A stretch of 64,000 nucleotides of DNA, from the NCBI RefSeq assembly GCF_947501785.1, contig NZ_CANMXB010000001.1:1383048-1447047 (forward strand), written 5' to 3'. This DNA comes from an uncultured Litoreibacter sp. Lineage in GTDB: Bacteria; Pseudomonadota; Alphaproteobacteria; Rhodobacterales; Rhodobacteraceae. Each line of letters opens with the position of its first letter. The first letter of the stretch is position 1. The notes beneath the pieces are model-generated. The model was given only the letters and a program-made list of their open reading frames with translations. It did no database searches and was not told the origin of the DNA. Below, in pieces: positions 1 through 64,000 of the stretch. A program made the position numbers and the translations under genes.

Positions 1-1548
1 AACGACGTCCTGCAACTGCGCGCCCGCCAGTTCCGGGAAGATAACGGGCCTTTGGCGCATCCGGTGCGCCCGGAGTCCTTCGTCGAGATCAACAATTTCT
101 ACACCGCCACCGTCTACGAGAAAGGTGCCGAGGTGATCGGCATGCTGAAAACGCTGATCGGGGACGAGGCATATTACGAAGGCTGCGATCTGTATTTCAC
201 CCGTCATGACGGGCAAGCGTGTACCATCGAGGATTGGCTGAAATGCTTCGAGGACACGACGGGCCGCGACCTGACCCAATTCAAGCTGTGGTACCAACAG
301 GCGGGCACCCCTCGCGTCAAGGTGGACGAGGCGTTCCAGGATGGCACCTACACCCTGACCTTCACGCAATCCACGCCCCCCACGCCCGGCCAAGACACGA
401 AAGACCCGCGCGTCATCCCCGTTGCCGTGGGCCTGCTGAATGACGCGGGCGAAGAAATCCACCCAACCAAAATCTGCGAGGTCACCGACGAGGTCCACAA
501 GTTCCGCTTCACCTCGCTGGACGCTAAGCCCATCCCGTCGATCAACCGCGGCTTCTCCGCCCCCATCATCCTGGAGCGCGACCAGAGCAACGCCGAACGC
601 GCGTTCCTGCTGGCCCACGACACCGACCCGTTCAACAAATGGGAAGCCGGGCGCGCCCTCGCCCGCGACGTCATGGTGCGCATGGTGACAGAGGATGCGA
701 CGCCCGATCAGGCCTATCTCGACGGCCTTGTCGCCGTGGCCCGCGACGACACGCTGGACCCCGGCTTCAAGGCGTTCTGCTTCTCGGGGCCGTCCAACGA
801 CGACATCCAGCAGGCGCTGGTCGACAGCGGCGTCACCCCCGACCCCACCAAAATCTTCCTTACGGGCCAGACCCTGAACCTTTCAATCAGCCAGGCCATG
901 CAGGACCTGCTGCCGCGCATCTATGCCGAGATGCAGGTGACCGGCCCCTACAGCCCAAAAGTCGAGGATTCCGATCGCCGCGCCTGGGGCAACGCCGCGC
1001 TCGCCATGTTGTCGCGCATTGATGGCGGCGCGCAGGCGGCCAAGCAATACGAGACCGCAGACAATATGACCCAACAGCTTGCCGCCCTGGGCTGTTTGCT
1101 GCGGGCAGAGGTCGGCGAAAACCAGAACCAGGCCTTCTACGACCAGTGGAAGGACGACCGGCTGGTGATGGACAAATGGTTCGCGATGCAGGTGATGCAT
1201 GCCAAGCTGGACAAAGCCGCGCCGAAAGCGCAGGCGATGACCCAGCACCCGGACTTCACCATGACCAACCCCAACCGCTTCCGCGCGGTTTTTGGCGCGC
1301 TGGGCGGCAACGTGGCCGGCTTCCACGACCGTTCAGGCGAGGGTTATCGCGTCATGGCCGATGCCCTGATCACCTTGGACAAAATCAACCCGCAAACCAC
1401 TGCCCGCATGACCACAGTATTTGACACGTGGCGGCGCTACGACGCCGACCGCCAAGCCATGATGCGCGAGGCATTGGAGCGCATCAAAGCCACCGAAGGC
1501 CTGAGCGGCGACACCACCGAAATGGTGACGCGGCTGCTGGGGGGATGA
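1..1548 (+). CDS. pepN: aminopeptidase N, C-terminal part (5' truncated by window)
   Basis: M1-family zinc aminopeptidase that removes N-terminal residues from peptides in the cytoplasm. The frame is open from base 1, so the real start and the HEXXH zinc site lie upstream; about 515 residues remain of a family that is usually near 860. Visible is the conserved segment NNFYTATVYEKGAE around residue 31-44, which in E. coli PepN holds the tyrosine that stabilises the transition state, followed by the RHDG and WYQQAGTP motifs and the long helical C-terminal domain of proteobacterial PepN. A methionine at base 52 exists, but homology continues upstream of it, so it is not the start. No clear terminator follows in the 90 bp before the convergent regulator gene. 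Confidence 0.95.
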   Translation, partial: NDVLQLRARQFREDNGPLAHPVRPESFVEINNFYTATVYEKGAEVIGMLKTLIGDEAYYEGCDLYFTRHDGQACTIEDWLKCFEDTTGRDLTQFKLWYQQAGTPRVKVDEAFQDGTYTLTFTQSTPPTPGQDTKDPRVIPVAVGLLNDAGEEIHPTKICEVTDEVHKFRFTSLDAKPIPSINRGFSAPIILERDQSNAERAFLLAHDTDPFNKWEAGRALARDVMVRMVTEDATPDQAYLDGLVAVARDDTLDPGFKAFCFSGPSNDDIQQALVDSGVTPDPTKIFLTGQTLNLSISQAMQDLLPRIYAEMQVTGPYSPKVEDSDRRAWGNAALAMLSRIDGGAQAAKQYETADNMTQQLAALGCLLRAEVGENQNQAFYDQWKDDRLVMDKWFAMQVMHAKLDKAAPKAQAMTQHPDFTMTNPNRFRAVFGALGGNVAGFHDRSGEGYRVMADALITLDKINPQTTARMTTVFDTWRRYDADRQAMMREALERIKATEGLSGDTTEMVTRLLGG

Positions 1549-1639
1549 CGGAGGCGCAGATCAACCTTCGATAGGGCAAGGCCAGGGCTTTTCCGCGGGC
1601 GCTACGGCTGCGCCAATGGCCGCTCCCACGGGGCCATGA

Positions 1640-2188
1640 TCATTGCCGGCTCAAACTGATTTCCTGCCCGGTGATGCTACTGATAACACTTCCGGTGTTC
1701 ACGGTCCGGTAGATTGATCGTGGGGGACGCGCCGTTTCGTCAACGCTGCGGTGTACCCAATCCTTCACCTCCATAGATTTCAATGACTGTGACAAAGCGC
1801 GGTCGGTGATCGTATGAAGGTTTCGCTTGATATCGCCGAAATGGCACGGTGTATGCAGGGAGGTCAGCACCGGCAACGTCCATGACTTGCGCAACAAAGG
1901 CTGATCATCCTCGGTAGATACACGCTGAATTTTATGCGCAAGTGCAGCGGCCTCTTTTCCAAACTGGGTGAGACGAAACTCGGGCCGCAATGGGTGGCCG
2001 TGCCCGGGGTTTCGCTCCAAAAGCCCCATTTTGATGAGGTGGTCCATGCTTTGAGCGAAGGCGGTTCTGCTTGCTCCTGTCGCTGTCAGCAACGCCGCCT
2101 GTCGCCCGGCAACACCCTCATGCAAGCTCGACAATATGGGGATTGCCCAAGCCCTGGAAGTGATGTTGACAAAAGACTCAATGTACAT
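1640..2188 (-). CDS. tandem winged-helix transcriptional regulator (HxlR-like second domain)
   Basis: The 182-residue protein appears to contain two winged-helix units: residues about 10-75 (SRTAFAQSMDHLIKMGLLER, recognition helix plus wing) and residues about 95-170 (KSWTLPVLTSL then SQSLKSMEVKDWV), the second resembling HxlR/DUF24 proteins. It lies divergent from a VOC-fold gene with only 39 bp between the start codons, the usual arrangement of a local regulator and its target. The inducer is unknown; no cysteine pair typical of redox-sensing HxlR members stands out. Its 3' end converges on pepN. Confidence 0.7.
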   Translation of the reverse strand: MYIESFVNITSRAWAIPILSSLHEGVAGRQAALLTATGASRTAFAQSMDHLIKMGLLERNPGHGHPLRPEFRLTQFGKEAAALAHKIQRVSTEDDQPLLRKSWTLPVLTSLHTPCHFGDIKRNLHTITDRALSQSLKSMEVKDWVHRSVDETARPPRSIYRTVNTGSVISSITGQEISLSRQ

Positions 2189-2227
2189 AAAATATAGTTA
2201 CTACATTTTTCATCAAAAGGAAAGCCC
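2189..2227. promoter_or_regulatory. divergent promoter region with TAGTTACTA palindrome
   Basis: This 39-bp AT-rich gap separates the start codons of the winged-helix regulator and the VOC gene. A 9-base palindrome TAGTTACTA lies at 2195-2203, flanked by TGTA at 2183-2186 and TACA at 2202-2205. AAAGGA about 8 bases before 2228 serves as ribosome binding site for the VOC gene. An operator role is inferred from position only. Confidence 0.4.
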
Positions 2228-2602
2228 ATGGCACTTGTTACATTGGACGAAACTATCACTATCGCGATGTCGGTCAAAGACCGTCACGTGAGCGCCAAGT
2301 GGTACGAAAGCATGTTGGGCTTTGAGACGATCTACCATGCAGATGACGCAGGCTGGTCGGAGCTACAAACCAAAACCGTTGGCGTGACGATTGGCCTTGG
2401 CGAACATACCAAACCCGTCCCCGGCAACTGCGTTCCTGTGTTTGGGATCGCTGACCTAGACACCGCCCGGCAGAAGTTAGAGCAGGCCAACGTGAAGTTT
2501 GATGGCGAGACTGATGTGATCGAAGGCATGGTGAAAACTGCGACTTTCTATGATCCTGATGACAACGCCCTGATGCTCGCCCAAGACCTGACAGGGGCAT
2601 AG
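2228..2602 (+). CDS. VOC-superfamily (glyoxalase/bleomycin-resistance fold) protein
   Basis: This 124-residue single-unit vicinal-oxygen-chelate protein has the pattern SVKDRHVSAKWYESMLGF at residues 17-34 and ends FYDPDDNALMLAQDL, the typical C-terminal strand of the fold. Such proteins bind a metal and act as lyases, dioxygenases or binding proteins; the substrate cannot be read from the sequence. ATG at 2228 is preceded by AAAGGA. The divergent winged-helix regulator probably controls it. Confidence 0.8.
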   Translation: MALVTLDETITIAMSVKDRHVSAKWYESMLGFETIYHADDAGWSELQTKTVGVTIGLGEHTKPVPGNCVPVFGIADLDTARQKLEQANVKFDGETDVIEGMVKTATFYDPDDNALMLAQDLTGA

Positions 2603-2859
2603 CGACAAGGCGCTGTCTTAGCAGCGTCGCCATGGCCCCTCCCGCGACGACAGGGTTGCCGTGGCTGAACCGGTCCAAGGCGTTACGGTCGGGATACCGA
2701 TTGTCATAGTCACCAAGGACTCACACATTCATAGCTGCCGCTCGGCCACGATGCAGCAGCTGCTAAATTGGGCTCAAACAGCCATTCACCCGACGATTCA
2801 AACAGGGTACCGTTTAACAAAAGACGTCGCGGCGAACTCGCCAAACAAGGACCAACCCT

Positions 2860-3360
2860 GTGCCATACAACCCGCCAACCTTGCACCTGATGTGTGGTAA
2901 GATCGCCTCCGGCAAGTCGACGCTGTCCGCAAGGCTTAGTCGCAACGACCACACTGTCGTCATCGCTGAAGATGACTGGCTGAACGCGCTCTTCTCCGAC
3001 CAGATGTCTTCGATCCAGGACTATGTCCGCTGCGCCGCAAAGCTGCGCGAGGTGATCGCGCCGCATGTCATCGCGCTGCTGCAGGCCGGTGTGTCGGTGG
3101 TGCTGGACTTTCAGGCCAACACGACGCAGTCCCGCGACTGGATGCGCGGGCTGATAGAGACCTCTGGCGCGGACCACATGCTGCACGTCCTCGACATCCC
3201 CGACGCGACTTGCATCACCAGGCTACAGGCGCGCAATGCGGCCGGCGACCACCCGTTCGCCGCAACTGAAGAGCAATACTGGCAGCTGTCAAAACACTTT
3301 ACCTGGCCAGATCAGGAAGAGGGGTTCAACGTCGTCACACACCACGATGACGGGGCGTGA
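2860..3360 (+). CDS. AAA/P-loop small-molecule kinase-like ATPase
   Basis: A 166-residue predicted kinase of the zeta-toxin/gluconate-kinase-like P-loop group. Walker A is GKIASGKST at residues 13-21, a DDW motif follows at 37-39, and VVLDFQANT at about 85-93 fits the strand carrying the Walker B aspartate. Members phosphorylate small molecules, antibiotics or RNA ends; the substrate here is unknown. GTG at 2860 is the start, with AAGGACC about 9 bases upstream. There is no antitoxin-like partner, so a toxin role is unlikely. The 257 bp upstream holds no convincing gene. Confidence 0.75.
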   Translation: MPYNPPTLHLMCGKIASGKSTLSARLSRNDHTVVIAEDDWLNALFSDQMSSIQDYVRCAAKLREVIAPHVIALLQAGVSVVLDFQANTTQSRDWMRGLIETSGADHMLHVLDIPDATCITRLQARNAAGDHPFAATEEQYWQLSKHFTWPDQEEGFNVVTHHDDGA

Positions 3361-3566
3361 TTTGCCGCCCCACCTCTTTGAAATCCCGCACTACGCCTGA
3401 TGACCCAGCGCGCCATTGCTAGGCCGCTCCTGGCCTGTCCCCAGGGCATCCGACAGGTGCCGCCTGTTTAGGAACGCGCCGCATCACCAAAAAACTTGCT
3501 CACCCTGCCACAAATCCGCCAAACTCGCCTTGTTTACAGCCAATTCAACAGCAACGAGTTCACACG

Positions 3567-4097
3567 ATGCCCCTTTTACTGACTATCCTCGGCGCAATTT
3601 CGGCCATCGGCTTTTGGATCTGGCGCGCGCGCAACGCCGCCGATACCGCCCATGAAATCCTCGACGTCGCCAACGACATCCGCGCTGCCGCCCGCCGCTT
3701 CGGGTTCCGACGCAACCATAACCGCCACCCGGTCGAAGACATCGAAGACCCGAATATCGCTATAGCTGGCATCGCGGTCTGTTTCCTTGAGCTGGATGAC
3801 TACCCCACCCAGGAAGAGAAAGACGCCATGATCCGCGGCCTTCAGGCCGAGCTTGGCCTCAATGTCAAAGACGCAGGCGAAATCGCCGTGCTGGGCCGTT
3901 GGATGATGACCCAATGCAACGGCGCGCAGGAGGGCATCGACCGTATGGCGCGCAAGCTTTACAAGCTCGACAAGGCCGCGTCCTTCACGCCGCTGATGTC
4001 CGTGCTCAAAACCATCCTGAACGAGGCCGAAGGCCCGATGAATTCCAAACAACAATCCGCGCTGGAAGACATCCAAGCCGCGTTCAAAATCAGCTGA
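3567..4097 (+). CDS. membrane-anchored conserved hypothetical protein
   Basis: A 176-residue protein with one N-terminal hydrophobic helix (residues 2-20, LLLTILGAISAIGFWIW) followed by a basic stretch (AARRFGFRRNHNR), so it is probably anchored with the rest in the cytoplasm. The remainder is helical and acidic, with LDDYPTQEEKDAMIRGLQAEL near 75-95 resembling the helical tellurite-resistance-TerB/DjlA-type fold. That resemblance is by eye and weak. It ends 11 bp before the SDR gene on the same strand, so the two are probably co-transcribed. Function unknown. Confidence 0.65.
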   Translation: MPLLLTILGAISAIGFWIWRARNAADTAHEILDVANDIRAAARRFGFRRNHNRHPVEDIEDPNIAIAGIAVCFLELDDYPTQEEKDAMIRGLQAELGLNVKDAGEIAVLGRWMMTQCNGAQEGIDRMARKLYKLDKAASFTPLMSVLKTILNEAEGPMNSKQQSALEDIQAAFKIS

Positions 4098-4108
4098 GGC
4101 ACCGCAAA

Positions 4109-4861
4109 ATGGCACGCAAGAAATCGATCCTCATCACCGGGGCGTCTTCCGGCATCGGCGCGGCCACGGCCGTTCTTGCGTCAAAACATGGCTATGATGT
4201 CGGCATCCACTACAATTCCGACCTGAAAGGCGCGCAGCTCGTCGCCCAGATGTGCGAGCAGGAAGGCGCAATCACCCATATGCTGCAGGGCGATCTGTCC
4301 AACCCGGTTGACGTCACACGGGTCTTTTCCGAATTTGACGCGGCCTTCGCGCAGCTTGATGCGCTGGTCAACAATGCGGGCATCGTCGACAAGCCGCAAC
4401 GCGTGGATGAGATGTCCTATGACCGATTGCGCCGCATGGTCGATGTGAACCTCATCGCCCCCATGCTCGTCGCCAAAGAGGCGGTCTTGCGCATGTCCAC
4501 CGCCTATGGCGGCGATGGTGGCGTGATCGTCAACACCGGCTCCGCTGCGGCGCGGCTGGGCTCAGGTGGCCAATATGTGGATTACGCAGCCACCAAGGCC
4601 GGCATCGACATCTTCACTAAGGGCCTCAGCGATGAGGTCGCAGCCGAAGGCATCCGCGTGGTGGCCATCCGCCCCGGCCTGATCGAAACGGCCATCCACG
4701 CCAAGGGCGGCTTGCCCGACCGCTGCGATGACCTCGCCCATCTGGTTCCAATGAAGCGCGCCGGTGACGCGGAGGAATGCGCTCACGCAATCCTCTTTCT
4801 GCTCGGCGAAGGCGCAAGTTACATCACCGGCACTTCGGTCGATGTCTCGGGCGGTCGCTAA
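4109..4861 (+). CDS. short-chain dehydrogenase/reductase (classical SDR)
   Basis: A 250-residue NAD(P)-dependent oxidoreductase. The nucleotide motif TGASSGIG is at residues 10-17, the NNAG motif at 88-91, and the catalytic set is Ser145, Tyr159 and Lys163 (YAATK), followed by RPGLIETAIHA after the active site, as in FabG/glucose-dehydrogenase-like members. The C terminus ITGTSVDVSGGR is the usual SDR dimer end. The ATG at 4109 is chosen because homology begins there; an in-frame upstream extension lies inside the previous gene. The substrate is not predictable. Confidence 0.9.
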   Translation: MARKKSILITGASSGIGAATAVLASKHGYDVGIHYNSDLKGAQLVAQMCEQEGAITHMLQGDLSNPVDVTRVFSEFDAAFAQLDALVNNAGIVDKPQRVDEMSYDRLRRMVDVNLIAPMLVAKEAVLRMSTAYGGDGGVIVNTGSAAARLGSGGQYVDYAATKAGIDIFTKGLSDEVAAEGIRVVAIRPGLIETAIHAKGGLPDRCDDLAHLVPMKRAGDAEECAHAILFLLGEGASYITGTSVDVSGGR

Positions 4862-4893
4862 TCCCCATCACTGTTTCAGAAGTACCTCGGGGT

Positions 4894-4910
4894 TTGGGGC
4901 AGCGCCCCAA
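4894..4910. terminator. GC-rich hairpin between convergent genes
   Basis: TTGGGGC (4894-4900), loop AGC, GCCCCAA (4904-4910). It lies in the 96-bp gap between the convergent SDR and transglycosylase genes. There is no U tract on either strand, so a role as intrinsic terminator or 3' end stabiliser is only inferred. Confidence 0.4.
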
Positions 4911-4957
4911 GTCTGCGCGACAGCGCAAAAGCATCATGCGCCGAAGGCACATTTGGA

Positions 4958-5752
4958 TCACTCGTTGGACGTGGAATACAGCGCGGGGATTGCCGCGGGC
5001 GCAGGACGTTGTGCAGGCCTGATGCCAGACAACCGGTCCGCCAGTGGCCGTTTTGCCTCAATGGATGCGGGCCGCGGCACCGGCTTCACCGAGGACAGCA
5101 ACCGGCAGTATTTCTGCCGCTTCGTATAGGCCGCCATATCGCTGCGCTTCTTGCGGCTATGCATCGGGCCCCAGTCGGCAGACACACCCGCCAGCCGCCC
5201 GTTCTTCTTGGCCACCACCCCGTCACGGTTCACGGTGAAGGCCATGATGCGGACCGCGCAGCTCAGATTGGACGGGCCGTGCTTCAACGCGGCCCCGGTG
5301 CCAACCCGACATTTGTAGCCCCGCGCCGTGGCCGGCAGGATCTGGGTCAACCCATACCATTTGCCACCTCCCCCCACGGCGCGGGGCTTGTAGGTGCTTT
5401 CATGCTTGACCAAGGCCGAGATGAACCCGTTCCAAAACGCCGCGCGTTTCTCAGGGCCGTTCTCGGGGTAAGCGGGGCACCAATCTGCGATATCGGCGGG
5501 GACCAGGTCTAACAAGGGCCGCCCATGCCCGTTGAGCGCCGACATCGTGGCGCGGGTCCATAAATGCCCGTCGCTGCGGAAATCCCAGCGGGCGCGCGGC
5601 AGATATGACGGGCGCTGCACCGGGCGCACCGCGTCTGATCCCGGCGTCAACACAACGACCTTGGGGGCCGTCGAGCCGGCCTCCGGCAAGGGCGTCCCAA
5701 ATGCTGGGAAGGCCGCTAAAGCGGCAGCGATTATAAGTGCGTGGCAGCGCAT
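4958..5752 (-). CDS. lytic transglycosylase (SLT-fold), secreted
   Basis: A 264-residue peptidoglycan lytic transglycosylase homologue that would cleave MurNAc-GlcNAc bonds in the periplasm. Residues 1-19 form a signal peptide ending AFG. The SLT domain covers about 105-180: the catalytic glutamate is Glu118 in VKHEST, and GKWYGLTQI at 130-138 is the family GLMQI motif with a Thr variant. Four cysteines (92, 148, 165 and one near the C terminus) could form disulfides. The C terminus is proline/basic rich. It is divergent from the DddQ-like gene and is not part of the later cell-wall cluster. Confidence 0.85.
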   Translation of the reverse strand: MRCHALIIAAALAAFPAFGTPLPEAGSTAPKVVVLTPGSDAVRPVQRPSYLPRARWDFRSDGHLWTRATMSALNGHGRPLLDLVPADIADWCPAYPENGPEKRAAFWNGFISALVKHESTYKPRAVGGGGKWYGLTQILPATARGYKCRVGTGAALKHGPSNLSCAVRIMAFTVNRDGVVAKKNGRLAGVSADWGPMHSRKKRSDMAAYTKRQKYCRLLSSVKPVPRPASIEAKRPLADRLSGIRPAQRPAPAAIPALYSTSNE

Positions 5753-5890
5753 GGCCGGGATAGAGAGCAGATCAGCCTGCCCATGACAACAAATTTGTCG
5801 AAATTGCGGCGGTGTCGTTTCCAGACGCGCAACAACCCGCCGTTTTGGCGTTGTTTCATCTCACATCAGGCGTCAATCGAGGGAGTGCCC

Positions 5891-6478
5891 ATGGCTGATA
5901 TGTCCGCGTTACTGACCTTTTTATCCACACTCTTTGCCGTCGAAAACCGCCCCGGCGGCGACGCCGCCGCCAAAGCGCTGACAGAAATCGCGGCAACCAA
6001 CCCGCCCCTAGTGAACCTTGAGCCGCCCGTTGATACCTCTGCGCTGGCACGGGTCTTTGATTACGCCCCAAACCCGCAAGCCGTCGCGCTCAAGGACACA
6101 ATCCTCAGTCTCGATTGGCACTATTCCGGCCTCGCCGATGGTCGCATCCGCGAAGACATCGCCCGCCACATGCTCACCACCGAAATCATCGGCCGCAACG
6201 CCATGCTACCTTGTGACCACCTGCGCGTCGGGTTCTTCTTCCAACAGGCGGGCCTCGACTATGTCACCCGCGTCCACGCGGCGGAGGAAACCTTCATCAT
6301 GGTCGCGGGCGCCGCCGACTGGCGCTGCTATGACACCACCACCACACGCAAAACGGGCGACATCATCTTCCACCCATCCATGGCCCCGCATGCCAGCGTT
6401 ACCCATGACCAACCCCTGCTGGCCGCTTGGCGTTGGACCGGAGACATCGGCTATGACCTCTACAAACTGACCGGATAG
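5891..6478 (+). CDS. DddQ-like cupin of the DMSP lyase family, with active-site changes
   Basis: A 195-residue cupin matching DMSP lyases of the DddQ/DddL type in length, motif spacing and the end LAAWRWTGD. The DddQ metal/active-site positions align without a gap at a constant offset: Tyr124, Arg127, His129, Glu133, Phe135 and His167 here, against Tyr120, His123, His125, Glu129, Tyr131 and His163 (DddQ numbering recalled from the Ruegeria lacuscaerulensis enzyme). Two positions therefore differ: the first His is Arg, and the tyrosine proposed as metal ligand and base is Phe. It may be a poor DMSP lyase or a related cupin enzyme. ATG at 5891 follows GAGGGAG. Its downstream neighbour gatB is unrelated housekeeping. 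Confidence 0.75.
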   Translation: MADMSALLTFLSTLFAVENRPGGDAAAKALTEIAATNPPLVNLEPPVDTSALARVFDYAPNPQAVALKDTILSLDWHYSGLADGRIREDIARHMLTTEIIGRNAMLPCDHLRVGFFFQQAGLDYVTRVHAAEETFIMVAGAADWRCYDTTTTRKTGDIIFHPSMAPHASVTHDQPLLAAWRWTGDIGYDLYKLTG

Positions 6479-6541
6479 CGCTTGCCCGCCCAGCGGGCCT
6501 CCCATAAAAGCAACGCGTTACACACGCGACGGAGCACCCCC

Positions 6542-8056
6542 ATGCTGGACCTCACCTACGAGACCCCAAAACCGAAAGTCATCGCAGGCGCGAAACATGA
6601 CTGGGAACTGGTCATTGGCCTTGAGGTCCACGCGCAGGTCGCCACCAATGCCAAGCTGTTCTCCGGCGCCTCCACCCAATTCGGGGCCGAACCCAATTCC
6701 AACGTGGCGTTCGTGGACGCAGGCATGCCCGGCATGCTGCCCGTCATCAACGAGGAATGTGTGGCGCAAGCCGTGCGCACAGGCCTGGGCCTGAAGGCCG
6801 ACATCAACCTCTATTCCGCCTTTGACCGCAAAAACTACTTCTACCCCGACCTGCCGCAGGGCTACCAAATCAGCCAGCTCTACCACCCAATCGTGGGTGA
6901 GGGTGAGGTGCATGTGGACATGGAACCCGGCGTCGCGCGCACCGTGCGGATCGAGCGTATCCACCTTGAACAGGACGCCGGCAAATCGATCCACGACATG
7001 GACCCGACCATGTCCTTTGTCGACCTGAACCGCACCGGCGTGGCACTGATGGAGATCGTCTCCCGCCCCGACATCCGCGGCCCTGAAGAGGCCGCCGCCT
7101 ACGTGTCCAAACTGCGCCAGATCATGCGCTATCTCGGCACCTGCGACGGCAACATGCAAAACGGCAACCTGCGGGCCGATGTAAACGTCTCCATCTGCCT
7201 ACCCGGCGCCTATGACAAATACCAAGAGACGCAAGACTTCTCCCATCTCGGCACGCGGTGCGAGATCAAGAACATGAACTCCTTGCGCTTCATCCAGCAA
7301 GCGATTGAGGTCGAGGCCAAGCGCCAGATCGCCATTGTTGAAGCTGGCGGCACGGTCGATCAGGAAACGCGCCTCTATGACCCCGACAAGGGCGAAACCC
7401 GCTCCATGCGGTCGAAAGAGGAAGCGCATGACTACCGCTACTTCCCCTGCCCCGACCTGCTGCCGTTGGAAATCGAACAGGACTGGGTCGACGACATCGC
7501 CAAGGGCCTGCCCGAGCTGCCGGACGAGAAACGCGCCCGCTTCATGGCTGATTTCGGCCTGTCGGAATATGACGCAAGCGTCCTGACCGCCGACACCACC
7601 AACGCCGCCTATTTTGAACAGGTGGCGGATGGTCGCGACGGCAAGCTCGCCGCGAACTGGGTGATTAACGAGCTGTTCGGCCGCCTGAAGAAAGACGACG
7701 ACAAATCGATCACCGATAGCCCCGTCATGCCCGCGCAATTGGGCGGCATCATCGACCTGATCACCTCTGATGCCATCTCAGGCAAAATCGCCAAGGACCT
7801 GTTCGAGATCGTCTACACGGAGGGCGGCGACCCCGCCGAAATCGTCGAAGCACGCGGCATGAAACAGGTCACGGATACCGGCGCGATCGAGGCCGCCGTC
7901 GACCAGATCATCGCCGACAACCCCGATCAAGTGGCCAAGGCGAAAGAGAACCCGAAGCTTGCGGGTTGGTTTGTCGGGCAGGTGATGAAGGCAACTGGAG
8001 GGAAGGCGAACCCAAAAGCGGTCAACGAATTAGTTTCAAAGAAACTAAACTCGTAA
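6542..8056 (+). CDS. gatB: Asp-tRNA(Asn)/Glu-tRNA(Gln) amidotransferase subunit B
   Basis: A 504-residue subunit of the GatCAB amidotransferase, which converts misacylated Glu-tRNA(Gln) or Asp-tRNA(Asn) to the amidated form. The N-terminal cradle domain begins [13 protein letters not shown] and contains [14 protein letters not shown] and the GatB signature [10 protein letters not shown]. The C-terminal YqeY-like tail (about 405-504) ends [31 protein letters not shown] at 6542 is preferred over in-frame upstream codons because family homology starts at MLDLTYE. gatA and gatC are not in this window. Confidence 0.97.
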
Positions 8057-8262
8057 GCCGCTTTTTGGTTCAGTGCGCGGCAGGCGTGTTTTCCCTGTCC
8101 GAAAACGCGCCGAGAGCGGCACCACCTCTCCACATTACCCAAGATCCCGGGATGGCGGGCGGGGCGTCGGCGCAGCCGCGCGTCGTCCCCCATCCCCTTC
8201 AATCTCCCTAGCATTCCGCCCAAATCCAGCTACCGTGATCCCCTGACCAAAGGATCACGCCC

Positions 8263-9774
8263 ATGGCACGCCGCGCCCGCTCGAAACCCAGCACACCCCG
8301 CGCCACTCACTACACGCAGCTGCGCAACCGCTTCCCGCAGGCGGAGGTCTTCAGCGCTGACGAGCTGGCCCATATCCACGCCTCCGCCCTGCGCGTGCTG
8401 TCAGAGCTTGGCATCAAGGTCCTCCTCCCCGAGGGCCGCGCGCTGTTCAAGCGGGCCGGTGCAAAGGTCGATGAAGACACGATGATGGTCTTTCTCGACG
8501 CGGATATGGTGGCAGACCACATCGCCAAGGCCCCGTTTGAGTTCTCGCTCAGAACCGACAACCCCAAACGCGCCATCCATATGGGGGGAACCCATGTGAA
8601 TTTCTCTCCGGCTGGCGGCTGTCCAAATGTCACCGACATGACCCGAGGCCGCCGCCCCGGCGACATGGCCAGCTTCCGCGACCTGATGAAGCTAAGCCAG
8701 GAATGGGACGTCATCGCCAAGCTGTCCTCGTCCATCGAACCCCAGGACGTCCCCGTCCACCTCCGCCACTACGCCACCATGCGGGCGCAGTTGGAACTCA
8801 GCGACAAGCTGCCCTTCATTTACGCGCGCGGCCACCGACAAGTCGTCGATGGGTTCGAGATGCTGGCCCTTGCCCGTGGCCTGGATATCGAGGACCTGCC
8901 CAACCACCTGCTGACCCAGACCGTCATCAACTCCAACTCCCCGCGCCAGCTCGACATCCCCATGACCCGCGGCATCATCGACTTCGCGTCCTACGGCCAG
9001 CCCATAGTGATGACGCCGTTCTGCCTGTCCGGGGCCATGGCCCCGATCACCATCGCGGGCGCGCTGACCCTCAGCCACGCCGAGGCGCTTGCAGGCATTA
9101 CCCTCGCCCAAATCGTCAAACCCGGGGTGCCGGTTATCTACGGTGCCTTCTCCTCCAATGTAGACATGAAATCCGGCGCGCCCGCCTTTGGCACGCCAGA
9201 GCATTTCAAAACCAATATCGGCGCGGGGCAGCTGGCGCGGCTCATCAACATCCCGTGGCGCTCCGGCGCGGGCAGCGCCTCCAACGCCCCAGACGTCCAG
9301 GCCACTTATGAAAACATGATGGGGCTGATGGGGGCGTTGATGGGCCATTCGCACGTGATCTACCACGCCGCGGGGTGGCTGGAAGGTGGCCTGACGGTGT
9401 CATACGAAAAATGGGTCATCGACTGCGAAATTCTGCAAGGGCTGGCCGAGGCGATGCAACAGGTCCCCGTGGACGACGCCCATATCGGGCTTGACGCCAT
9501 TGCGCAGGTGCAACCCGGCGGGCATTTCTTCGAGACCGCCCAAACGATGGAGCGCTATCAGGACGCGTTCTACAGCCCCTTCCTGTCGGATCTGTCAAAC
9601 TTTGGCCAATGGACCGAAGCCGGCAGCAAGACCGCCACCCAACGGGCCCACGAGATCTGGCAGCAAAAGCTGAAAGACTTCCAACCACCGGCTTTCCCGC
9701 AAGACCGGATGGAAGCGATTGACGCTTTCATCGCGAAACGCACGGAACAGGGCGGCGCACCAATCGACGAGTAG
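8263..9774 (+). CDS. MttB-superfamily (trimethylamine methyltransferase family) corrinoid methyltransferase, non-pyrrolysine type
   Basis: A 503-residue TIM-barrel protein of the trimethylamine methyltransferase family. Non-pyrrolysine members such as MtgB move a methyl group from quaternary amines like glycine betaine to a corrinoid protein, and many marine alphaproteobacteria carry them. Conserved family stretches include VNFSPAGGCPNVTD at about 110-123 and YGAFSSNVDMKSGAPAFGTPE at about 293-313. The reading frame has no in-frame TAG where archaeal MttB has pyrrolysine. No corrinoid protein or reductive activase lies alongside. An AraC regulator follows 196 bp downstream on the same strand. 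Confidence 0.85.
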   Translation: MARRARSKPSTPRATHYTQLRNRFPQAEVFSADELAHIHASALRVLSELGIKVLLPEGRALFKRAGAKVDEDTMMVFLDADMVADHIAKAPFEFSLRTDNPKRAIHMGGTHVNFSPAGGCPNVTDMTRGRRPGDMASFRDLMKLSQEWDVIAKLSSSIEPQDVPVHLRHYATMRAQLELSDKLPFIYARGHRQVVDGFEMLALARGLDIEDLPNHLLTQTVINSNSPRQLDIPMTRGIIDFASYGQPIVMTPFCLSGAMAPITIAGALTLSHAEALAGITLAQIVKPGVPVIYGAFSSNVDMKSGAPAFGTPEHFKTNIGAGQLARLINIPWRSGAGSASNAPDVQATYENMMGLMGALMGHSHVIYHAAGWLEGGLTVSYEKWVIDCEILQGLAEAMQQVPVDDAHIGLDAIAQVQPGGHFFETAQTMERYQDAFYSPFLSDLSNFGQWTEAGSKTATQRAHEIWQQKLKDFQPPAFPQDRMEAIDAFIAKRTEQGGAPIDE

Positions 9775-9970
9775 TGGTGCGGAAATAATCCGCCTATTTC
9801 AAAATCTTGCCCTTGAAGCTCCGGCCGAAACGCCCCATCTCAACCATATCTGGTGAACGAACCAGTTCACATTTTTTCGCGACAGAAAACCGCTTCCCAG
9901 CCGTTTAAGGCTCTGGAGGACGGGATGTTCCGAGTGACCATATTCAGGTTCAAACGAGGACACGATCAAC

Positions 9971-10825
9971 ATGGGACGGCTTTCAACGTCTGACACACCA
10001 ATCGCCCCGTTTGTAGCTGCGGGCGGGACCCTGACCCTTGCCTATTGCGAAGGGGGACCTGGCCGGAAGACGGCCGAGACTGAGCATCACCATTGTCTGG
10101 TGGTCCCGGCGCAAGACACGCCGATGCGGGTGATTGCAACCCGTGATGGCATCGCGCAGCAATACACGCTGAACCGGGGTGATATTGCCCTGGCGACGCA
10201 GGGCTCGCACACGTTGTGGGAATGGCTCGACCACGCCAAGGTAATCCTGATCAAGCTCGACCCCGCCGCGCTGCTGCGATTCATCGAACATGAGATGCGG
10301 CTTATGCTGACCGGCAATACGCTGGAGAACGAAGTGGTCGTTACCGACCCCGACTTGTCTGCTGCGGCGTTCCAGCTGCACGCGGCCTCCCGCCAAAACG
10401 GCGTCGGGGGGGACATCCTGCTCGACGCATTGGCGCGGGTGTTTCTGGTCACTTTGGTGCGCCGCTACGGCACCTACGACACGCATGGCCCCGCGGGGTT
10501 CGGGCTGGACGACTACGTTTTGATTCTCGACCATATCGAGGCACGTCTAGACGCCAAGATCACCCCCGCGCGGCTGGCACAGCTCGTCGGCATGAGCGAG
10601 GCCACCTTCGGGCGCAAATTCAAGCAACGCACCGGCCAATCACCGATGGCTTTCGTGAAAGAAGCCCGGCTGCGCGCCGCTTTGGTGCACTTGCATGAAG
10701 GGCAGCTATCATTGGGAGAGATCGCCATCCGCTGCGGCTTTGCCGATCAAGCTCATTTCTCGCGCGTGTTCCGAACAGAACATGGCCGCAGCCCTGGCAA
10801 ATACCGCGCCGCTTTGCGCGCCTGA
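9971..10825 (+). CDS. AraC-family transcriptional regulator
   Basis: A 284-residue regulator. The N-terminal half (about 1-170) looks like a cupin-type sensor with HHHCL-like strands (EHHHCLVVPAQD). The C-terminal 100 residues carry the AraC double helix-turn-helix: LAQLVGMSEATFGRKFKQRTGQSPMAFV, then LGEIAIRCGFADQAHFSRVFRTEHGRSPGKYR, the strongly conserved second HTH and tail. The ATG at 9971 gives a full-length product. The preceding methyltransferase gene is a plausible target, which is inference from position alone. Confidence 0.92.
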   Translation: MGRLSTSDTPIAPFVAAGGTLTLAYCEGGPGRKTAETEHHHCLVVPAQDTPMRVIATRDGIAQQYTLNRGDIALATQGSHTLWEWLDHAKVILIKLDPAALLRFIEHEMRLMLTGNTLENEVVVTDPDLSAAAFQLHAASRQNGVGGDILLDALARVFLVTLVRRYGTYDTHGPAGFGLDDYVLILDHIEARLDAKITPARLAQLVGMSEATFGRKFKQRTGQSPMAFVKEARLRAALVHLHEGQLSLGEIAIRCGFADQAHFSRVFRTEHGRSPGKYRAALRA

Positions 10826-10837
10826 TCCCCCACAAGC

Positions 10838-10870
10838 AAAAAAGGCCAGCGGGTGGGAACCCGCTGGCCT
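10838..10870 (-). terminator. intrinsic terminator of the small secreted protein gene
   Basis: Read on the minus strand, a 12-bp perfect stem (arms 10859-10870 and 10843-10854, 4-base loop) is followed by six T residues. It lies 26 bp beyond the stop of the minus-strand gene at 10896 and just after the AraC stop, so it probably also ends the AraC transcript. Confidence 0.85.
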
Positions 10871-10895
10871 GCGACTGAGATTGGGGGGACGCCAA

Positions 10896-11210
10896 TCAGT
10901 CGTATTTGCCGATATACATCGCGGACAGTTCGGCCACGGTGAAATCGGCAGGGTTCACGCCCATGTTGCGCGCCAGTTGCAGATGACCAATGGTCATCTG
11001 ATCGCTGGACCGGGAGACGATTTCGTTGTCGCCAAGCATGATGCGATCTGTGGTTTTGTCCTCGCTGAGCTTGCTTACCGCCACGACCAACGTCTGTGCC
11101 GTAGCGTTGGAGCCGTTCTGTGCCAGCATCTTCTCACCGAAATCTTCGGCATCGGCAAATGCAGGGGCGGCCATCAAGGTTACAAATGCGGGGATCAATA
11201 GAGTTTTCAT
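10896..11210 (-). CDS. small secreted protein of unknown function
   Basis: A 104-residue protein with a clean signal peptide (MKTLLIPAFVTLMAAPAFADA, cleavage near Ala-Phe-Ala), so the mature form of about 85 residues is periplasmic or secreted. The mature part is polar with no cysteine and no recognised domain; near the C terminus it reads NPADFTVAELSAMYIGKYD. The chosen ATG at 11210 has AGGA about 11 bases upstream; a longer in-frame reading would add a non-signal-like basic extension. It has its own terminator and seems monocistronic. Confidence 0.75.
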   Translation of the reverse strand: MKTLLIPAFVTLMAAPAFADAEDFGEKMLAQNGSNATAQTLVVAVSKLSEDKTTDRIMLGDNEIVSRSSDQMTIGHLQLARNMGVNPADFTVAELSAMYIGKYD

Positions 11211-11402
11211 AGGTCTGGTCCTCATCTTCTGTTGGGAGGAGCGGGATTTGGGAGGCAACCCCGCTTTCATAGAACAGCAGATAAGGACCTGACGCGGCGG
11301 AAACTTGTATCTCCGCCGCAAGTTTTTGAACCATTCAGTTCAGTTTTGTGTGCCTATGCAGACCCCCTGTGCGGCACTGCAGCATGACCAGCCAAACCTT
11401 GC

Positions 11403-12719
11403 TCAATTCAAGCAAACCCCGCGCCGATAGCTGCCGACCTGCCGGATGACAGAGCCCGGTTTCGCCTCGACGCGTGTGCCCGACAGCTCTGATTTCAGCA
11501 CCCGCACCATCAGGTCGTTCAGCCGGGACACCTGGTAGCAGCTGATCGTCGGTTCCGCGTGGCCGTAGCCCACGCCGCTGTCATCGGTCAGAAACAGGTA
11601 GCGCCCGTTGGACAGCACCGAGGCCTGACGCATCAGAAACTCCGATTCCGCGCCCACGCCGCTGGCACCCAGCCCAAAGACCTGCACATCCTTGGCCGCC
11701 GCGCGCCGCGCCGCTTTCAGGTAGGTTTTGGCGTCACGGTCATGCGGCGGCGCGTCGGCGATGTGAAACATCAGCCGTTCCCCTTTGCCGCGCCTCCAGT
11801 TCAGGTTGGCACCCGCCATCAACGCCTCTGCCGCAGCCTCCGGGTAGTCCCCGCCGCCGCCCGCGTTTTGCGCGCGCAGCCATTTCTGCATCTGTCCTTG
11901 CGACTTGGTGAACCCGTAGTTGCGCACCACATATTGGTCGCCCCGGTCGCGGTAGACGACCAATCCGTAGCGGATATCGACCCCCGGCGCGGCCCGGCGG
12001 GCTTGCCGCACGATGGATTTTAGCTCCTTGGTCAGCCAGGCCAGCTCGTCGCCCATGCTGCCGGTGGTGTCCACGACAAAGGCCAGGTCAAGGAAATCGG
12101 GCTTCCAGCCCTCAGCATCCGCGATGGATACATTGGCGCGGGTGCCATTGGTCGCAATTTTTTGCGTGACTGCCACGCCCTGCCCCTCTGGGAACGCGCG
12201 CAATTCCACTGCGCCGGGTCGCCCGTGGCCATAGGCCGCCGGGAACACGCTGACCAAGCCGTCAACGCCGGAATAGCCGGTGTAGAACGCATCCGCCGCC
12301 CCTGGTTTGCGCAAGGTGACCCGTACGCCGGGTGCGGGCTTGCCGTCAAATGTGGTGATCCGCGCCAGCACCGGCTTGGACAGGTTGGTGCGCGCCAGTT
12401 TGAGGCGCTTCGCCGCTCCGGCTTGATAGCGGGCAAACGCCGCGAGGTTCAGCGCGTCGTCAATGTCGCCTGCGGTCAAAACGCCCCGCCTTGGCGCGCG
12501 CGGGCTGCGCGACGGAACCCGTTTGGCAATGACTGCGGATTCTGCCGGGCTTTCCAACGCGACCGGGGCCTCTTCGACAACAATGGGGTCCTCAATCACA
12601 GGATCAACCAGCACTGCCCCGTCCCGGACGCCGGTGGTGTCACAGGCGGACAACGCCCCTACCAAGGCCAATCCAGCCCATACTCTGCGGTTCAATATTT
12701 CTGGCATTGTCAGCATCAT
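11403..12719 (-). CDS. von Willebrand factor A domain lipoprotein
   Basis: A 438-residue protein with a lipoprotein signal peptide (hydrophobic residues 13-24, lipobox LSAC with Cys26). A low-complexity acidic linker DPVIEDPIVVEEAPVALESP follows at 39-58, then a carboxypeptidase-regulatory-like region (about 115-200), then a vWA domain from about 208. The MIDAS motif is DTTGS at 217-221, and HIADAPPHD lies further on. It is likely a periplasmic, metal-dependent adhesion or binding protein. The ATG at 12719 follows GGAGAGG; ATG 12716 is equally possible. It is divergent from the DUF6502-like gene across two palindrome copies, and its mature N terminus resembles that of the small lipoprotein at 13546. 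Confidence 0.85.
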   Translation of the reverse strand: MMLTMPEILNRRVWAGLALVGALSACDTTGVRDGAVLVDPVIEDPIVVEEAPVALESPAESAVIAKRVPSRSPRAPRRGVLTAGDIDDALNLAAFARYQAGAAKRLKLARTNLSKPVLARITTFDGKPAPGVRVTLRKPGAADAFYTGYSGVDGLVSVFPAAYGHGRPGAVELRAFPEGQGVAVTQKIATNGTRANVSIADAEGWKPDFLDLAFVVDTTGSMGDELAWLTKELKSIVRQARRAAPGVDIRYGLVVYRDRGDQYVVRNYGFTKSQGQMQKWLRAQNAGGGGDYPEAAAEALMAGANLNWRRGKGERLMFHIADAPPHDRDAKTYLKAARRAAAKDVQVFGLGASGVGAESEFLMRQASVLSNGRYLFLTDDSGVGYGHAEPTISCYQVSRLNDLMVRVLKSELSGTRVEAKPGSVIRQVGSYRRGVCLN

Positions 12720-12737
12720 CACGCCTCTCCAAATAAA

Positions 12738-12754
12738 ATGTGTAAATTGCACAT
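12738..12754. promoter_or_regulatory. palindrome copy 1 (ATGTGTAAATTGCACAT)
   Basis: Near-perfect inverted repeat: ATGTG and CACAT arms around an AATT core. It sits 19-35 bases upstream of the vWA lipoprotein start. An identical copy lies 47 bp away next to the divergent gene; the exact identity extends to 20 bases (12735-12754 against 12782-12801). It is probably a protein binding site shared by both promoters. Confidence 0.65.
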
Positions 12755-12784
12755 GTCACGAATCTGCTGGCCTCGTCAAGAAAA

Positions 12785-12801
12785 ATGTGTAAATTGCACA
12801 T
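12785..12801. promoter_or_regulatory. palindrome copy 2 (ATGTGTAAATTGCACAT)
   Basis: This is the second exact copy, ending one base before the ATG at 12803, so a bound protein would cover the translation start or the transcript leader of the DUF6502-like gene. The first ATG of that open frame (12785) lies inside the palindrome, so the site could overlap the coding region. Confidence 0.65.
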
Positions 12802-12802
12802 C

Positions 12803-13549
12803 ATGCTTCAGGTACTGGATTCCCTGCTCGCCCCCCTCGCCCGCCTCATGGTGGCCCGCGGCGTGGCGTTCCCTGACTTGGCCGAACGGCTGAAGGTGCA
12901 TTACGTGGCCGCCGCCGCCCGCTCCGGCGCAAAGACGGACAGCCGCATCTCCGTGATCACCGGGTTGCAACGCCGCGACATCGCGCGTCTTCGGGCCGAG
13001 CCGCCACGTGAGGAACGCCCCAACCACCTCGCCACGCTCATTGCACGATGGCAGACCGACCGGGCCTATGTGGGCCAGCCGATCCCAAAATCCGGCCCCG
13101 CCCCGTCCTTTGAAGCGCTCGCCAATGATATCCGCCGCGACATCCACCCGCGCACCATGCTCGACACCTTGGAAGCCGCGGGAACTGTTACCGTTGAGCA
13201 AGACCACATCACGCTGGCGCAGACCTCCTACCAACCGCTGGCGGGCAGCGAGGATCAGATTGCCTATCTCGCCCATAACCTCGGGGATCACATGGCGGCC
13301 GCAACAGATAACGTCACCGGCCACACGCCCCCACATTTTGAACGCGCGGTGCATTACGAGGGCCTGACCGCCGCGCAGATCGCGCTGCTGCAGGCCGATC
13401 ACCGCGAGGCCCAGATGCAGGTGTTCGAACGGCTCTCCGCCAAGGCCGCCGCAATGAAGGTATTGCCCTCTGGCGAGGCCACCCATAGGTTCAGGGCCGG
13501 GGCCTATTTTTACCCCACAGATGCAGCCCAGCAGGACGCGCAAGAATGA
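12803..13549 (+). CDS. DUF6502-like protein, possible DNA-binding regulator
   Basis: A 248-residue cytoplasmic protein. The N-terminal third (FPDLAERLKVHYV, then RISVITGLQRRDIARLRAE) resembles a helix-turn-helix region: helix, turn at VITGL, recognition helix RRDIARLR. The rest is helical with no catalytic motif, and the architecture matches what I know of the DUF6502 family. The start is uncertain: ATG 12785 lies within a palindrome and has only AAGAAAA upstream, while ATG 12803 begins at MLQVLDSLLAPLARLMV, where the helix starts, but lacks a good ribosome binding site. It overlaps the following lipoprotein gene by 4 bases. A local autoregulator acting on the twin palindromes is a reasonable hypothesis. 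Confidence 0.7.
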   Translation: MLQVLDSLLAPLARLMVARGVAFPDLAERLKVHYVAAAARSGAKTDSRISVITGLQRRDIARLRAEPPREERPNHLATLIARWQTDRAYVGQPIPKSGPAPSFEALANDIRRDIHPRTMLDTLEAAGTVTVEQDHITLAQTSYQPLAGSEDQIAYLAHNLGDHMAAATDNVTGHTPPHFERAVHYEGLTAAQIALLQADHREAQMQVFERLSAKAAAMKVLPSGEATHRFRAGAYFYPTDAAQQDAQE

Positions 13550-13758
13550 CCCTCCGCACCGCCGCCATTGCCTTTCTGTTTGCGACAGCCGCTTGCGCGC
13601 CCGCCCTTGAAGAGGACGCCGGCCTGTCAGACCCGATCATCGAAGAGGCGATAGTCATTGAAGAACCGGCCCCTGTCGCCAAGTCCCCCATCGACTGCGC
13701 TCAGGAAGAAATCACCGGCGACGGTATAGGCGGCACCGGCTGCCCGACGATTGACTAA
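13546..13758 (+). CDS. small lipoprotein
   Basis: A 70-residue protein with signal peptide and lipobox ATAAC (Cys17). The mature part is acidic, contains DPIIEEAIVIEEPAPVAKSP and ends with a two-cysteine, glycine-rich stretch (DCAQEEITGDGIGGTGC). The ATG overlaps the TGA of the DUF6502-like gene (ATGA), indicating translational coupling. The acidic segment resembles the linker of the vWA lipoprotein encoded on the other side of the promoter. Function unknown. Confidence 0.75.
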   Translation: MTLRTAAIAFLFATAACAPALEEDAGLSDPIIEEAIVIEEPAPVAKSPIDCAQEEITGDGIGGTGCPTID

Positions 13759-13814
13759 GCCCCCGACACACCCCAGCAAAAACCGAATTCAGCTACTGAT
13801 TGGCAGGACAGGCG

Positions 13815-15098
13815 ATGACCGCGCATAGATTTTCCGAACCGCTCGACCTGCCTTGCGGCATACGTCTGAAAAACCGCTTTGCCCGCAGCGCTATGACCGA
13901 AGCGCTTGCCGGGGCGAATGACGCGCCGAATGACGGGCACCAAAAGCTCTATACAGAATGGTCCAAGGGCGGCGTTGCCCTTCAGATGACCGGTAATGTC
14001 ATGGTCGACCGACGCTATCTTGAACGGCCCGGCAACGTGGTTGTCGAAGATGACACCAACCTCTACGCGCTACGCGCCTGGGCAGAGGCCGCGAAGTCAG
14101 GTGGCAGCAAGATCTTTATGCAAATCAGCCACCCCGGACGTCAGTGCCCTATCGTGGTGAACACCCGGCCCTTGTCACCGTCAGCAGAAAAGCTGCGCAT
14201 TCTTGGCCTGTTCGGCAAACCGAAGGCCATGACCTCTGATGATATCCAAGACGCCATCCGGCGCTATGCCATGACCGCGGAAATTGCGCAAAAGGCGGGG
14301 TTTGACGGCGTGCAGATACATGCCGCACACGGCTACCTGATTAGCCAGTTCCTGTCGCCGATCACTAACCAGCGCACCGATGAATGGGGCGGATCACTTG
14401 AGAACCGTGCCAAGTTTTTGCGGCAAGTCTATGCCGCCACGCGACTTGCCGTTGGCAAGGACTTCCCGGTAGCAGTCAAGCTGAACTCTGCCGATTTCCA
14501 GAAGGGCGGATTTACCATCGAAGACAGCTGCCAGGTCGCCCAATGGCTGGAACAGGACGGCATTGACCTGATCGAGCTGTCAGGCGGCACATATGAACAG
14601 ATGAGCTTCGTGAACGGAACCGAAGAACAACAACGCGAAAGCACAGTCAAACGCGAGGCCTATTTTCTGGAATATGCCCGCGAGGTGCGAAAGGCCGTCT
14701 CCGTTCCGCTGGCGGTGACAGGCGGATTTCGCAGCGTGGCCGCCATGGAGCAGGGACTTGTAGAAGATGGCATCGACATGATCGGTCTGGCCCGCCCCTT
14801 ATGCGTTCAGCCACATGCGGTTAACACCATTCTTGAAGGCACCGCCGAACGCATTGGCATCAATGAAGATGGGCTGATGATCGGTCAGGGCCGGTTCGGT
14901 GCGAATGCGCAAAATTGGTTGATTAAGCTGATCAACACGGTGTCGCAGGTCGAATATTACGCCTGGCAGATGAACCGCATGTCGCGTGGGCTGATGCCTC
15001 AGACTGACGCGCGCAACAACGCAATCGGATATTTTGTTTGGTATCTCAACCGGACGACGATGCTGGGGTTGCGTCGCAAATTCGCCCGCCGGTCTTAG
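13815..15098 (+). CDS. NADH:flavin oxidoreductase, old yellow enzyme family
   Basis: A 427-residue FMN-dependent TIM-barrel oxidoreductase. Recognised features are the N-terminal RLKNRFARSAMTE, the FMN/substrate region MQISHPGRQ (103-109), and the family signature HAAHGYLISQFLSP at 169-182, followed by TNQRTDEWGGSLENR and late FMN-phosphate contacts VTGGFRS and IGLARPL. Such enzymes reduce activated C=C bonds of enones or act in 2,4-dienoyl-CoA-type reactions. The C-terminal 60 residues (WLIKLINTVSQVEYYAWQM) form an extra helical tail. ATG at 13815 has AGGACAGG directly upstream. Confidence 0.9.
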   Translation: MTAHRFSEPLDLPCGIRLKNRFARSAMTEALAGANDAPNDGHQKLYTEWSKGGVALQMTGNVMVDRRYLERPGNVVVEDDTNLYALRAWAEAAKSGGSKIFMQISHPGRQCPIVVNTRPLSPSAEKLRILGLFGKPKAMTSDDIQDAIRRYAMTAEIAQKAGFDGVQIHAAHGYLISQFLSPITNQRTDEWGGSLENRAKFLRQVYAATRLAVGKDFPVAVKLNSADFQKGGFTIEDSCQVAQWLEQDGIDLIELSGGTYEQMSFVNGTEEQQRESTVKREAYFLEYAREVRKAVSVPLAVTGGFRSVAAMEQGLVEDGIDMIGLARPLCVQPHAVNTILEGTAERIGINEDGLMIGQGRFGANAQNWLIKLINTVSQVEYYAWQMNRMSRGLMPQTDARNNAIGYFVWYLNRTTMLGLRRKFARRS

Positions 15099-15299
15099 AA
15101 GGACCTGCTGCGCGATGGGCCGGCAAACGTCGATACGCGATCTATTTGGAACGAAGACGCTTTCTAGACACCCGGTTTGGGCCTGAATTGCGGACGTCTC
15201 CCCTTTGCACCACCCTGCCTCAACCCGTGCCGCTTCCCCTTGATCACGCGCCCCCCGGATGCTACCCAAACCTCCTGTTTTCTAGGGGAGACCGCCATC

Positions 15300-15716
15300 A
15301 TGTCCGCTTTTGAGTACCGCGCCGTTCCGGCCCCTCGCAAAGGCAAATCCGGCAAAGGCACGCGCGGCGCACCGGCGAAATTCGCTAATGCCGTCACCGG
15401 CCTGATGAACGAGATGGGCACCGATGGCTGGGAATACCTGCGCGCCGACACCCTGCCCTGCGAAGAACGTCAGGGCCTGACTGGCAAGACGGTGAAATAC
15501 CATTCCATGCTGGTCTTCCGTCGCCCCGTCGAAGAGGTGGCGACCGAGGTGGAAGAAGCGGAGGAAACGCTCGCGCTCGCAGCACCCGTGGACGAACCTG
15601 AGCCGGTGGAAGAGCCTGAAATCGTTGAAGAAACGGTTGATGCCGCTCCTGAAGAAGACATGCCCGAACCTGCCAATGACGACGCGGAAAAACGCGACCA
15701 CGTCGCCGCCGAGTAA
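15300..15716 (+). CDS. DUF4177-type protein with long acidic tail
   Basis: A 138-residue protein. The first 75 residues (FEYRAVPAP, GWEYLRADTLP, YHSMLVFRRP) match the small DUF4177 alpha/beta domain. The remaining 60 residues are almost all Glu, Val, Pro and Ala (VEEVATEVEEAEETLALAAP onward) and are likely disordered. ATG at 15300 is chosen from AGGGGAG upstream; an upstream in-frame extension has no support. It converges on bolA. Function unknown. Confidence 0.75.
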   Translation: MSAFEYRAVPAPRKGKSGKGTRGAPAKFANAVTGLMNEMGTDGWEYLRADTLPCEERQGLTGKTVKYHSMLVFRRPVEEVATEVEEAEETLALAAPVDEPEPVEEPEIVEETVDAAPEEDMPEPANDDAEKRDHVAAE

Positions 15717-15726
15717 GGCGTTAGCT

Positions 15727-15984
15727 TCAGTCTGAAATGTCCAGCGCAAGCGCGTGAATCCGGCCGATAATCTCCGACCCGATTGCTCCGTGAACGGCCC
15801 GATGGCGGGCAATTCGGGACATGCCGCCAAACTTGTCTGACACGATTTTCACGTTGAAATGGCTTTCGCCGCCTTCCTGAAACCCGGCATGGCCCCGATG
15901 GCTTTCGCTGTCATCGACCACCTCCAATACGCTGGGCTGAAACGCCGCAGCGAGCTTTTGCTCAATTTCCGAAACTATCCCCAT
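15727..15984 (-). CDS. bolA: BolA family protein
   Basis: An 85-residue BolA-fold protein. Conserved features are the N-terminal helix IEQKLAAAFQPSVLEVVDDSESHRGH, HFNVKIVSDKFGG, and the RHRAVHGAIGSEI helix-turn. BolA proteins partner with monothiol glutaredoxins in Fe-S or iron homeostasis and some bind DNA. The histidine in the ESHRGH segment is a likely Fe-S ligand. ATG at 15984 starts at the family N terminus. It is divergent from the DnaJ-type gene, 74 bp apart. Confidence 0.93.
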   Translation of the reverse strand: MGIVSEIEQKLAAAFQPSVLEVVDDSESHRGHAGFQEGGESHFNVKIVSDKFGGMSRIARHRAVHGAIGSEIIGRIHALALDISD

Positions 15985-16058
15985 AATTCTGCCCTTTGCC
16001 TCTTCACCTTGCTCCAAAAAACCCTAAACTCTCCCCTCCAATTACGAAAGGCTCAGTG

Positions 16059-16697
16059 ATGGCGCGCGCCCCGTTCGACCCGTTTGAATTCGATATTTCC
16101 GTTTCCACCGACAAGAAAAAACGCGCCCGCGGCCGCCGCGGCATGTCGGGTGCGGTCGAAACCTCTCAGCGCCAATGCGAAGCTCCCGGCTGCGAAGAGC
16201 CCGGCCAGTATCGCGCGCCCAAAAGCCCTGACGTGCTGGATGATTTCTACTGGTTCTGCAAAGCGCATGCCCGCGAATACAACCTGAAATGGAACTTCTT
16301 CGAGACCCATACTCAGGAAGAGATGGAACGCCAGATGTCGTCGGACAAGGTATGGGAACGCCCCACCAAGCCGATGAAAAAGGGTGAGGAGCAGCGCGCC
16401 TGGTCCCGCCTAGGCGTGGACGATCCGATGGCCGTACTGGGCGAGAACGCCACCCGCAACCCGGGCCGCAACGGCGGCAATGCCGGGCGCAAGCTGCCAC
16501 CGACCGAGCGGCAGGCGCTGGAGATTCTCGACGGCAAGCCCGACATGGGAAAGAAGGAGCTGCGCAAGCTCTACAAGGCGCTCATCAAGGTACTTCACCC
16601 AGACATGAACGGTGGCAACCGCGCCGATGAGGACCAGCTGCAGCAGGTGGTCTGGGCCTGGGACCAGATCAAGGAAAGCCGCAATTTCGCGGACTAG
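16059..16697 (+). CDS. DnaJ-domain protein (J domain at C terminus)
   Basis: A 212-residue protein with a basic N terminus (DKKKRARGRRG), a four-cysteine/histidine-containing region (CEAPGC, FCKAH) that could bind a metal at about 40-75, and a C-terminal J domain from about 150. The HPD motif appears as LHPDMNGG, and the preceding helix is KKELRKLYKALIKV. A J domain would recruit DnaK; a C-terminal J domain of this kind is common beside bolA and cobS in Rhodobacteraceae. ATG at 16059 follows GAAAGG. Confidence 0.88.
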   Translation: MARAPFDPFEFDISVSTDKKKRARGRRGMSGAVETSQRQCEAPGCEEPGQYRAPKSPDVLDDFYWFCKAHAREYNLKWNFFETHTQEEMERQMSSDKVWERPTKPMKKGEEQRAWSRLGVDDPMAVLGENATRNPGRNGGNAGRKLPPTERQALEILDGKPDMGKKELRKLYKALIKVLHPDMNGGNRADEDQLQQVVWAWDQIKESRNFAD

Positions 16698-16829
16698 GGC
16701 CGTCCAGTTCAAGAAATGAGACTTACTATATGCCTGCGACGCTCCGGCGCGGGATGATTTGGGGGGCTTCCCCTTGCTCTCCCCCCCGAATTGAGGCATG
16801 CCGCGAGAGATAGCGAAAGGGACAAGACC

Positions 16830-17816
16830 ATGGCCGACGGCAGCATCGATTTGAACGCGAAACCAACCGAAGATGTCTCGGTGCGCGAAGTGTTTGGAAT
16901 CGACAGCGACATTACGGTCAAAGGATTTGCCGACCGCACCGAACGGGTGCCTGATCTGGACACGACCTACAAGTTCGACCCCGACACCACTTTGGCTATT
17001 CTCGCAGGCTTCAGCCATAATCGCCGGGTGATGATCCAGGGCTATCACGGCACAGGGAAGTCCACCCACATCGAACAGGTGGCCTCGCGGTTGAACTGGC
17101 CGTGCGTGCGGGTGAACCTCGACAGCCACATCTCGCGGATCGACCTGATCGGCAAGGACGCCATCAAGCTGAAAGACGGCGTGCAAGTCACCGAGTTTCA
17201 GGAAGGCATCCTGCCTTGGGCGCTGCGCAATCCGACCGCGATTGTGTTCGACGAATACGATGCAGGCCGCGCGGATGTGATGTTCGTGATCCAGCGGGTG
17301 CTGGAAGTGGACGGCAAGCTGACGCTGCTCGACCAGAACAAAGTGATCAACCCGCACCCCCATTTCCGCATCTTCGCGACCGCCAACACGGTTGGCTTGG
17401 GCGACACGACGGGTCTGTATCACGGCACGCAGCAGATCAACCAAGGCCAGATGGACCGCTGGTCGCTTGTGACCACGCTGAATTACCTCAGCCATGACGC
17501 GGAAGCCGCGATCGTGTTGGCCAAGAACCCAACCTACAACACCGAAAAAGGGCGCAAAACCGTGGGCCAGATGGTGACCGTCGCGGACCTGACCCGCACG
17601 GCCTTCATGAACGGAGATCTGTCTACGCTTATGTCGCCACGTACCGTTATCGCATGGGCGCAAAACACCATGATTTTCAAGGATGTAGGCTACGCGTTCC
17701 GCACCTCCTTCCTGAACAAATGCGACGAGCTGGAGCGCGAGACAGTGGCCGAGTTCTACCAGCGCTGCTTTGACGAAGAGCTGCCCGAAAGCGCCGCTTC
17801 CGTTAGCCTCGGGTGA
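16830..17816 (+). CDS. cobS: cobaltochelatase subunit CobS
   Basis: A 328-residue AAA+ ATPase subunit of the aerobic cobaltochelatase CobNST, which inserts cobalt into hydrogenobyrinate diamide in vitamin B12 synthesis. Walker A is GYHGTGKST at 71-79 and Walker B is [10 protein letters not shown] near 146-155, with a sensor region [11 protein letters not shown]. CobS and CobT form a chaperone-like ring working with CobN, which is not in this window. The ATG at 16830 matches the family start ([17 protein letters not shown]). The stop overlaps the GTG of a secreted protein by 4 bases. Confidence 0.95.
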
Positions 17817-18262
17817 AGAAAGTCCTGCATATCGGGACCTTTTTGGGGGCGCTCATCGCCGCCCCGCTTTTTGCCGCAGAACATGAGCCGAACCCCTTTG
17901 TTCCTCTCGGTCAGATCGTAGAGGGCGGTGCTGAGCTGAGTGTCGTCGCCTTGCGTTGCGCCGGCCTGTTCCATTCCGTCTGGGACTACGCAGGCGAGGC
18001 GCTTTTAGGCGTCGAAGCCAGCCAACAGGCCAAGGACAATGCGGCACTGTTCTTGGAAGCCGGCACCCAGCTGCGCATGACGGAAACAGGCGGCGCACAA
18101 GCGGATGTCAGCCAGCTTGCTGTGGCAGAAGCCTTTGCCGCATCTACACTGTATTTCCGCCGCTACGAAAAAAACGTGGCGGCTGGTTCGGACGCCTATT
18201 CCTCCGATGAGCTATGGGCCGCCGACCTACAAATTTGCCGCAATCTGGCCGCTCAAATCTAG
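17813..18262 (+). CDS. secreted unknown protein between cobS and cobT
   Basis: A 149-residue protein with a signal peptide ([23 protein letters not shown]), so it is periplasmic. The mature part is helical with two cysteines (in LRCAGLF and ICRNLAAQI) that could pair. The GTG start overlaps the cobS TGA (GTGA), implying translational coupling to cobS although its product is exported and CobS is cytoplasmic. No domain recognised. cobT follows 116 bp downstream. Confidence 0.7.
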
Positions 18263-18378
18263 GCGTTCTGCGCTGTAGACACGTGTCACGACTGGGCAAT
18301 AAGTCGCCCCTCTTTCGCATGGTCATCCTCCGCAATTCGCACTAAGTTGCAGCGGAAATCATCTATATCGCGTGCGAC

Positions 18379-20256
18379 ATGGCCCAAAACGATAACCCTG
18401 CTGACCCGTTCAAGAAGGCCCTCGCCGAGGCCACGAAAACGCTGGCCAATGACCCCGATCTTGGCGTCAGCTATTCGGTCGACCCTCCGGGCATGACCAA
18501 TGATCAGGTGCGGCTGCCGCAAGTGACGCGCCGGATGACCAAGGACGAGGTTCTTTTGGCCCGTGGCACGGCTGATGCCTACGCGTTGCGCCGCAGATTT
18601 CACAACACGCAAACATCGAACCGGTATGAGCCACAAGGCAACATGGCCCGCGATCTCTACGACGCGATGGAAACCGCCCGGTGCGAGGCGATGGGCGCGC
18701 GCACAATGCCGGGCACCGCTGGCAATATCGACGCCAAGATTGGCAACGAGGCGGATCGCAAGGGCTACGGCCAGATCACCGAGGCCGGGCAAGCGCCGCT
18801 ATCCGTCGCGGCGGGCTACCTGATCCGCCATCTCGCCACAGGGCGCGACCTGCCGCCTGCGGCCTCTAACGTGATGAATCTTTGGAAGGATTTTATCGAA
18901 GGCGCGGCCGGTGGCACGCTGGACAACCTGCAGGATGTGCTGTCCGATCAGGCTCAATTCGCGAAATTCGCGCGCCAGATCATTGATGATCTTGGTTATG
19001 GCGACCAGCTGGGCGACGACCCTGACGACATCAACGAAGATCAGGAAGACGAGGCCAGCCAGGACGAAGATCAGGCCGACCAAGACGACGAGGCCAACCC
19101 TGACAAGGAAGACAATTCCGAAGATGCAGATGCGTCTGGCGAGCAGTCGCAGGAGGAACAGAAAGACGCTTCCCAAGCAACGGTGCAGCTGGATGACATG
19201 GCCGACGCCGAAATGGGCGACGAGGCCGAGATGCCCGAGGGCGAGGCCCCAATGGACCCGCCCCCGCCTGCGCCGCATTCGGAGGCGGATGAGAATTACA
19301 TCGTCTACTCGACCGAGTTTGATGAAGAAATCAAAGCCGAAGACCTTGCCGAACCGGCAGAGTTGGAACGCCTGCGCGCCTACCTTGACCAGCAGCTGGA
19401 ACCGCTCAAGGGCGCGGTATCGCGTCTGGCCAACAAATTGCAACGCCGCCTTCAGGCCCAGCAGAACCGATCCTGGGAATTCGACCTTGAGGAAGGCATT
19501 CTGGATGCAGGCCGCCTCGCCCGTGTGATCGTCAGCCCAACCACGCCGCTGTCGTTCAAGGTCGAGAAAGACACCGAATTCCGCGACACCTGCGTGACGC
19601 TGCTTTTGGACAATTCCGGCTCCATGCGGGGGCGCCCGATCTCTATTGCCGCGATCTGCGCCGACGTTCTGGCGCGCACGTTAGAGCGGTGCCAAGTCAA
19701 AACCGAAATTTTGGGCTTCACCACCCGCGCGTGGAAAGGTGGCCAAAGCCGGGAAAACTGGCTGAACGACGGCCGCCCGCAGGCACCGGGCCGTCTGAAT
19801 GACCTGCGCCACATCATCTACAAATCCGCCGACGCCCCGTGGCGTCGCGCGCGCCCAAATCTGGGTCTGATGATGAAAGAGGGCTTGTTAAAAGAGAACA
19901 TTGACGGCGAGGCGCTGGAATGGGCCCATCGCCGCATGGTGGGCCGTCCCGAGAGCCGCAAGATCCTGATGGTGATCTCTGACGGTGCACCTGTGGACGA
20001 TTCAACTTTGTCCGTTAACCCCGCAAATTATCTGGAAAAACACCTGCGCGATGTGATCGCGATGGTTGAGAAACGCAAAGCGGTCGAATTGATCGCGGTG
20101 GGCATCGGGCATGACGTGACCCGCTATTATGACCGTGCGGTGACAATTACAGATGTCGAACAATTGGCCGGCGCGATGACTGAACAGCTGGCCGCGCTCT
20201 TTGACAGCGACCCAAGGGCCCGCGCGCGGGTGATGGGCATGAAACGGGCCAGCTGA
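18379..20256 (+). CDS. cobT: cobaltochelatase subunit CobT
   Basis: A 625-residue partner of CobS in the cobalt chelatase. The N-terminal region is followed by a strongly acidic linker at about 212-313, rich in Asp/Glu/Gln, then a vWA domain whose MIDAS motif is LDNSGSMRG near residue 412, with ISDGAPVDD later. The acidic linker followed by vWA is the standard CobT architecture. It begins 116 bp after the secreted-protein gene. The stop overlaps the next gene's ATG by one base (TGATG). Confidence 0.95.
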
Positions 20257-22034
20257 TGTTCCAGACCTTCCAAGCCACGACCTCCCCCGAGCAAGGCCCA
20301 CCCCGTTTGAAAGCCTTGCGAGAAGCGCTTGAAAAGGAAGGATTTGACGCCTTCATCGTCCCGCGCGCCGACGCCCATCAAGGCGAATATGTCGCCGACC
20401 GGGACGCGCGTTTGAGCTGGCTAACGGGATTTACGGGTTCAGCCGGTTTCTGCATTGTTCTTCAAGATATTGCAGGCGTTTTCGTAGACGGCCGATACCG
20501 CGTGCAGGTGAAGGAACAAGTCGACACGTCGTACTTCACCCCCGTGCACTGGCCCGAAACCAAGCCTGAAGACTGGCTGAAGGAGAAGCTCACATCCGGC
20601 AAGGTCGCGTTCGATCCTTGGCTATTTACCAAGCTGCAAATTGACGAAATCACGGAAGGCCTGAAAGGCACCGATATCACGCTGGTCCCCTCAGCCAACT
20701 TCGTCGACGCGATTTGGGAAGACCAGCCCGCCGCCCCCGCGGGAAAGGTTGAGGCCTACCCGATTGAGCTCAGCGGCAAGCGGTCGCCTGACAAGCGACA
20801 AGAGATCGCGGAGAAACTGCGCGACAAGGGCCACACGGCCGCCATCCTGACATTGCCGGATTCAATTTGCTGGCTGTTGAACATCCGCGGCACAGACATT
20901 CCGCGCATCCCCATCGTGCAGTGCTTCGCGGTGATCCATGCTGACGCCCGCGTCGATCTGTTCATCGACCAGACCCGCGTCGATCATTTGGGACCTGACC
21001 CAGCCATCACCGTGAAACCGCCAGACAGCTTTGCGGACGCAATCGCGCAGCTCGATGGCCCTGTGCGTGTGGGCGCGGGCAGCGCACCCTTGGCGGTTTC
21101 GCAAATCTTGCAACAGGCAGAGGTAGAAATTGCCTATGCGATGGATCCTTGCATCCTCCGCAAGGCCTGCAAGAACGAGACTGAAATCTCGGGCACCAAA
21201 CAGGCCCATATCCGCGACGCGCAGGCGATGGTGCGCTTCCTCGCCTGGCTTGACGCCCAAACCCCCGGCACCTTCACGGAAATCGACGTGGCCACAAGCC
21301 TGGAAGGCTTCCGCGCGCAAACCAACGCGCTGCGCGACGTCAGCTTTGAAACCATCTCTGGCGCGGGACCCAACGGGGCCATTGTGCATTACCGCGTGAC
21401 CGACGACACCAACCGCACCGTCAAAGACGGCGACCTGATGCTGGTGGATTCAGGTGGGCAATATGTCGACGGCACCACCGACATCACCCGCACCATCCCC
21501 ATCGGCCAGCCGACGGAGGAGCAAAAGAAGTGCTTCACGCTGGTGCTGCAAGGCATGATCGCCATCAGTCAAGCCCGCTTCCCGCGCGGCGTGGCGGGCC
21601 GTGATCTGGATGCGCTCGCCCGCGCGCCGCTTTGGCGGCATGGTCTGGATTACGATCACGGCACCGGCCACGGTGTCGGCACCTACCTGTCGGTCCATGA
21701 GGGTCCGCAACGCCTCAGCCGGATGTCCGAGGTGCCGCTGAAGGAAGGCATGATCCTGTCTAATGAGCCCGGCTACTACCGCGAAGGCGCGTTCGGCATC
21801 CGCATAGAAAACCTGATCGTGGTGCAGCAAGCGGCCAAACTAGGCGACAACCGCGACCAGTTGAGTTTTGAAACCATCACATGGGTCCCGATTGACCGCC
21901 GCCTGATTGCCACCGACATGCTTGCCCCGCATGAGCGCGACTGGATCAATGCCTATCACGCAGAAATCGCTAACAAAATTAGCGTTGAGGGGGCCGCAAA
22001 GGATTGGCTGGAGGCCGCCACGGCGCCGCTTTAG
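20256..22034 (+). CDS. Xaa-Pro aminopeptidase (aminopeptidase P, M24B), three-domain type
   Basis: A 592-residue metallopeptidase releasing residues N-terminal to proline. It has two creatinase-like N-terminal domains and a C-terminal pita-bread domain. Metal ligands visible: Asp in LMLVDSGGQY and Asp in TTDITRT, His in GTGHGVGTYLSVHEGP, and Glu in SNEPGYYREGAFGIRIEN. The length of about 590 matches the eukaryote-like long form common in alphaproteobacteria rather than the 440-residue E. coli PepP. It is translationally coupled to cobT by TGATG, although functionally unrelated to B12. Confidence 0.93.
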   Translation: MFQTFQATTSPEQGPPRLKALREALEKEGFDAFIVPRADAHQGEYVADRDARLSWLTGFTGSAGFCIVLQDIAGVFVDGRYRVQVKEQVDTSYFTPVHWPETKPEDWLKEKLTSGKVAFDPWLFTKLQIDEITEGLKGTDITLVPSANFVDAIWEDQPAAPAGKVEAYPIELSGKRSPDKRQEIAEKLRDKGHTAAILTLPDSICWLLNIRGTDIPRIPIVQCFAVIHADARVDLFIDQTRVDHLGPDPAITVKPPDSFADAIAQLDGPVRVGAGSAPLAVSQILQQAEVEIAYAMDPCILRKACKNETEISGTKQAHIRDAQAMVRFLAWLDAQTPGTFTEIDVATSLEGFRAQTNALRDVSFETISGAGPNGAIVHYRVTDDTNRTVKDGDLMLVDSGGQYVDGTTDITRTIPIGQPTEEQKKCFTLVLQGMIAISQARFPRGVAGRDLDALARAPLWRHGLDYDHGTGHGVGTYLSVHEGPQRLSRMSEVPLKEGMILSNEPGYYREGAFGIRIENLIVVQQAAKLGDNRDQLSFETITWVPIDRRLIATDMLAPHERDWINAYHAEIANKISVEGAAKDWLEAATAPL

Positions 22035-22152
22035 CCGCATTCGTGGTGCGACACCATGGATCGATTCATGACCTTGTGCCGCTGGGCGTAATCCTGTCAT
22101 GTGGCGCCTCTATTCATTCACGCGCAAATTTCTTCGAGGGAGGGTTCGTCGG

Positions 22153-22494
22153 ATGTCCGATCATATCAAGTTGCAGGGTGCCAGTGGCACATATTCCATC
22201 CGCGCGGCGGGGGCCGTGTTGGGGGAAAGCTCAAATGTGATTGAATTGCGCGAGGGCGATTACGCGCCCGTGCTTTATGTCCCACGTGCCGATCTCGCTA
22301 TGGCATTCTTTGACAAAACCGATCAAAGCACACATTGCCCGCACAAGGGCGATGCCAGCTACTACACAATCCAGGCCAAAAGCGGCCCGATTGCCAATGC
22401 GGCATGGTCCTATGAAACCCCGACACCGGGCCTGGAATCCATCGCGGGACATCTGGCGTTTTACAACGACAAAGTCACCGTCGAAGAGACCTAG
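22153..22494 (+). CDS. DUF427 domain protein
   Basis: A 113-residue protein. The DUF427 signature is visible in ESSNVIELREGDYAPVLYVPRADL and STHCPHKGDASYYTI, and it ends GHLAFYNDKVTVE. The single-unit fold is conserved but the biochemical role is unknown. ATG at 22153 gives the family N terminus; the longer reading adds a basic, non-conserved stretch. Its stop codon overlaps the stop of the convergent ClC gene by 4 bases. Confidence 0.9.
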   Translation: MSDHIKLQGASGTYSIRAAGAVLGESSNVIELREGDYAPVLYVPRADLAMAFFDKTDQSTHCPHKGDASYYTIQAKSGPIANAAWSYETPTPGLESIAGHLAFYNDKVTVEET

Positions 22495-24179
22495 GAATGC
22501 TCCTCGGCCGCCGTGGCGGCTAAGGCGCGGTTATACTGCTTCAGGGCGTCCACCTGAAAGAGCGCCCCCAAGATGGTGGGCGGTTCACCTTCCGCACCCA
22601 GCGTCACAACCGGCAGGAAGGCGCGGTTGGTGTCCTCAAAAATGGGCATCGCGTCTTCCAACGTCGCGTTGGGACCGATGAACACGCCCTCTTCGATCAC
22701 TTGCCAGACCAGGTCGTCATCGGCCGCTTGCGGATGGTCGGGCCCGCGCATCACGTTGTTGACGCGGAACATCGACAGCAGATAGGCCTGCGGCCCGGCC
22801 GCCAGATGCACCCCGCGCCGCTCCAGCTGCGTCAGAAAGAAGGACCGGTCGACTAGCTTGCTGGACAGCGCGCTGGATAGCGACACCGCCACCATCACTG
22901 CCAAACCGGTCTGCCAGTCCCCAGTCAGCTCAAAGACAATCAACGTGGTGGATATGGGCGCGCCCAGCACAGCTGCCGCAACCGCACCCATTCCCGCAAG
23001 CGCATATAGCGTCTCTGACCCGGACACATCGGGGAACACCCCCGTTGCAATCAAGCCGAAAGACAGCCCGGTCAGCGCGCCAACCATGAGGGACGGCGAA
23101 AACACCCCACCCCCCATGCGCCCCGCCATCGTGATGGCAACCGCGATGACCTTCAGCACAGTGAAGATCACCGCCTCATAGAGGAACAGCTCGCCTGTCA
23201 AGGCCGCCGAGGTGGTTCCGTATCCGACCCCTATGATATGCGGGAACCAGATGGCCAGCCCGCCCAGCAGCAATCCTGCCATGGCCGGGCGCAACCAACG
23301 CGGCATGCCTGTCGCCGCCTGAAATTTGGTCCCAATCGTGTCCGCCCAAAAGATGGCGCGCATCATCACCACGGCGGCCAATCCGCAGAGCAACCCCAGC
23401 ATCAGGAAGGCGGGCAGTTCGCGGTAGAAGCCCAATGCCGACTCGACCGGCAGCATGAATTCCGTCACGTCCCCAAAAGTCAGTCTGCTGATGATGGTGC
23501 CTGCCGCACTGGCGATCACAATCGGGGCAAAGGCGTGCACCGCAAAATGGCGTAGTACGACCTCCAAAGCAAATAGCGCACCCGCAATCGGGGCATTAAA
23601 GCTGGCCGACACGGCGGCGGCCACGGCGCAGCCCAACAGGTCGCGCCCGGTGATACCATCTGCCTTGATCAGCCCAGACACCCAGCTGGATATTACGCCC
23701 GCCAGGTGCACCACTGGCCCCTCCCGCCCGGTTGAGCCACCAGAGGACAACGTGATCATCGACGCAAAGGCCGAAGCCAGCCCGGCGCGTTTCTCCACGC
23801 GCCCATTGTGCATGGCCGCGCCCTCAATCACTTCAGCCACCGACCGCGCCCGCCCGTCTGGGGTGAACAGATGCAGCACCACCCCGGTGATCAGCCCGCC
23901 CGCGACGGGGATCAGCAGGATGAAATACCATTCAAGGTCGGTCACAAATTCCTGCAAAGACCGCACGTCTTTGGCGTCGTACAGCACGCCCTGCAGCCAC
24001 TCGATACTGATCCGGAACCCAGCCGCCGCTAGACCGGCGGCAATCCCGATCAGCAATGCGATGAACCAAAACTGCAGCTGCGACGGCCCCCGGTGGCGCA
24101 TCACCGTCCAGCCCTTTTGGCAGGCTTCCACGACGTCGTTGATCTGTCCTCGCACGAAGGACGGCTTGGGGTCGGCCAT
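22491..24179 (-). CDS. ClC-family chloride channel/transporter with C-terminal CBS region
   Basis: A 562-residue membrane protein with about 10-12 helices. ClC selectivity motifs are present: SSGGSTGREGPVVH (gating glutamate of GREGP near residue 150), GAPIAGALFALEV, and MGGGVFSPSLMVGALTG. After the membrane domain, a cytoplasmic CBS-like region (about 485-560, VIEEGVFIGPNATLEDAMPIF) probably senses nucleotides. The function is chloride transport, possibly coupled to protons. ATG at 24179 is preferred to GTG 24182. Confidence 0.93.
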   Translation of the reverse strand: MADPKPSFVRGQINDVVEACQKGWTVMRHRGPSQLQFWFIALLIGIAAGLAAAGFRISIEWLQGVLYDAKDVRSLQEFVTDLEWYFILLIPVAGGLITGVVLHLFTPDGRARSVAEVIEGAAMHNGRVEKRAGLASAFASMITLSSGGSTGREGPVVHLAGVISSWVSGLIKADGITGRDLLGCAVAAAVSASFNAPIAGALFALEVVLRHFAVHAFAPIVIASAAGTIISRLTFGDVTEFMLPVESALGFYRELPAFLMLGLLCGLAAVVMMRAIFWADTIGTKFQAATGMPRWLRPAMAGLLLGGLAIWFPHIIGVGYGTTSAALTGELFLYEAVIFTVLKVIAVAITMAGRMGGGVFSPSLMVGALTGLSFGLIATGVFPDVSGSETLYALAGMGAVAAAVLGAPISTTLIVFELTGDWQTGLAVMVAVSLSSALSSKLVDRSFFLTQLERRGVHLAAGPQAYLLSMFRVNNVMRGPDHPQAADDDLVWQVIEEGVFIGPNATLEDAMPIFEDTNRAFLPVVTLGAEGEPPTILGALFQVDALKQYNRALAATAAEEHS

Positions 24180-24251
24180 CACACAGCCTCACGCTTTCCC
24201 TTGCGGCCGCACTGGCCTAACATCTGGCAAAACCACAGCAAGGCCAATGAC

Positions 24252-25625
24252 ATGACCGTTGCCGCAGCGATCTCGGAACTCCAATCCCTCTTAGGCGAAA
24301 GGCTCAACGTCTCCAAGTCCGATCGCGACATTCACGGCCGGTCCGAGGTATATTACCAACCCATGCCCCCCGACGCCGTGGCCTACCCCGAGACGACGCA
24401 AGAGGTCAGCGAGATCGTCAAAACCTGCGCGCGTCATGACTGCCCTGTCATCCCATGGGGCACCGGCACGTCGCTGGAGGGACACGCGCTCGCTCTGAAA
24501 GGCGGCGTCACCGTCGACTTCCAGCGCATGAACAAGGTCCTCGAGGTCAACGCCGAAGACATGGATTGCCGCGTGCAACCCGGCATCACCCGCATCGCGC
24601 TCAACGAGGACTTGCGCGCTACGGGGCTATTCTTTCCCGTCGATCCTGGCGCAAACGCGTCCATCGGTGGCATGGCCTCCACCCGCGCGTCGGGTACGAC
24701 GACGGTGATGTACGGCACCATGGCCGACAATGTGATGGGGCTCGAAGTGGTGCTCGCCGATGGTCGCATCATCCGCACAGGCTCCCGCGCCCGCAAAACC
24801 TCGGCGGGCTATGACCTCACGCACCTCTTCGTGGGCTCGGAGGGCACGCTGGGCCTGATTACCGAGCTGACCCTCAAACTGCGAGGCCAGCCCGAGGCCA
24901 TCTCTGCCGGTATCTGCGCCTTCAACAGCATTGAGGACGCCGTGCAATGCGTGATGAGCACCATCCAAATGGGCATCCCAATGGCCCGGATCGAGTTTGT
25001 CGACGCCGCCACAACCATGGCCTTCAACGCCTATTCCGGACGCGATATGCCCGAAAAACCGCATCTGCTGGTGGAATTCAACGGCTCCGACGCGTCCGTC
25101 AAAGAACAATCCGAACGCTTCGGCGAGATCGTCAAGGACCATGACGGGTCCGACTTCGAATGGGCCACAAGGCCTGAGGACCGCAACGCGCTCTGGAAGC
25201 TGCGCCATGACGGCTATTACGCGATCCTTGCGTCAAGAAAGGGCTGCACCGCCATGTCTACCGATATCTGCGTGCCGATCTCACGGCTCGCGGAGGCCGT
25301 CACCGAAACCCAAGACGACATCGCAGACAGCCCCCTGCCCGGCCCCATTCTAGGCCATGTCGGCGACGGCAATTTTCACGCCATCCTGATGATGGACCCC
25401 GACAACCCCGAGGAGCTCAAGGAAGCCAAACGCCTCGCCGACCGCATGGTCGACCGCGCCCTCGATATGGGCGGTACGGTGACGGGCGAGCACGGCGTCG
25501 GCATGGGCAAAATGAAGTACATGACCCGCGAGCACGGCGACGCCTGGTCCGTCATGTCAGACATCAAACGCAGCTTTGATCCGCAAAACATCCTGAACCC
25601 CGGCAAAATGGTGCAGATAAACTAG
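24252..25625 (+). CDS. FAD-linked D-lactate/glycolate dehydrogenase (GlcD/LDHD type)
   Basis: A 457-residue flavoprotein with an N-terminal FAD_binding_4 domain (IPWGTGTSLEGHALALKGGV and DPGANASIGGMASTRASGTTTVMYG) and a FAD-oxidase C-terminal domain ending GEHGVGMGKMKYM and FDPQNILNPGKM. Both segments are typical of D-2-hydroxyacid dehydrogenases. It oxidises D-lactate or a related hydroxyacid and passes electrons to cytochrome c or quinone. The substrate (lactate, glycolate or another) is not settled by sequence. It is divergent from ClC with a 72-bp gap. Confidence 0.9.
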   Translation: MTVAAAISELQSLLGERLNVSKSDRDIHGRSEVYYQPMPPDAVAYPETTQEVSEIVKTCARHDCPVIPWGTGTSLEGHALALKGGVTVDFQRMNKVLEVNAEDMDCRVQPGITRIALNEDLRATGLFFPVDPGANASIGGMASTRASGTTTVMYGTMADNVMGLEVVLADGRIIRTGSRARKTSAGYDLTHLFVGSEGTLGLITELTLKLRGQPEAISAGICAFNSIEDAVQCVMSTIQMGIPMARIEFVDAATTMAFNAYSGRDMPEKPHLLVEFNGSDASVKEQSERFGEIVKDHDGSDFEWATRPEDRNALWKLRHDGYYAILASRKGCTAMSTDICVPISRLAEAVTETQDDIADSPLPGPILGHVGDGNFHAILMMDPDNPEELKEAKRLADRMVDRALDMGGTVTGEHGVGMGKMKYMTREHGDAWSVMSDIKRSFDPQNILNPGKMVQIN

Positions 25626-25672
25626 GCGCAACCCACCCCCATCATTGTTCCAAAAATATCCCCGCCGAAGGC

Positions 25673-25718
25673 AATTTTCTTCATCGAAGAAAATTCGAAT
25701 TCCTTCGCAGAAGGAATT
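25673..25718. repeat. two tandem 9-bp hairpins between convergent genes
   Basis: Hairpin 1: AATTTTCTT (25673-25681), loop CATCG, AAGAAAATT (25687-25695). Hairpin 2: AATTCCTTC (25698-25706), loop GCA, GAAGGAATT (25710-25718). They lie two bases apart, between the stop of the dehydrogenase gene and the stop of the orphan gene. The arms carry T- and A-runs, so either strand could end in a U-containing stem. A bidirectional terminator or an intergenic repeat are both possible. Confidence 0.6.
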
Positions 25719-25769
25719 TGCGCCCAGCATCACCCGTCTAGCGACGCCCCTGCCGCGTCTGCCATCCGG

Positions 25770-26990
25770 TCAAGGCAGCGGCGTATCTTCTGTGCCGCCT
25801 ATCGGCCCGTATTCGGGGTAGAACTCTGCAGCGCTGTAGTTAAGCGCCCGCTGCTGGCGGTTCATCCGGTTTAGTTTCTCCGAGAATGTCTCCTTGCGGT
25901 CCTCCAGCATAAGCACGATTCGGCGCAGCGCCAGATTGATGACAGGCCCGGCGACTGGCAGGGTAGAGGCCGCAATTCCCAACATCACCAGCGTGTTCTG
26001 AATATCGACCATCGCCTTGCGTGCAGCGTCGCGCCGGACCTCAATCGCGGTGAAGCGGCGGTCTTCCTGGCGGGCGATGTCTTCCTCGTACGGGCCTGCG
26101 ACATCAATATCGACCCAAACCACCTTGCAGGGCGCCTCTGGGACCACGAGCACCCGCAGCTTCCCGTAATTGCCGCAATAGCGCACAGGAAAGCTCGCGC
26201 CATGGCTGATGGCTCGCAGTTTGAGCGTGCCCTCAACCCGCCGTGTTTCCTCCCCGCCTATGCCAAGCTGGGTGACGTAGGACCGACCGGTGCCCACAAA
26301 CTGGTCACCGACCAGCGGGTCAAAAACCGCCTTGGGCAGGATCGCCTTGCCAAACCACGGGCGATCGGTGCCGCGATCTAGGGGCGCGGCTGAGGGGGTG
26401 TGGGACGTGCCGAGCGTCCGCCCAAACGTATAGCTTGAGGTCATTTTGGACCACATGAACAGAGCCACCTCGGTGTCATCACGCGAGCGAATGTGAACAT
26501 TGCCATCAACGGGTGAGAAATGCGGCGCAGCCGGGGTTGGCGGCACCACCGAAAAGCGCGGGGGGAAGGCGTCAAGCTGGGCGGCTATCTGGGCCACCAG
26601 AGCACCGACGCGCATTTGCAGCCGCAACGGCCGCGGGATCGGAAATGGGAATGTGTTAGGTGGCGGGGTAAATCTACCAAAAAACGGGTCGAGGAAATCA
26701 TTCACAAAACCTGGCAATTCGTCGCGGATCAGATTGGTGATGTCACCTGCCAATCCAGCCACATCTGCCAAGGTCGCCTCTGCCTGCGACAACCCGCGAA
26801 TATCGCCCAGCACAGGAAGCCCAAACGTTGGTTTGGTCACTGAAATGGAGATATGGCATTCATCGCTTCGTTCGGAATATATCTCCTCAATGAAGCGATC
26901 CGACCATTGATCTGGTGGAGTTGCCTCCGCCAATTCAGCATCAATGTCCTTTTCGGACGGGGCTTGATTTTCGGAATCATTTGGCGGCAT
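25770..26990 (-). CDS. unrecognised 406-residue protein
   Basis: No family recognised. The first 45 residues are acidic and polar (SENQAPSEKDIDAELAEATPP). The middle is hydrophobic and proline-rich (NTFPFPIPRPLRLQMRVGALV), and a C-terminal hydrophobic segment at about 334-365 (NTLVMLGIAASTLPVAGPVI) could be a membrane helix or buried core. Two cysteines (Cys45 and one near 278) are seen. No signal peptide is evident. It stands alone, with convergent hairpins downstream and recN 68 bp upstream on the same strand. Codon use is fairly typical of the region. Confidence 0.65.
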   Translation of the reverse strand: MPPNDSENQAPSEKDIDAELAEATPPDQWSDRFIEEIYSERSDECHISISVTKPTFGLPVLGDIRGLSQAEATLADVAGLAGDITNLIRDELPGFVNDFLDPFFGRFTPPPNTFPFPIPRPLRLQMRVGALVAQIAAQLDAFPPRFSVVPPTPAAPHFSPVDGNVHIRSRDDTEVALFMWSKMTSSYTFGRTLGTSHTPSAAPLDRGTDRPWFGKAILPKAVFDPLVGDQFVGTGRSYVTQLGIGGEETRRVEGTLKLRAISHGASFPVRYCGNYGKLRVLVVPEAPCKVVWVDIDVAGPYEEDIARQEDRRFTAIEVRRDAARKAMVDIQNTLVMLGIAASTLPVAGPVINLALRRIVLMLEDRKETFSEKLNRMNRQQRALNYSAAEFYPEYGPIGGTEDTPLP

Positions 26991-27058
26991 CGGGCACTCG
27001 TCGGGCTGATCTGATGATCAAACCGTACCACAGAACCCAAAACTCTCCTAAACGAGGC

Positions 27059-28708
27059 TCAATGCACCCCGTCCAGCAAAGCCCTTGCCGCGTCGCGCGC
27101 TGCATCGGTCACGGTATCCCCTGACACCATCCGCGCGATTTCATCGACCCGCGCGTCAATGTCCAACGCCACAACGGTTGATAGCGTCACCTCATCATTC
27201 ACCGATTTCTGCACCCGCCAGTGATGCCCCCCCAACGCCGCGACTTGCGGCGAATGCGTCACCACCAAAACCTGCGACCCATCCGCAAGCGAGGCCAGCC
27301 GCCGCCCGACAGCGTCCGCCGTGGCTCCGCCCACGCCGCGATCAATCTCGTCAAAGATCATCGTCACGTCGCCTGTGGTTCCGGTCAGGCACACTTTCAA
27401 CGCCAGCAGGAATCGCGACAATTCACCGCCGGAGGCAATCTTGTTCAGCGGCCCTGCGGGGGTGCCGGGGTTCGTTGCCACAGTGAAGGCCACGTTGTCA
27501 TGCCCCTCCGGCCCGTAGGCTTCATCAGTGATTTCTGTTTTGAAAACGGCGCGTTCCATCTTCAACGGAGCCAATTCCGTCATCATCGCCGCGTCCAGCT
27601 TCAGGGCCGCCGCGACACGTATGTCGCGCAGCTTGTCGGCCTCAACGCCGTATGCGTCCTCGGCATCCGTCACGGCACGCTCCAACCCGTCAATCTCCGC
27701 CGCACCGCCATCCAGCGCGTCAAGACGCGCGCGGTAGGACGCGGTCAATTCCGTCAGCTCGTCTGGCAACACATCATGCTTGCGCGCCAACCCGCGGATC
27801 GCAAACAGCCGTTCTTCCACGCGCTCCAACTCAAACGGATCGAATGAGACTGCATCCAGTGCGCTCTCTACACCTTGATGCGCCTCCCCCAGCTCGGTCA
27901 AGGCCCGTTCCAACGCCGCCAAAGGCACTTCCAGATGCCCGTCTGCCTTGTCGGCAACACCGTCCAACCAGCGAATGGCGTCAGCCATCTGCCCTTCTGC
28001 CCCGGCCCCACCAAGCGCCTGTAAAGCTTTGGAAATATCGCCCTTGATCCGCTCACCTGCCTGCATGGTCCGGCGTTGTGTGTCCAACGCAGGCTCTTCA
28101 CTGGGCTGCGGGTCAAGCGCTTCCAGCTCCTCCACAGAATGGCGCAGGAAATCTTCCTCCGCGCTCATTCGGGCCAGGGCTTCCTCGGCCTCGCGCAACG
28201 CCTTGCGCGCCTTCGACATGGCGGACCAGGTCGCACGCACCGGCCTCAGATCGACCCCTGCAAACTGATCCAGCAACGCGCGGTGTTCCCGCGCGTTCAA
28301 AAGCCCGCGGTCGTCATGCTGCCCATGCAATTCCACCAAAACGTCTGACAGCGCCCGCAAAACCTCACCCGAGGCGCGGCGGTCATTCACCCAGGCCTGC
28401 TTGCGCCCATCGGGATAATTCACACGCCGCAGGATCAACTCATCAGCGGCGTCAAACCCCGCCTCTTCCAGAACCGCGTGGGCCGCATGGCCCGCAGGCA
28501 GATCAAACTCCGCCACGACCTCGCCCTTCTCGGCACCTGCGCGCACCAGCTCAGCACGACCACGCCAACCCAGCACAAAGCCCAAGGAATCCAGCAAGAT
28601 AGACTTACCTGCGCCGGTCTCACCGGTCAGCACATTCAGGCCAGGTTGAAACTCAAGCAGCAGCTGATCGATGATCAGCATGTCGCGAATGTCTAAAGAT
28701 CGAAGCAT
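27059..28708 (-). CDS. recN: DNA repair protein RecN
   Basis: A 549-residue SMC-like ATPase acting in double-strand break repair. The N terminus carries Walker A GETGAGKSILLDSLGFVLG; the C terminus has signature and Walker B regions in GGELSRFLLALKV and TMIFDEIDRGVGGATA, and HSPQVAALG follows. Coiled-coil arms rich in Leu, Ala and Glu lie between. This is the usual RecN length. It is at the promoter-distal end of the bamD-lpxC-ftsZ stretch, 36 bp after bamD, and may share its transcript. Confidence 0.96.
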   Translation of the reverse strand: MLRSLDIRDMLIIDQLLLEFQPGLNVLTGETGAGKSILLDSLGFVLGWRGRAELVRAGAEKGEVVAEFDLPAGHAAHAVLEEAGFDAADELILRRVNYPDGRKQAWVNDRRASGEVLRALSDVLVELHGQHDDRGLLNAREHRALLDQFAGVDLRPVRATWSAMSKARKALREAEEALARMSAEEDFLRHSVEELEALDPQPSEEPALDTQRRTMQAGERIKGDISKALQALGGAGAEGQMADAIRWLDGVADKADGHLEVPLAALERALTELGEAHQGVESALDAVSFDPFELERVEERLFAIRGLARKHDVLPDELTELTASYRARLDALDGGAAEIDGLERAVTDAEDAYGVEADKLRDIRVAAALKLDAAMMTELAPLKMERAVFKTEITDEAYGPEGHDNVAFTVATNPGTPAGPLNKIASGGELSRFLLALKVCLTGTTGDVTMIFDEIDRGVGGATADAVGRRLASLADGSQVLVVTHSPQVAALGGHHWRVQKSVNDEVTLSTVVALDIDARVDEIARMVSGDTVTDAARDAARALLDGVH

Positions 28709-28744
28709 GATGCGGCCCGTAGGGCGGGGTTCACCCCGCCTTCC

Positions 28745-29623
28745 TCACAGCCACTTGCCGCGGATAACCTGCCGGTAAATGTCGACCAACCAGCCGGTAC
28801 CGCGCGGCGCCGGTTTCAGCCCGCGCCCCGCCAGCAGGTCAAAGCTGTCCTGGTAGAAGTCGTTGGACTGGTAGTTGTAGCCCAAAATCGCTGCCGCCGT
28901 CTGCGCCTCGTCGGTCAGGCCCAGGGACAGGTAGCTTTCCACCAGCCGGTGCAGTGCTTCGGCAGTGTGGGATGTGGTTTGAAATTCTTCGACAACCACG
29001 CGGAAGCGATTGATCGCCGCCGGATAATGCCCGCGTTTCAGGTAGTAGCGCCCGATTTCCATTTCCTTCCCCGCAAGGTGGTCAAAAGCGAGGTCAAATT
29101 TCAGGATCGAAGAGCGCGCATATTCCGTATCTGGGTAACGCTCGATCACGGTGCGCAACGCTTGCAGCGCCTGGAAAGTCAGGCCCTGGTCACGCCCCAC
29201 CTGGTCGATCTGGTCGTAATAGCTGATCGCCAGCAGATATTGCGCGTAGGCCGCGTCCTCATCGGCGGGGTAGAAGTCCAGGAACCGCTGCGCGGAGGCG
29301 CGCGATTGTTCGTATTCGCGGTCGGAATGGTAGGCGAAGGCCGACATGATCAGCGCGCGTTTGGCCCATTCGGAATAAGGATAGAGCCGCTCCACCTCGC
29401 CAAAAAGCCGGACGGCTTCGTTTGGATCGCCACCTTCCAAAGCAGCTTCGCCGCGGCGGAAGATTTCTTCGGCAGGGAAACTTTCAAGCGGCGCTTCTTG
29501 CTTCGAGGCGAAGAACCCGCCCAGAAATCCACCCCGTTCACCGTCACGCGCGCCGCCGCATGCAGACAGGCTCGCCACAAGCGAGACCATGATCGCGGTT
29601 TTGATGACTGACCTGTTCGGCAT
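28745..29623 (-). CDS. bamD: outer-membrane assembly lipoprotein BamD
   Basis: A 292-residue lipoprotein of the BAM complex that folds outer-membrane beta-barrel proteins. The start at 29623 gives a signal peptide with lipobox SLSAC. TPR-like repeats follow: AEEIFRRGEAALEGGDPNEAVRLF, SAFAYHSDREYEQSRASAQRFL, DFYPADEDAAYAQYLLAISY. The longer in-frame N terminus has no signal-like property and was not used. It follows lpxC by 154 bp and precedes recN by 36 bp. Confidence 0.93.
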   Translation of the reverse strand: MPNRSVIKTAIMVSLVASLSACGGARDGERGGFLGGFFASKQEAPLESFPAEEIFRRGEAALEGGDPNEAVRLFGEVERLYPYSEWAKRALIMSAFAYHSDREYEQSRASAQRFLDFYPADEDAAYAQYLLAISYYDQIDQVGRDQGLTFQALQALRTVIERYPDTEYARSSILKFDLAFDHLAGKEMEIGRYYLKRGHYPAAINRFRVVVEEFQTTSHTAEALHRLVESYLSLGLTDEAQTAAAILGYNYQSNDFYQDSFDLLAGRGLKPAPRGTGWLVDIYRQVIRGKWL

Positions 29624-29777
29624 ATTAGAAGACCGCCAACCCTGCACTGTTACCGCCCCCGTTTTGCGGGGTTGCGGCGCTTTCGACAAGCTCTAGCACA
29701 TGTATTGGGCATGCAAAACGTCTTTGGTGCGGTTTTTGCAAAGTAAAAACACCCCGCCGGTCAAACCGCCGTCAGCT

Positions 29778-30710
29778 TTAGGAAACCAAGGCCAGGTCGG
29801 CGCGTTTCACACCCACACCGGGAAGGCGGCTTAGCTGAGCCGGGGTGCATGGCACCAAACGATAGGAACCGGGTGTCGCAAAAAGCTTGTGCAGCAACTT
29901 GTTGGTCAACGCGTGCCCGGCGCGGACACCCGTGTAGCGACCCAGAATTGGCGCCCCGGCCAGTGACAAATCACCCAACGCGTCCAGCATCTTGTGGCGC
30001 ACCGCTTCATCCGCGTGGCGCAGGCCACCTGGGCTCAGCACGTCGTCGCCGTCAACAACAACGGCGTTCTCATAGGTGCCGCCAAGGGCCAGCCCATTTG
30101 CATGCATCGTGTCGATGTCGGATTTGCGGCAGAAGGTGCGGCTGTCCGACAGCTCCCGCACGAAAGTGCCGTTGGCCATGTTCAGTGTCTTCGACTGCGC
30201 TCCAATGGCGGCGTCGTCAAACTCGATACGGAAGTCGATTTCCAGTGATCGAGCGGGCGACAGGGTCGCAACCGCGCCGTCCTGCTCGACCGTGACAGGG
30301 TCCAAAATCTCGATCGCGTACATCGCCGCGTCCTGTGCCTTCACGCCAGCCTCGACAAAGGCGCGCACAAAGTCGCCCGACGCGCCGTCCATGATAGGCA
30401 CTTCCGGTCCGTCCAGCTCGATCAGTGCGTTGCGCACGCCGCACCCCGCAAGCGCCGCGGTGATATGCTCGATCGTTTGCACTTCTACGCCGTCGGCATT
30501 CACGATGCGGGTGCAAAGCGGCTTCATCTCGACGGCGTCGTAGCTGGCTGGCACATGCGGGTCGCGACCAGAGCCGTCCTCTGCCACGTCCACGCGCTTG
30601 AACCAGACGCCGTGGCCGATACCAGCCGGGCGCACAGTCATCTTTGTCGCGACGCCGGAATGCAATCCGACACCGTGAAAGGTGACATCAGAGATCAGAG
30701 TTGCTTGCAC
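29778..30710 (-). CDS. lpxC: UDP-3-O-acyl-N-acetylglucosamine deacetylase LpxC
   Basis: A 310-residue zinc amidase, the committed step of lipid A synthesis. Zinc and catalytic motifs are QTIEHITAAL (His ligand), RHKMLDALGD (His and Asp ligands) and AGHALTNKLL (the catalytic-region His). Start is GTG at 30710 with a perfect AGGAGG about 7 bases upstream. Lipid A synthesis downstream of the dcw cluster is the common proteobacterial order ftsZ-lpxC. It begins about 240 bp after ftsZ, with an intrinsic terminator in between, so it likely has its own promoter. Confidence 0.97.
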   Translation of the reverse strand: MQATLISDVTFHGVGLHSGVATKMTVRPAGIGHGVWFKRVDVAEDGSGRDPHVPASYDAVEMKPLCTRIVNADGVEVQTIEHITAALAGCGVRNALIELDGPEVPIMDGASGDFVRAFVEAGVKAQDAAMYAIEILDPVTVEQDGAVATLSPARSLEIDFRIEFDDAAIGAQSKTLNMANGTFVRELSDSRTFCRKSDIDTMHANGLALGGTYENAVVVDGDDVLSPGGLRHADEAVRHKMLDALGDLSLAGAPILGRYTGVRAGHALTNKLLHKLFATPGSYRLVPCTPAQLSRLPGVGVKRADLALVS

Positions 30711-30895
30711 CGTAGAGCCTCCTAAGAAGCGGCAGATTTCTAGTTGTACTTAACGTCCCAAGAACCCCCCAGTTCCTGATGCCTGAAAAATAGGGTTTGG
30801 GTCCCAAGGTCTCAACTCACTCTTTGTGACCGTCTGCAACATATCTGTCGTATTGTAACAAAAAGATTTTGCAGGCGCAGCAAGCCTCTGTTTTC

Positions 30896-30926
30896 AAAAG
30901 AAAAAGGCCGGGCATTGCCCGGCCTT
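30896..30926 (-). terminator. intrinsic terminator after ftsZ
   Basis: On the minus strand a 10-bp stem (30904-30913 paired with 30917-30926, 3-base loop) is followed by a T-rich run (complement of the A tract at 30896-30905). It lies 26 bp beyond the ftsZ stop and separates ftsZ from lpxC. Confidence 0.85.
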
Positions 30927-30951
30927 AGACGTTACGTCACAGTATGGTTTG

Positions 30952-32544
30952 TCAGTTGGCCTGGCGCCGCAGGAAGGCCGGAATCTCGATCTTTTCCTGC
31001 TCTGGGTCCACTTCAGCTGATGGCTCCAACGTGCTGGGCTGCGGCTGTTGACGGACCGCCTGTTGGCCCTCTTCCCCTGCCCCGCCGGTCATGCGACCAA
31101 TCAGGGAGTTGATGCCGAAGCGTGGTTTATCCGCAGCTGACGGTGCAGCCGGTTCCGCACGCATAGGTTCCGCGGTGGGTGATTTGCCGACCGCGGCGCG
31201 TAGCCGGTCCATAGCTTCAGGAGTTGGTGTTCCGGCGACAGGCGGCGCTTGCGGCGTTGGTGCGGCATATGCCGCTGGCGCTTCCGCGGCTTGTGTCGGG
31301 GCTGGCTCAGGAGCGGGCTGGTAAACCGGAGCTGGCAGACCATCTTCCATCTGCGGCTCTGGCGCTGCGGCAGCCGCGAATACAGGGGCCTCGGCCGCAG
31401 GCGCAGCGGGTGCCGTTTCAGCAACGCCTTCGAACAGCGACGGTTCGGTCACAGCGGGCGTCTCGATTGGTGTCATCTCGACCGCGACAGAAGCCGGCGC
31501 GCCGGTCTCGCCGGGGCGATCTTGTGTTAGAGGCGCGGCCAGTGAACGGCGCGGCACGGGCTGCGCCAGCAATTCTTCTGATGCCTCGATGCCGGTGGCC
31601 ACTACGGAGACCCGCATCTGACCGTCCATCGACGTATCCAAAGTGGAGCCCACGATGATGTTGGCATCCGGGTCGACTTCTTCACGAATGCGGTTGGCCG
31701 CCTCGTCCAGTTCGAACAGGGTCAGGTCGTGGCTGCCGGTGATGTTGATCAGCACGCCCTTCGCGCCGCGCAGCGAAATCTCGTCCAGTAGTGGGTTGGC
31801 AATCGCCTTCTCAGCCGCTTGGATTGCGCGATCTTCGCCGTCTGCCTCGCCGGTGCCCATCATGGCTTTGCCCATCTCGTCCATCACGGCGCGAACATCC
31901 GCAAAGTCGAGGTTGATCAGGCCCGGGCGCACCATCAGGTCGGTGACGCCTTTGACACCTTGGTAGAGCACGTCGTCAGCCATCGAAAACGCCTCGGTAA
32001 AGGTGGTTTTCTCGTTGGCAAGACGGAAAAGGTTCTGGTTTGGAATGATGATCAGCGTGTCGACAACTTTTTGAAGCGCTTCAATGCCTTCATCGGCTTG
32101 CTTCATGCGCTTGCCGCCCTCAAACTGGAACGGCTTGGTGACAACACCCACGGTCAGAACACCCAGCTCCCGCGCGGCTTGCGCGATGATTGGGGCAGCG
32201 CCTGTGCCAGTCCCGCCACCCATGCCGGCGGTGATGAAGCACATATGCGCGCCGGCCAGATGGTCGACGATTTCTTCGATGGTCTCTTCAGCGGCGGCGG
32301 AGCCAACTGACGGACGTGCGCCCGCGCCCAGACCTTCAGTGGCCTTGACACCCATCTGAATTTTTGCGGCTGCCTTGGAATGCTGCAGCGCCTGCGCATC
32401 CGTGTTGGCAGTGACAAACTCGACGCCGTCGAGTTCCTTTTCGATCATGTTATTGACCGCGTTGCCGCCTGCGCCACCCACACCGAAGACGGTGATGCGT
32501 GGTTTCAATTCTGGTTGCTCGGGAATCCGAAGATTTAGTGCCAT
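30952..32544 (-). CDS. ftsZ: cell division protein FtsZ with long variable linker
   Basis: A 530-residue tubulin-like GTPase that forms the Z ring. N-terminal nucleotide contacts are in [17 protein letters not shown]; the tubulin signature [13 protein letters not shown] and the synergy region are present. After the globular domain (to about 320) comes a long Pro/Ala/Glu-rich linker of about 190 residues, typical of alphaproteobacteria and possibly a site for partner proteins. The C-terminal conserved peptide is [15 protein letters not shown] at 32544 gives the family N terminus [10 protein letters not shown]; an upstream methionine reading is not supported. It is transcribed after ftsA across a 358-bp gap. 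Confidence 0.97.
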
Positions 32545-32902
32545 GGGTTGTCCGCCTGTCTGTACGTGTACCGGGTATAAATGAGCCATTCGGCCCTTAT
32601 TATTTTGCCTCTTAACGCAAAACTGTATCTCGAGTCTGCGGCCGCGTCACGCGAAAAAGGCATTTTTGCCACAAAATCTGGGGAAAACTTTAGGAATTTC
32701 GGCGGTATCTTGCCAAACACGGCAAATCTCGCCTCGAAAACCTTCTCAACCACAACACTTAGGCAAAAATTTCCAGCCCGGGCCGACTGAGCGTCGCACC
32801 GATTCTCTGTTCTCCCCCATGGACGGGGCAGCGTCTGGGCAAACATGGATGTTGTTTACCGCTTTATCTCAAAGGCTTACGAGCAATTCGACATATGCCA
32901 GA
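32545..32902 (-). promoter_or_regulatory. 358-bp ftsA-ftsZ intergenic region
   Basis: No gene seen. It contains the likely ftsZ promoter on the minus strand. Repeated TTTTGCC/GGCAAA hexamers occur at 32603, 32663, 32710, 32721 and 32762, including two inverted pairs (GGCA-TTTT-TGCC at 32659-32670 and TTGCC-N6-GGCAA at 32710-32725). One GANTC site (GATTC, 32806) is seen. No convincing -35/-10 pair was found. Confidence 0.45.
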
Positions 32903-34237
32903 TCACCAATTGTCCTTAAACCACTTCATCGCCCGCTTCAGCGACCGCGCCGGATAGCTGTCGACCGGCACATCAAAGTCCCACCATTCGTCCTGAGGAT
33001 GCGCCGCAAACAGGCAGGTCCCCACCGCCGCGGCGAAAGAAGGCCCGGTCACCGACTGCGGCAAGCCCTGCACCCGCAAAGGCCTTCCAAGCCGGACCTG
33101 TTGTCCTAAAATCTTCGTGGCCAGCCCATCCAGCCCCGGCAGTTGCGAGGCCCCACCGGTCAACACGATCCGCTGGCTCGGAAGGTGCTCGAACCCGGCC
33201 GCATCCAGCCGGGAGCGCACCTCCTCCAAGATCTCTTCCATCCGTGGCCGCATCACGCCAATCACCTCGGCGCGGCTGACGGTACGCCTGTCATGCTCCC
33301 AGTCACCGGTGTCAGACGACAGATCAATCATCTCCCGATCATCCATACCCGTGGCCACCACGCCGCCGTAAAACGTCTTGATCCGCTCCGCCGTTGGCAT
33401 CGGCACCTGCAACCCCTGACTGATGTCCGAGGTCACGTGATCCCCGCCCATCCGCACGGTGTCGGCATAAATCATGTGCTTCTTGATAAAGATGGAAATC
33501 CCCGTGGACCCGCCGCCCAGATCAATACAAGCCGCGCCGAGCTCTTGCTCGTCTTCCACCAGCGACGAGATACCGGCGGCATAGGACGACGACGCAATCC
33601 CCGCGACATCCAGATCGCAGCGCTTGATGCAGTAAAGAAGGTTCTCAATCGGCGAGCGGTCCACCGTCAGCATATGCAAATCCGTCGACAGCGAATTGCC
33701 CGCCTGCCCGCGCGGGTCACCAAGGCCAGACCGGTGGTCCACCGCAAAGTTTACCGGCTGCGCGTGCAACACCTCGCGGTCCTGGCCATATTCCGGCAAG
33801 TCACAGCTCGATAGCACCCGCGCCACGCAATTGTCGGTCACCTGCCCGTCATGCAACTCCACCGTCCCCGCCAGCCCGTAAGACCGTGGCTTCGCGCCAG
33901 CGAAACACGCAATCACATGGTCCACCCGCACATTCGCCATCTTCTGCGCGGCCTGAACGGCGGTCCGAATGGCCCGCTCCGTCTCGTGCATGGTTTCAAT
34001 TTCGCCAAAGCGCACGCCCCGCGACCGGGTCGTCGCGGCCCCGATCACCCGAAATGCCGACTGCCCGGCCATCGTGCCGATGCCGTCGCTGTCCTTGAAC
34101 CGCTCCGGCCCGTCGAAGCGCAGCACAAAACACGCGATCTTGGCAGAGCCCACATCCAGCACCGCAATCACCCCACGTTGGATCGCCGCCTGCCTGCGGT
34201 TCCGCATTGCTCGCTGGGTTTGGTAAAGATCGGTCAT
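32903..34237 (-). CDS. ftsA: cell division protein FtsA
   Basis: A 444-residue actin-fold ATPase that tethers FtsZ to the membrane. Actin motifs: IAVLDVGSAKIACFVL (phosphate 1), AACIDLGGGSTGISIF (phosphate 2) and RIVLTGGASQLPGLDG (adenosine). The C terminus AMKWFKDNW is the amphipathic membrane-binding helix. Its start overlaps the ftsQ stop by 4 bases. It precedes ftsZ by 358 bp. Confidence 0.97.
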   Translation of the reverse strand: MTDLYQTQRAMRNRRQAAIQRGVIAVLDVGSAKIACFVLRFDGPERFKDSDGIGTMAGQSAFRVIGAATTRSRGVRFGEIETMHETERAIRTAVQAAQKMANVRVDHVIACFAGAKPRSYGLAGTVELHDGQVTDNCVARVLSSCDLPEYGQDREVLHAQPVNFAVDHRSGLGDPRGQAGNSLSTDLHMLTVDRSPIENLLYCIKRCDLDVAGIASSSYAAGISSLVEDEQELGAACIDLGGGSTGISIFIKKHMIYADTVRMGGDHVTSDISQGLQVPMPTAERIKTFYGGVVATGMDDREMIDLSSDTGDWEHDRRTVSRAEVIGVMRPRMEEILEEVRSRLDAAGFEHLPSQRIVLTGGASQLPGLDGLATKILGQQVRLGRPLRVQGLPQSVTGPSFAAAVGTCLFAAHPQDEWWDFDVPVDSYPARSLKRAMKWFKDNW

Positions 34238-35127
34238 TCTGTGGTCCCTTTGATCTCAATGCTCTTCAGCGCGCGCAATTCGTCCAACGCGCCTTCTGTC
34301 AGTCGTAAAATCGGCCGTTGCCCATTGCGCACGTCGACCCGCGCAATGTCTCGCGCCAGCAAATCCTGTGCTTCATTCAGTGCAATCACGCGGTCCAAGG
34401 CCGGTCCCGCCCCGTTTTGGGGCAGCATGATCCGCTGCCCGCGGTCCATCACGACATCCCAACGCAGCTCGCTCATCCGCACCAGACCCACGACGCGGCT
34501 TTTCAGCGGGGCCGCTGTTTCAATCAAGGCCAGGGCTTCAGGTACCGAGACGTTTGCGCCCTCGCCAGCAATCAGCGGCAAGTCCGAGCGCTCTAACCGA
34601 GACCCGATGGCTGCGACCCGGTGGCCGCCCTCGTCCAAGAGTTCCAACCCGTCCGGCCCGCGCCAGATCACGGCAGGCACGCGTTCCACCACATTTACTG
34701 CCAGCAACCCGCCAGAGCGCACGCGCACGTCGACGCGCTTGACAGCATCAAGGCTCTCGACCTGCTTGCGCATCGCTTCGAGGTCCAGATCAAAGGAGGA
34801 GATCGGCAGGCTCACCGGCATCACTTCGCGGATATGGCCCGCCAAGGTGTCGGATGCGCCGTCGATAGCCATGACCTTGACCATGAATTCGGGGCGTTCT
34901 TCTATCGATGCCCGCGCCTCGGCCACCCATTCCACAATCGCCTGCTGGCGCGCCTCGTTGCCGAAATACCAAACGCCTGATGCGATCACCAAAGCCAAGG
35001 GCGCGCCCACGCGCACGGCACGGCGGAAATTTGGGGTCAGCCACAGCCGCTCCATCCGGTAGGCCCAGCGGCTGGGTGCGGGGTCGCGCTTCAGGCTGAT
35101 CTTCTTCTGCCCTCTCAACGATCGCAT
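34234..35127 (-). CDS. ftsQ: cell division protein FtsQ
   Basis: A 297-residue bitopic divisome protein. A basic cytoplasmic tail (RSLRGQKKISLKRDP) precedes one transmembrane helix (about 40-58, RVGAPLALVIASGVWYFG). A POTRA domain and the FtsQ core follow (IDGASDTLAGHIREVMPV, VKRVDVRVRSGGLLAVNVVERVPAVIW). ATG 35127 is chosen because the tail and helix fit; upstream in-frame codons overlap ddl. It overlaps ddl by 13 bases and ftsA by 4. Confidence 0.93.
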   Translation of the reverse strand: MRSLRGQKKISLKRDPAPSRWAYRMERLWLTPNFRRAVRVGAPLALVIASGVWYFGNEARQQAIVEWVAEARASIEERPEFMVKVMAIDGASDTLAGHIREVMPVSLPISSFDLDLEAMRKQVESLDAVKRVDVRVRSGGLLAVNVVERVPAVIWRGPDGLELLDEGGHRVAAIGSRLERSDLPLIAGEGANVSVPEALALIETAAPLKSRVVGLVRMSELRWDVVMDRGQRIMLPQNGAGPALDRVIALNEAQDLLARDIARVDVRNGQRPILRLTEGALDELRALKSIEIKGTTE

Positions 35128-36029
35128 GAGGCGTCCTCCACGATCCAGGAGCACAATTCGCCCATGCTCATGCCAACCTTGCCCGCCTGCTCCGGCGTCA
35201 GCGAGGTCCGGGTCATGCCCGGCTGCGTGTTCGTTTCCAGCAGAACGAGGCCGGCTTGGGCCTTGGCCTCGTCCCACCGGAAGTCGGTGCGCGACACACC
35301 GCGGCATCCCAGCGCGCGGTGCGCCGTCAGCGCATAGTCAAAACACAATTCGCGAATGTCGGATGGGATATCCGCAGGCACCTCGTGCCGCGATCCGCCA
35401 TCAGCGTATTTCGCCTCATAATCGTACCACCCGTCGGTGATGATGTCGGTCACCTCCAAGGCGCGGTCGCCCAGCACGGTGGTGGTCAGTTCGCGCCCCG
35501 GCGCAAAGGCCTCGACCATGACGGTCTCCGGCATGTCGTCGGACAATTTGGGCGGGCTGTTCGCCCCCTCGGCCACCAGATAAACCCCGACCGAGGACCC
35601 TTCGTTATAGGGCTTCACCACGTAAGGCGCGGCCATCACATGGCGCGCCATCACATCCGCTTTCGACGCCAGTACACTGTCACACACCGGTAGGCCGTGC
35701 GCGCGGTAGACGTCCTTGGTGCGTTCCTTATCCATCGCCAGTGACGAGGCCAGCACGCCCGAATGTGTATAGGGGATCTTCATCCACTCCAGCATGCCTT
35801 GCACGCAGCCATCTTCGCCCCAGCGACCATGCAGCGCGTTGAAGACGCAATCGGGGGAAATACCGCTCAGGCGCGCGGCAAGATCCGGACCCGCGTCCAG
35901 CTCAATCACCTCATACCCTTCGTCCCGCAATGCAGCGGCGCATTCACGCCCAGTGGACAACGATACCTCGCGCTCAGCCGAGGGGCCGCCCATCAAAACC
36001 ACTACTTTGCGGAATGCCCTGCTCGACAT
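35115..36029 (-). CDS. ddl: D-alanine--D-alanine ligase
   Basis: A 304-residue ATP-grasp enzyme producing D-Ala-D-Ala for the muropeptide. Motifs: GGPSAEREVSLSTGRECA (N-terminal substrate Glu), YVVKPYNEGSSVGVYLV (Lys and loop over ATP) and LLETNTQPGMTRTS (Mg-binding Glu/Asn, C-terminal). It lies between murB and ftsQ, the standard dcw order. Confidence 0.96.
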   Translation of the reverse strand: MSSRAFRKVVVLMGGPSAEREVSLSTGRECAAALRDEGYEVIELDAGPDLAARLSGISPDCVFNALHGRWGEDGCVQGMLEWMKIPYTHSGVLASSLAMDKERTKDVYRAHGLPVCDSVLASKADVMARHVMAAPYVVKPYNEGSSVGVYLVAEGANSPPKLSDDMPETVMVEAFAPGRELTTTVLGDRALEVTDIITDGWYDYEAKYADGGSRHEVPADIPSDIRELCFDYALTAHRALGCRGVSRTDFRWDEAKAQAGLVLLETNTQPGMTRTSLTPEQAGKVGMSMGELCSWIVEDASCDR

Positions 36030-36114
36030 ATCCGCCTCATTTTACCGCCGCTCTCTTAGTGAGAGCTTATTTTGTATGTGCGACCTTGCTGACCGCTACA
36101 TGTTGTGAGCCCCC

Positions 36115-37035
36115 TCAGCCAGTACGTGTACCGACCCGAAGCACCTCCCATTGTAACTCTATTCCACTGTTCTCGAAAACCTTTTTCCGCACCAGTTCGC
36201 CCAAATCTTCCAAATCCGCCGCCGTGGCGTCGCCGGTGTTGATCAGAAAGTTGGGGTGTTTCTCGCTCATCTGCGCCCCGCCCAGCCGCGCGCCCCGCAG
36301 TCCCGCGTCGTCAATCACCTTCCACGCTTTCAGATCATGCGTGTCATCGGCCTTGCCCGTGGAGGAATACCCGACCGGATTGCGAAACGTGCTGCCCGCC
36401 GTGCGGTCCTTGGTGGGCTGTGTCGCGTCGCGCTTGGCCAGTTGGTCTTCCATCCGGGCATGCAGCTCCGCCGGATCACCACTCGGCGCCTCCATCACCA
36501 CCTCGACCAGCACCGCGCCGTCCGGCAGGTCCGACTGCCGGTAGGCGAAAGAGACATCGTCGCGCCCCAACACAACCACCTCGCCCGAACGCAGCACCGC
36601 CGTGGCCTGCACAAACACATCTGCCATGTAGCTGCCGTAACACCCGGCATTCATCGCTACCGCGCCGCCAATCGCGCCCGGGATAGTTCTCAGGAAGGTC
36701 AAATCCAACGCCGCATCGGCCGCCTTCCGGGCGCAATGCGCGTCCAATAGAGCAGGCCCCACGGTCACGCGATTGCCGTCGACTGAGAACCCATTGAACC
36801 CACGCCCCAGCCGGATCACCACGGCCTCAACCCCGCCGTCGCGCACGATCAGGTTGGACCCCACGCCCATCGGGAACACGTCGCCGTCATAACTCTTTAG
36901 AAAATCCGACAGGTCATCCCGGTCCGCTGGCTGAAACAAGGCCGTCGCAGGCCCGCCCACGCGCAACCATGTCAAATCCGCCAAACCCCGATCCGGCGTT
37001 ATCGTGCCACGCACTTCGGGGAACCTATCACTCAT
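36115..37035 (-). CDS. murB: UDP-N-acetylenolpyruvoylglucosamine reductase MurB
   Basis: A 306-residue FAD enzyme that reduces UDP-GlcNAc-enolpyruvate to UDP-MurNAc. Key signatures: [19 protein letters not shown] (FAD N-domain), [21 protein letters not shown], and TAGSTFRNP (the catalytic Ser that protonates the enolpyruvate). No Tyr-loop insertion, so it is the shorter type II-like form. ATG 37035 is preferred to GTG 37038. Confidence 0.96.
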
Positions 37036-37094
37036 CACCGCACCCAGAACTTTCCATGTTCAAAAATATCCGCCCCGCAGGGTCGTATCGCAAC

Positions 37095-37367
37095 CTACTC
37101 CGCTGGAGGGACGGGGTTGCCCATCCCCAACCTGCGCCGCACCCAGCGACCCAAGTAGCGCACCGGCCAGCGCAGGATCGACACCCCAGCAGCCATGGCG
37201 ATAAGTCCAATCCATGGCCCGTTCTCCCACGTCACCCAGCCCAGCAGCGGAATGCCTAAAGCGATCATGCCATAAGCAAACCGCCAATGGTGGTCGCGCG
37301 ACGGGAACATCGCCACGACATTGGCCGAGATCAGCCAGAGGAAGGCGCACAGCAAAGACCAGCTCAT
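37095..37367 (-). CDS. DUF2484 membrane protein, copy B
   Basis: A 90-residue integral membrane protein with three hydrophobic segments (residues 1-20, 29-45, 50-66), WENGPW between the second and third, and a basic C terminus (RWVRRRLGMG). It matches the DUF2484 family that sits between murC and murB in Rhodobacteraceae. The start overlaps the upstream paralogue's stop by 4 bases (ATGA). A link to cell envelope synthesis is inferred from position. Confidence 0.8.
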   Translation of the reverse strand: MSWSLLCAFLWLISANVVAMFPSRDHHWRFAYGMIALGIPLLGWVTWENGPWIGLIAMAAGVSILRWPVRYLGRWVRRRLGMGNPVPPAE

Positions 37368-37618
37368 CGCGGGATCTCCGGTTTCTCGCCCCGCGCGCGG
37401 CGGTAGAAATAGATCAGCGGGTTGCGGAACATCGACGCGAACGCGGCCAACCCGAGGGCCGCGAACCAGATGCCGTGCTCATAGCCGATGAACCCAATCA
37501 AAAAGGGAGCTGCGATCAGCAGCGTGACGCCTGGCACATATTGATACCGCATAGGGAGAAGCGCCACGAGCGTGGCGGCAACGGCCCAAAGGGCTGCGAG
37601 GATCAACGATGGACTCAC
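37364..37618 (-). CDS. DUF2484 membrane protein, copy A
   Basis: An 84-residue protein with the same plan as its neighbour: three hydrophobic stretches (LILAALWAVAATLVALL; VTLLIAAPFLIGFIGY; GIWFAALGLAAFASM), then a basic tail YRRARGEKPEIPR. The shared pattern (L-W near residue 10, Y/WEHG/ENG before the third helix) indicates an ancient tandem duplication. It follows murC by 142 bp with nothing recognised in the gap. Confidence 0.78.
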   Translation of the reverse strand: MSPSLILAALWAVAATLVALLPMRYQYVPGVTLLIAAPFLIGFIGYEHGIWFAALGLAAFASMFRNPLIYFYRRARGEKPEIPR

Positions 37619-37760
37619 GACACATGCTCCAGCACATCGGATGGGTTCAGTCTGCCTTGAGAGAGTTTCAGAGGAAAGTCAGGCTTTTCATACCTTTGGA
37701 CGGGTTTCCGCGCAGACGGGTACACGCTGCATGCGGGGAAAATGTACTGAGAATACACGC

Positions 37761-39161
37761 TCATGTTGACAGCTTCTCGGGCAAAGCATTTGCCCAGGCG
37801 CTGATGGTTCCTGCGCCCAGGCAGACCACCATGTCGCCCGGCTTGGCTTGCTCGCGCACCAGCTTTTCGAGCCCGTTTTCATCCTCCACCACACGCGCAT
37901 GACGGTGCCCGTGCCGGATCAGACCGGCCACCAGATCATCGCGCCCCGCCCCAGCAATTGGATCCTCACCGGCGGAGAAAATGTCAGTGATTCCAACAAC
38001 ATCGGCGTCGTTGAAGCAGCTGCAAAAGTCGTCAAACAGGTCATGCAACCGGGTAAACCGGTGCGGCTGATGCACCGCAATGACGCGCCCCTCGGTGGCC
38101 TGCCGCGCGGCCTTCAGAACGGCTGCAATCTCGACCGGGTGGTGGCCGTAATCATCAATGATCGTCACGCCACCAACCTCACCCACCTTGGTAAATCGCC
38201 GGTTAACGCCACCGAAACTCTTTAACGCTTCCTTAATCTCTTCTGCCTTCATCCCCAAATGTCGCGCCACGGCGACGGCGGATAAGGCGTTGGAAACATT
38301 GTGATCGCCGGGCATCGGCAGCTCGCAGCCCTCAATGACCATTCCGTCGTTTTGCAGCGCGATGTCAAAATGCGCGACGCCTGCCTTGTAGCTGAGATTC
38401 ACCGCCCGGACATCGGCCTGGGCATTGAACCCAAATGTCACCACGCGCCGATCGCTAATTTTGCCGACCAATGCCTGCACCTCTGGATGGTCCGTGCAAC
38501 ACACCGCCAAACCGTAGAACGGAATGTTGGACACAAAATCCATAAACCCTTGGCGCAACTTGTCAAAATCGCCCCAATGCTCCATGTGCTCAGGGTCGAT
38601 ATTGGTCACAATTGCTATTGTCGCGGGCAGTCGGTTGAAGGTGCCGTCGCTCTCATCCGCTTCGACGACCATCCACTCGCCCTGCCCCACGCGCGCGTTG
38701 GAACCATAGGCGTGGATAATGCCTCCATTGATCACCGTCGGGTCGATCCCGCCCGCATCCAAAAGCGCTGCGACCATCGTGGTTGTCGTCGTTTTGCCAT
38801 GGGTGCCACCGACCGCAATGTTTGATTTCAACCGCATCAGCTCCGCAAGCATCTCTGCCCGCCTTACGACGGGCAAGCCCGCCAAGCGTGCCGCATCCAG
38901 CTCCGCATTTCCCGGCTTGATGGCCGAAGAAATCACAACGACATCTGCATGTTCCAGATTTTCGGCCCTCTGACCTTCGAATACCGTCGCGCCGAGCTTC
39001 TCCAGACGTTTTGTAATTGGCGAGGACTTCAGGTCCGACCCCTGAACCTTGTATCCATGGTTCAGCAGCACCTCGGCGATACCGGACATTCCGATGCCAC
39101 CGATGCCCACAAAGTGGATCGCGCCGAGTTCTAGGGGGAGCTTTGTTGCTGCAGCATTCAT
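37761..39161 (-). CDS. murC: UDP-N-acetylmuramate--L-alanine ligase
   Basis: A 466-residue Mur ligase adding L-Ala to UDP-MurNAc. Visible: [22 protein letters not shown] (UDP-binding Rossmann region), ATP loop [31 protein letters not shown], and [18 protein letters not shown] in the C-terminal domain. The start overlaps the murG stop by 4 bases, so the pair is likely translationally coupled. Confidence 0.97.
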
Positions 39162-40255
39162 TGGCTGTTCTTCTCGTTGAGTTCTTCGGTCAAGGCGACA
39201 AGCGCCTCGGTTGCATCGGGTTTGCCCACGCTCAATGCCGCATTCGCCATCTGAATGGCAGCTTGATCTTGCGTCAGGATGGTATTGATTTGCTCCGCCA
39301 GGGCGTCCGCCGTCAGTTGGCTTTCCGGGATCATGATCGCGGCACCCGCCTCAACCAACCCACGTGCATTTGCGGTTTGATGATCTGCCATTGCGGCCGC
39401 AAATGGGATCAAGATAGACGGCCTGCCAATGATAGATATGTCTGCCACGGACGATGCACCGGAGCGCGAGACAACCAGCTGCGCCTCGGAAAACCGGCGC
39501 GGGATGTCATTGAAGAACGGCAAGATCTCTGCCGTTATGCCATTCTCGGCGTAGACCCTTTCAGCATTTTCGGCGTCCTCGTCCCGCGCTTGATGGGCGA
39601 CCCGCACATTGACCCGCAGCGCCTCGGGCAGCAGTGCGACCGCCGCAGGAACCACCTCAGACAGAATCCGCGCACCTTGGCTTCCACCGATCACAACGAG
39701 GCTCATTGGGTAATCGCCTGGGGGTATGTAGCCCGCGGCCGCGCGTTCCAGGATCGCGCCGCGCACCGGGTTGCCGGTGTATACGCCCTCGACGCCTTCG
39801 GGCAAATCTGTCGGCCAGGTACCGCAAGCCACCTTGTCGACCCTTCGGGCGAAAAACGTGTTCACCTTCCCCAAAACACCGTTTTGCTCGTGGATCATGC
39901 GTGGCAGCTTCATGACCCATGCTGCAGCAGTTGCGGGGAAAGAAGGGTAGCCGCCAAAGCCGACCACTACAGATGGCGGGTCGCGCCGAAACTTCAACAT
40001 CGCCGACAATACGCCCGCGCCCAGCTTGAACGGGGCCGTCAGCTTTCCGAGCACCCCACCACGCGAAAACGTCGCAGACTTCAGCTGCTCTATCTCGACA
40101 ATGTGTGGGAACCCACCCACGTACCGCGCGCCGCGCGCGTCCGTGGTCACCTTCACCCGCCAACCTTTGACCAACATGGCCTCAGCCAAGGCCTGCGCGG
40201 GAAACATATGCCCGCCGGTACCGCCCGCCGCGATGACAAGCAGCGGGGCGCTCAC
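39158..40255 (-). CDS. murG: MurG N-acetylglucosaminyltransferase
   Basis: A 365-residue GT-B glycosyltransferase converting lipid I to lipid II at the inner membrane's cytoplasmic face. Signatures: [19 protein letters not shown] (N-domain G-loop), [28 protein letters not shown], and [13 protein letters not shown] of the nucleotide domain. It overlaps ftsW and murC by 4 bases each. Confidence 0.97.
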
Positions 40256-41421
40256 CCCCGGCCCCGTTGGATCATGATGTCGCGCATATCGCCCTGTGGG
40301 CGTTTGCGGGTAAAGGCCAACAGCATGCCAAGCGCGATGCCGCCCGCGATCAACGAGGAGCCGCCGTTGGACACAAACGGAAGTGTCATGCCCTTGGCAG
40401 GCAGCAACCGGACCGCCACGCCCATGTTGATAATGGCCTGCATCGCAAACATGGCCGCAAGACCGGTGCCCGCCAGGCGGATGAACGGGTCGCGCTCCTT
40501 CATCAAGCGGTGCAACGCGCGGATCGTGAACACGGCGTAAAGCGCAATGATCGCGATCACCATAACCAACCCGTATTCCTCAGCCGCGACGGCAATGATA
40601 AAATCGGTATGCGCGTCCGGCAGGGACCATTTGACAGACCCCTCGCCCACACCGACGCCGAAATACCCGCCTTCGCGGATTGCGTTTGTGGCGTAGCCGA
40701 GCTGCGTGGTCGGGTCGACTTCCGCCGCCAGAAATCCGTCAATACGGCGCGCGAAATGTTCTGACATGTTGTAGGCGCTGACACCGGCAGCGACGACGCC
40801 CCCTGCCATACCTACAAGCAAGGTCAGCGGCGCGCCGGCAACAAAATACACCACGCCCCAGCCAAAGAGGACCAGACAGGCCTGCCCGAAGTCGGGCTGC
40901 AGGGCCAAAAACCCCACCACCACACAGGTCAACAAAAAGGAGAACACCTTGCCCGGAGGCCCGTTGATTTCCTGGCTTGCGGCGATCAGCCACGCTGAAA
41001 ACACGATGAAAACCGGTTTGAGAAATTCAGACGGTTGCAAGGATGCAAAACCCAACGAGTACCACCGGGTCGCTCCCTTGCCAAAGTCGGTCCCGAAGAC
41101 TGGCAGCAATGCGAGGGCGGCAAATGTCGCGAAGAACATCAGAATGGCCAAACGGCGCACCAGATTGGTCGACATCATCGAGATGATCACCATCGTGGTC
41201 ATTGCCATGCAGCCAAACACCGCCTGCCGGGAGACGTAGTGGAACGGGTCCAACCCGTTTTTCGCAGCCAGGGGCGGCGATGCGGCGAGCCCCAGCAACA
41301 GCCCCATGCCGAACAGAGCAAACACGCAGGCCATCGACCAACGATCCACAGTCCGCCACCATTTGGGAAGGATCGGCTCGCCCACGCGTGCCGTCACGGT
41401 GCCATACACCATCTCAGTCAT
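40252..41421 (-). CDS. ftsW: FtsW, SEDS-family peptidoglycan polymerase
   Basis: A 389-residue membrane protein with about ten helices that polymerises septal glycan with FtsI. SEDS signature region: [21 protein letters not shown], and near the C terminus [26 protein letters not shown]. The cytoplasmic N terminus is about 30 residues. The gap of 212 bp to murD upstream carries no gene and could hold an internal promoter; a short CCCGATTTTTCGGG inverted repeat at 41450-41463 is weak. Confidence 0.96.
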
Positions 41422-41633
41422 GAGAATACCGCCATTACTGCCTCAACGCCCGATTTTTCGGGTCTATCCGGCCAGAGTAGCCTTATTTGCCATGCGAATC
41501 CAGCCTCAGTTTGGCTGTTCTCCCCACGAAATCGGCGGTAATCTGTTCATATCCCGCGCGAAGGAGCCGCCAAGTCTTGAGCGTTACAAGTTTATGCCTA
41601 CCAAAAAGAAGGCAGCCTACACGCAATTGCTGG

Positions 41634-43037
41634 TCAGCCCGCTGATATCCGCGCGACCTGCGCTGCGAAATCCTCGCCGCGTTTCTCGAAACTATCATAC
41701 TGATCAAAGCTTGCCGCCGCCGGAGCCAACAGCACCGTGTCCCCGCTTTCCGCTTCCTCCGCCGCTTTGGCAACCGCCACATCCATCGAGGTGCAAATCT
41801 CGCAAGGCAAATCGCCCAGCTGCAGCGCGAAGGCCTGCGCTTCGCGGCCAATGACGTAGGCTTTCCTGACGTCGCCCAGATGGGGCAGCAGCCCGTCCAG
41901 CCCGCCTTCCTTTTCAAGCCCCCCACAGATCCAGCGGACGTTCTTGAAGGCCTGCAGCGCCTTTGCGGCGCTGTCCACGTTCGTCGCCTTGCTGTCGTTG
42001 ACGTAAGACACGCCGCCAATTTCAGCTAGCCGCTGGGACCGGTGCGGCAAGCCGCCAAAGCTGTGAAACGCCTTCTCAATCACCCGAGGCGCCAACCCCA
42101 AGGTGCGGCAGGCGGCGTAGGCCGCGCAAGCGTTTTGATGGTTATGCGCGCCGGGTAGGCCGGGCACCGCGCGCAGATCAATGTTGGCGACCTGCCGCCC
42201 CTTTCGCCACTCCGCCAGAAAGCCCTTCTTGGCAAAGACGTTCCACCCCGGACCGCTGAGCTTGGTACCCGAGGAGATTTGGGTCACCCGGTCATCACCA
42301 TTGCCGCCTGACAATTGGTTGGCTAGATATTGCCCCTCCGGCTCGTCCACGCCAATCACCGCGCGGTCGGGGCCGCCTTCGGCGAACAGGCGTCGCTTGG
42401 CCGCGAAATACCCGCCAAACCCGCCGTGACGGTCCAGATGATCGGGGCTGAGATTGGTGAAGACCGCCACATCCGGCGTCAGGTTGCGGGCCAGATCGGT
42501 CTGGTAGGACGACAGTTCCAGCACCACCACCTCGCCGTCAATCGCGGGTTCGATGTCCAACACACCGCGCCCGATATTGCCGGCCAGCTGCGTCGGCCGG
42601 TTCACCTCTTCGAGGATGTGGTGGATCAGGGCCGATGTCGTGGATTTGCCGTTAGAGCCTGTGACCGCGATGACCTTGGGCATCTGGTCGAAGCTTTCCC
42701 AGTCCCGCGTGGCAAAGGACTGGAAGAAGAGCGAGATATCATTGTCTACCGGCACCCCCGCAGCCCACGCTGCCGCAATGGTCTTGTTTGGCGCTGGATA
42801 AAGATGCGGGATGCCAGGCGATACGATCAGGGCCGCGATGTCTTCAAAGGCGCCTTGCTTGGTCAGATCGCGCAGCTCAAACCTCTCGCCCTCCGCCCGC
42901 TCCCGCGCCTCGGCGTTATCATCCCAAAGGATTGGCGTTGCCCCGCCTTCACGCAAAGCTTTGGCCGCCGAAAGCCCGGTCCGGCCAAGTCCGAGCACGG
43001 CAACGTGTGCGCCGGAATATCCCTGAACTGGGATCAT
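41634..43037 (-). CDS. murD: UDP-N-acetylmuramoylalanine--D-glutamate ligase
   Basis: A 467-residue Mur ligase adding D-Glu. Visible: [22 protein letters not shown] (UDP-binding), ATP loop [30 protein letters not shown] and the conserved [20 protein letters not shown] and [13 protein letters not shown] of the C-terminal domain. The ATG overlaps the mraY stop by 4 bases. Confidence 0.97.
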
Positions 43038-44119
43038 CTGATCTTAAGCGTGGCCAGCCCGATCATCGCGAGGATCAGCGAGATGATCCAGAACCGGATC
43101 ACGATCTGCGGCTCGGCCCAGCCCTTCTTTTCGAAATGGTGGTGGATCGGCGCCATCAGGAAAACGCGTTTGCCGGTCTTCTTGAAATAGAGCACCTGAA
43201 TGATGACGCTCAGCGTTTCCACCACGAACAGCCCGCCGATGATGCCCATGACAAGCTCGTGCTTGGTCAGCACCGCAATAGCGCCCAGCGCGCCGCCCAA
43301 AGCCAGCGACCCGGTGTCGCCCATGAACACCGCCGCCGGCGGGGCGTTGTACCACAAAAACCCAAGGCCCCCGCCGATGATGCCAGCGACAAAAATCAAC
43401 AGCTCGCCGGTGCCTGGCACATAATGCAGACCCAGATAGTCGGTGAAATCGACCCGGCCCACGGCGTATGCAATCACGCCCAAAGCGCCCGCCGCAATCA
43501 TCACCGGCATGATCGCCAGCCCGTCCAACCCATCCGTCAAGTTGACCGAGTTCGCCGCCCCCACGATCACAAACATCGCAAACGGGATAAACATGAAGCC
43601 CAAATTCACCAACGTGTCTTTGAACACCGGCAAGGCCAGTTGATTGGTCAGCGCATCAGGGTGCAACAACGTGGTGACGTAGCCCGCAACGGCGGCAATA
43701 GCGAAGCCCACAATCAACCGCGACCGCGCCGAAATCCCGCCATGGGAGTTCTGCGTGACTTTGGCGTAGTCATCCACAAAACCGATCAGCCCGAAGCCCA
43801 TCGTGACCAGCAACACCACCCAGACAAAGCCATTGTCTAGCCGCGCCCACAGCAATGTCGACAGGATCAACGCCCCCAAAATCAGCACGCCGCCCATGGT
43901 GGGTGTGCCCTGCTTGGTCAGCAAATGGCTTTCCGGCCCGTCGTCGCGGATCGGCTGGCCGTTGCGTTGCTTGCGTTTGAGCAGATTGATCAGCGGGCGT
44001 CCGAAGATGAAACCAAAGATCAGCGCCGTAAAGAACGCGCCGCCTGCCCGGAAGGTGATGTAGCGAAACAGGTTGAAGAAATCCCCGCCATCCGAAAAAA
44101 GCGTCAGCCAATACAACAT
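43034..44119 (-). CDS. mraY: phospho-N-acetylmuramoyl-pentapeptide transferase MraY
   Basis: A 361-residue, ten-helix enzyme transferring phospho-MurNAc-pentapeptide to undecaprenyl phosphate, making lipid I. Catalytic motifs: GFVDDYAK (Asp pair), [27 protein letters not shown] and [12 protein letters not shown] (Mg/UDP region). Directly adjoins the murF stop. Confidence 0.97.
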
Positions 44120-45541
44120 CTAGCGGTGTCCCTCGTCTTTGTTGTCTACCGCTTGACCCAAATTTTTGATGGCGTCAACGATCTGTGCCATTTTCATGCT
44201 CAACGACCCCTTGGCCATCACCACGTCACCTGCATGCACCAGCCGGGACGGTTTGGCGGCCAGCTCTGAGGAGGTTTCCGCCCAAAGCCCGCGCTGTTCT
44301 GAGGGCAGCGCGTCGTAGAAATGTTTCATAAGGGGGCCGACGCAATGGAAAATCCCGATCTCGCCTGTGGCCTTCAGCTGCGCCAATTCGGCGTGCAGCT
44401 GCGCCTCGGTCGGTCCCAATTCTTTCATGTCGCCCAGGATGGCCACTCGTCTGCCGCGCGGATGCGGCGGCGGGATGACAGACAACACATTCAGCGCGGC
44501 CCCAACTGAGGCCGGGTTGGCATTGTAGGCGTCATCGAACAAGTCGATGCCGACACGCTCGTCAACCACGTCGAGCCGGACGAAATGCCTGCGGCCGCGC
44601 CCCTTGGGCGGCTGCCATTGGCCCAGCGCAATCACTGACTGGCCCAGATCGGCCCCTGCAGCCACGCAGCCTGCCAATGCGGCGAGGCCGTTCATGGCGA
44701 AATGGGCTCCGGGGGCGTTGATCTTGAAGAGCACCGTCTCATCCCCATGGCGCGCCCGGCACACTGTACAATCTGCCCCCTGCTGCGGCTGTTGCATGTG
44801 CCATGTCGCGCCGTCCTGCGTGCCGAATGTCTGGCACGCGCCTGGCGCGGCAGAGATCAACAGATCGGAGACATCCAGATCCCCGTTCACAATCGCAACG
44901 CCTCCGTCGCGCAACCCGTCAAAAATGGCCGCTTTCTCGCGCGCGATGCCGGAGATGTCCTCAAATGCTTCCAAATGCGCGGGCGCCACAATTGTGATCA
45001 GCGCCACGTCCAGATCCGCCATCTGCGCCAAGGGCGAGATTTCTCCGGGATGGTTCATCCCGATCTCAATCACCGCGTAATCCGTCTCTCGCGGCATCCG
45101 CGCCAACGTCAGCGGCACGCCCCAATGGTTGTTGTAGCTCTTTTCGGCCGCATGAACCGCACCCTGCCCTTCGAGGCAGCTGCGCAACATCTCTTTGGTC
45201 GAGGTTTTGCCGACCGAGCCAGTCACCCCGATGACCTTGGCCTGCGTGCGGGCCCGCGCGGCGCGACCGAGGGCTTCCAGCCCCTGCAGCACATCGTCAA
45301 CAACCAAAAGCGGCGCGTCGTTTGCCACGTCGTCCGGAATACGTGACACCAGCGCAGCACCGGCCCCGGCCTCCAATGCTTGGGCCACAAAATCATGCCC
45401 ATCACGCACATCCTTCAGGGCGACAAACAAGTCGCCGGCCTCAATGGTGCGCGTGTCGATGGAGACGCCGTCAACTGACCAGTCACCAACAGTGCGGCCC
45501 CCGGTGGCTTTCGCAGCCTCTGAGGATGTCCATAACGCCAT
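44120..45541 (-). CDS. murF: UDP-MurNAc-tripeptide--D-alanyl-D-alanine ligase MurF
   Basis: A 473-residue Mur ligase adding D-Ala-D-Ala made by Ddl. ATP loop GVTGSVGKTSTKEMLRSCL; YNNHWGVPLTLARMP and EIGMNHPGEI are conserved MurF stretches; DDAYNANPASVGAAL is the C-domain signature. A 2-base gap separates it from murE. Confidence 0.96.
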   Translation of the reverse strand: MALWTSSEAAKATGGRTVGDWSVDGVSIDTRTIEAGDLFVALKDVRDGHDFVAQALEAGAGAALVSRIPDDVANDAPLLVVDDVLQGLEALGRAARARTQAKVIGVTGSVGKTSTKEMLRSCLEGQGAVHAAEKSYNNHWGVPLTLARMPRETDYAVIEIGMNHPGEISPLAQMADLDVALITIVAPAHLEAFEDISGIAREKAAIFDGLRDGGVAIVNGDLDVSDLLISAAPGACQTFGTQDGATWHMQQPQQGADCTVCRARHGDETVLFKINAPGAHFAMNGLAALAGCVAAGADLGQSVIALGQWQPPKGRGRRHFVRLDVVDERVGIDLFDDAYNANPASVGAALNVLSVIPPPHPRGRRVAILGDMKELGPTEAQLHAELAQLKATGEIGIFHCVGPLMKHFYDALPSEQRGLWAETSSELAAKPSRLVHAGDVVMAKGSLSMKMAQIVDAIKNLGQAVDNKDEGHR

Positions 45542-45543
45542 TG

Positions 45544-47025
45544 TCAGAGCCTCCCATCCAGCGCGGCGACGGCAACGCTGGCCTGCTCTACATCGTCGAA
45601 TGGCAGCACGTCATCACCCACGGTTTGCCCGGTTTCATGGCCCTTCCCGGCAATCAGCAGCGTATCGCCCGGCCCAAGCGCGTCGACGCCGCGCAGGATC
45701 GCCTCCGCCCGGTCGCCCACCTCCGTGGCATCGGGCACAGCGTCCATGATCGCCGCACGAATGTCGGCAGGACTCTCGGATCGCGGGTTGTCGTCCGTCA
45801 CGAAGATTACATCCGCATTGTCTGCGGCGGCCTTGCCCATCAAAGGCCGCTTGCCGGTATCGCGGTCGCCGCCTGCGCCAAAGACGACAATCAGCCGGCC
45901 CATCACATGGGGGCGCATGGCTTGCAGTGCGGTTTCCAAAGCGGCGGGGGTATGGGCGTAATCCACGAAAACCGCCGCACCATTTTCACGCGTCGCCGCC
46001 TTTTCCATGCGTCCGCGCACAGTTGTCAGCATGGGCAGGGTCTCGAACACGTCTGAAGGTTTCGCGCCGCAGCCAATCGCCAATCCGGCGGCCACCAACA
46101 CGTTGGAGGCCTGGAAGCCGCCAATCAGGTTCAGCCGCGCCTGATGCACGTCGCCGCCATAGGCAAACCGCAGCTCCTGACCCGTGGCGTCAAACCGCTG
46201 GCCCAGCTGCTGCAGCTCATTCCCGTCAGCAGAACCAACCCGCAGCAAATGATGCCCGCGCGCCTTGGCGACCGATGCCATATCGCGTCCACGCGGGTCG
46301 TCCATGTTGATCACCGCCACGCCGTCTTGCGCCAGCACTCGGCGGAACAGGCCCGCTTTGGCGTCAAAATAGTCCTGAAACGTCGCGTGGTAATCGAGGT
46401 GATCTTGCGTGAAATTCGTAAATGCCGCGGCCATCAGATGCACGCCGTCAAGGCGACGTTGTTCCAACCCGTGGGAGGATGCCTCCATCGCGGCGTGGGT
46501 CACCCCAGCTTTCGCCATGTCTGCCAACAGCCCGTGCAAGGTGATCGGCTCTGGCGTCGTGTGGGTCATCGGCGCGCTGTACGCGCCTTCGACGCCGGTG
46601 GTGCCAAGGTTTGCCCCTTCCAGCCCAAGTTCCATCCAAATCTGACGCACGAAACTGGCCACGGAGGTTTTGCCATTGGTTCCCGTCACCGCCACCATCG
46701 AGCCGGGCTGCGCACCGAACCACAAGGCGGAGGCATATGCGAGCGCCTGTCTCGGGTCTTCGGTGACGACAACGGCGACGTCCGTAGCGGCCAATTCCTC
46801 GGACGCAATCTCGGCGCCGGCGGGATCGGTCAGAACGGCGGCGCAGTCCATCCGCAACGCATATTTGATGAAGTCGGCGCCATGCGCCGCTGATCCGGGA
46901 AGGGCTGCAAACAGATGCCCCGGCTTTACGAACCGGCTGTCAACGGAAAGGCCGGTTATGTCCGCGTCGGCCCCGCCCGAGGCGGTCAGCCCAAGGGCAC
47001 TTAGCTTTGCCGATCTTTGCCCCAT
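45544..47025 (-). CDS. murE: UDP-MurNAc-L-alanyl-D-glutamate--2,6-diaminopimelate ligase
   Basis: A 493-residue Mur ligase adding the third residue. Visible: VAVTGTNGKTSVASFVRQIW (ATP), TTPEPITLHGLLADM, EASSHGLEQRRLDGV and TDDNPRSESPADIRAAIMD, where DNPR is the motif that marks selection of meso-diaminopimelate. This is consistent with gram-negative peptidoglycan. It starts 24 bp after the ftsI stop. Confidence 0.97.
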   Translation of the reverse strand: MGQRSAKLSALGLTASGGADADITGLSVDSRFVKPGHLFAALPGSAAHGADFIKYALRMDCAAVLTDPAGAEIASEELAATDVAVVVTEDPRQALAYASALWFGAQPGSMVAVTGTNGKTSVASFVRQIWMELGLEGANLGTTGVEGAYSAPMTHTTPEPITLHGLLADMAKAGVTHAAMEASSHGLEQRRLDGVHLMAAAFTNFTQDHLDYHATFQDYFDAKAGLFRRVLAQDGVAVINMDDPRGRDMASVAKARGHHLLRVGSADGNELQQLGQRFDATGQELRFAYGGDVHQARLNLIGGFQASNVLVAAGLAIGCGAKPSDVFETLPMLTTVRGRMEKAATRENGAAVFVDYAHTPAALETALQAMRPHVMGRLIVVFGAGGDRDTGKRPLMGKAAADNADVIFVTDDNPRSESPADIRAAIMDAVPDATEVGDRAEAILRGVDALGPGDTLLIAGKGHETGQTVGDDVLPFDDVEQASVAVAALDGRL

Positions 47026-47049
47026 GCAGCCCCCGAATGCGTTTGCGCC

Positions 47050-48828
47050 TTAATATTTGACCGTTGTTACCCCGGTTGCAGGACCAGATTCAATCGGTCT
47101 TAGGCCCAAGAGCGGCGCTGTGCGTTTTACGATCTCGGCGGCGACCGGGACAGCCGTCCAACCTGCCGTGCGACGTGGCTTCTTGCCAGAGTTTTCGGAC
47201 GGCTCGTCCAACGTCACGATCAACACGTATTGCGGGTCATTCATCGGAAAGGCAGAGGCAAACGTCGCGATCACTTTGTCCTTGTGGTAGCCGCCGCGTG
47301 GTTTCGGCTTGTCGGCGGTGCCGGTCTTGCCGCCCACCATGTAGCCCGTGCCCTTCATGAAGGATGCGGTGCCGCGTTCGACCACCTGATGCAGCATCTC
47401 GCGCGCCTGACGGGAGGTTTGTTCCGACATCACGCGAGGCCCGGGTTTGACGCTGTCGACCTTCAGCAAGGTCGGTTTCACCAATGTGCCGCCACCAACC
47501 ACGGTTGCGTAGGCCGAGGCCAAGTGCAGCGGGCTGGCAGCCATGCCGTGGCCGTAGCTGACCGTCATCGTGGAGATGTCGGACCACTTCTTGGGCAAAA
47601 GCGGCTTGGCGCCGGGTGCCTCGACCAATTCCACAGGGGACGGCTCAAAGAAGCCCAAGCTGCCAAGAAATTCCTTCTGCCGCTTCGCGCCGATATTCAG
47701 CGCCATCCGCGCCGTGCCGATGTTGGAGGATTTAACGATCACATCCGTGACGCTGAGCGTGTCGCCATAGTTGGAAAAATCGCGGATTTTGTAGCGACCC
47801 CAGCGCATCGGGCCTTTGGTGTCGAGCATCGTAGTAGGGTTGACCAACTTCAGCTCCAACGCCTGAGCGGCGGCGAAAATCTTGAAGGTGGAGCCGAGTT
47901 CATAGACGCCCTGAACGGCGCGGTTGAACAGCGGGCTGTCCGACGGATCGCCTTCGATCAGATCGCGTGGGCGGGTGTTGGGATCAAAGTCCGGCAGCGA
48001 CACCATGGACACGACCTCGCCGGTGTCGACCTTCATCAAAACGGCGGTCGCTCCCTTGGCGTTCATCAGCTTCATGCCGCCATCCAGCACGCGGCGCATG
48101 GCCGACTGGATGGTCATGTCGATGGACAGGCGCAGTGGTGCGCCCTCCAGAGCCGGGTCGCGCAGGAAGTCGTCAAACGCCTTTTCGACGCCCGCCGTGC
48201 CGATCACCTCGGCCGAATGAACGCCTTCCCGCCCAAAGGAGGCGCCGCCGAGGACGTGGGCGGCCAGACGGCCATTGGGATAAAGACGCATCTCGCGGGG
48301 GCCAAACAACAGCCCCGGTTCGCCAATGTCATGCACGGCTTGCATCTGCTCGGGGCTGATTTTCTTCTTCACCCACAGGAACTTACGCGCGCCCGTGAAG
48401 TCTTTCAGCAGGCGTTCCTCTTTCAGGTCAGGAAAGATCGCCGCCAATTCCTCGGCCGCGCGTTCGGGTTCTACCATCAACTTGGGTTGAGCATAGAGCG
48501 AGTTGGTAATCAGATTGGTCGCCAACACCCGCCCGTTGCGGTCCACGATATTGGCGCGCTGCGCCACGATGCTGGCGGAGGAGGCGGAGGCCTGCGGCTC
48601 GACCGCCTCGGATGAGGCCAGAACCGTCATGCGCGCGCCGATAACCGAGAAGCCCGCAAGGAACAGCACGGCGACAAAGAGCAGACGCGATTCAGCGCGC
48701 GCGCGCGCGCGGTCGCGCATTTCCTCATGGCGCTGCCGGATGTTGTCGGCCTCGATACGGTCGGTGTTTTCGCCGCGCAGCCGGGCCGGAAGGATACGCG
48801 CCAACGGGCGCAGCGGTGTGCGGATCAT
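47050..48828 (-). CDS. ftsI: FtsI/PBP3 septal transpeptidase
   Basis: A 592-residue class B penicillin-binding protein. A cytoplasmic tail and transmembrane helix (about 48-66, LLFVAVLFLAGFSVIGA) precede a pedestal domain; the transpeptidase domain has SxxK as STFK near 312, SxN as SSN near 370, and KTG as GGKTGTADK near 502. It works with FtsW and FtsL at the septum. The start overlaps the ftsL stop by 4 bases. Confidence 0.97.
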   Translation of the reverse strand: MIRTPLRPLARILPARLRGENTDRIEADNIRQRHEEMRDRARARAESRLLFVAVLFLAGFSVIGARMTVLASSEAVEPQASASSASIVAQRANIVDRNGRVLATNLITNSLYAQPKLMVEPERAAEELAAIFPDLKEERLLKDFTGARKFLWVKKKISPEQMQAVHDIGEPGLLFGPREMRLYPNGRLAAHVLGGASFGREGVHSAEVIGTAGVEKAFDDFLRDPALEGAPLRLSIDMTIQSAMRRVLDGGMKLMNAKGATAVLMKVDTGEVVSMVSLPDFDPNTRPRDLIEGDPSDSPLFNRAVQGVYELGSTFKIFAAAQALELKLVNPTTMLDTKGPMRWGRYKIRDFSNYGDTLSVTDVIVKSSNIGTARMALNIGAKRQKEFLGSLGFFEPSPVELVEAPGAKPLLPKKWSDISTMTVSYGHGMAASPLHLASAYATVVGGGTLVKPTLLKVDSVKPGPRVMSEQTSRQAREMLHQVVERGTASFMKGTGYMVGGKTGTADKPKPRGGYHKDKVIATFASAFPMNDPQYVLIVTLDEPSENSGKKPRRTAGWTAVPVAAEIVKRTAPLLGLRPIESGPATGVTTVKY

Positions 48829-49205
48829 GGATAGTCCTCATCGGGCGACGTCTGGTTGGCAGGATCAATCTGCCCACGCACGTCAACAGAACCCGTCAAC
48901 TCGTTGATATCAAAGGTCGCAGGCGGGAAGCCCACTTGCGTCACGCTGCCAAATTGCGCGCTGGTGATTGGCAGCAATTGCAGCCGTTCGAAGTTCAGAT
49001 CGGCAAGATCGGCCAGACGTTCTGGGCGGTTCAGATAGGCCCATTCCGCCTGCAAAACGCTCAAGGTTTCGCGCGACGAGCCGATTTCGCGCTGCAAGCC
49101 GCTGGCTGTGCGTAGGCTGTCGCGGGTTTTGTAGTTTTCCGAGTAAGACCAATAGGCCAGGCCCATGACGATCACCGCAAACAACCCGAACAACAAACCA
49201 CGCAT
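48825..49205 (-). CDS. ftsL: cell division protein FtsL
   Basis: A 126-residue bitopic protein: one N-terminal helix (GLLFGLFAVIVMGLAYWSY) followed by a periplasmic heptad-like coiled coil (about 30-65: SLRTASGLQREIGSSRETLSVL) and the EWAYLNRPERLADLA motif shared by FtsL proteins. The rest of about 50 residues is polar. It lies between rsmH and ftsI, overlapping each by one to four bases. Confidence 0.9.
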   Translation of the reverse strand: MRGLLFGLFAVIVMGLAYWSYSENYKTRDSLRTASGLQREIGSSRETLSVLQAEWAYLNRPERLADLADLNFERLQLLPITSAQFGSVTQVGFPPATFDINELTGSVDVRGQIDPANQTSPDEDYP

Positions 49206-50203
49206 TACAATAGGTCCTTCCCAACAAGTTTCGGCAGTCCAAGCCCCGCGCGGTCGCTGTCGCGTGGCGGGGTCTCAGTGCGGGTCGCCACCCGCAATTT
49301 TGCAGAGCGGGAGCGCGGGTTGCGCGCTAGCTCGTCATTATCCGCCGCGATCGCGCGGCGGGGTGTTAAATCGAATGTGGGGGCCTCGGTCTCGACCGCC
49401 GGGGCGTAGCGCGACCCGCCGCCTGTGGCGCCGGCGCGGGAGGCGAGGAACTTCTTCACCACGCGGTCTTCGAGCGAATGGAAGCTGACAACCGCCAGCT
49501 GCCCGCCGGGTTTCAACGCACGTTCCGCGGCCTCCAAGCCTTTGATCAATTGACCAAATTCGTCATTCACCGCAATCCGGATCGCCTGAAAGCTGCGGGT
49601 CGCGGGATGGCTTTGCCCCGGCTTTGATTTCGGCAAGACGCTTTCAATCGCCGCCGCCAGCTCTCCTGTTGTCGTCATTGGCCGCGCCGACAATATGGCC
49701 CGGGCGATGCGACGCGAGGCGCGCTCTTCACCGTATTGAAACAGGATGTCAGCAAGCAACGCCTCGTCCGCGCCATTCACCAGATCGGCTGCAGAGACCC
49801 CGTCTTGCCCCATCCGCATGTCCAGCGGCCCGTCGCGCAAGAAGGAAAAGCCGCGTTCCGGCTGGTCCAGCTGCATTGACGATACACCCAGATCCAAGAC
49901 CACGCCGTCTAATGGCAGCAAATCGCCCGCAAGACTGTCCAAATCGGAAAATGTGCCCTCGACCAGCATCAGCCGGTCGCCGTAGTCGCCCAACCAAGGC
50001 TCGGCCATGTCGAACACCATCGGGTCGCGGTCGACGCCGATGACTTTGGAAGACCCAGCGTCCAGAAACGCGCGGCTGTAGCCGCCCGCGCCAAATGTGC
50101 CGTCCAACCAGACGCCCGAGGCGTCCACATGTTCTAAAATAGCGTCGATAAGAACCGGCAGGTGCGGTGCATCACTTTGAGGCTCGCGCACGGAAGAGGC
50201 CAT
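49205..50203 (-). CDS. rsmH: 16S rRNA (cytosine-1402-N4)-methyltransferase RsmH
   Basis: A 332-residue SAM-dependent methyltransferase for 16S rRNA C1402 (formerly MraW). Motifs: [19 protein letters not shown] (SAM motif I), [19 protein letters not shown] and [16 protein letters not shown]. Its standard place is directly after mraZ, 3 bp away here. Confidence 0.97.
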
Positions 50204-50206
50204 GTC

Positions 50207-50719
50207 TTACTCTCCCGCCGACGCGACTGGGTCATCATCCAGCAGGGTCAAAGGATCGAAATCATCCCCCTGCTCGGACAGCCAATCCTCGATATCCGCG
50301 TTGCGGGCCTCATAGGCGTCAGGTGCCCATATCTGGAATGTGTCGCCAGCCGCTTTGAAATATGCCTCGCTGGTGATGCCAATTTTTTCACGTAACTTGG
50401 CGGGCAGAACCAGACGACCGGTGTCATCGGTCTGCGTTGGCAGCGACTGTCCGTTAAAGATATGTTCCAGCGCGCGGCGGCCTTTTGAGCCGCGCGGCAA
50501 AGCGCTGATTTTGGCGTCAACTTCGGTGATCGCCTCTTGTGTATAGCATTCAAGGTAGTTTTGGGACGCGCCGCCATAGACGATTACAACGTTGGGCTGC
50601 AGCCCTTCGGTCCAATCAGCGTCCGAGGCCTCCAGCACACGGCGAAAGAGGGCCGGGATAGACACCCTGCCCTTGCTGTCCACCTTGTGGACGCTTTCGC
50701 CTCTGAACCTTTGCGCCAC
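50207..50719 (-). CDS. mraZ: transcriptional regulator MraZ
   Basis: A 170-residue AbrB/SpoVT-fold DNA-binding protein, the first gene and autoregulator of the dcw operon. Two SpoVT-like repeats are present (KVDSKGRVSIPALFR and TDDTGRLVLPAKLREKI); the C-terminal acidic extension of about 25 residues is longer than in E. coli. The GTG at 50719 starts the family N terminus MAQRFRGES; AAGGGG lies about 8 bases upstream. MraZ oligomers bind TGGGN direct repeats, which are present upstream. Confidence 0.96.
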   Translation of the reverse strand: MAQRFRGESVHKVDSKGRVSIPALFRRVLEASDADWTEGLQPNVVIVYGGASQNYLECYTQEAITEVDAKISALPRGSKGRRALEHIFNGQSLPTQTDDTGRLVLPAKLREKIGITSEAYFKAAGDTFQIWAPDAYEARNADIEDWLSEQGDDFDPLTLLDDDPVASAGE

Positions 50720-50759
50720 TCAAGTGACCCCTTGTCCCGTATTCCCGCCCAGCCGTCTT

Positions 50760-50970
50760 TAGAAATGGAAACGGCGAGTTGATCTGCTGCCACTGATCAA
50801 CTCGCCGCGTGTTCCCACTTGGGGAGGTGTCGGACCCGCGCCACCTGGGGGGATGTCTGCTCGCGCAGGGTCCGACGTCTTTCGATGTGAAAGGGTGCCT
50901 GTATGAAACCTTTTGGTCGCCTTTGGGGTTCTTGAGCGCCCCTTGTTATGGCCCGTCCTCATCGTGGAAC
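50760..50970 (-). ncRNA. putative UpsM-like mraZ leader small RNA
   Basis: In Rhodobacter sphaeroides the 5' leader of mraZ yields the abundant UpsM small RNA of about 200 nt by termination before mraZ. Here the same position ends in a strong hairpin (50772-50807) followed by a T-rich tail, about 50 bases before the mraZ GTG. Counting back about 200 nt puts the 5' end near 50970, just downstream of the TGGGN array. Primary sequence could not be compared; the boundaries are approximate inference. Confidence 0.5.
50761..50807 (-). terminator. 13-bp perfect hairpin in the mraZ leader
   Basis: Minus-strand arms CGGCGAGTTGATC (50807-50795) and GATCAACTCGCCG (50784-50772) with a 10-base loop, followed by TTTCCATTTCT. 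Such a stem is strong enough to act as an attenuator upstream of the dcw operon. The T tract is interrupted, so efficiency would be partial. Confidence 0.65.
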
Positions 50971-50980
50971 TGTTGTGCCA

Positions 50981-51040
50981 TGGGAGATCATGGGAAGCAA
51001 TGGAAAATTATGGGTAATGATGGTCACATGTGGTCACACA
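50981..51040 (+). promoter_or_regulatory. MraZ-box array: six TGGNN units at exact 10-bp spacing
   Basis: Plus-strand TGGGA (50981), TGGGA (50991), TGGAA (51001), TGGGT (51011), TGGTC (51021), TGGTC (51031), each separated by 5 bases. MraZ is known to bind TGGGN repeats with 5-nt spacers upstream of mraZ. The array lies 262-321 bp from the mraZ start, beyond the leader hairpin. The last two units deviate from consensus. Confidence 0.8.
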
Positions 51041-51139
51041 GCTTGGCGACACATCCCATTTTGACCCCAAAATCGGCACCACTAGCGGAACGCGGTCCGA
51101 TAGCTACTAGATATAGTGGGTCAATTTTTTGGTGAGTTT

Positions 51140-51154
51140 TCCCATAATTTCCCA
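51140..51154 (-). promoter_or_regulatory. opposed pair of TGGGA boxes
   Basis: Minus-strand TGGGA at 51154-51150 and TGGGA at 51144-51140, again 10 bp apart, facing the plus-strand array 100 bp away. Possible second MraZ site, but two boxes are weak evidence alone. Confidence 0.45.
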
Positions 51155-51208
51155 CGAATTTTCGGTTTCGCGACCAATTTGGGGATCAATTCCCATGCCA
51201 ACCCCACC

Positions 51209-51258
51209 GAATCACCCGTATGTGAGTCATTTTGATTCGCGATTCAAGGTTATCCACA
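51209..51258. promoter_or_regulatory. four GANTC sites and a perfect DnaA box
   Basis: GAATC (51209-51213), GAGTC (51224-51228), GATTC (51234-51238), GATTC (51241-51245), then TTATCCACA (51250-51258), a perfect match to the E. coli-type DnaA box. GANTC is the CcrM methylation site of alphaproteobacteria. The cluster lies in the mrp-mraZ intergenic region, about 490 bp upstream of mraZ. Confidence 0.7.
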
Positions 51259-51325
51259 GGCACGCCGGCGGGATTGCGCCGGAGCGCCCCCCCCTAAACC
51301 AACTGAATTGCGTTTGGTCAGCCCG

Positions 51326-52417
51326 TCAGGCCATGCCGCCATCGATCAAACGGCGCGCCAACGTGGTGTAGGCGGCAGCCAATGCCCCCTCGCCTGCTGA
51401 GATCGGTGTGCCGCTGTCACCCGCAAGACGGATATCCAAATCAAGCGGGATCTCACCAAGGAAGGGCAGCCCCAGCTTCTCGGCCTCGTCCCTGACGCCA
51501 CCATGCCCGAAGATATGCGCTTCTGTCCCGCAGGTGGGACAAATGTAATGTGACATGTTCTCAACCAACCCCAAGACAGGCGTGTGCAGCGTCTTGAACA
51601 TATCGAGCGCCTTGCGCGCATCCAGCAGCGCCACGTCTTGCGGAGTGGAGACCACAATGGCTCCGGTCATCTGCGTTTTGGTGCAGAGCGTCAGCTGCAC
51701 GTCGCCAGTGCCCGGCGGCAGATCGACCAGCAGAATGTCCAGCTCGCCCCATTCTACCTGCCCCATCATCTGTTGCAGCGCGCCCATCAACATCGGACCC
51801 CGCCAGACCACGGCCTTGTCCGGGTCCATCATCAGCCCGATGCTCATCATCGTGACACCATGCGATTGCAGCGGAATTATGGATTTGCCGTCCGGCGACT
51901 TTGGCCGCTCCGATACGCCCATCATGCGCGGCTGAGACGGCCCGTATATATCAGCGTCCAAAAGCCCGACCTTGCGGCCTTGTTTGGCAAGCGCGACAGC
52001 GAGATTTGACGACAATGTGGATTTGCCCACCCCGCCCTTGCCGGACGCAATCGCCACGATGCGGTCAACGCCGGACGGTTTGGTGGCTTCCGCCTGCGGT
52101 TTGGGGTGGCCGCCAATTTTCAGCGAAGGTGGTGCGCCCGCGGGCGCGGCTGACGCGGCAGATGTCGGCGCGGGGCCATGCGCGGTCAGAACCGCGGAGA
52201 CACTCTCTACACCGTCGACGCGCGAGACAATCGCTTGCGCCGCGTCGCGCACGCCTGCGAATTTCGGGGCCTGGTCCGGAGACACCTCAATGACGAATCG
52301 AACGGCACCGCCGTCGATGCTCAAAGCGCGGATCATGTCGCGTGAGACCAGATCGCCGCCATCGGGAAGACCTAGGCTGCGCAAAGCAGCGAGAATTTGC
52401 TCGTTGGTGGCAGACAT
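51326..52417 (-). CDS. mrp: Mrp/ApbC-family Fe-S cluster carrier ATPase
   Basis: A 363-residue P-loop NTPase that scaffolds or transfers Fe-S clusters. N-terminal MIP18/DUF59 region (residues 1-95), then an Ala/Pro-rich linker, then the deviant Walker [10 protein letters not shown] (near 127-135) with [26 protein letters not shown] and the cysteine motif CPTC (near 288) for the bridging cluster. It lies upstream of mraZ on the same strand, 606 bp away. Confidence 0.94.
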
Positions 52418-52748
52418 CGGAACGCCTCAATTGTGACCGTACTGCCTACTTGTACGGCGCAGCGGTAAAGAACAACCCCGTGCAGCCGCGACAGTTTTGC
52501 AAAATGGCACATATTGACGGCAGTTGGGCGACAAAACGGGCAAAATTTCGCCACTCCGGGCCTCACGTTGACGTGAAGTTAACCAATAAAATCAATCCTA
52601 TAAGCTATGCAATTGCTGCATAGCAGCATTGAGTTCATGGGTATTGCGGCGGCGCAGCATATCCCTAAATATGGGTCACAACAGAACAACAAACATCGGC
52701 AACGCGGAAACGTCCGCACCGCCGCCACAACCGCAAAAGGAATATAAC
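52418..52748. promoter_or_regulatory. 331-bp divergent region between mrp and the DUF1127 gene, with 8-bp hairpin
   Basis: No gene is seen. It holds promoters for mrp (minus) and the DUF1127 gene (plus). A perfect hairpin GCTATGCA (52604-52611), loop ATTGC, TGCATAGC (52617-52624) is present. AAAAGGA precedes the DUF1127 ATG. The R. sphaeroides homologue is driven by heat-shock sigma factors; I could not identify the matching promoter. Confidence 0.45.
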
Positions 52749-52955
52749 ATGGCTTATATCTCTACATCGAGCGTCCGCTTCATGGATCGTGTCCGTGCGG
52801 CAATCGCAGACTTCTCCGAGCGCGCGGCAAACGCACGCGTCTATCGCACCACTGCGGCTGAGCTGAACGCTCTGTCGGGTCGCGAATTGGCAGACCTGGG
52901 TATCCACCGCTCCGAGATCAAGCGCCTCGCTTACGAGGCCGCTTACAAGAACTAA
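52749..52955 (+). CDS. ccaF1: DUF1127 small protein (CcaF1-like)
   Basis: A 68-residue basic helical protein: RVRAAIADFSERAANARVYRTTAAELNALSGRELADLGIHRSEI, with the C-terminal DUF1127 signature LNALSGRELADLGIHRSEIKRLA. Such proteins bind RNA; in R. sphaeroides the RSP_6037 homologue (CcaF1) lies immediately before the CcsR RNAs, exactly as here. AAAAGGA serves as the ribosome binding site. It is probably cotranscribed with the hairpins and processed. Confidence 0.85.
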   Translation: MAYISTSSVRFMDRVRAAIADFSERAANARVYRTTAAELNALSGRELADLGIHRSEIKRLAYEAAYKN

Positions 52956-53020
52956 CCGAATTTGCGCTGGGTCCGATGTCCTCCCGATTGATGCCCCACC
53001 GCAAGACCTGCGACGCCACC

Positions 53021-53040
53021 CCCTCACCTCCTCCCGAGGG
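53021..53040 (+). ncRNA. cuckoo/CcsR-type hairpin 1
   Basis: Stem CCCTC/GAGGG (53021-53025, 53036-53040) around loop ACCTCCTCCC (53026-53035). The anti-Shine-Dalgarno CCTCCTCCC loop is the hallmark of cuckoo RNAs. A degenerate TCCTCCC lies upstream at 52979-52985. Confidence 0.75.
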
Positions 53041-53059
53041 AACGCGCCGCACTTAACGG

Positions 53060-53088
53060 TCTAACCCAACCTCCTCCCTGAGGTTAGA
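53060..53088 (+). ncRNA. cuckoo/CcsR-type hairpin 2
   Basis: Stem TCTAACC/GGTTAGA (53060-53066, 53082-53088) with ACCTCCTCCC in the loop (53069-53078). The stem sequence differs from hairpins 1 and 3, while the loop is identical, which points to selection on the loop. Confidence 0.75.
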
Positions 53089-53101
53089 TCGTGACAATAA
53101 G

Positions 53102-53140
53102 AACGGTGGTGCCACCTCCTCCCGGCACCACCGTTTTTTT
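53102..53140 (+). ncRNA. cuckoo/CcsR-type hairpin 3 and intrinsic terminator
   Basis: 12-bp stem AACGGTGGTGCC/GGCACCACCGTT (53102-53113, 53124-53135) with loop ACCTCCTCCC (53114-53123), followed by a T run to 53140. It ends the DUF1127 transcript and is the third copy of the motif. Confidence 0.8.
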
Positions 53141-53144
53141 GTAT

Positions 53145-53636
53145 CTAGGCGCTTTCTCGTCCTGTTTCGTATTCCGACCAATGCGTGCCCTGCTCAACAA
53201 ATTTCTTGTTGTTCGCCAGCAGCTTTTCGAATCCTGATCGCATTTTCCAGGTCATCACCGGCTTCATGAGCCGTGGCACCAGACCCAGCGGCGTAAACCA
53301 AAAGCGCATACGGACCTGTGTTTGCGAAGCGGAACAAGATTCAAACGAAAAGTCCCCCCAAGCCGTAGCGATCGGCAGGCTGGTCCGTTTGAATTCAAAC
53401 CCGATCAACCGTTTGGGTTCCCAAGCGACAATGCGTTCCTCGATATCATTGCGGTGATCCGAAAGCTCGCAACGGCGCACAGCCCCGACCCCACGCGAAT
53501 TCGAACCGGTCAAGATTGTGGTTCTCAGAACGTCGCTATGAAACTTGTAAATGCCGCCGAAGTCGGCCCAGCTTTCCCAAACAGCGTCAAGCGGCGCATC
53601 GACCTTTTCGGAAACATCAACGTCTGGTTGCGTCAT
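53145..53636 (-). CDS. SRPBCC (START/Bet v1-like) ligand-binding protein
   Basis: A 163-residue protein of the polyketide-cyclase/SRPBCC fold: VDVSEKVDAPLDAVWESWADFGG at the N terminus, strand pattern CELSDHRNDIEERIVAWEP, and a long C-terminal helix KMRSGFEKLLANNKKFV. These bind hydrophobic ligands in a central cavity. The start overlaps the preceding membrane-protein gene by 4 bases, and a VOC protein lies upstream in the same operon. Confidence 0.85.
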   Translation of the reverse strand: MTQPDVDVSEKVDAPLDAVWESWADFGGIYKFHSDVLRTTILTGSNSRGVGAVRRCELSDHRNDIEERIVAWEPKRLIGFEFKRTSLPIATAWGDFSFESCSASQTQVRMRFWFTPLGLVPRLMKPVMTWKMRSGFEKLLANNKKFVEQGTHWSEYETGRESA

Positions 53637-54031
53637 TCTGCCCCCCGATGGACCAACCCCAGTACCAACGCAAAGAGCCCGAATTGCATCACCAGATACC
53701 CGGTTTCCATGGCGATGAAGCTGCCAGCATTTGGCACATCCTGCTTGGCAACGAGGGCGAGAACATGAGACGTCCAGAAGAACAGCCCCACAAGGCCCGC
53801 AAACTGAAACGCCCGTGCAAGGCCGGCGCTACCGGTGTGAAAGAACATGTACAACAGGGACAGAGCCGCCCCCTGAATGACAATTGTCGCGAGGCCCAGC
53901 GGAATGTTCGGCTCGCCTTCAAAGTAGCCGAACGCTTCGTATTTTTCCTTGAACAAGCCAAGGTGCCAGACATACGCCAACGGGAAGACAACGACTACGT
54001 AGCCGGTTGCCGCCAAAAGTATCTTTGTCAT
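53633..54031 (-). CDS. four-helix integral membrane protein, unknown
   Basis: A 132-residue membrane protein with four hydrophobic helices (residues about 4-20, 45-65, 77-95, 107-125) and the polar loop HLGLFKEKYEAFGYFEGEPN. I recall no definite family, though it resembles small DUF-type membrane proteins of SRPBCC/VOC operons. Starting at 54031 with AGGGA upstream is preferred to the longer frame. It is translationally coupled to the SRPBCC gene (ATGA). Confidence 0.7.
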   Translation of the reverse strand: MTKILLAATGYVVVVFPLAYVWHLGLFKEKYEAFGYFEGEPNIPLGLATIVIQGAALSLLYMFFHTGSAGLARAFQFAGLVGLFFWTSHVLALVAKQDVPNAGSFIAMETGYLVMQFGLFALVLGLVHRGAE

Positions 54032-54041
54032 TACAGGTCCC

Positions 54042-54392
54042 TCACATCCCGGCTGCGCGTTTCCAAAGCGCCAGCGGCGCGCCGCCCGGATCTCGGATAA
54101 AGCTGGCATTGCCTGCCGGACCCTTCAGATTTTCGGCAATAATTTCTGCCCCATGAGCGCGCGCGTTTTCGACGGCCGCAGCTAGATCATCGACCTCGAG
54201 GTAAGGAACCCAACCGGTGACCCCCTCCATCGCGTCAGTGGTTGCAGCAAACGGCATGCTCTCCCCCTCGGCGGTCAGGAAGGTCATCGGGCCAATATCC
54301 TTGGGGGCCCAACCAAAAGCATTGGTCATGAAGTCGGTGGTGGCAGCGCGGTTGCCCCCGACATTGTCGAACCAGACGAAGGGTGAAGGCAT
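54042..54392 (-). CDS. VOC-superfamily protein
   Basis: A 116-residue vicinal-oxygen-chelate protein: FVWFDNVGGNRAATTDFMTNAFGW (N-terminal strand/helix), VTGWVPYLEVDDLAAAVENARAHGAEI, and the closing FIRDPGGAPLALWK. First gene of an operon with the membrane and SRPBCC genes, divergent from an HxlR regulator 92 bp away, so it is the probable regulated target. Confidence 0.85.
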   Translation of the reverse strand: MPSPFVWFDNVGGNRAATTDFMTNAFGWAPKDIGPMTFLTAEGESMPFAATTDAMEGVTGWVPYLEVDDLAAAVENARAHGAEIIAENLKGPAGNASFIRDPGGAPLALWKRAAGM

Positions 54393-54413
54393 AGCAGAAT
54401 TCCTCTTTTAATT

Positions 54414-54456
54414 TGCAAGTTATTTCTAGCTACCCAAGGCACTTGCATATTGCAAG
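54414..54456. promoter_or_regulatory. HxlR-type operator: TGCAAG half-sites
   Basis: TGCAAGT at 54414-54420, ACTTGCA at 54441-54447 and a perfect palindrome CTTGCA-TAT-TGCAAG at 54442-54456. They lie between the divergent VOC and HxlR start codons. Their inverted order and matching half-sites suggest one regulator binding site for both directions. Confidence 0.6.
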
Positions 54457-54484
54457 AGTTATTCCACACACCTATGTTCCACGC

Positions 54485-54925
54485 ATGACCAGACCCCAAC
54501 CTCTTGAGTGGCACGGCTGCCCAACCCGCTACGCCGCCGGTATCTTCGGTGACAAATGGTGTTTTTTGATTTTGCGGGACGTCTTGCTGCACGGAAAGCG
54601 GACCTATAGCGACTTTCTGAACTCGCCTGAGGGCATCTCGACCAACATTCTGGCGGATCGTTTGTCCCGGCTGGAATCTGCGGCGTTGCTTGACCGGAAG
54701 ATCGACCCACGCAAGGCGAGCCGCGTCTGCTATTTCCCGACGCGAAAGGCCCGTGATATTTTGCCCGCCCTGATTGGCCTGATGGTATGGTCCACACAAT
54801 ATGACGACAAAACAGAGGCCCCGGCCACATTTGCAGAGGCGTTTCGCGCAGACCCCAAGGGAACCATCGCTTGGTATGAAGCAGAAATTGACCGCGTAGA
54901 CAGGGAAATTGTCCAGGGTTCCTAG
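54485..54925 (+). CDS. HxlR-family transcriptional regulator
   Basis: A 146-residue winged-helix protein with the HxlR pattern: CPTRYAAGIFGDKWCFLILRDVLLHGKRTYSDFLNSPEGISTNILADRLSRLE, the last section being the recognition helix. Cys11 near the N terminus is the position used for redox or aldehyde sensing in some members. ATG 54485 is chosen because family homology begins there; the upstream extension is poor. It is divergent from the VOC operon. Confidence 0.87.
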   Translation: MTRPQPLEWHGCPTRYAAGIFGDKWCFLILRDVLLHGKRTYSDFLNSPEGISTNILADRLSRLESAALLDRKIDPRKASRVCYFPTRKARDILPALIGLMVWSTQYDDKTEAPATFAEAFRADPKGTIAWYEAEIDRVDREIVQGS

Positions 54926-54987
54926 GGGTGGTTTACTTGGCTTGCTCGGTCCACTGAAACGGGCCGCACCAATGGCGAATGCGTCAC

Positions 54988-55431
54988 CTATGCCCGTTCG
55001 TCTTTTGGCGAGCCCATCACAATATAGCTGGTGATCGAATTCACCTGCGGCAGCACACCCAGAATTTCAGTATGGAAATGTTTGTAGCTGGGCAGATCCG
55101 CGCATTCGATGCGCAGCAAGTATTCAACGGTGCCGGTGATGTTGTGACACTCCCGCACCTCGTTGGCCCGCCCGATGGAGCGCTCAAACGCCTCCTGACT
55201 GGCCTTGGAATGGTCCGACAACCCCACCGCAATGTAGGCCACGAACCCGGCGCCCATCTGGTCCCGGTCCAAGACAGCCCGGTATCCTTTGATGACCCCA
55301 CGCCGCTCCAAATCCTGCACACGCCGCAAGCAAGCCGAGGCCGACAGGCCGACGCGGTCGGCCAGCTCGATATTGCTCAGCCGCCCATCCACAGAGAGCA
55401 ACCGCAATATTTTTTCGTTGATCTGATCCAT
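54988..55431 (-). CDS. Lrp/AsnC-family transcriptional regulator
   Basis: A 147-residue regulator: HTH ILRLLSVDGRLSNIELADRVGLSASACLRRVQDLERRGVIKGY, then the RAM domain (AVLDRDQMGAGFVAYIAVGL, ITGTVEYLLRIECADLPSYKHFHTEIL). The RAM domain binds amino acids. It is divergent from a LysE exporter with an 83-bp gap, a classical regulator/exporter pair. ATG 55431 follows AGATC; the 16-residue upstream reading is not homologous to the family. Confidence 0.93.
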   Translation of the reverse strand: MDQINEKILRLLSVDGRLSNIELADRVGLSASACLRRVQDLERRGVIKGYRAVLDRDQMGAGFVAYIAVGLSDHSKASQEAFERSIGRANEVRECHNITGTVEYLLRIECADLPSYKHFHTEILGVLPQVNSITSYIVMGSPKDERA

Positions 55432-55514
55432 CGCGCCGCCATGTTGCCAAAAATATTGCCACGCAGGGTAACAACGCAATCAAACTGCGCAAGCCCCGAC
55501 ATAATGTTGCGCCT

Positions 55515-56108
55515 ATGAATATAGACATCCTCTACGGCCTCGTGGTCTTTGCCTTCGTATCGTCGATCACCCCCGGCCCCAACAACCTGATGCTGATGGC
55601 GTCAGGCGCAAATTTCGGGTTCGTGCGCACCATGCCGCATATGCTGGGCATCGCTTTGGGCTTCACCGTGATGGTGTTTCTCGTCGGCATGGGCTTGGCG
55701 CAGGTTTTCGACGCCTACCCCGTTCTGCATGACGTCCTGAAGGTGTTGAGCGTGCTCTACATGTGCTGGCTGGCATGGAAAATCGCCAATGCGGCGCCCC
55801 CGCGGGAGGGCGAGACAGCAGGCACCCCCATGACCTTCCTGCAGGCAGCGGCCTTCCAATGGGTGAACCCGAAGGCCTGGGCCATGGCGCTGACGGCGGT
55901 CACCGTCTATTCGCTGGGCACCACGCCCTTGGCCGTCGCCGCAGTGGCCGCAACCTTCGGCATCGTCAATGGCCCGGCGGTCAGCACGTGGACCATCATC
56001 GGCCAGCAACTTCGCCGCATCCTGACCAACCCGACCCGGTTGCGGGTATTCAACTGGGGGATGGCGGTGCTGCTGATCGCGTCGCTCTATCCGGTGCTGA
56101 TCACCTAG
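55515..56108 (+). CDS. LysE-family amino-acid exporter
   Basis: A 197-residue membrane protein with about six hydrophobic segments. LysE signature SITPGPNNLMLMASGANFG is at about 15-35; FQWVNPKAWAMALTAVTVY in the second half is the other conserved stretch. It probably exports amino acids or related metabolites and is likely controlled by the divergent Lrp regulator. Confidence 0.93.
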   Translation: MNIDILYGLVVFAFVSSITPGPNNLMLMASGANFGFVRTMPHMLGIALGFTVMVFLVGMGLAQVFDAYPVLHDVLKVLSVLYMCWLAWKIANAAPPREGETAGTPMTFLQAAAFQWVNPKAWAMALTAVTVYSLGTTPLAVAAVAATFGIVNGPAVSTWTIIGQQLRRILTNPTRLRVFNWGMAVLLIASLYPVLIT

Positions 56109-56190
56109 CAAATCGCGCCATGCGCGCTTAGGGCTTTTCGCTCTCCGCATCTGATCATAGGCTGGGCCGCAACAACTGGGGGACCCACCG

Positions 56191-58083
56191 ATGACCGACT
56201 TCCTGCTGCTCGCCTTCATCTTCCTGATCGCCGGCGTGATCGCGGTGCCAATTGCGTCGCGCTTCGGCCTCGGGTCGGTGCTGGGCTACCTGATCGCGGG
56301 CATCGTCATCAGCCCCGTGCTCGCCATCCTCAATGTCGACGTGGTGTCCATCCAGCATTTCGCTGAATTCGGCGTGGTGATGATGCTGTTCCTCGTGGGG
56401 CTGGAGCTTGAGCCCAAAATGCTCTGGCAAATGCGCACCAAACTCATGGGCCTTGGCGGAGGTCAGGTCGGCCTGACCACCCTCGCCGTGATGGCCATAG
56501 CCATGATCTTTGGCCAGCCCTGGACCATCGCGCTCGCCATCGGCCTTGTTCTGGCCCTGTCTTCTACCGCCATCGTCCTGCAAACATTGGGCGAAAAGGG
56601 CCTGATGAAAAGCGACGGCGGGCAGTCCAGCTTCTCGGTCCTGCTGTTCCAGGACATCGCTGTCATCCCTATGCTGGCGCTGATCCCCTTGCTGGCCATG
56701 CCCGAATTGATGGGGCTGGAGGCCGAATTGGCCCACGGCGCGGATAGCCATGGTGATGCACATGGCGATGATCACGGTGACGGCCATGGGTCACAAATAA
56801 GCCTCGTTGCGAGCCTCGGCCCTTGGGAAACCGCCATCGTCAACATCCTCGCCATTGCCGTTGTCATCCTCGGCGGCAACTTCCTGACCGGCCCCATCTT
56901 CCGCTTCATCGCCGCCGCCCAGCTGCGCGAGCTGTTCACCGCCACGGCGCTAATGATGGTCATCGGCATTGCGCTTCTGATGTCGCTCGTTGGTCTGTCG
57001 CCCGCGCTTGGCACCTTCCTCGCAGGCGTGGTGCTGGCCAATAGCGAGTACCGCCACGAGCTTGAATCCGACATCGACCCCTTCAAGGGTCTCCTTCTGG
57101 GCCTGTTCTTCATGACCGTCGGTGCGGGCATCAACTTTGGGCTGCTCTTTGATAATCTCGGCGCGATCCTCACCATGACCATCGGGCTGATGGTGCTGAA
57201 GGCAGGCGTGCTTTACGCCCTCGGGATCATCTTCAAACTGAAGGGTGCGGATAAATGGCTCTTCGCCCTCGGCCTTGCCCAGGCGGGCGAGTTCGGCTTT
57301 GTGCTGCTGTCCTTCACGGTCGCAAACCAGGTGATCCCGCCCACAGTTGCCGACCAGCTCCTCCTCGTCGTGGCTCTTTCAATGCTCTTAACCCCTGCGC
57401 TCTTCATCCTCTACGACAAGGTTATCGCGCCGAAATACGACAGTGACCAGGACCGTGAGGCCGACGAGATCGAACATGACAGCCACATCATCATTGCGGG
57501 CCATGGCCGCGTCGGCGGCATTGTCAACCGGATGATGAAAGGCGCGGGCCATGCGCCCACGGTCATTGACTACAGCTCCAAACAGCTCGAAATGCTCGCG
57601 AAATTCGGCTTCAAGGCCTATTACGGCGACGCCACGCGCGCCGATCTGCTGAACTCCGCAGGCATTGCCGAGGCCAAGCTGCTGGTTGTGGCCATCGACA
57701 ACAAGGAACAGATCACCCAGCTGGTGACCTACGCCATCAAGACCTACCCGAACCTCAAGGTTGTGGCCCGCGCGGTGGACCGCCAACATGTTTACGACCT
57801 CTATCAGGCAGGCTGTCGTGAGATCATCCGCGACACCTATGACAGTTCTCTGCGTCTGGGTCGGTCAGCGCTGGAGTCCCTCGGCATCCCGCAAGACAAG
57901 GCCGAAGAGATGAAGGAAGCCTTCAACCAGATGGACCGCAAAGCCATGCTGGCGCTCGCCCAGCATTACGACCCGGCCATCCCCGCCACAGAAAACGAGA
58001 CCTACATGGCCCAGGTCCGCGCCATGGCCGACGAATGGGAGCCAGATCTGCAACAGCAAATGGCCGCGATCCTGAACAGGTGA
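56191..58083 (+). CDS. Kef-type K+/H+ antiporter (CPA2) with TrkA-N domain and His-rich loop
   Basis: A 630-residue protein. About 12 helices cover residues 1-415 with the CPA2 pattern (GYLIAGIVISP, SSTAIVLQTLGEKG, GQSSFSVLLFQDIAVIPMLALIPLL, SPALGTFLAGVVLANSEYRHE). A TrkA-N domain follows from about 430 (HIIIAGHGRVGGIVNRMMKG, dinucleotide motif). Between helices near 185-200 is a His/Asp/Gly-rich stretch with eight His (GADSHGDAHGDDHGDGHG), unusual for Kef proteins and a possible metal-binding site. The gene stands alone. Confidence 0.92.
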   Translation: MTDFLLLAFIFLIAGVIAVPIASRFGLGSVLGYLIAGIVISPVLAILNVDVVSIQHFAEFGVVMMLFLVGLELEPKMLWQMRTKLMGLGGGQVGLTTLAVMAIAMIFGQPWTIALAIGLVLALSSTAIVLQTLGEKGLMKSDGGQSSFSVLLFQDIAVIPMLALIPLLAMPELMGLEAELAHGADSHGDAHGDDHGDGHGSQISLVASLGPWETAIVNILAIAVVILGGNFLTGPIFRFIAAAQLRELFTATALMMVIGIALLMSLVGLSPALGTFLAGVVLANSEYRHELESDIDPFKGLLLGLFFMTVGAGINFGLLFDNLGAILTMTIGLMVLKAGVLYALGIIFKLKGADKWLFALGLAQAGEFGFVLLSFTVANQVIPPTVADQLLLVVALSMLLTPALFILYDKVIAPKYDSDQDREADEIEHDSHIIIAGHGRVGGIVNRMMKGAGHAPTVIDYSSKQLEMLAKFGFKAYYGDATRADLLNSAGIAEAKLLVVAIDNKEQITQLVTYAIKTYPNLKVVARAVDRQHVYDLYQAGCREIIRDTYDSSLRLGRSALESLGIPQDKAEEMKEAFNQMDRKAMLALAQHYDPAIPATENETYMAQVRAMADEWEPDLQQQMAAILNR

Positions 58084-58411
58084 TGCGGTGGGGCAGAAAG
58101 CCCGAGCCGGGCAACGCGAGACCGGCGGATGGCGATCTGATGCCAGGTCCGCAAAACCTTATGGTTGCCGGATCCTCTATCTATTCTTGTCCCGCGCCGG
58201 AATTTTCGAAATCGCCAACTGAGGGCCATTCTGGCAGCCAGCGGCCTTGATTTAGGGCCCGGGGAATTGAGAGAAATAGCCGCTTCGAGCCCAAATTGAC
58301 CCATGCTGCGCCTTGAACAAATGTCCGCAATACGGGGAAACAGTACGACTGTCTTCAAATACCAATTGCGCGGAATTCGTGCGCATGGGTCGGTCATGTC
58401 CATAAGTTGTG
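58084..58411. other. 328-bp non-coding stretch before the IS remnant
   Basis: No recognised gene, RNA or strong promoter. It leads from the antiporter stop to the left inverted repeat of the IS6-like element. Confidence 0.5.
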
Positions 58412-59105
58412 CTGTCAGACTAATGCGAGCCAGTCTCTGCTAGGACAGGATGACTGTCCTATATCCCGCGCAAAGACCGCGCCACTCGCGAGGGGCAGCA
58501 GTGCGTTTCAGCTTGAAGATGTCTCGGCTTGAAAGAAGTCTTTCTTGATTGAAGTGGTTGTAAACTGAGGCGTGGACGGACACAAATTTCTGCAGAGATC
58601 GCATTCGCCTGAACCGCAGCATTGCACGTTCTCGTCGTCGAAAAGGGAGATGTGAATTTTCGGCCCGATTGTTCTTCCAACGGCCACACGTTTGCTTTTA
58701 GGGCGCATTCAGATCGCGAAGGGCTGCGCCGTAAGATTTGAGCCTGTCGGTAACAAGATCATCAGATTTTCCATGTTTGCGCATCAATTTCCTGAGGGAT
58801 TTCAATGCCACTTCCACTTCCACTTGCTGGATTTCATACCTTGAATTCGGCGCTTCTTTATCTCGCTGGCGAACATCGGACCTTAGCGGTTCCACCAGAG
58901 GCGAACTGTTTCGTGGCTGATTTCGATTTCACGTTCATGCAACAGGTCCTCAACGTTTCGAAGTGAAAGTGGGAACCGGATGTAAAGCATCACTGCCAGG
59001 CGAATGATCTCAGAGCTGGTTTTGAAGTAACGAAATGGGCTGGGTTTGGTCATCCAAAAGGCTAGGCGCGTCCCCTGCTCGGCTCAAGCCGATTTAATCT
59101 GACAG
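58412..59105 (-). mobile_element. degenerate IS6-family insertion sequence
   Basis: Terminal inverted repeats: CTGTCAGACTAA at 58412-58423 and TTAATCTGACAG (complement CTGTCAGATTAA) at 59094-59105, 11 of 12 matching. Between them lies a broken IS6 transposase. No 8-bp target duplication was confirmed. Length of about 700 bp is short for the family (about 800 bp), consistent with an internal deletion. Confidence 0.75.
58440..59053 (-). pseudogene. IS6-family transposase pseudogene
   Basis: It begins MTKPSPFRYFKTSSEIIRL and continues to LRNVEDLLHEREIEISHETVRLWWNR, a typical IS6 N terminus, then has an in-frame TAA at 58885-58883 where the family has Phe (FGPMF). Homology continues to SKWKWKWH, then jumps to ALKSLRKLMRKHGK in another frame, so about 40 residues including the first catalytic Asp (HLDE region) are lost. 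VTDRLKSYGAAL (second Asp) and NNRAENSHLPFRRRER (Glu) remain, with a further frame change, ending LQKFVSVHASVYNHFNQER. Not functional. Confidence 0.85.
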
Positions 59106-59210
59106 TCCCTCCTTGACCAATGCGTGAGGCGGCGCCCTAAAGAACGCCGCCTCACTCAAGTTAAACTCGGTCACCATTCGCCGACCGAAATTGTCTTCAG
59201 CTGCCCGGCG

Positions 59211-61121
59211 TCACCGGTTCCAGTACCACGCCTGGGGCATGAAGACATTGGCCGGGCTTGGGAATTGGCCCGTGCTTTTCATGCCTTCGAGCACATTCAT
59301 GAGACCGTTCTTAACCACACCAAAGGTCGAAGCATTCTTGGTGATCCCAAAAGCTTCAAACTGATCAGCCGCAATGTCGGCGAGCTGGTGATAGCGTCGG
59401 ATTTGCTCGGCCGGGTCGGCTGTAGCATAGATCGTTTCCCAGATCTTATAGCGCTCCATGACGTGATCAGGTGGGACAAGCCCATCTGCGCCATCCGTTT
59501 GATACCAGGCCGTCCAAAGGGGCGCATGGCGCGAGCTGCTGTCGATCGGGAGCAACGCAGATGGCAGCTGGCCGGGGAGCCAAGTCGCGTTTCCGCTGTC
59601 GGCCGTCATGTCATGGTCTCCTTGACGGGACCGTTGGCGATGCACCGAGCGGTCGACAACGTTCAGGTCAATTTGAATGCCCAGCATCTCTTCCCACTGC
59701 GGCTTGACGATGGTCATCATGTCGATGATGTGCGGATGCCCATTTCGAATGTCGACAAGGAACCGCGCCGGACGACCGTCGGACAAAAGCCGAATTCCGT
59801 TCTGATCGCGTTCAGTCAGACCAAGCTCGTCGAGAAGCCGGTTGGCCTCGTCGGGATCGTAGTCCAAGTATTGTGTGGCAATCCGCTCGTGATGCAGAGG
59901 GCTTTCCTCGAACGGCCCGGTTTGCCAGGGCGTACCGACGCCCAGCAAGGCTGTGTCGATGACTTCCTGTCTGTCGGTGCCAATTGAAAGAGCAATGCGG
60001 AAGTCCTTTTCATTGAAAAGGGTGTTCACGACAGGATCCTTGTGGTTCAGGTTGGGCTGGATCCAGTTGTAATTGCCGCCAGCAGCCGTCACTTCATACA
60101 AGCGATAGTCGCCCGCCTCGCGGTTCTCTGCCAGTACGGGGCGGTTGCCTGGCGCATCGATGCGCCGATACTGGAAGTCAAAATCGCCTGCGATCGCGGC
60201 GATCAGCATCGCTTCCGCATCCTGGTAGATCGTCGACTCCATCTCACCGATGTAGGGAAGCTGATTGCCCTCAGTATCGACCTGCCAGAAATAGGGGTTC
60301 CTCACAAAGGTAACGCTGGTTGTGCCGCCACGCAGGGGCCTTTCGAGAATCCATGGGTCCAGCGCGGGACGTTCCGGATTGATCCAGCGGACCTCGTCTC
60401 TGACGTCGCCGCATTTCTTGTACATCAGCTCCTTCCAGTCTGCGACGTTCTCCTCGGCGATCACCGAGTCAATGTTGTCGTTGTAGTTGGGATGGAATTG
60501 GCTGCAGTAGTGCTTTGCATAATGATTGAGGCGCGCGCCTTCTTCGCGCGCCATTTGGCCCAGGAAACCGCCATTTGGGTGTTCGAATTTGATCTTGAAC
60601 GTGTACTCGTCGACGACTTCAAGCATCAGCGGTTCGCCACCGGACTTATAGCGTGTCGACAGTTCGTCCCAATCGGGGTTCAGCAAAAGATCGTTGATGC
60701 TGAAGTCGATATCTTCCGACGTAAACGGCGCACCGTCCGACCACTTCATTCCGCGGCGCATGTGAAAGGTGAACTCTCTTGCATCATCCGAGACCTCGTA
60801 CTCGCGGATGATATTGGGGATCAGGTCGGATAAATTGTGATGCCATCGCACCAGCCCATTGGTGCCAACTGCCTGTCGCAGAGTGCCCTCATCTGACACG
60901 CCGCGCATCCCAAAGCGGATCTTGCCCCCATATTCGCCGACGGAGCCGTAGTTGATGACTTCCGGTTCCATCGAGGCGCGTTCAGAAACTGGTGGAATTT
61001 TCCCTGCTGCGACAAGCTCAGCCAGTTCCGGCGCTTCGCCGGTCGCTTGGGCGTGCGCTCCGCCTGCAAGCAATAACGTGAGCAACGTGGCAGGCAGCCC
61101 CGGCCAATATTTATGTCTCAT
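59211..61121 (-). CDS. ABC transporter periplasmic substrate-binding protein, family 5 (peptide/nickel type)
   Basis: A 636-residue secreted protein. Signal peptide: MRHKYWPGLPATLLTLLLAGGAHAQA. Family-5 features are GMKWSDGAPFTSEDIDFSINDLLL and DFRIALSIGTDRQEVIDTAL. It would deliver oligopeptides or other compounds to the permeases encoded divergently. ATG at 61121 has a strong AAGGAGGAGA; a longer reading starting upstream lacks signal-peptide character. The binding protein and permease genes are divergent rather than co-directional. Confidence 0.92.
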   Translation of the reverse strand: MRHKYWPGLPATLLTLLLAGGAHAQATGEAPELAELVAAGKIPPVSERASMEPEVINYGSVGEYGGKIRFGMRGVSDEGTLRQAVGTNGLVRWHHNLSDLIPNIIREYEVSDDAREFTFHMRRGMKWSDGAPFTSEDIDFSINDLLLNPDWDELSTRYKSGGEPLMLEVVDEYTFKIKFEHPNGGFLGQMAREEGARLNHYAKHYCSQFHPNYNDNIDSVIAEENVADWKELMYKKCGDVRDEVRWINPERPALDPWILERPLRGGTTSVTFVRNPYFWQVDTEGNQLPYIGEMESTIYQDAEAMLIAAIAGDFDFQYRRIDAPGNRPVLAENREAGDYRLYEVTAAGGNYNWIQPNLNHKDPVVNTLFNEKDFRIALSIGTDRQEVIDTALLGVGTPWQTGPFEESPLHHERIATQYLDYDPDEANRLLDELGLTERDQNGIRLLSDGRPARFLVDIRNGHPHIIDMMTIVKPQWEEMLGIQIDLNVVDRSVHRQRSRQGDHDMTADSGNATWLPGQLPSALLPIDSSSRHAPLWTAWYQTDGADGLVPPDHVMERYKIWETIYATADPAEQIRRYHQLADIAADQFEAFGITKNASTFGVVKNGLMNVLEGMKSTGQFPSPANVFMPQAWYWNR

Positions 61122-61289
61122 TTTTCTCCTCCTTTTGAAAAAAAGCCGTGGGCGCAGGTGCGCCTTCCGGACCGGCTCAACCGTCGCCGGCTTCCGAAGC
61201 TTCTTTGGCTTCGCAAAATCCAGGCGTATGGTTTCCATAGCATAAATGTGGTTTTTTATACCCAAAAAATCAACATGAGTCTCGACATT

Positions 61290-61319
61290 TTGAAAAAATA
61301 AGCTTATTTACACTAAATT
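61290..61319 (+). promoter_or_regulatory. candidate promoter with palindrome in its spacer (permease operon)
   Basis: TTGAAA (61290-61295), 18-bp spacer, TAAATT (61314-61319). The spacer contains a perfect 14-base palindrome AAATAAGCTTATTT (61296-61309), a possible operator. The 295-bp divergent region is clearly AT-richer than its surroundings. Prediction by eye only. Confidence 0.4.
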
Positions 61320-61416
61320 GAGGGAGCAGTCATTGCCGTATGATTGGCTTTTAAAGGCTAAAAGTGCTGATTCGTAATTGAGCGTTCTGACAGGTTTTGG
61401 TCGTAGGGGAGGATCG

Positions 61417-62400
61417 ATGTTCGCGTATATATTGCGCCGTTTACTTTGGTCGGTGCCGTTTCTCTTCGCAGCATCCTTTCTGGCGTTTGTCATCATTCAA
61501 TTGCCGCCCGGCGACTACGTCGAGAGCTATGCGGCCAAGCTGGAGGCCGATGGTCAACAGGTTGATGAAATCAGAATCCGATCGCTTCGGGATCGCTTCG
61601 GCTTGGACGAACCGTTCCTCGTCCAATATTGGAAATGGATTAGTGGAATATCCAAGGGCGACTTCGGACTTTCGTTCCAATGGCAGCAACCGGTATCCGA
61701 ACTGATCGGTGACCGCATGTTATTATCGGTGATATTGGCGACATCGACGCTCTTGTTTACTTGGTCGATCGCGTTGCCAATAGGGATCTACTCAGCCGTC
61801 AAGCAATATAGTGTGGGCGACTACATATTCAGTGTCATCGGCTTCATTGGCCTTGCGACGCCCAATTTCCTTGTCGCGCTGATCCTGATGTATGTGGGTG
61901 TCGTAGTGTTTGGGACGAACGTAACCGGACTTTTCTCAGCAGAGTATGCGAACGCGCCCTGGTCTTGGGGAAAATTTGTCGACCTCCTCAAGCACCTAAT
62001 AATTCCGGTCGTCATCATTGGGACCTCGGCAACGGCCAGCCTTATCCGCATCATGCGAGCCAATTTGTTAGACGAGCTCTACAAGCCCTATGTGACGACC
62101 GCTAGAGCCAAGGGATTGACCGAATTCAAGGCAATCATGAAGTACCCAGTGCGCATAGCACTCAATCCATTTGCATCGACAATCGCCTGGATCTTTCCGC
62201 AAATCATTTCCGGATCAACCATCGTTGCCGTGGTGCTATCCCTCCCGACGGTTGACCCTTTGATGCTCGGAGCGCTGCTTACGCAAGACATGTACCTAGC
62301 TGGTGCGTTCATCCTGTTACTAAGCGTCATGTCCATCGTAGGCATGATCGTTTCGGACATCGTTCTCGCCTTTATCGACCCAAGAATTCGGTTCCGCTGA
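61417..62400 (+). CDS. ABC transporter permease, DppB/OppB type
   Basis: A 327-residue permease. N-terminal helix FAYILRRLLWSVPFLFAASFLAFVI; the EAA-loop region with TARAKGLTEFKAIMKYPVRIALNPF near 230-254; several transmembrane segments. ATG at 61417 follows GGGGAGGATC. It is followed by a second permease after one intervening base, giving an operon with it and the ATPase. Confidence 0.92.
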   Translation: MFAYILRRLLWSVPFLFAASFLAFVIIQLPPGDYVESYAAKLEADGQQVDEIRIRSLRDRFGLDEPFLVQYWKWISGISKGDFGLSFQWQQPVSELIGDRMLLSVILATSTLLFTWSIALPIGIYSAVKQYSVGDYIFSVIGFIGLATPNFLVALILMYVGVVVFGTNVTGLFSAEYANAPWSWGKFVDLLKHLIIPVVIIGTSATASLIRIMRANLLDELYKPYVTTARAKGLTEFKAIMKYPVRIALNPFASTIAWIFPQIISGSTIVAVVLSLPTVDPLMLGALLTQDMYLAGAFILLLSVMSIVGMIVSDIVLAFIDPRIRFR

Positions 62401-62401
62401 C

Positions 62402-63535
62402 ATGACTGATACGTCTGATCCCCGCCAACCAACCGACATCGCAGAGGCTTCACAGTGGCGACTGATGTGGCTGCGATTCAAGAAGCACAAGGTCGCCTTG
62501 ATCAGCCTCTATATCGTTCTGTTGTTTTATGTGGTTGCCGCTTTCTCGGAGTTCTTCCAAACCTTTGATCCGGAAGAAACCTCCAGACGGGACGTATTCC
62601 ATCCTCCGCAAGCCATTCAGTTTTTTGATCTGAGCAAGGACGGACAGCGCAAGTTTCGTCCGCATTTTCTGGGCATGACGCTTACACGTGATCCAGAGAC
62701 GCTTGCGACGTCTTACGCAGTGAACCCGGATGAGAAGATCTATATCCGCCTTCTTGGAAAGTCGGAGCCCTATGAACTAATGGGGTTCATTCCGATGCAG
62801 ACCCGGCTGATTGCGGCAGTGAATGAGGGCGAACGATTTTATCTATTCGGCGCTGATCGTCTCGGGCGTGATATGTTCAGCCGGACCATCGCGGGCACTC
62901 GGATTTCGATGTCAATTGGTCTGGTCGGCGTCGCGCTAAGTTTGGTGCTTGGCACGCTTATTGGTGGACTGGCTGGATATCTGGGCGGGTGGTTCGACGC
63001 AATTTCGACTCGCGCAATCGAACTCATCTTGTCCATGCCGACGATTCCCATCTGGCTAGGGCTAAGCGCCACGATCCCACCGACAATTGACCCGCTTCTA
63101 CGGTACTTTGGTATAACAGTGATACTGTCGCTTATCGGATGGACAGAACTTGCCCGTGTCGTTCGCGGGCGATTTCTTGCCCTGCGCACCGAGGATTTCG
63201 TAACTGCCGCCCGCCTGGATGGCGCCTCGCCACGCCGGGTGGTGTTCCGTCACATGATGCCTTCGCTCATGAGCCATATCATCGCGTCTGTGTCCTTGGC
63301 GATCCCGGCAATGATCCTGGCGGAAACGTCACTGTCGTTTCTCGGCTTGGGTCTTTTGCCTCCCACGATCTCGTGGGGCGTTCTGCTCCAGGAATCCCAG
63401 AATATTCGCTCGATTGCACAGGCTCCTTGGCTGTTTGTGCCTGGCTTCTTCGTCATGTTTGCTGTGCTTGCATTGAATTTCCTTGGTGACGGGCTGAGAG
63501 ACGCGGCTGATCCCTACTCGCAAGATCCAACCTGA
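62402..63535 (+). CDS. ABC transporter permease, DppC/OppC type
   Basis: A 377-residue permease with a periplasmic insert of about 100 residues between helix 1 and the remaining helices (TFDPEETSRRDVFHPPQAIQ). The EAA-type loop ALRTEDFVTAARLDGASPRRVVFRHMMP identifies the ATPase contact. The long periplasmic insert is larger than in typical DppC. It begins one base after the previous stop. Confidence 0.92.
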   Translation: MTDTSDPRQPTDIAEASQWRLMWLRFKKHKVALISLYIVLLFYVVAAFSEFFQTFDPEETSRRDVFHPPQAIQFFDLSKDGQRKFRPHFLGMTLTRDPETLATSYAVNPDEKIYIRLLGKSEPYELMGFIPMQTRLIAAVNEGERFYLFGADRLGRDMFSRTIAGTRISMSIGLVGVALSLVLGTLIGGLAGYLGGWFDAISTRAIELILSMPTIPIWLGLSATIPPTIDPLLRYFGITVILSLIGWTELARVVRGRFLALRTEDFVTAARLDGASPRRVVFRHMMPSLMSHIIASVSLAIPAMILAETSLSFLGLGLLPPTISWGVLLQESQNIRSIAQAPWLFVPGFFVMFAVLALNFLGDGLRDAADPYSQDPT

Positions 63536-63547
63536 GAGGGAATGCAA

Positions 63548-64000
63548 ATGGCGGATGTCGAACCCATCCTAGAAATCAAAAATCTCGTCACAGCCTTCCA
63601 GACACGTCACGGCGTGTTCAATGCCGTCGACGACGTCTCGCTATCGCTGCGTCCGGGGCAGACACTCTGCCTTGTCGGGGAAAGCGGCAGCGGAAAAAGT
63701 GTTTTGTCGCGATCGATTTTGCAACTGGTCGACAAACCTGGTCGCGTTGTCTCAGGCGACATCCTTTTGCACCAGGCTAACCCATCCAAGTCCGAGCATG
63801 CCGTCGGCACCCTCAACCTCGCTAAACTCAATCCGCGCGGTAGCATTATGCGAAATATCCGAGGGCGCGACATTGGGATGATCTTCCAGGAACCCATGAG
63901 TTCCTTGTCCCCTGTTCACAGAATTGGTGACCAGATTGCCGAAAGCGTGAAGCTTCATGAAGGCCTTGCCAAGAAGGCTGCTATGGAGCGTGTAATCGAA
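63548..64000 (+). CDS. ABC transporter ATP-binding protein, DppD/OppD type (truncated by window end)
   Basis: Open from 63548 to the end, about 151 residues visible. Walker A GESGSGKSV (near residues 46-54), Q-loop FQEPMSSLSP near 120. A HGVFNAVDDVSLSLRPGQ start is typical. GAGGGA lies about 7 bases upstream of ATG. It probably energises the two permeases. Insertion after the Walker A helix (NPSKSEHAVGTLNLAKL) is slightly longer than usual. Confidence 0.9.
   Translation, partial: MADVEPILEIKNLVTAFQTRHGVFNAVDDVSLSLRPGQTLCLVGESGSGKSVLSRSILQLVDKPGRVVSGDILLHQANPSKSEHAVGTLNLAKLNPRGSIMRNIRGRDIGMIFQEPMSSLSPVHRIGDQIAESVKLHEGLAKKAAMERVIE

Follow-up and report, generated by a model that had tools for sequence, protein, structure and literature searches.

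The phased TGGGN-like repeats upstream of mraZ in an uncultured Litoreibacter sp. very likely form part of a class-wide alphaproteobacterial MraZ operator, embedded in the promoter that it would repress and inverted relative to its E. coli counterpart. We favor this reading because antisense arrays recur across the class, stand in register, and seldom occur in genomes without a detected MraZ. The mraZ gene opens a division cluster that ranks among the most conserved in bacteria, and the role of MraZ outside a few model organisms is unclear.

Results

The window, by which we mean the whole 64,000-nucleotide stretch analyzed, encodes mraZ on the minus strand (50207–50719; an ORF call of 170 aa with a GTG start at 50719). 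A profile search assigns the product to the NCBIfam equivalog NF001476 (191 bits, cut-off 162), and the protein contains VDSKGRVSIP and TDDTGRLVLP, which we take to be two DxxGR-type loops. It is 94% identical to MraZ of the uncultured Litoreibacter L007 and 80–83% identical to MraZ of five other Litoreibacter records, while a sequence search of solved structures gave no match at E 0.01. The flanking genes are rsmH downstream (49205–50203) and mrp/apbC upstream (51326–52417), the latter co-directional with mraZ and separated from it by 606 bp. An Rfam search of 50100–51500 returned two matches only, both on the plus strand and far under the family cut-offs (P13, 19.4 bits against 70; snoZ188, 16.8 bits against 50), and these were taken as chance.

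Within this gap, the units TGGGA, TGGGA, TGGAA, TGGGT, TGGTC, and TGGTC start on the plus strand at 50981, 50991, 51001, 51011, 51021, and 51031, the last ending at 51035. The six units and their exact 10-bp phase are as the first-pass annotation had described them, and the 262–321 bp that it gives as the distance from the start codon (GTG, 50719) hold for the stretch 50981–51040. As the array strand is opposite to that of mraZ, the boxes are antisense to the gene. Units 1–4 (50981–51015) match TGGGA in at least four of five letters and occupy a register common to the family and the class; TGGG is found in units 1, 2, and 4, unit 3 being TGGAA. The weak units 5 and 6 (51021–51035) keep the same phase and match in three letters. 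Four TGG at 10-bp steps are matched three times in the 64-kb window, by overlapping hits that all come from the array, and 100 shuffles of the window give a mean of 0.03 such matches and a maximum of 1. Across the whole 3.89-Mb genome, this pattern returns the three matches of the array and three single places elsewhere, with none in a backward control, and TGGGN6TGGGN6TGG occurs at five places (one of them the array) versus three in the backward control. The window holds at least three phased TGGGN-like direct repeats with 5-nt spacers, placed upstream of mraZ and the dcw cluster, where rsmH follows mraZ, in a genome that encodes MraZ.

A scan of 76 Rhodobacteraceae loci reveals a predicted promoter running through the array on the minus strand. 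Its −35 element is TTGCTT (50995–51000; class consensus TTGACg) and its −10 element CACAAC (50972–50977), where CATCCC is commonest in relatives and TATCCC in the class, so that the window reads TTGCTT-CCCATGATCTCCCATGG-CACAAC from 51000 down to 50972. Boxes 1 and 2 occupy the 17-bp spacer. CACAAC is a poor −10 match, and the box that overlies the −10 in many relatives is missing in the window. The consensus of relatives on the mraZ strand is TTGATT-TCCATGAATTCCCATGG-CATCCC, and 72 of the 76 loci agree with it at no fewer than 17 of its 30 positions, a count that leans toward the consensus because these very loci served to derive it. Both spacer CCA units are present in 64 of these 72 loci, and CCC overlies the −10 in 46. 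Three Roseovarius-type loci (L045, L049, and L057) carry the second of the spacer boxes in inverted form (CCATGGGACAATTTCCCA), a naturally occurring variation on the promoter array.

The same layout extends to the class. The TTG stands in one shared register with the boxes in 30 of 48 class arrays and at a neighboring offset in 17, and 29 of 34 family arrays use the same register as the class. The 30 in-register class arrays yield the consensus TTcCCA-TTGACg-CCCATataaTCCCATGa-TATCCC-ATaataTCCCA, indicating that the boxes overlap the −35, spacer, and −10 in the register seen in Rhodobacteraceae. The window shares this promoter-embedded layout, with antisense boxes, a fixed register to the −35 TTG, and a 17-bp spacer, minus the −10 box; the E. 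coli-type layout, in which the boxes share the strand of mraZ and follow the −10, is not found there. An earlier suggestion that the array lies near a transcription start gains support from its overlap with this predicted promoter, which is conserved in Rhodobacteraceae.

We place the likely transcription start at about 50965, some 246 nt upstream of mraZ. The segment that follows (50760–50965, minus strand) resembles the 5′ leader UpsM: it is conserved in relatives, the fold of 50760–50966 has a z-score of −4.87 with none of 200 shuffles as stable, and a terminator-like hairpin (50772–50807, minus strand) is followed by TTTCCATTTCT. The window thus has a predicted structured leader of about 200 nt with a terminator-like end upstream of mraZ. 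According to the available parts of the R. sphaeroides UpsM study, the UpsM promoter lies 268 nt upstream of mraZ with none nearer, and about 1 in 100 transcripts is estimated to pass the terminator (PMC5089854). The predicted start agrees with that distance, and the predicted layout in the window parallels that of UpsM in its leader of about 200 nt, its terminator-like end before mraZ, and its promoter at a similar distance (PMC5089854, same parts). The words "repeat" and "TGGG" are absent from the main text of that paper, the portion available. By position, the predicted promoter would be that of the UpsM leader and the dcw operon, and the long UpsM-like leader accounts for the longer distance from array to mraZ than in E. 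coli.

To compare loci, we searched the 700 bp upstream of mraZ and counted as an array any run of three or more units spaced 10 bp apart, each matching TGGGA in 4/5 letters with GG required. MraZ matches were present in 289/295 family and 100/115 class genomes; from the matches listed, 60 family loci from different genera and 60 class loci were picked by hand, mainly on long contigs. A set of named loci consists of the best 80 of 363, and the 77 with at least 600 nt upstream, window included, were counted. Removing family loci that duplicate named ones (L088/L014, L090/L017, L096/L048, and L144/L050) leaves 133 non-duplicate Rhodobacteraceae loci. Among the 60 alphaproteobacteria outside the family, 48 carry an antisense array and none a sense array, and control lags of 7, 8, 9, 11, 12, and 13 give no array. 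The 60 family genera have 34 antisense and 10 sense arrays (0–1 at control lags), and the 77 named loci have 52 and 7; in the non-duplicate set, 84/133 are antisense and 16/133 sense, with no antisense array at the other lags tried. By this scoring, no antisense run of three is found in 12/60 class genomes and 49/133 Rhodobacteraceae loci.

Close relatives keep the boxes. TGG runs of six occur in three of seven Litoreibacter loci (the window, L007, and L012), runs of three in L008–L010, and fewer than three in L011, all counted within 600 bp upstream. Judged by sequence, the boxes are neither absent from relatives nor apart from the predicted promoter, and persistence of the array, which the first-pass annotation had proposed to check, is borne out to this extent. 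Outside the class, we fetched 20 of the matching genomes of the phylum. Six have a sense array, 55–157 bp before the first domain match, and 14 have neither; in one of the six, a G-rich run at −564 is antisense as well, and a single array turned up at one control lag. Array orientation therefore appears to differ between alphaproteobacteria and other members of the phylum, the latter being a small sample of 20 genomes.

We then compared alphaproteobacteria with and without MraZ. Of 22 genomes lacking a Pfam MraZ match, 18 were searched for rsmH and 17 used, with G344 left out as its gene is in pieces. In the stretch of about 1 kb upstream of rsmH, arrays occur in 2/17 of these, versus 48/60 of those with MraZ (Fisher p 4e-7, with genomes treated without regard to phylogeny). 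In G325, one of the two, a MraZ-like ORF that the Pfam search had overlooked comes right after the array (L239, 520–1023, reverse complement), and in G492 the run contains no TGGGA unit and no MraZ was detected. G303 has an overlooked MraZ-like ORF (MraZ-like sequence at about 558 of L250) and no array, which counts against a strict link between array and MraZ. Taken together, the phase, the conserved promoter-like place, the recurrence in the class, and the encoded MraZ bear out, at the level of sequence, the original designation of the units as MraZ-type boxes.

Could the phased CCCAT units be mostly promoter sequence, namely a spacer that the housekeeping sigma factor favors, or be read by CenR, NtrX, or CtrA rather than MraZ? 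The conserved core does coincide with the −35/−10 region. CenR and NtrX were located at the R. sphaeroides mraZ promoter by ChIP-seq, and a CtrA motif is reported for S. meliloti mraZ, as far as the accessible portions of these papers go (PMC9275681, PMC7240162, PMC3616915). TGA-N7-TGA, with the 10-bp pitch that the available CenR text states and close to the CenR direct repeat of R. sphaeroides, occurs over units 5–6 (51036 to 51024, minus strand) and at 51223 (plus strand). L007 and L012 read differently at the stretch over units 5–6, which leaves the odds of a rival regulator unchanged. At R. sphaeroides mraZ, the CenR study detected neither a motif close to the start nor an altered signal in inactive strains, in the sections available (PMC9275681). 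Against a promoter-only origin, class boxes continue in phase beyond the promoter, both upstream of the −35 and downstream of the −10, TGGGA pairs recur upstream in inverted orientation without in-register promoter elements, and few genomes without a detected MraZ have an array (2/17). Nor does the intergenic region of the window contain GCA-N9-TGC (NtrX), TGA-N8-TGA (the CenR motif as printed), or TTAA-N7-TTAA, which is the CtrA motif. We consider such a non-MraZ origin unlikely and retain MraZ as the probable reader of the boxes.

The first-pass annotation had further suggested that, with six boxes in one phase, MraZ control is stronger or acts over a longer range than in E. coli, to which it ascribed three or four. 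No TGG run in the Rhodobacteraceae sets exceeds six, a length found in 3/77 named loci, all Litoreibacter and including L007 and L012 with six units in phase; the 60 genera have at most four. Yet units 5 and 6 are TGGTC, the window is without the −10 box of many relatives, L008–L011 have runs of three or fewer, and the longest antisense TGG run in the class is 4, 5, 6, and 7 units in 20, 16, 3, and 1 of 60 genomes, respectively. A run of six thus stands out within the family but not within the class. Since only four boxes are good and runs of 5–7 occur in 20/60 class genomes, the suggestion of stronger or longer-range control is not supported, and we regard it as rather improbable.

A second pair of MraZ-type units, TGGGA-AATTA-TGGGA, lies farther upstream on the minus strand (51140–51154; TGGGAAATTATGGGA from 51154 to 51140), that is, on the mraZ strand and inverted relative to the promoter array. 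Two more TGGG units (TGGGG and TGGGA, 11 bp apart) lie at 51191–51206 on the same strand. In the named loci, TGGGA on the mraZ strand between −700 and −400 occurs 57, 51, and 100 times per 100-bp bin versus 11.6, 9.4, and 10.0 in shuffles, and its complement TCCCA dominates −300 to −200 (118 versus 5.4). Strict TGGGA pairs at lag 10 between −700 and −320 are found in 34/77 named and 24/60 family loci (57/133 non-duplicate), with 0–3 at other lags and 2/60 in the class. Two Roseovarius loci, L053 (about −747 to −695) and L076 (about −658 to −599), each have six TGGGA in three pairs, spaced 10 bp within and 9–13 bp between pairs, beyond the conserved pair. From sequence, this inverted box set, shared by many marine relatives, looks new.

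The inverted pair has the orientation that the class uses for its promoter arrays, here fitting a promoter that fires away from mraZ, and it might be read as the operator of a divergent MraZ-controlled promoter instead of an auxiliary operator or part of a loop. An in-register TTG on that strand accompanies only 3/77 of these pairs (about 3.6 expected), as against 82/103 promoter-proximal pairs, and mrp lies upstream and co-directional with mraZ in all 32 loci (32/32) where it was found within the fetched DNA. The lack of in-register promoter elements speaks against a divergent promoter at the second array, which we judge highly improbable.

Between the two arrays lies a palindrome, CACTATATCTAGTA (51105–51118, minus strand), that resembles an NrdR box and matches at 13 of 14 positions what we take to be the NrdR-box consensus, ACACWATATATWGTGT. 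The form CACWANATNTWGTG (at least 12/14) occurs at −520 to −340 in 60/77 named and 45/60 family loci, or 103/133 non-duplicate Rhodobacteraceae loci, versus 2% in shuffles and 0 and 3% for the reversed palindrome. In the class, no locus has it at −520 to −340, and at most 5% have it nearer mraZ. The distance to the preceding [TC]GGGA is 26–28 bp in 50 and 36–38 bp in 19 of 105 sites, and partner palindromes among these 105 mraZ sites peak at +30 (18), +64/65 (27), and +94/95 (26). The partner in the window is weak (8/14).

The palindrome is shared with other promoters of the family. It lies upstream of nrdJ in 16/24 genomes (0.4 expected; reversed control 0), 8 of them having a weak partner at −31, and upstream of ccrM in 12/23 (L287–L309; 0.25 expected; reversed control 0), where partners are mostly at +41 (weak, in 9 of 12 strong-site regions) and one is at −32. 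An nrdJ locus was found in 24/25 genomes, and 23/24 ccrM loci were used, L310 being dropped at 35% identity. In the Litoreibacter genome itself, which encodes nrdR (TIGR00244, 161.7 bits), palindromes with one mismatch each lie upstream of mraZ (51105–51118) and ddl (36094–36107), both in the dcw cluster. Sites with at most one mismatch also lie near the starts of nrdJ, ccrM, gyrB, bamA, and a gap-like gene (L256, L253, L262, L255, and L252), with names taken from a profile search except for the gap-like gene, named by eye. Genome-wide there are 11 sites at this threshold versus 23 for the reversed palindrome, a count not above control, and we therefore make no claim for the single sites near gyrB, bamA, and gap. 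In P. aeruginosa, NrdR boxes are 16-bp palindromes, two per ribonucleotide reductase (RNR) promoter, in the available text (PMC4409342). The Rhodobacteraceae palindrome has the same form as these boxes and is found upstream of nrdJ, there with partners mostly about 31 bp away; unlike them, the candidate NrdR box at mraZ stands upstream of a division operon. "mraZ" and "ccrM" are absent from the main text, the portion available, of an NrdR regulon survey (PMC5343134). The shared form suggests that NrdR may act at the dcw promoter; the genome-wide count and the weak partner in the window speak against it.

Also near the second array are four GANTC (CcrM-type) sites within 37 bp (51209–51245) and a perfect DnaA box, TTATCCACA (51250–51258). 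GANTC is about 2-fold enriched there over shuffles in the named loci (181 versus 81) and the genera (133 versus 59), and in the class the counts are 32 versus 56.

Discussion

The array of the window resembles that of E. coli in its TGGGN repeats, its 10-bp steps upstream of mraZ, and the MraZ encoded next door. The E. coli boxes, which Eraso and colleagues reportedly placed at mraZ1p in 2014, read TGGGA-TGGGG-TGGGA in the MG1655 sequence, on the mraZ strand, the first of them 43 bp ahead of the start codon. In contrast to these three boxes on the mraZ strand, the window has six units at least 262 bp away, antisense and inside a predicted promoter. In B. cenocepacia, PmraBc has four repeats that overlap the start site and, "as in E. 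coli", lie downstream of the −10, in the parts of that report available (PMC7761207). These repeats are phased as in the window, and according to the same parts the fragment bearing them is bound by MraZ in gel shift; the window boxes differ in lying over the predicted −35/−10 instead of downstream of the −10 (PMC7761207). A literature search returned no account of MraZ with TGGGN repeats, and none of MraZ direct repeats for Alphaproteobacteria, where earlier predictions of MraZ or NrdR sites are possible and RegPrecise lay outside the search; for the period since 2022, it found nothing on MraZ, the dcw operon promoter, and cryo-EM.

In E. coli, MraZ acts as a repressor of the operon that encodes it (Eraso 2014, as cited in PMC8475190 and PMC7761207), and in other bacteria it is reported as a ring-shaped octamer (as cited in PMC7761207), in the excerpts available of the citing papers. 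We infer that MraZ binds and represses at the array of the window. With its DNA-binding faces, the ring would engage one box after another on the same side of the helix, and in this position it would span the −35 and spacer and keep RNA polymerase off. More MraZ would then mean less transcription, a negative feedback. Units 3–6 may strengthen the array upstream of the −35 in the window, where the box over the −10 of many relatives has presumably been lost.

More tentatively, the dcw cluster of Rhodobacteraceae may sit behind a compound switch, a scheme built on sequence patterns that we hold to be possible though doubtful. It would comprise the promoter-woven MraZ array and the inverted array about 150 bp upstream, the latter keeping a preferred helical spacing to NrdR-type boxes. 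An MraZ ring could join the two arrays in a repression loop, and NrdR would tie dcw/UpsM and ccrM to DNA-precursor supply. NrdR senses ATP/dATP. The inverted second array with its NrdR-type boxes is the more novel part of these findings.

Simple steric repression is what one would predict from an inverted, class-wide operator set within the promoter, which would also provide a sequence rule for locating dcw promoters in alphaproteobacteria. With the inverted array and its NrdR-type boxes in Rhodobacteraceae, it becomes testable whether the division operon is directly linked to the sensing of DNA precursors.
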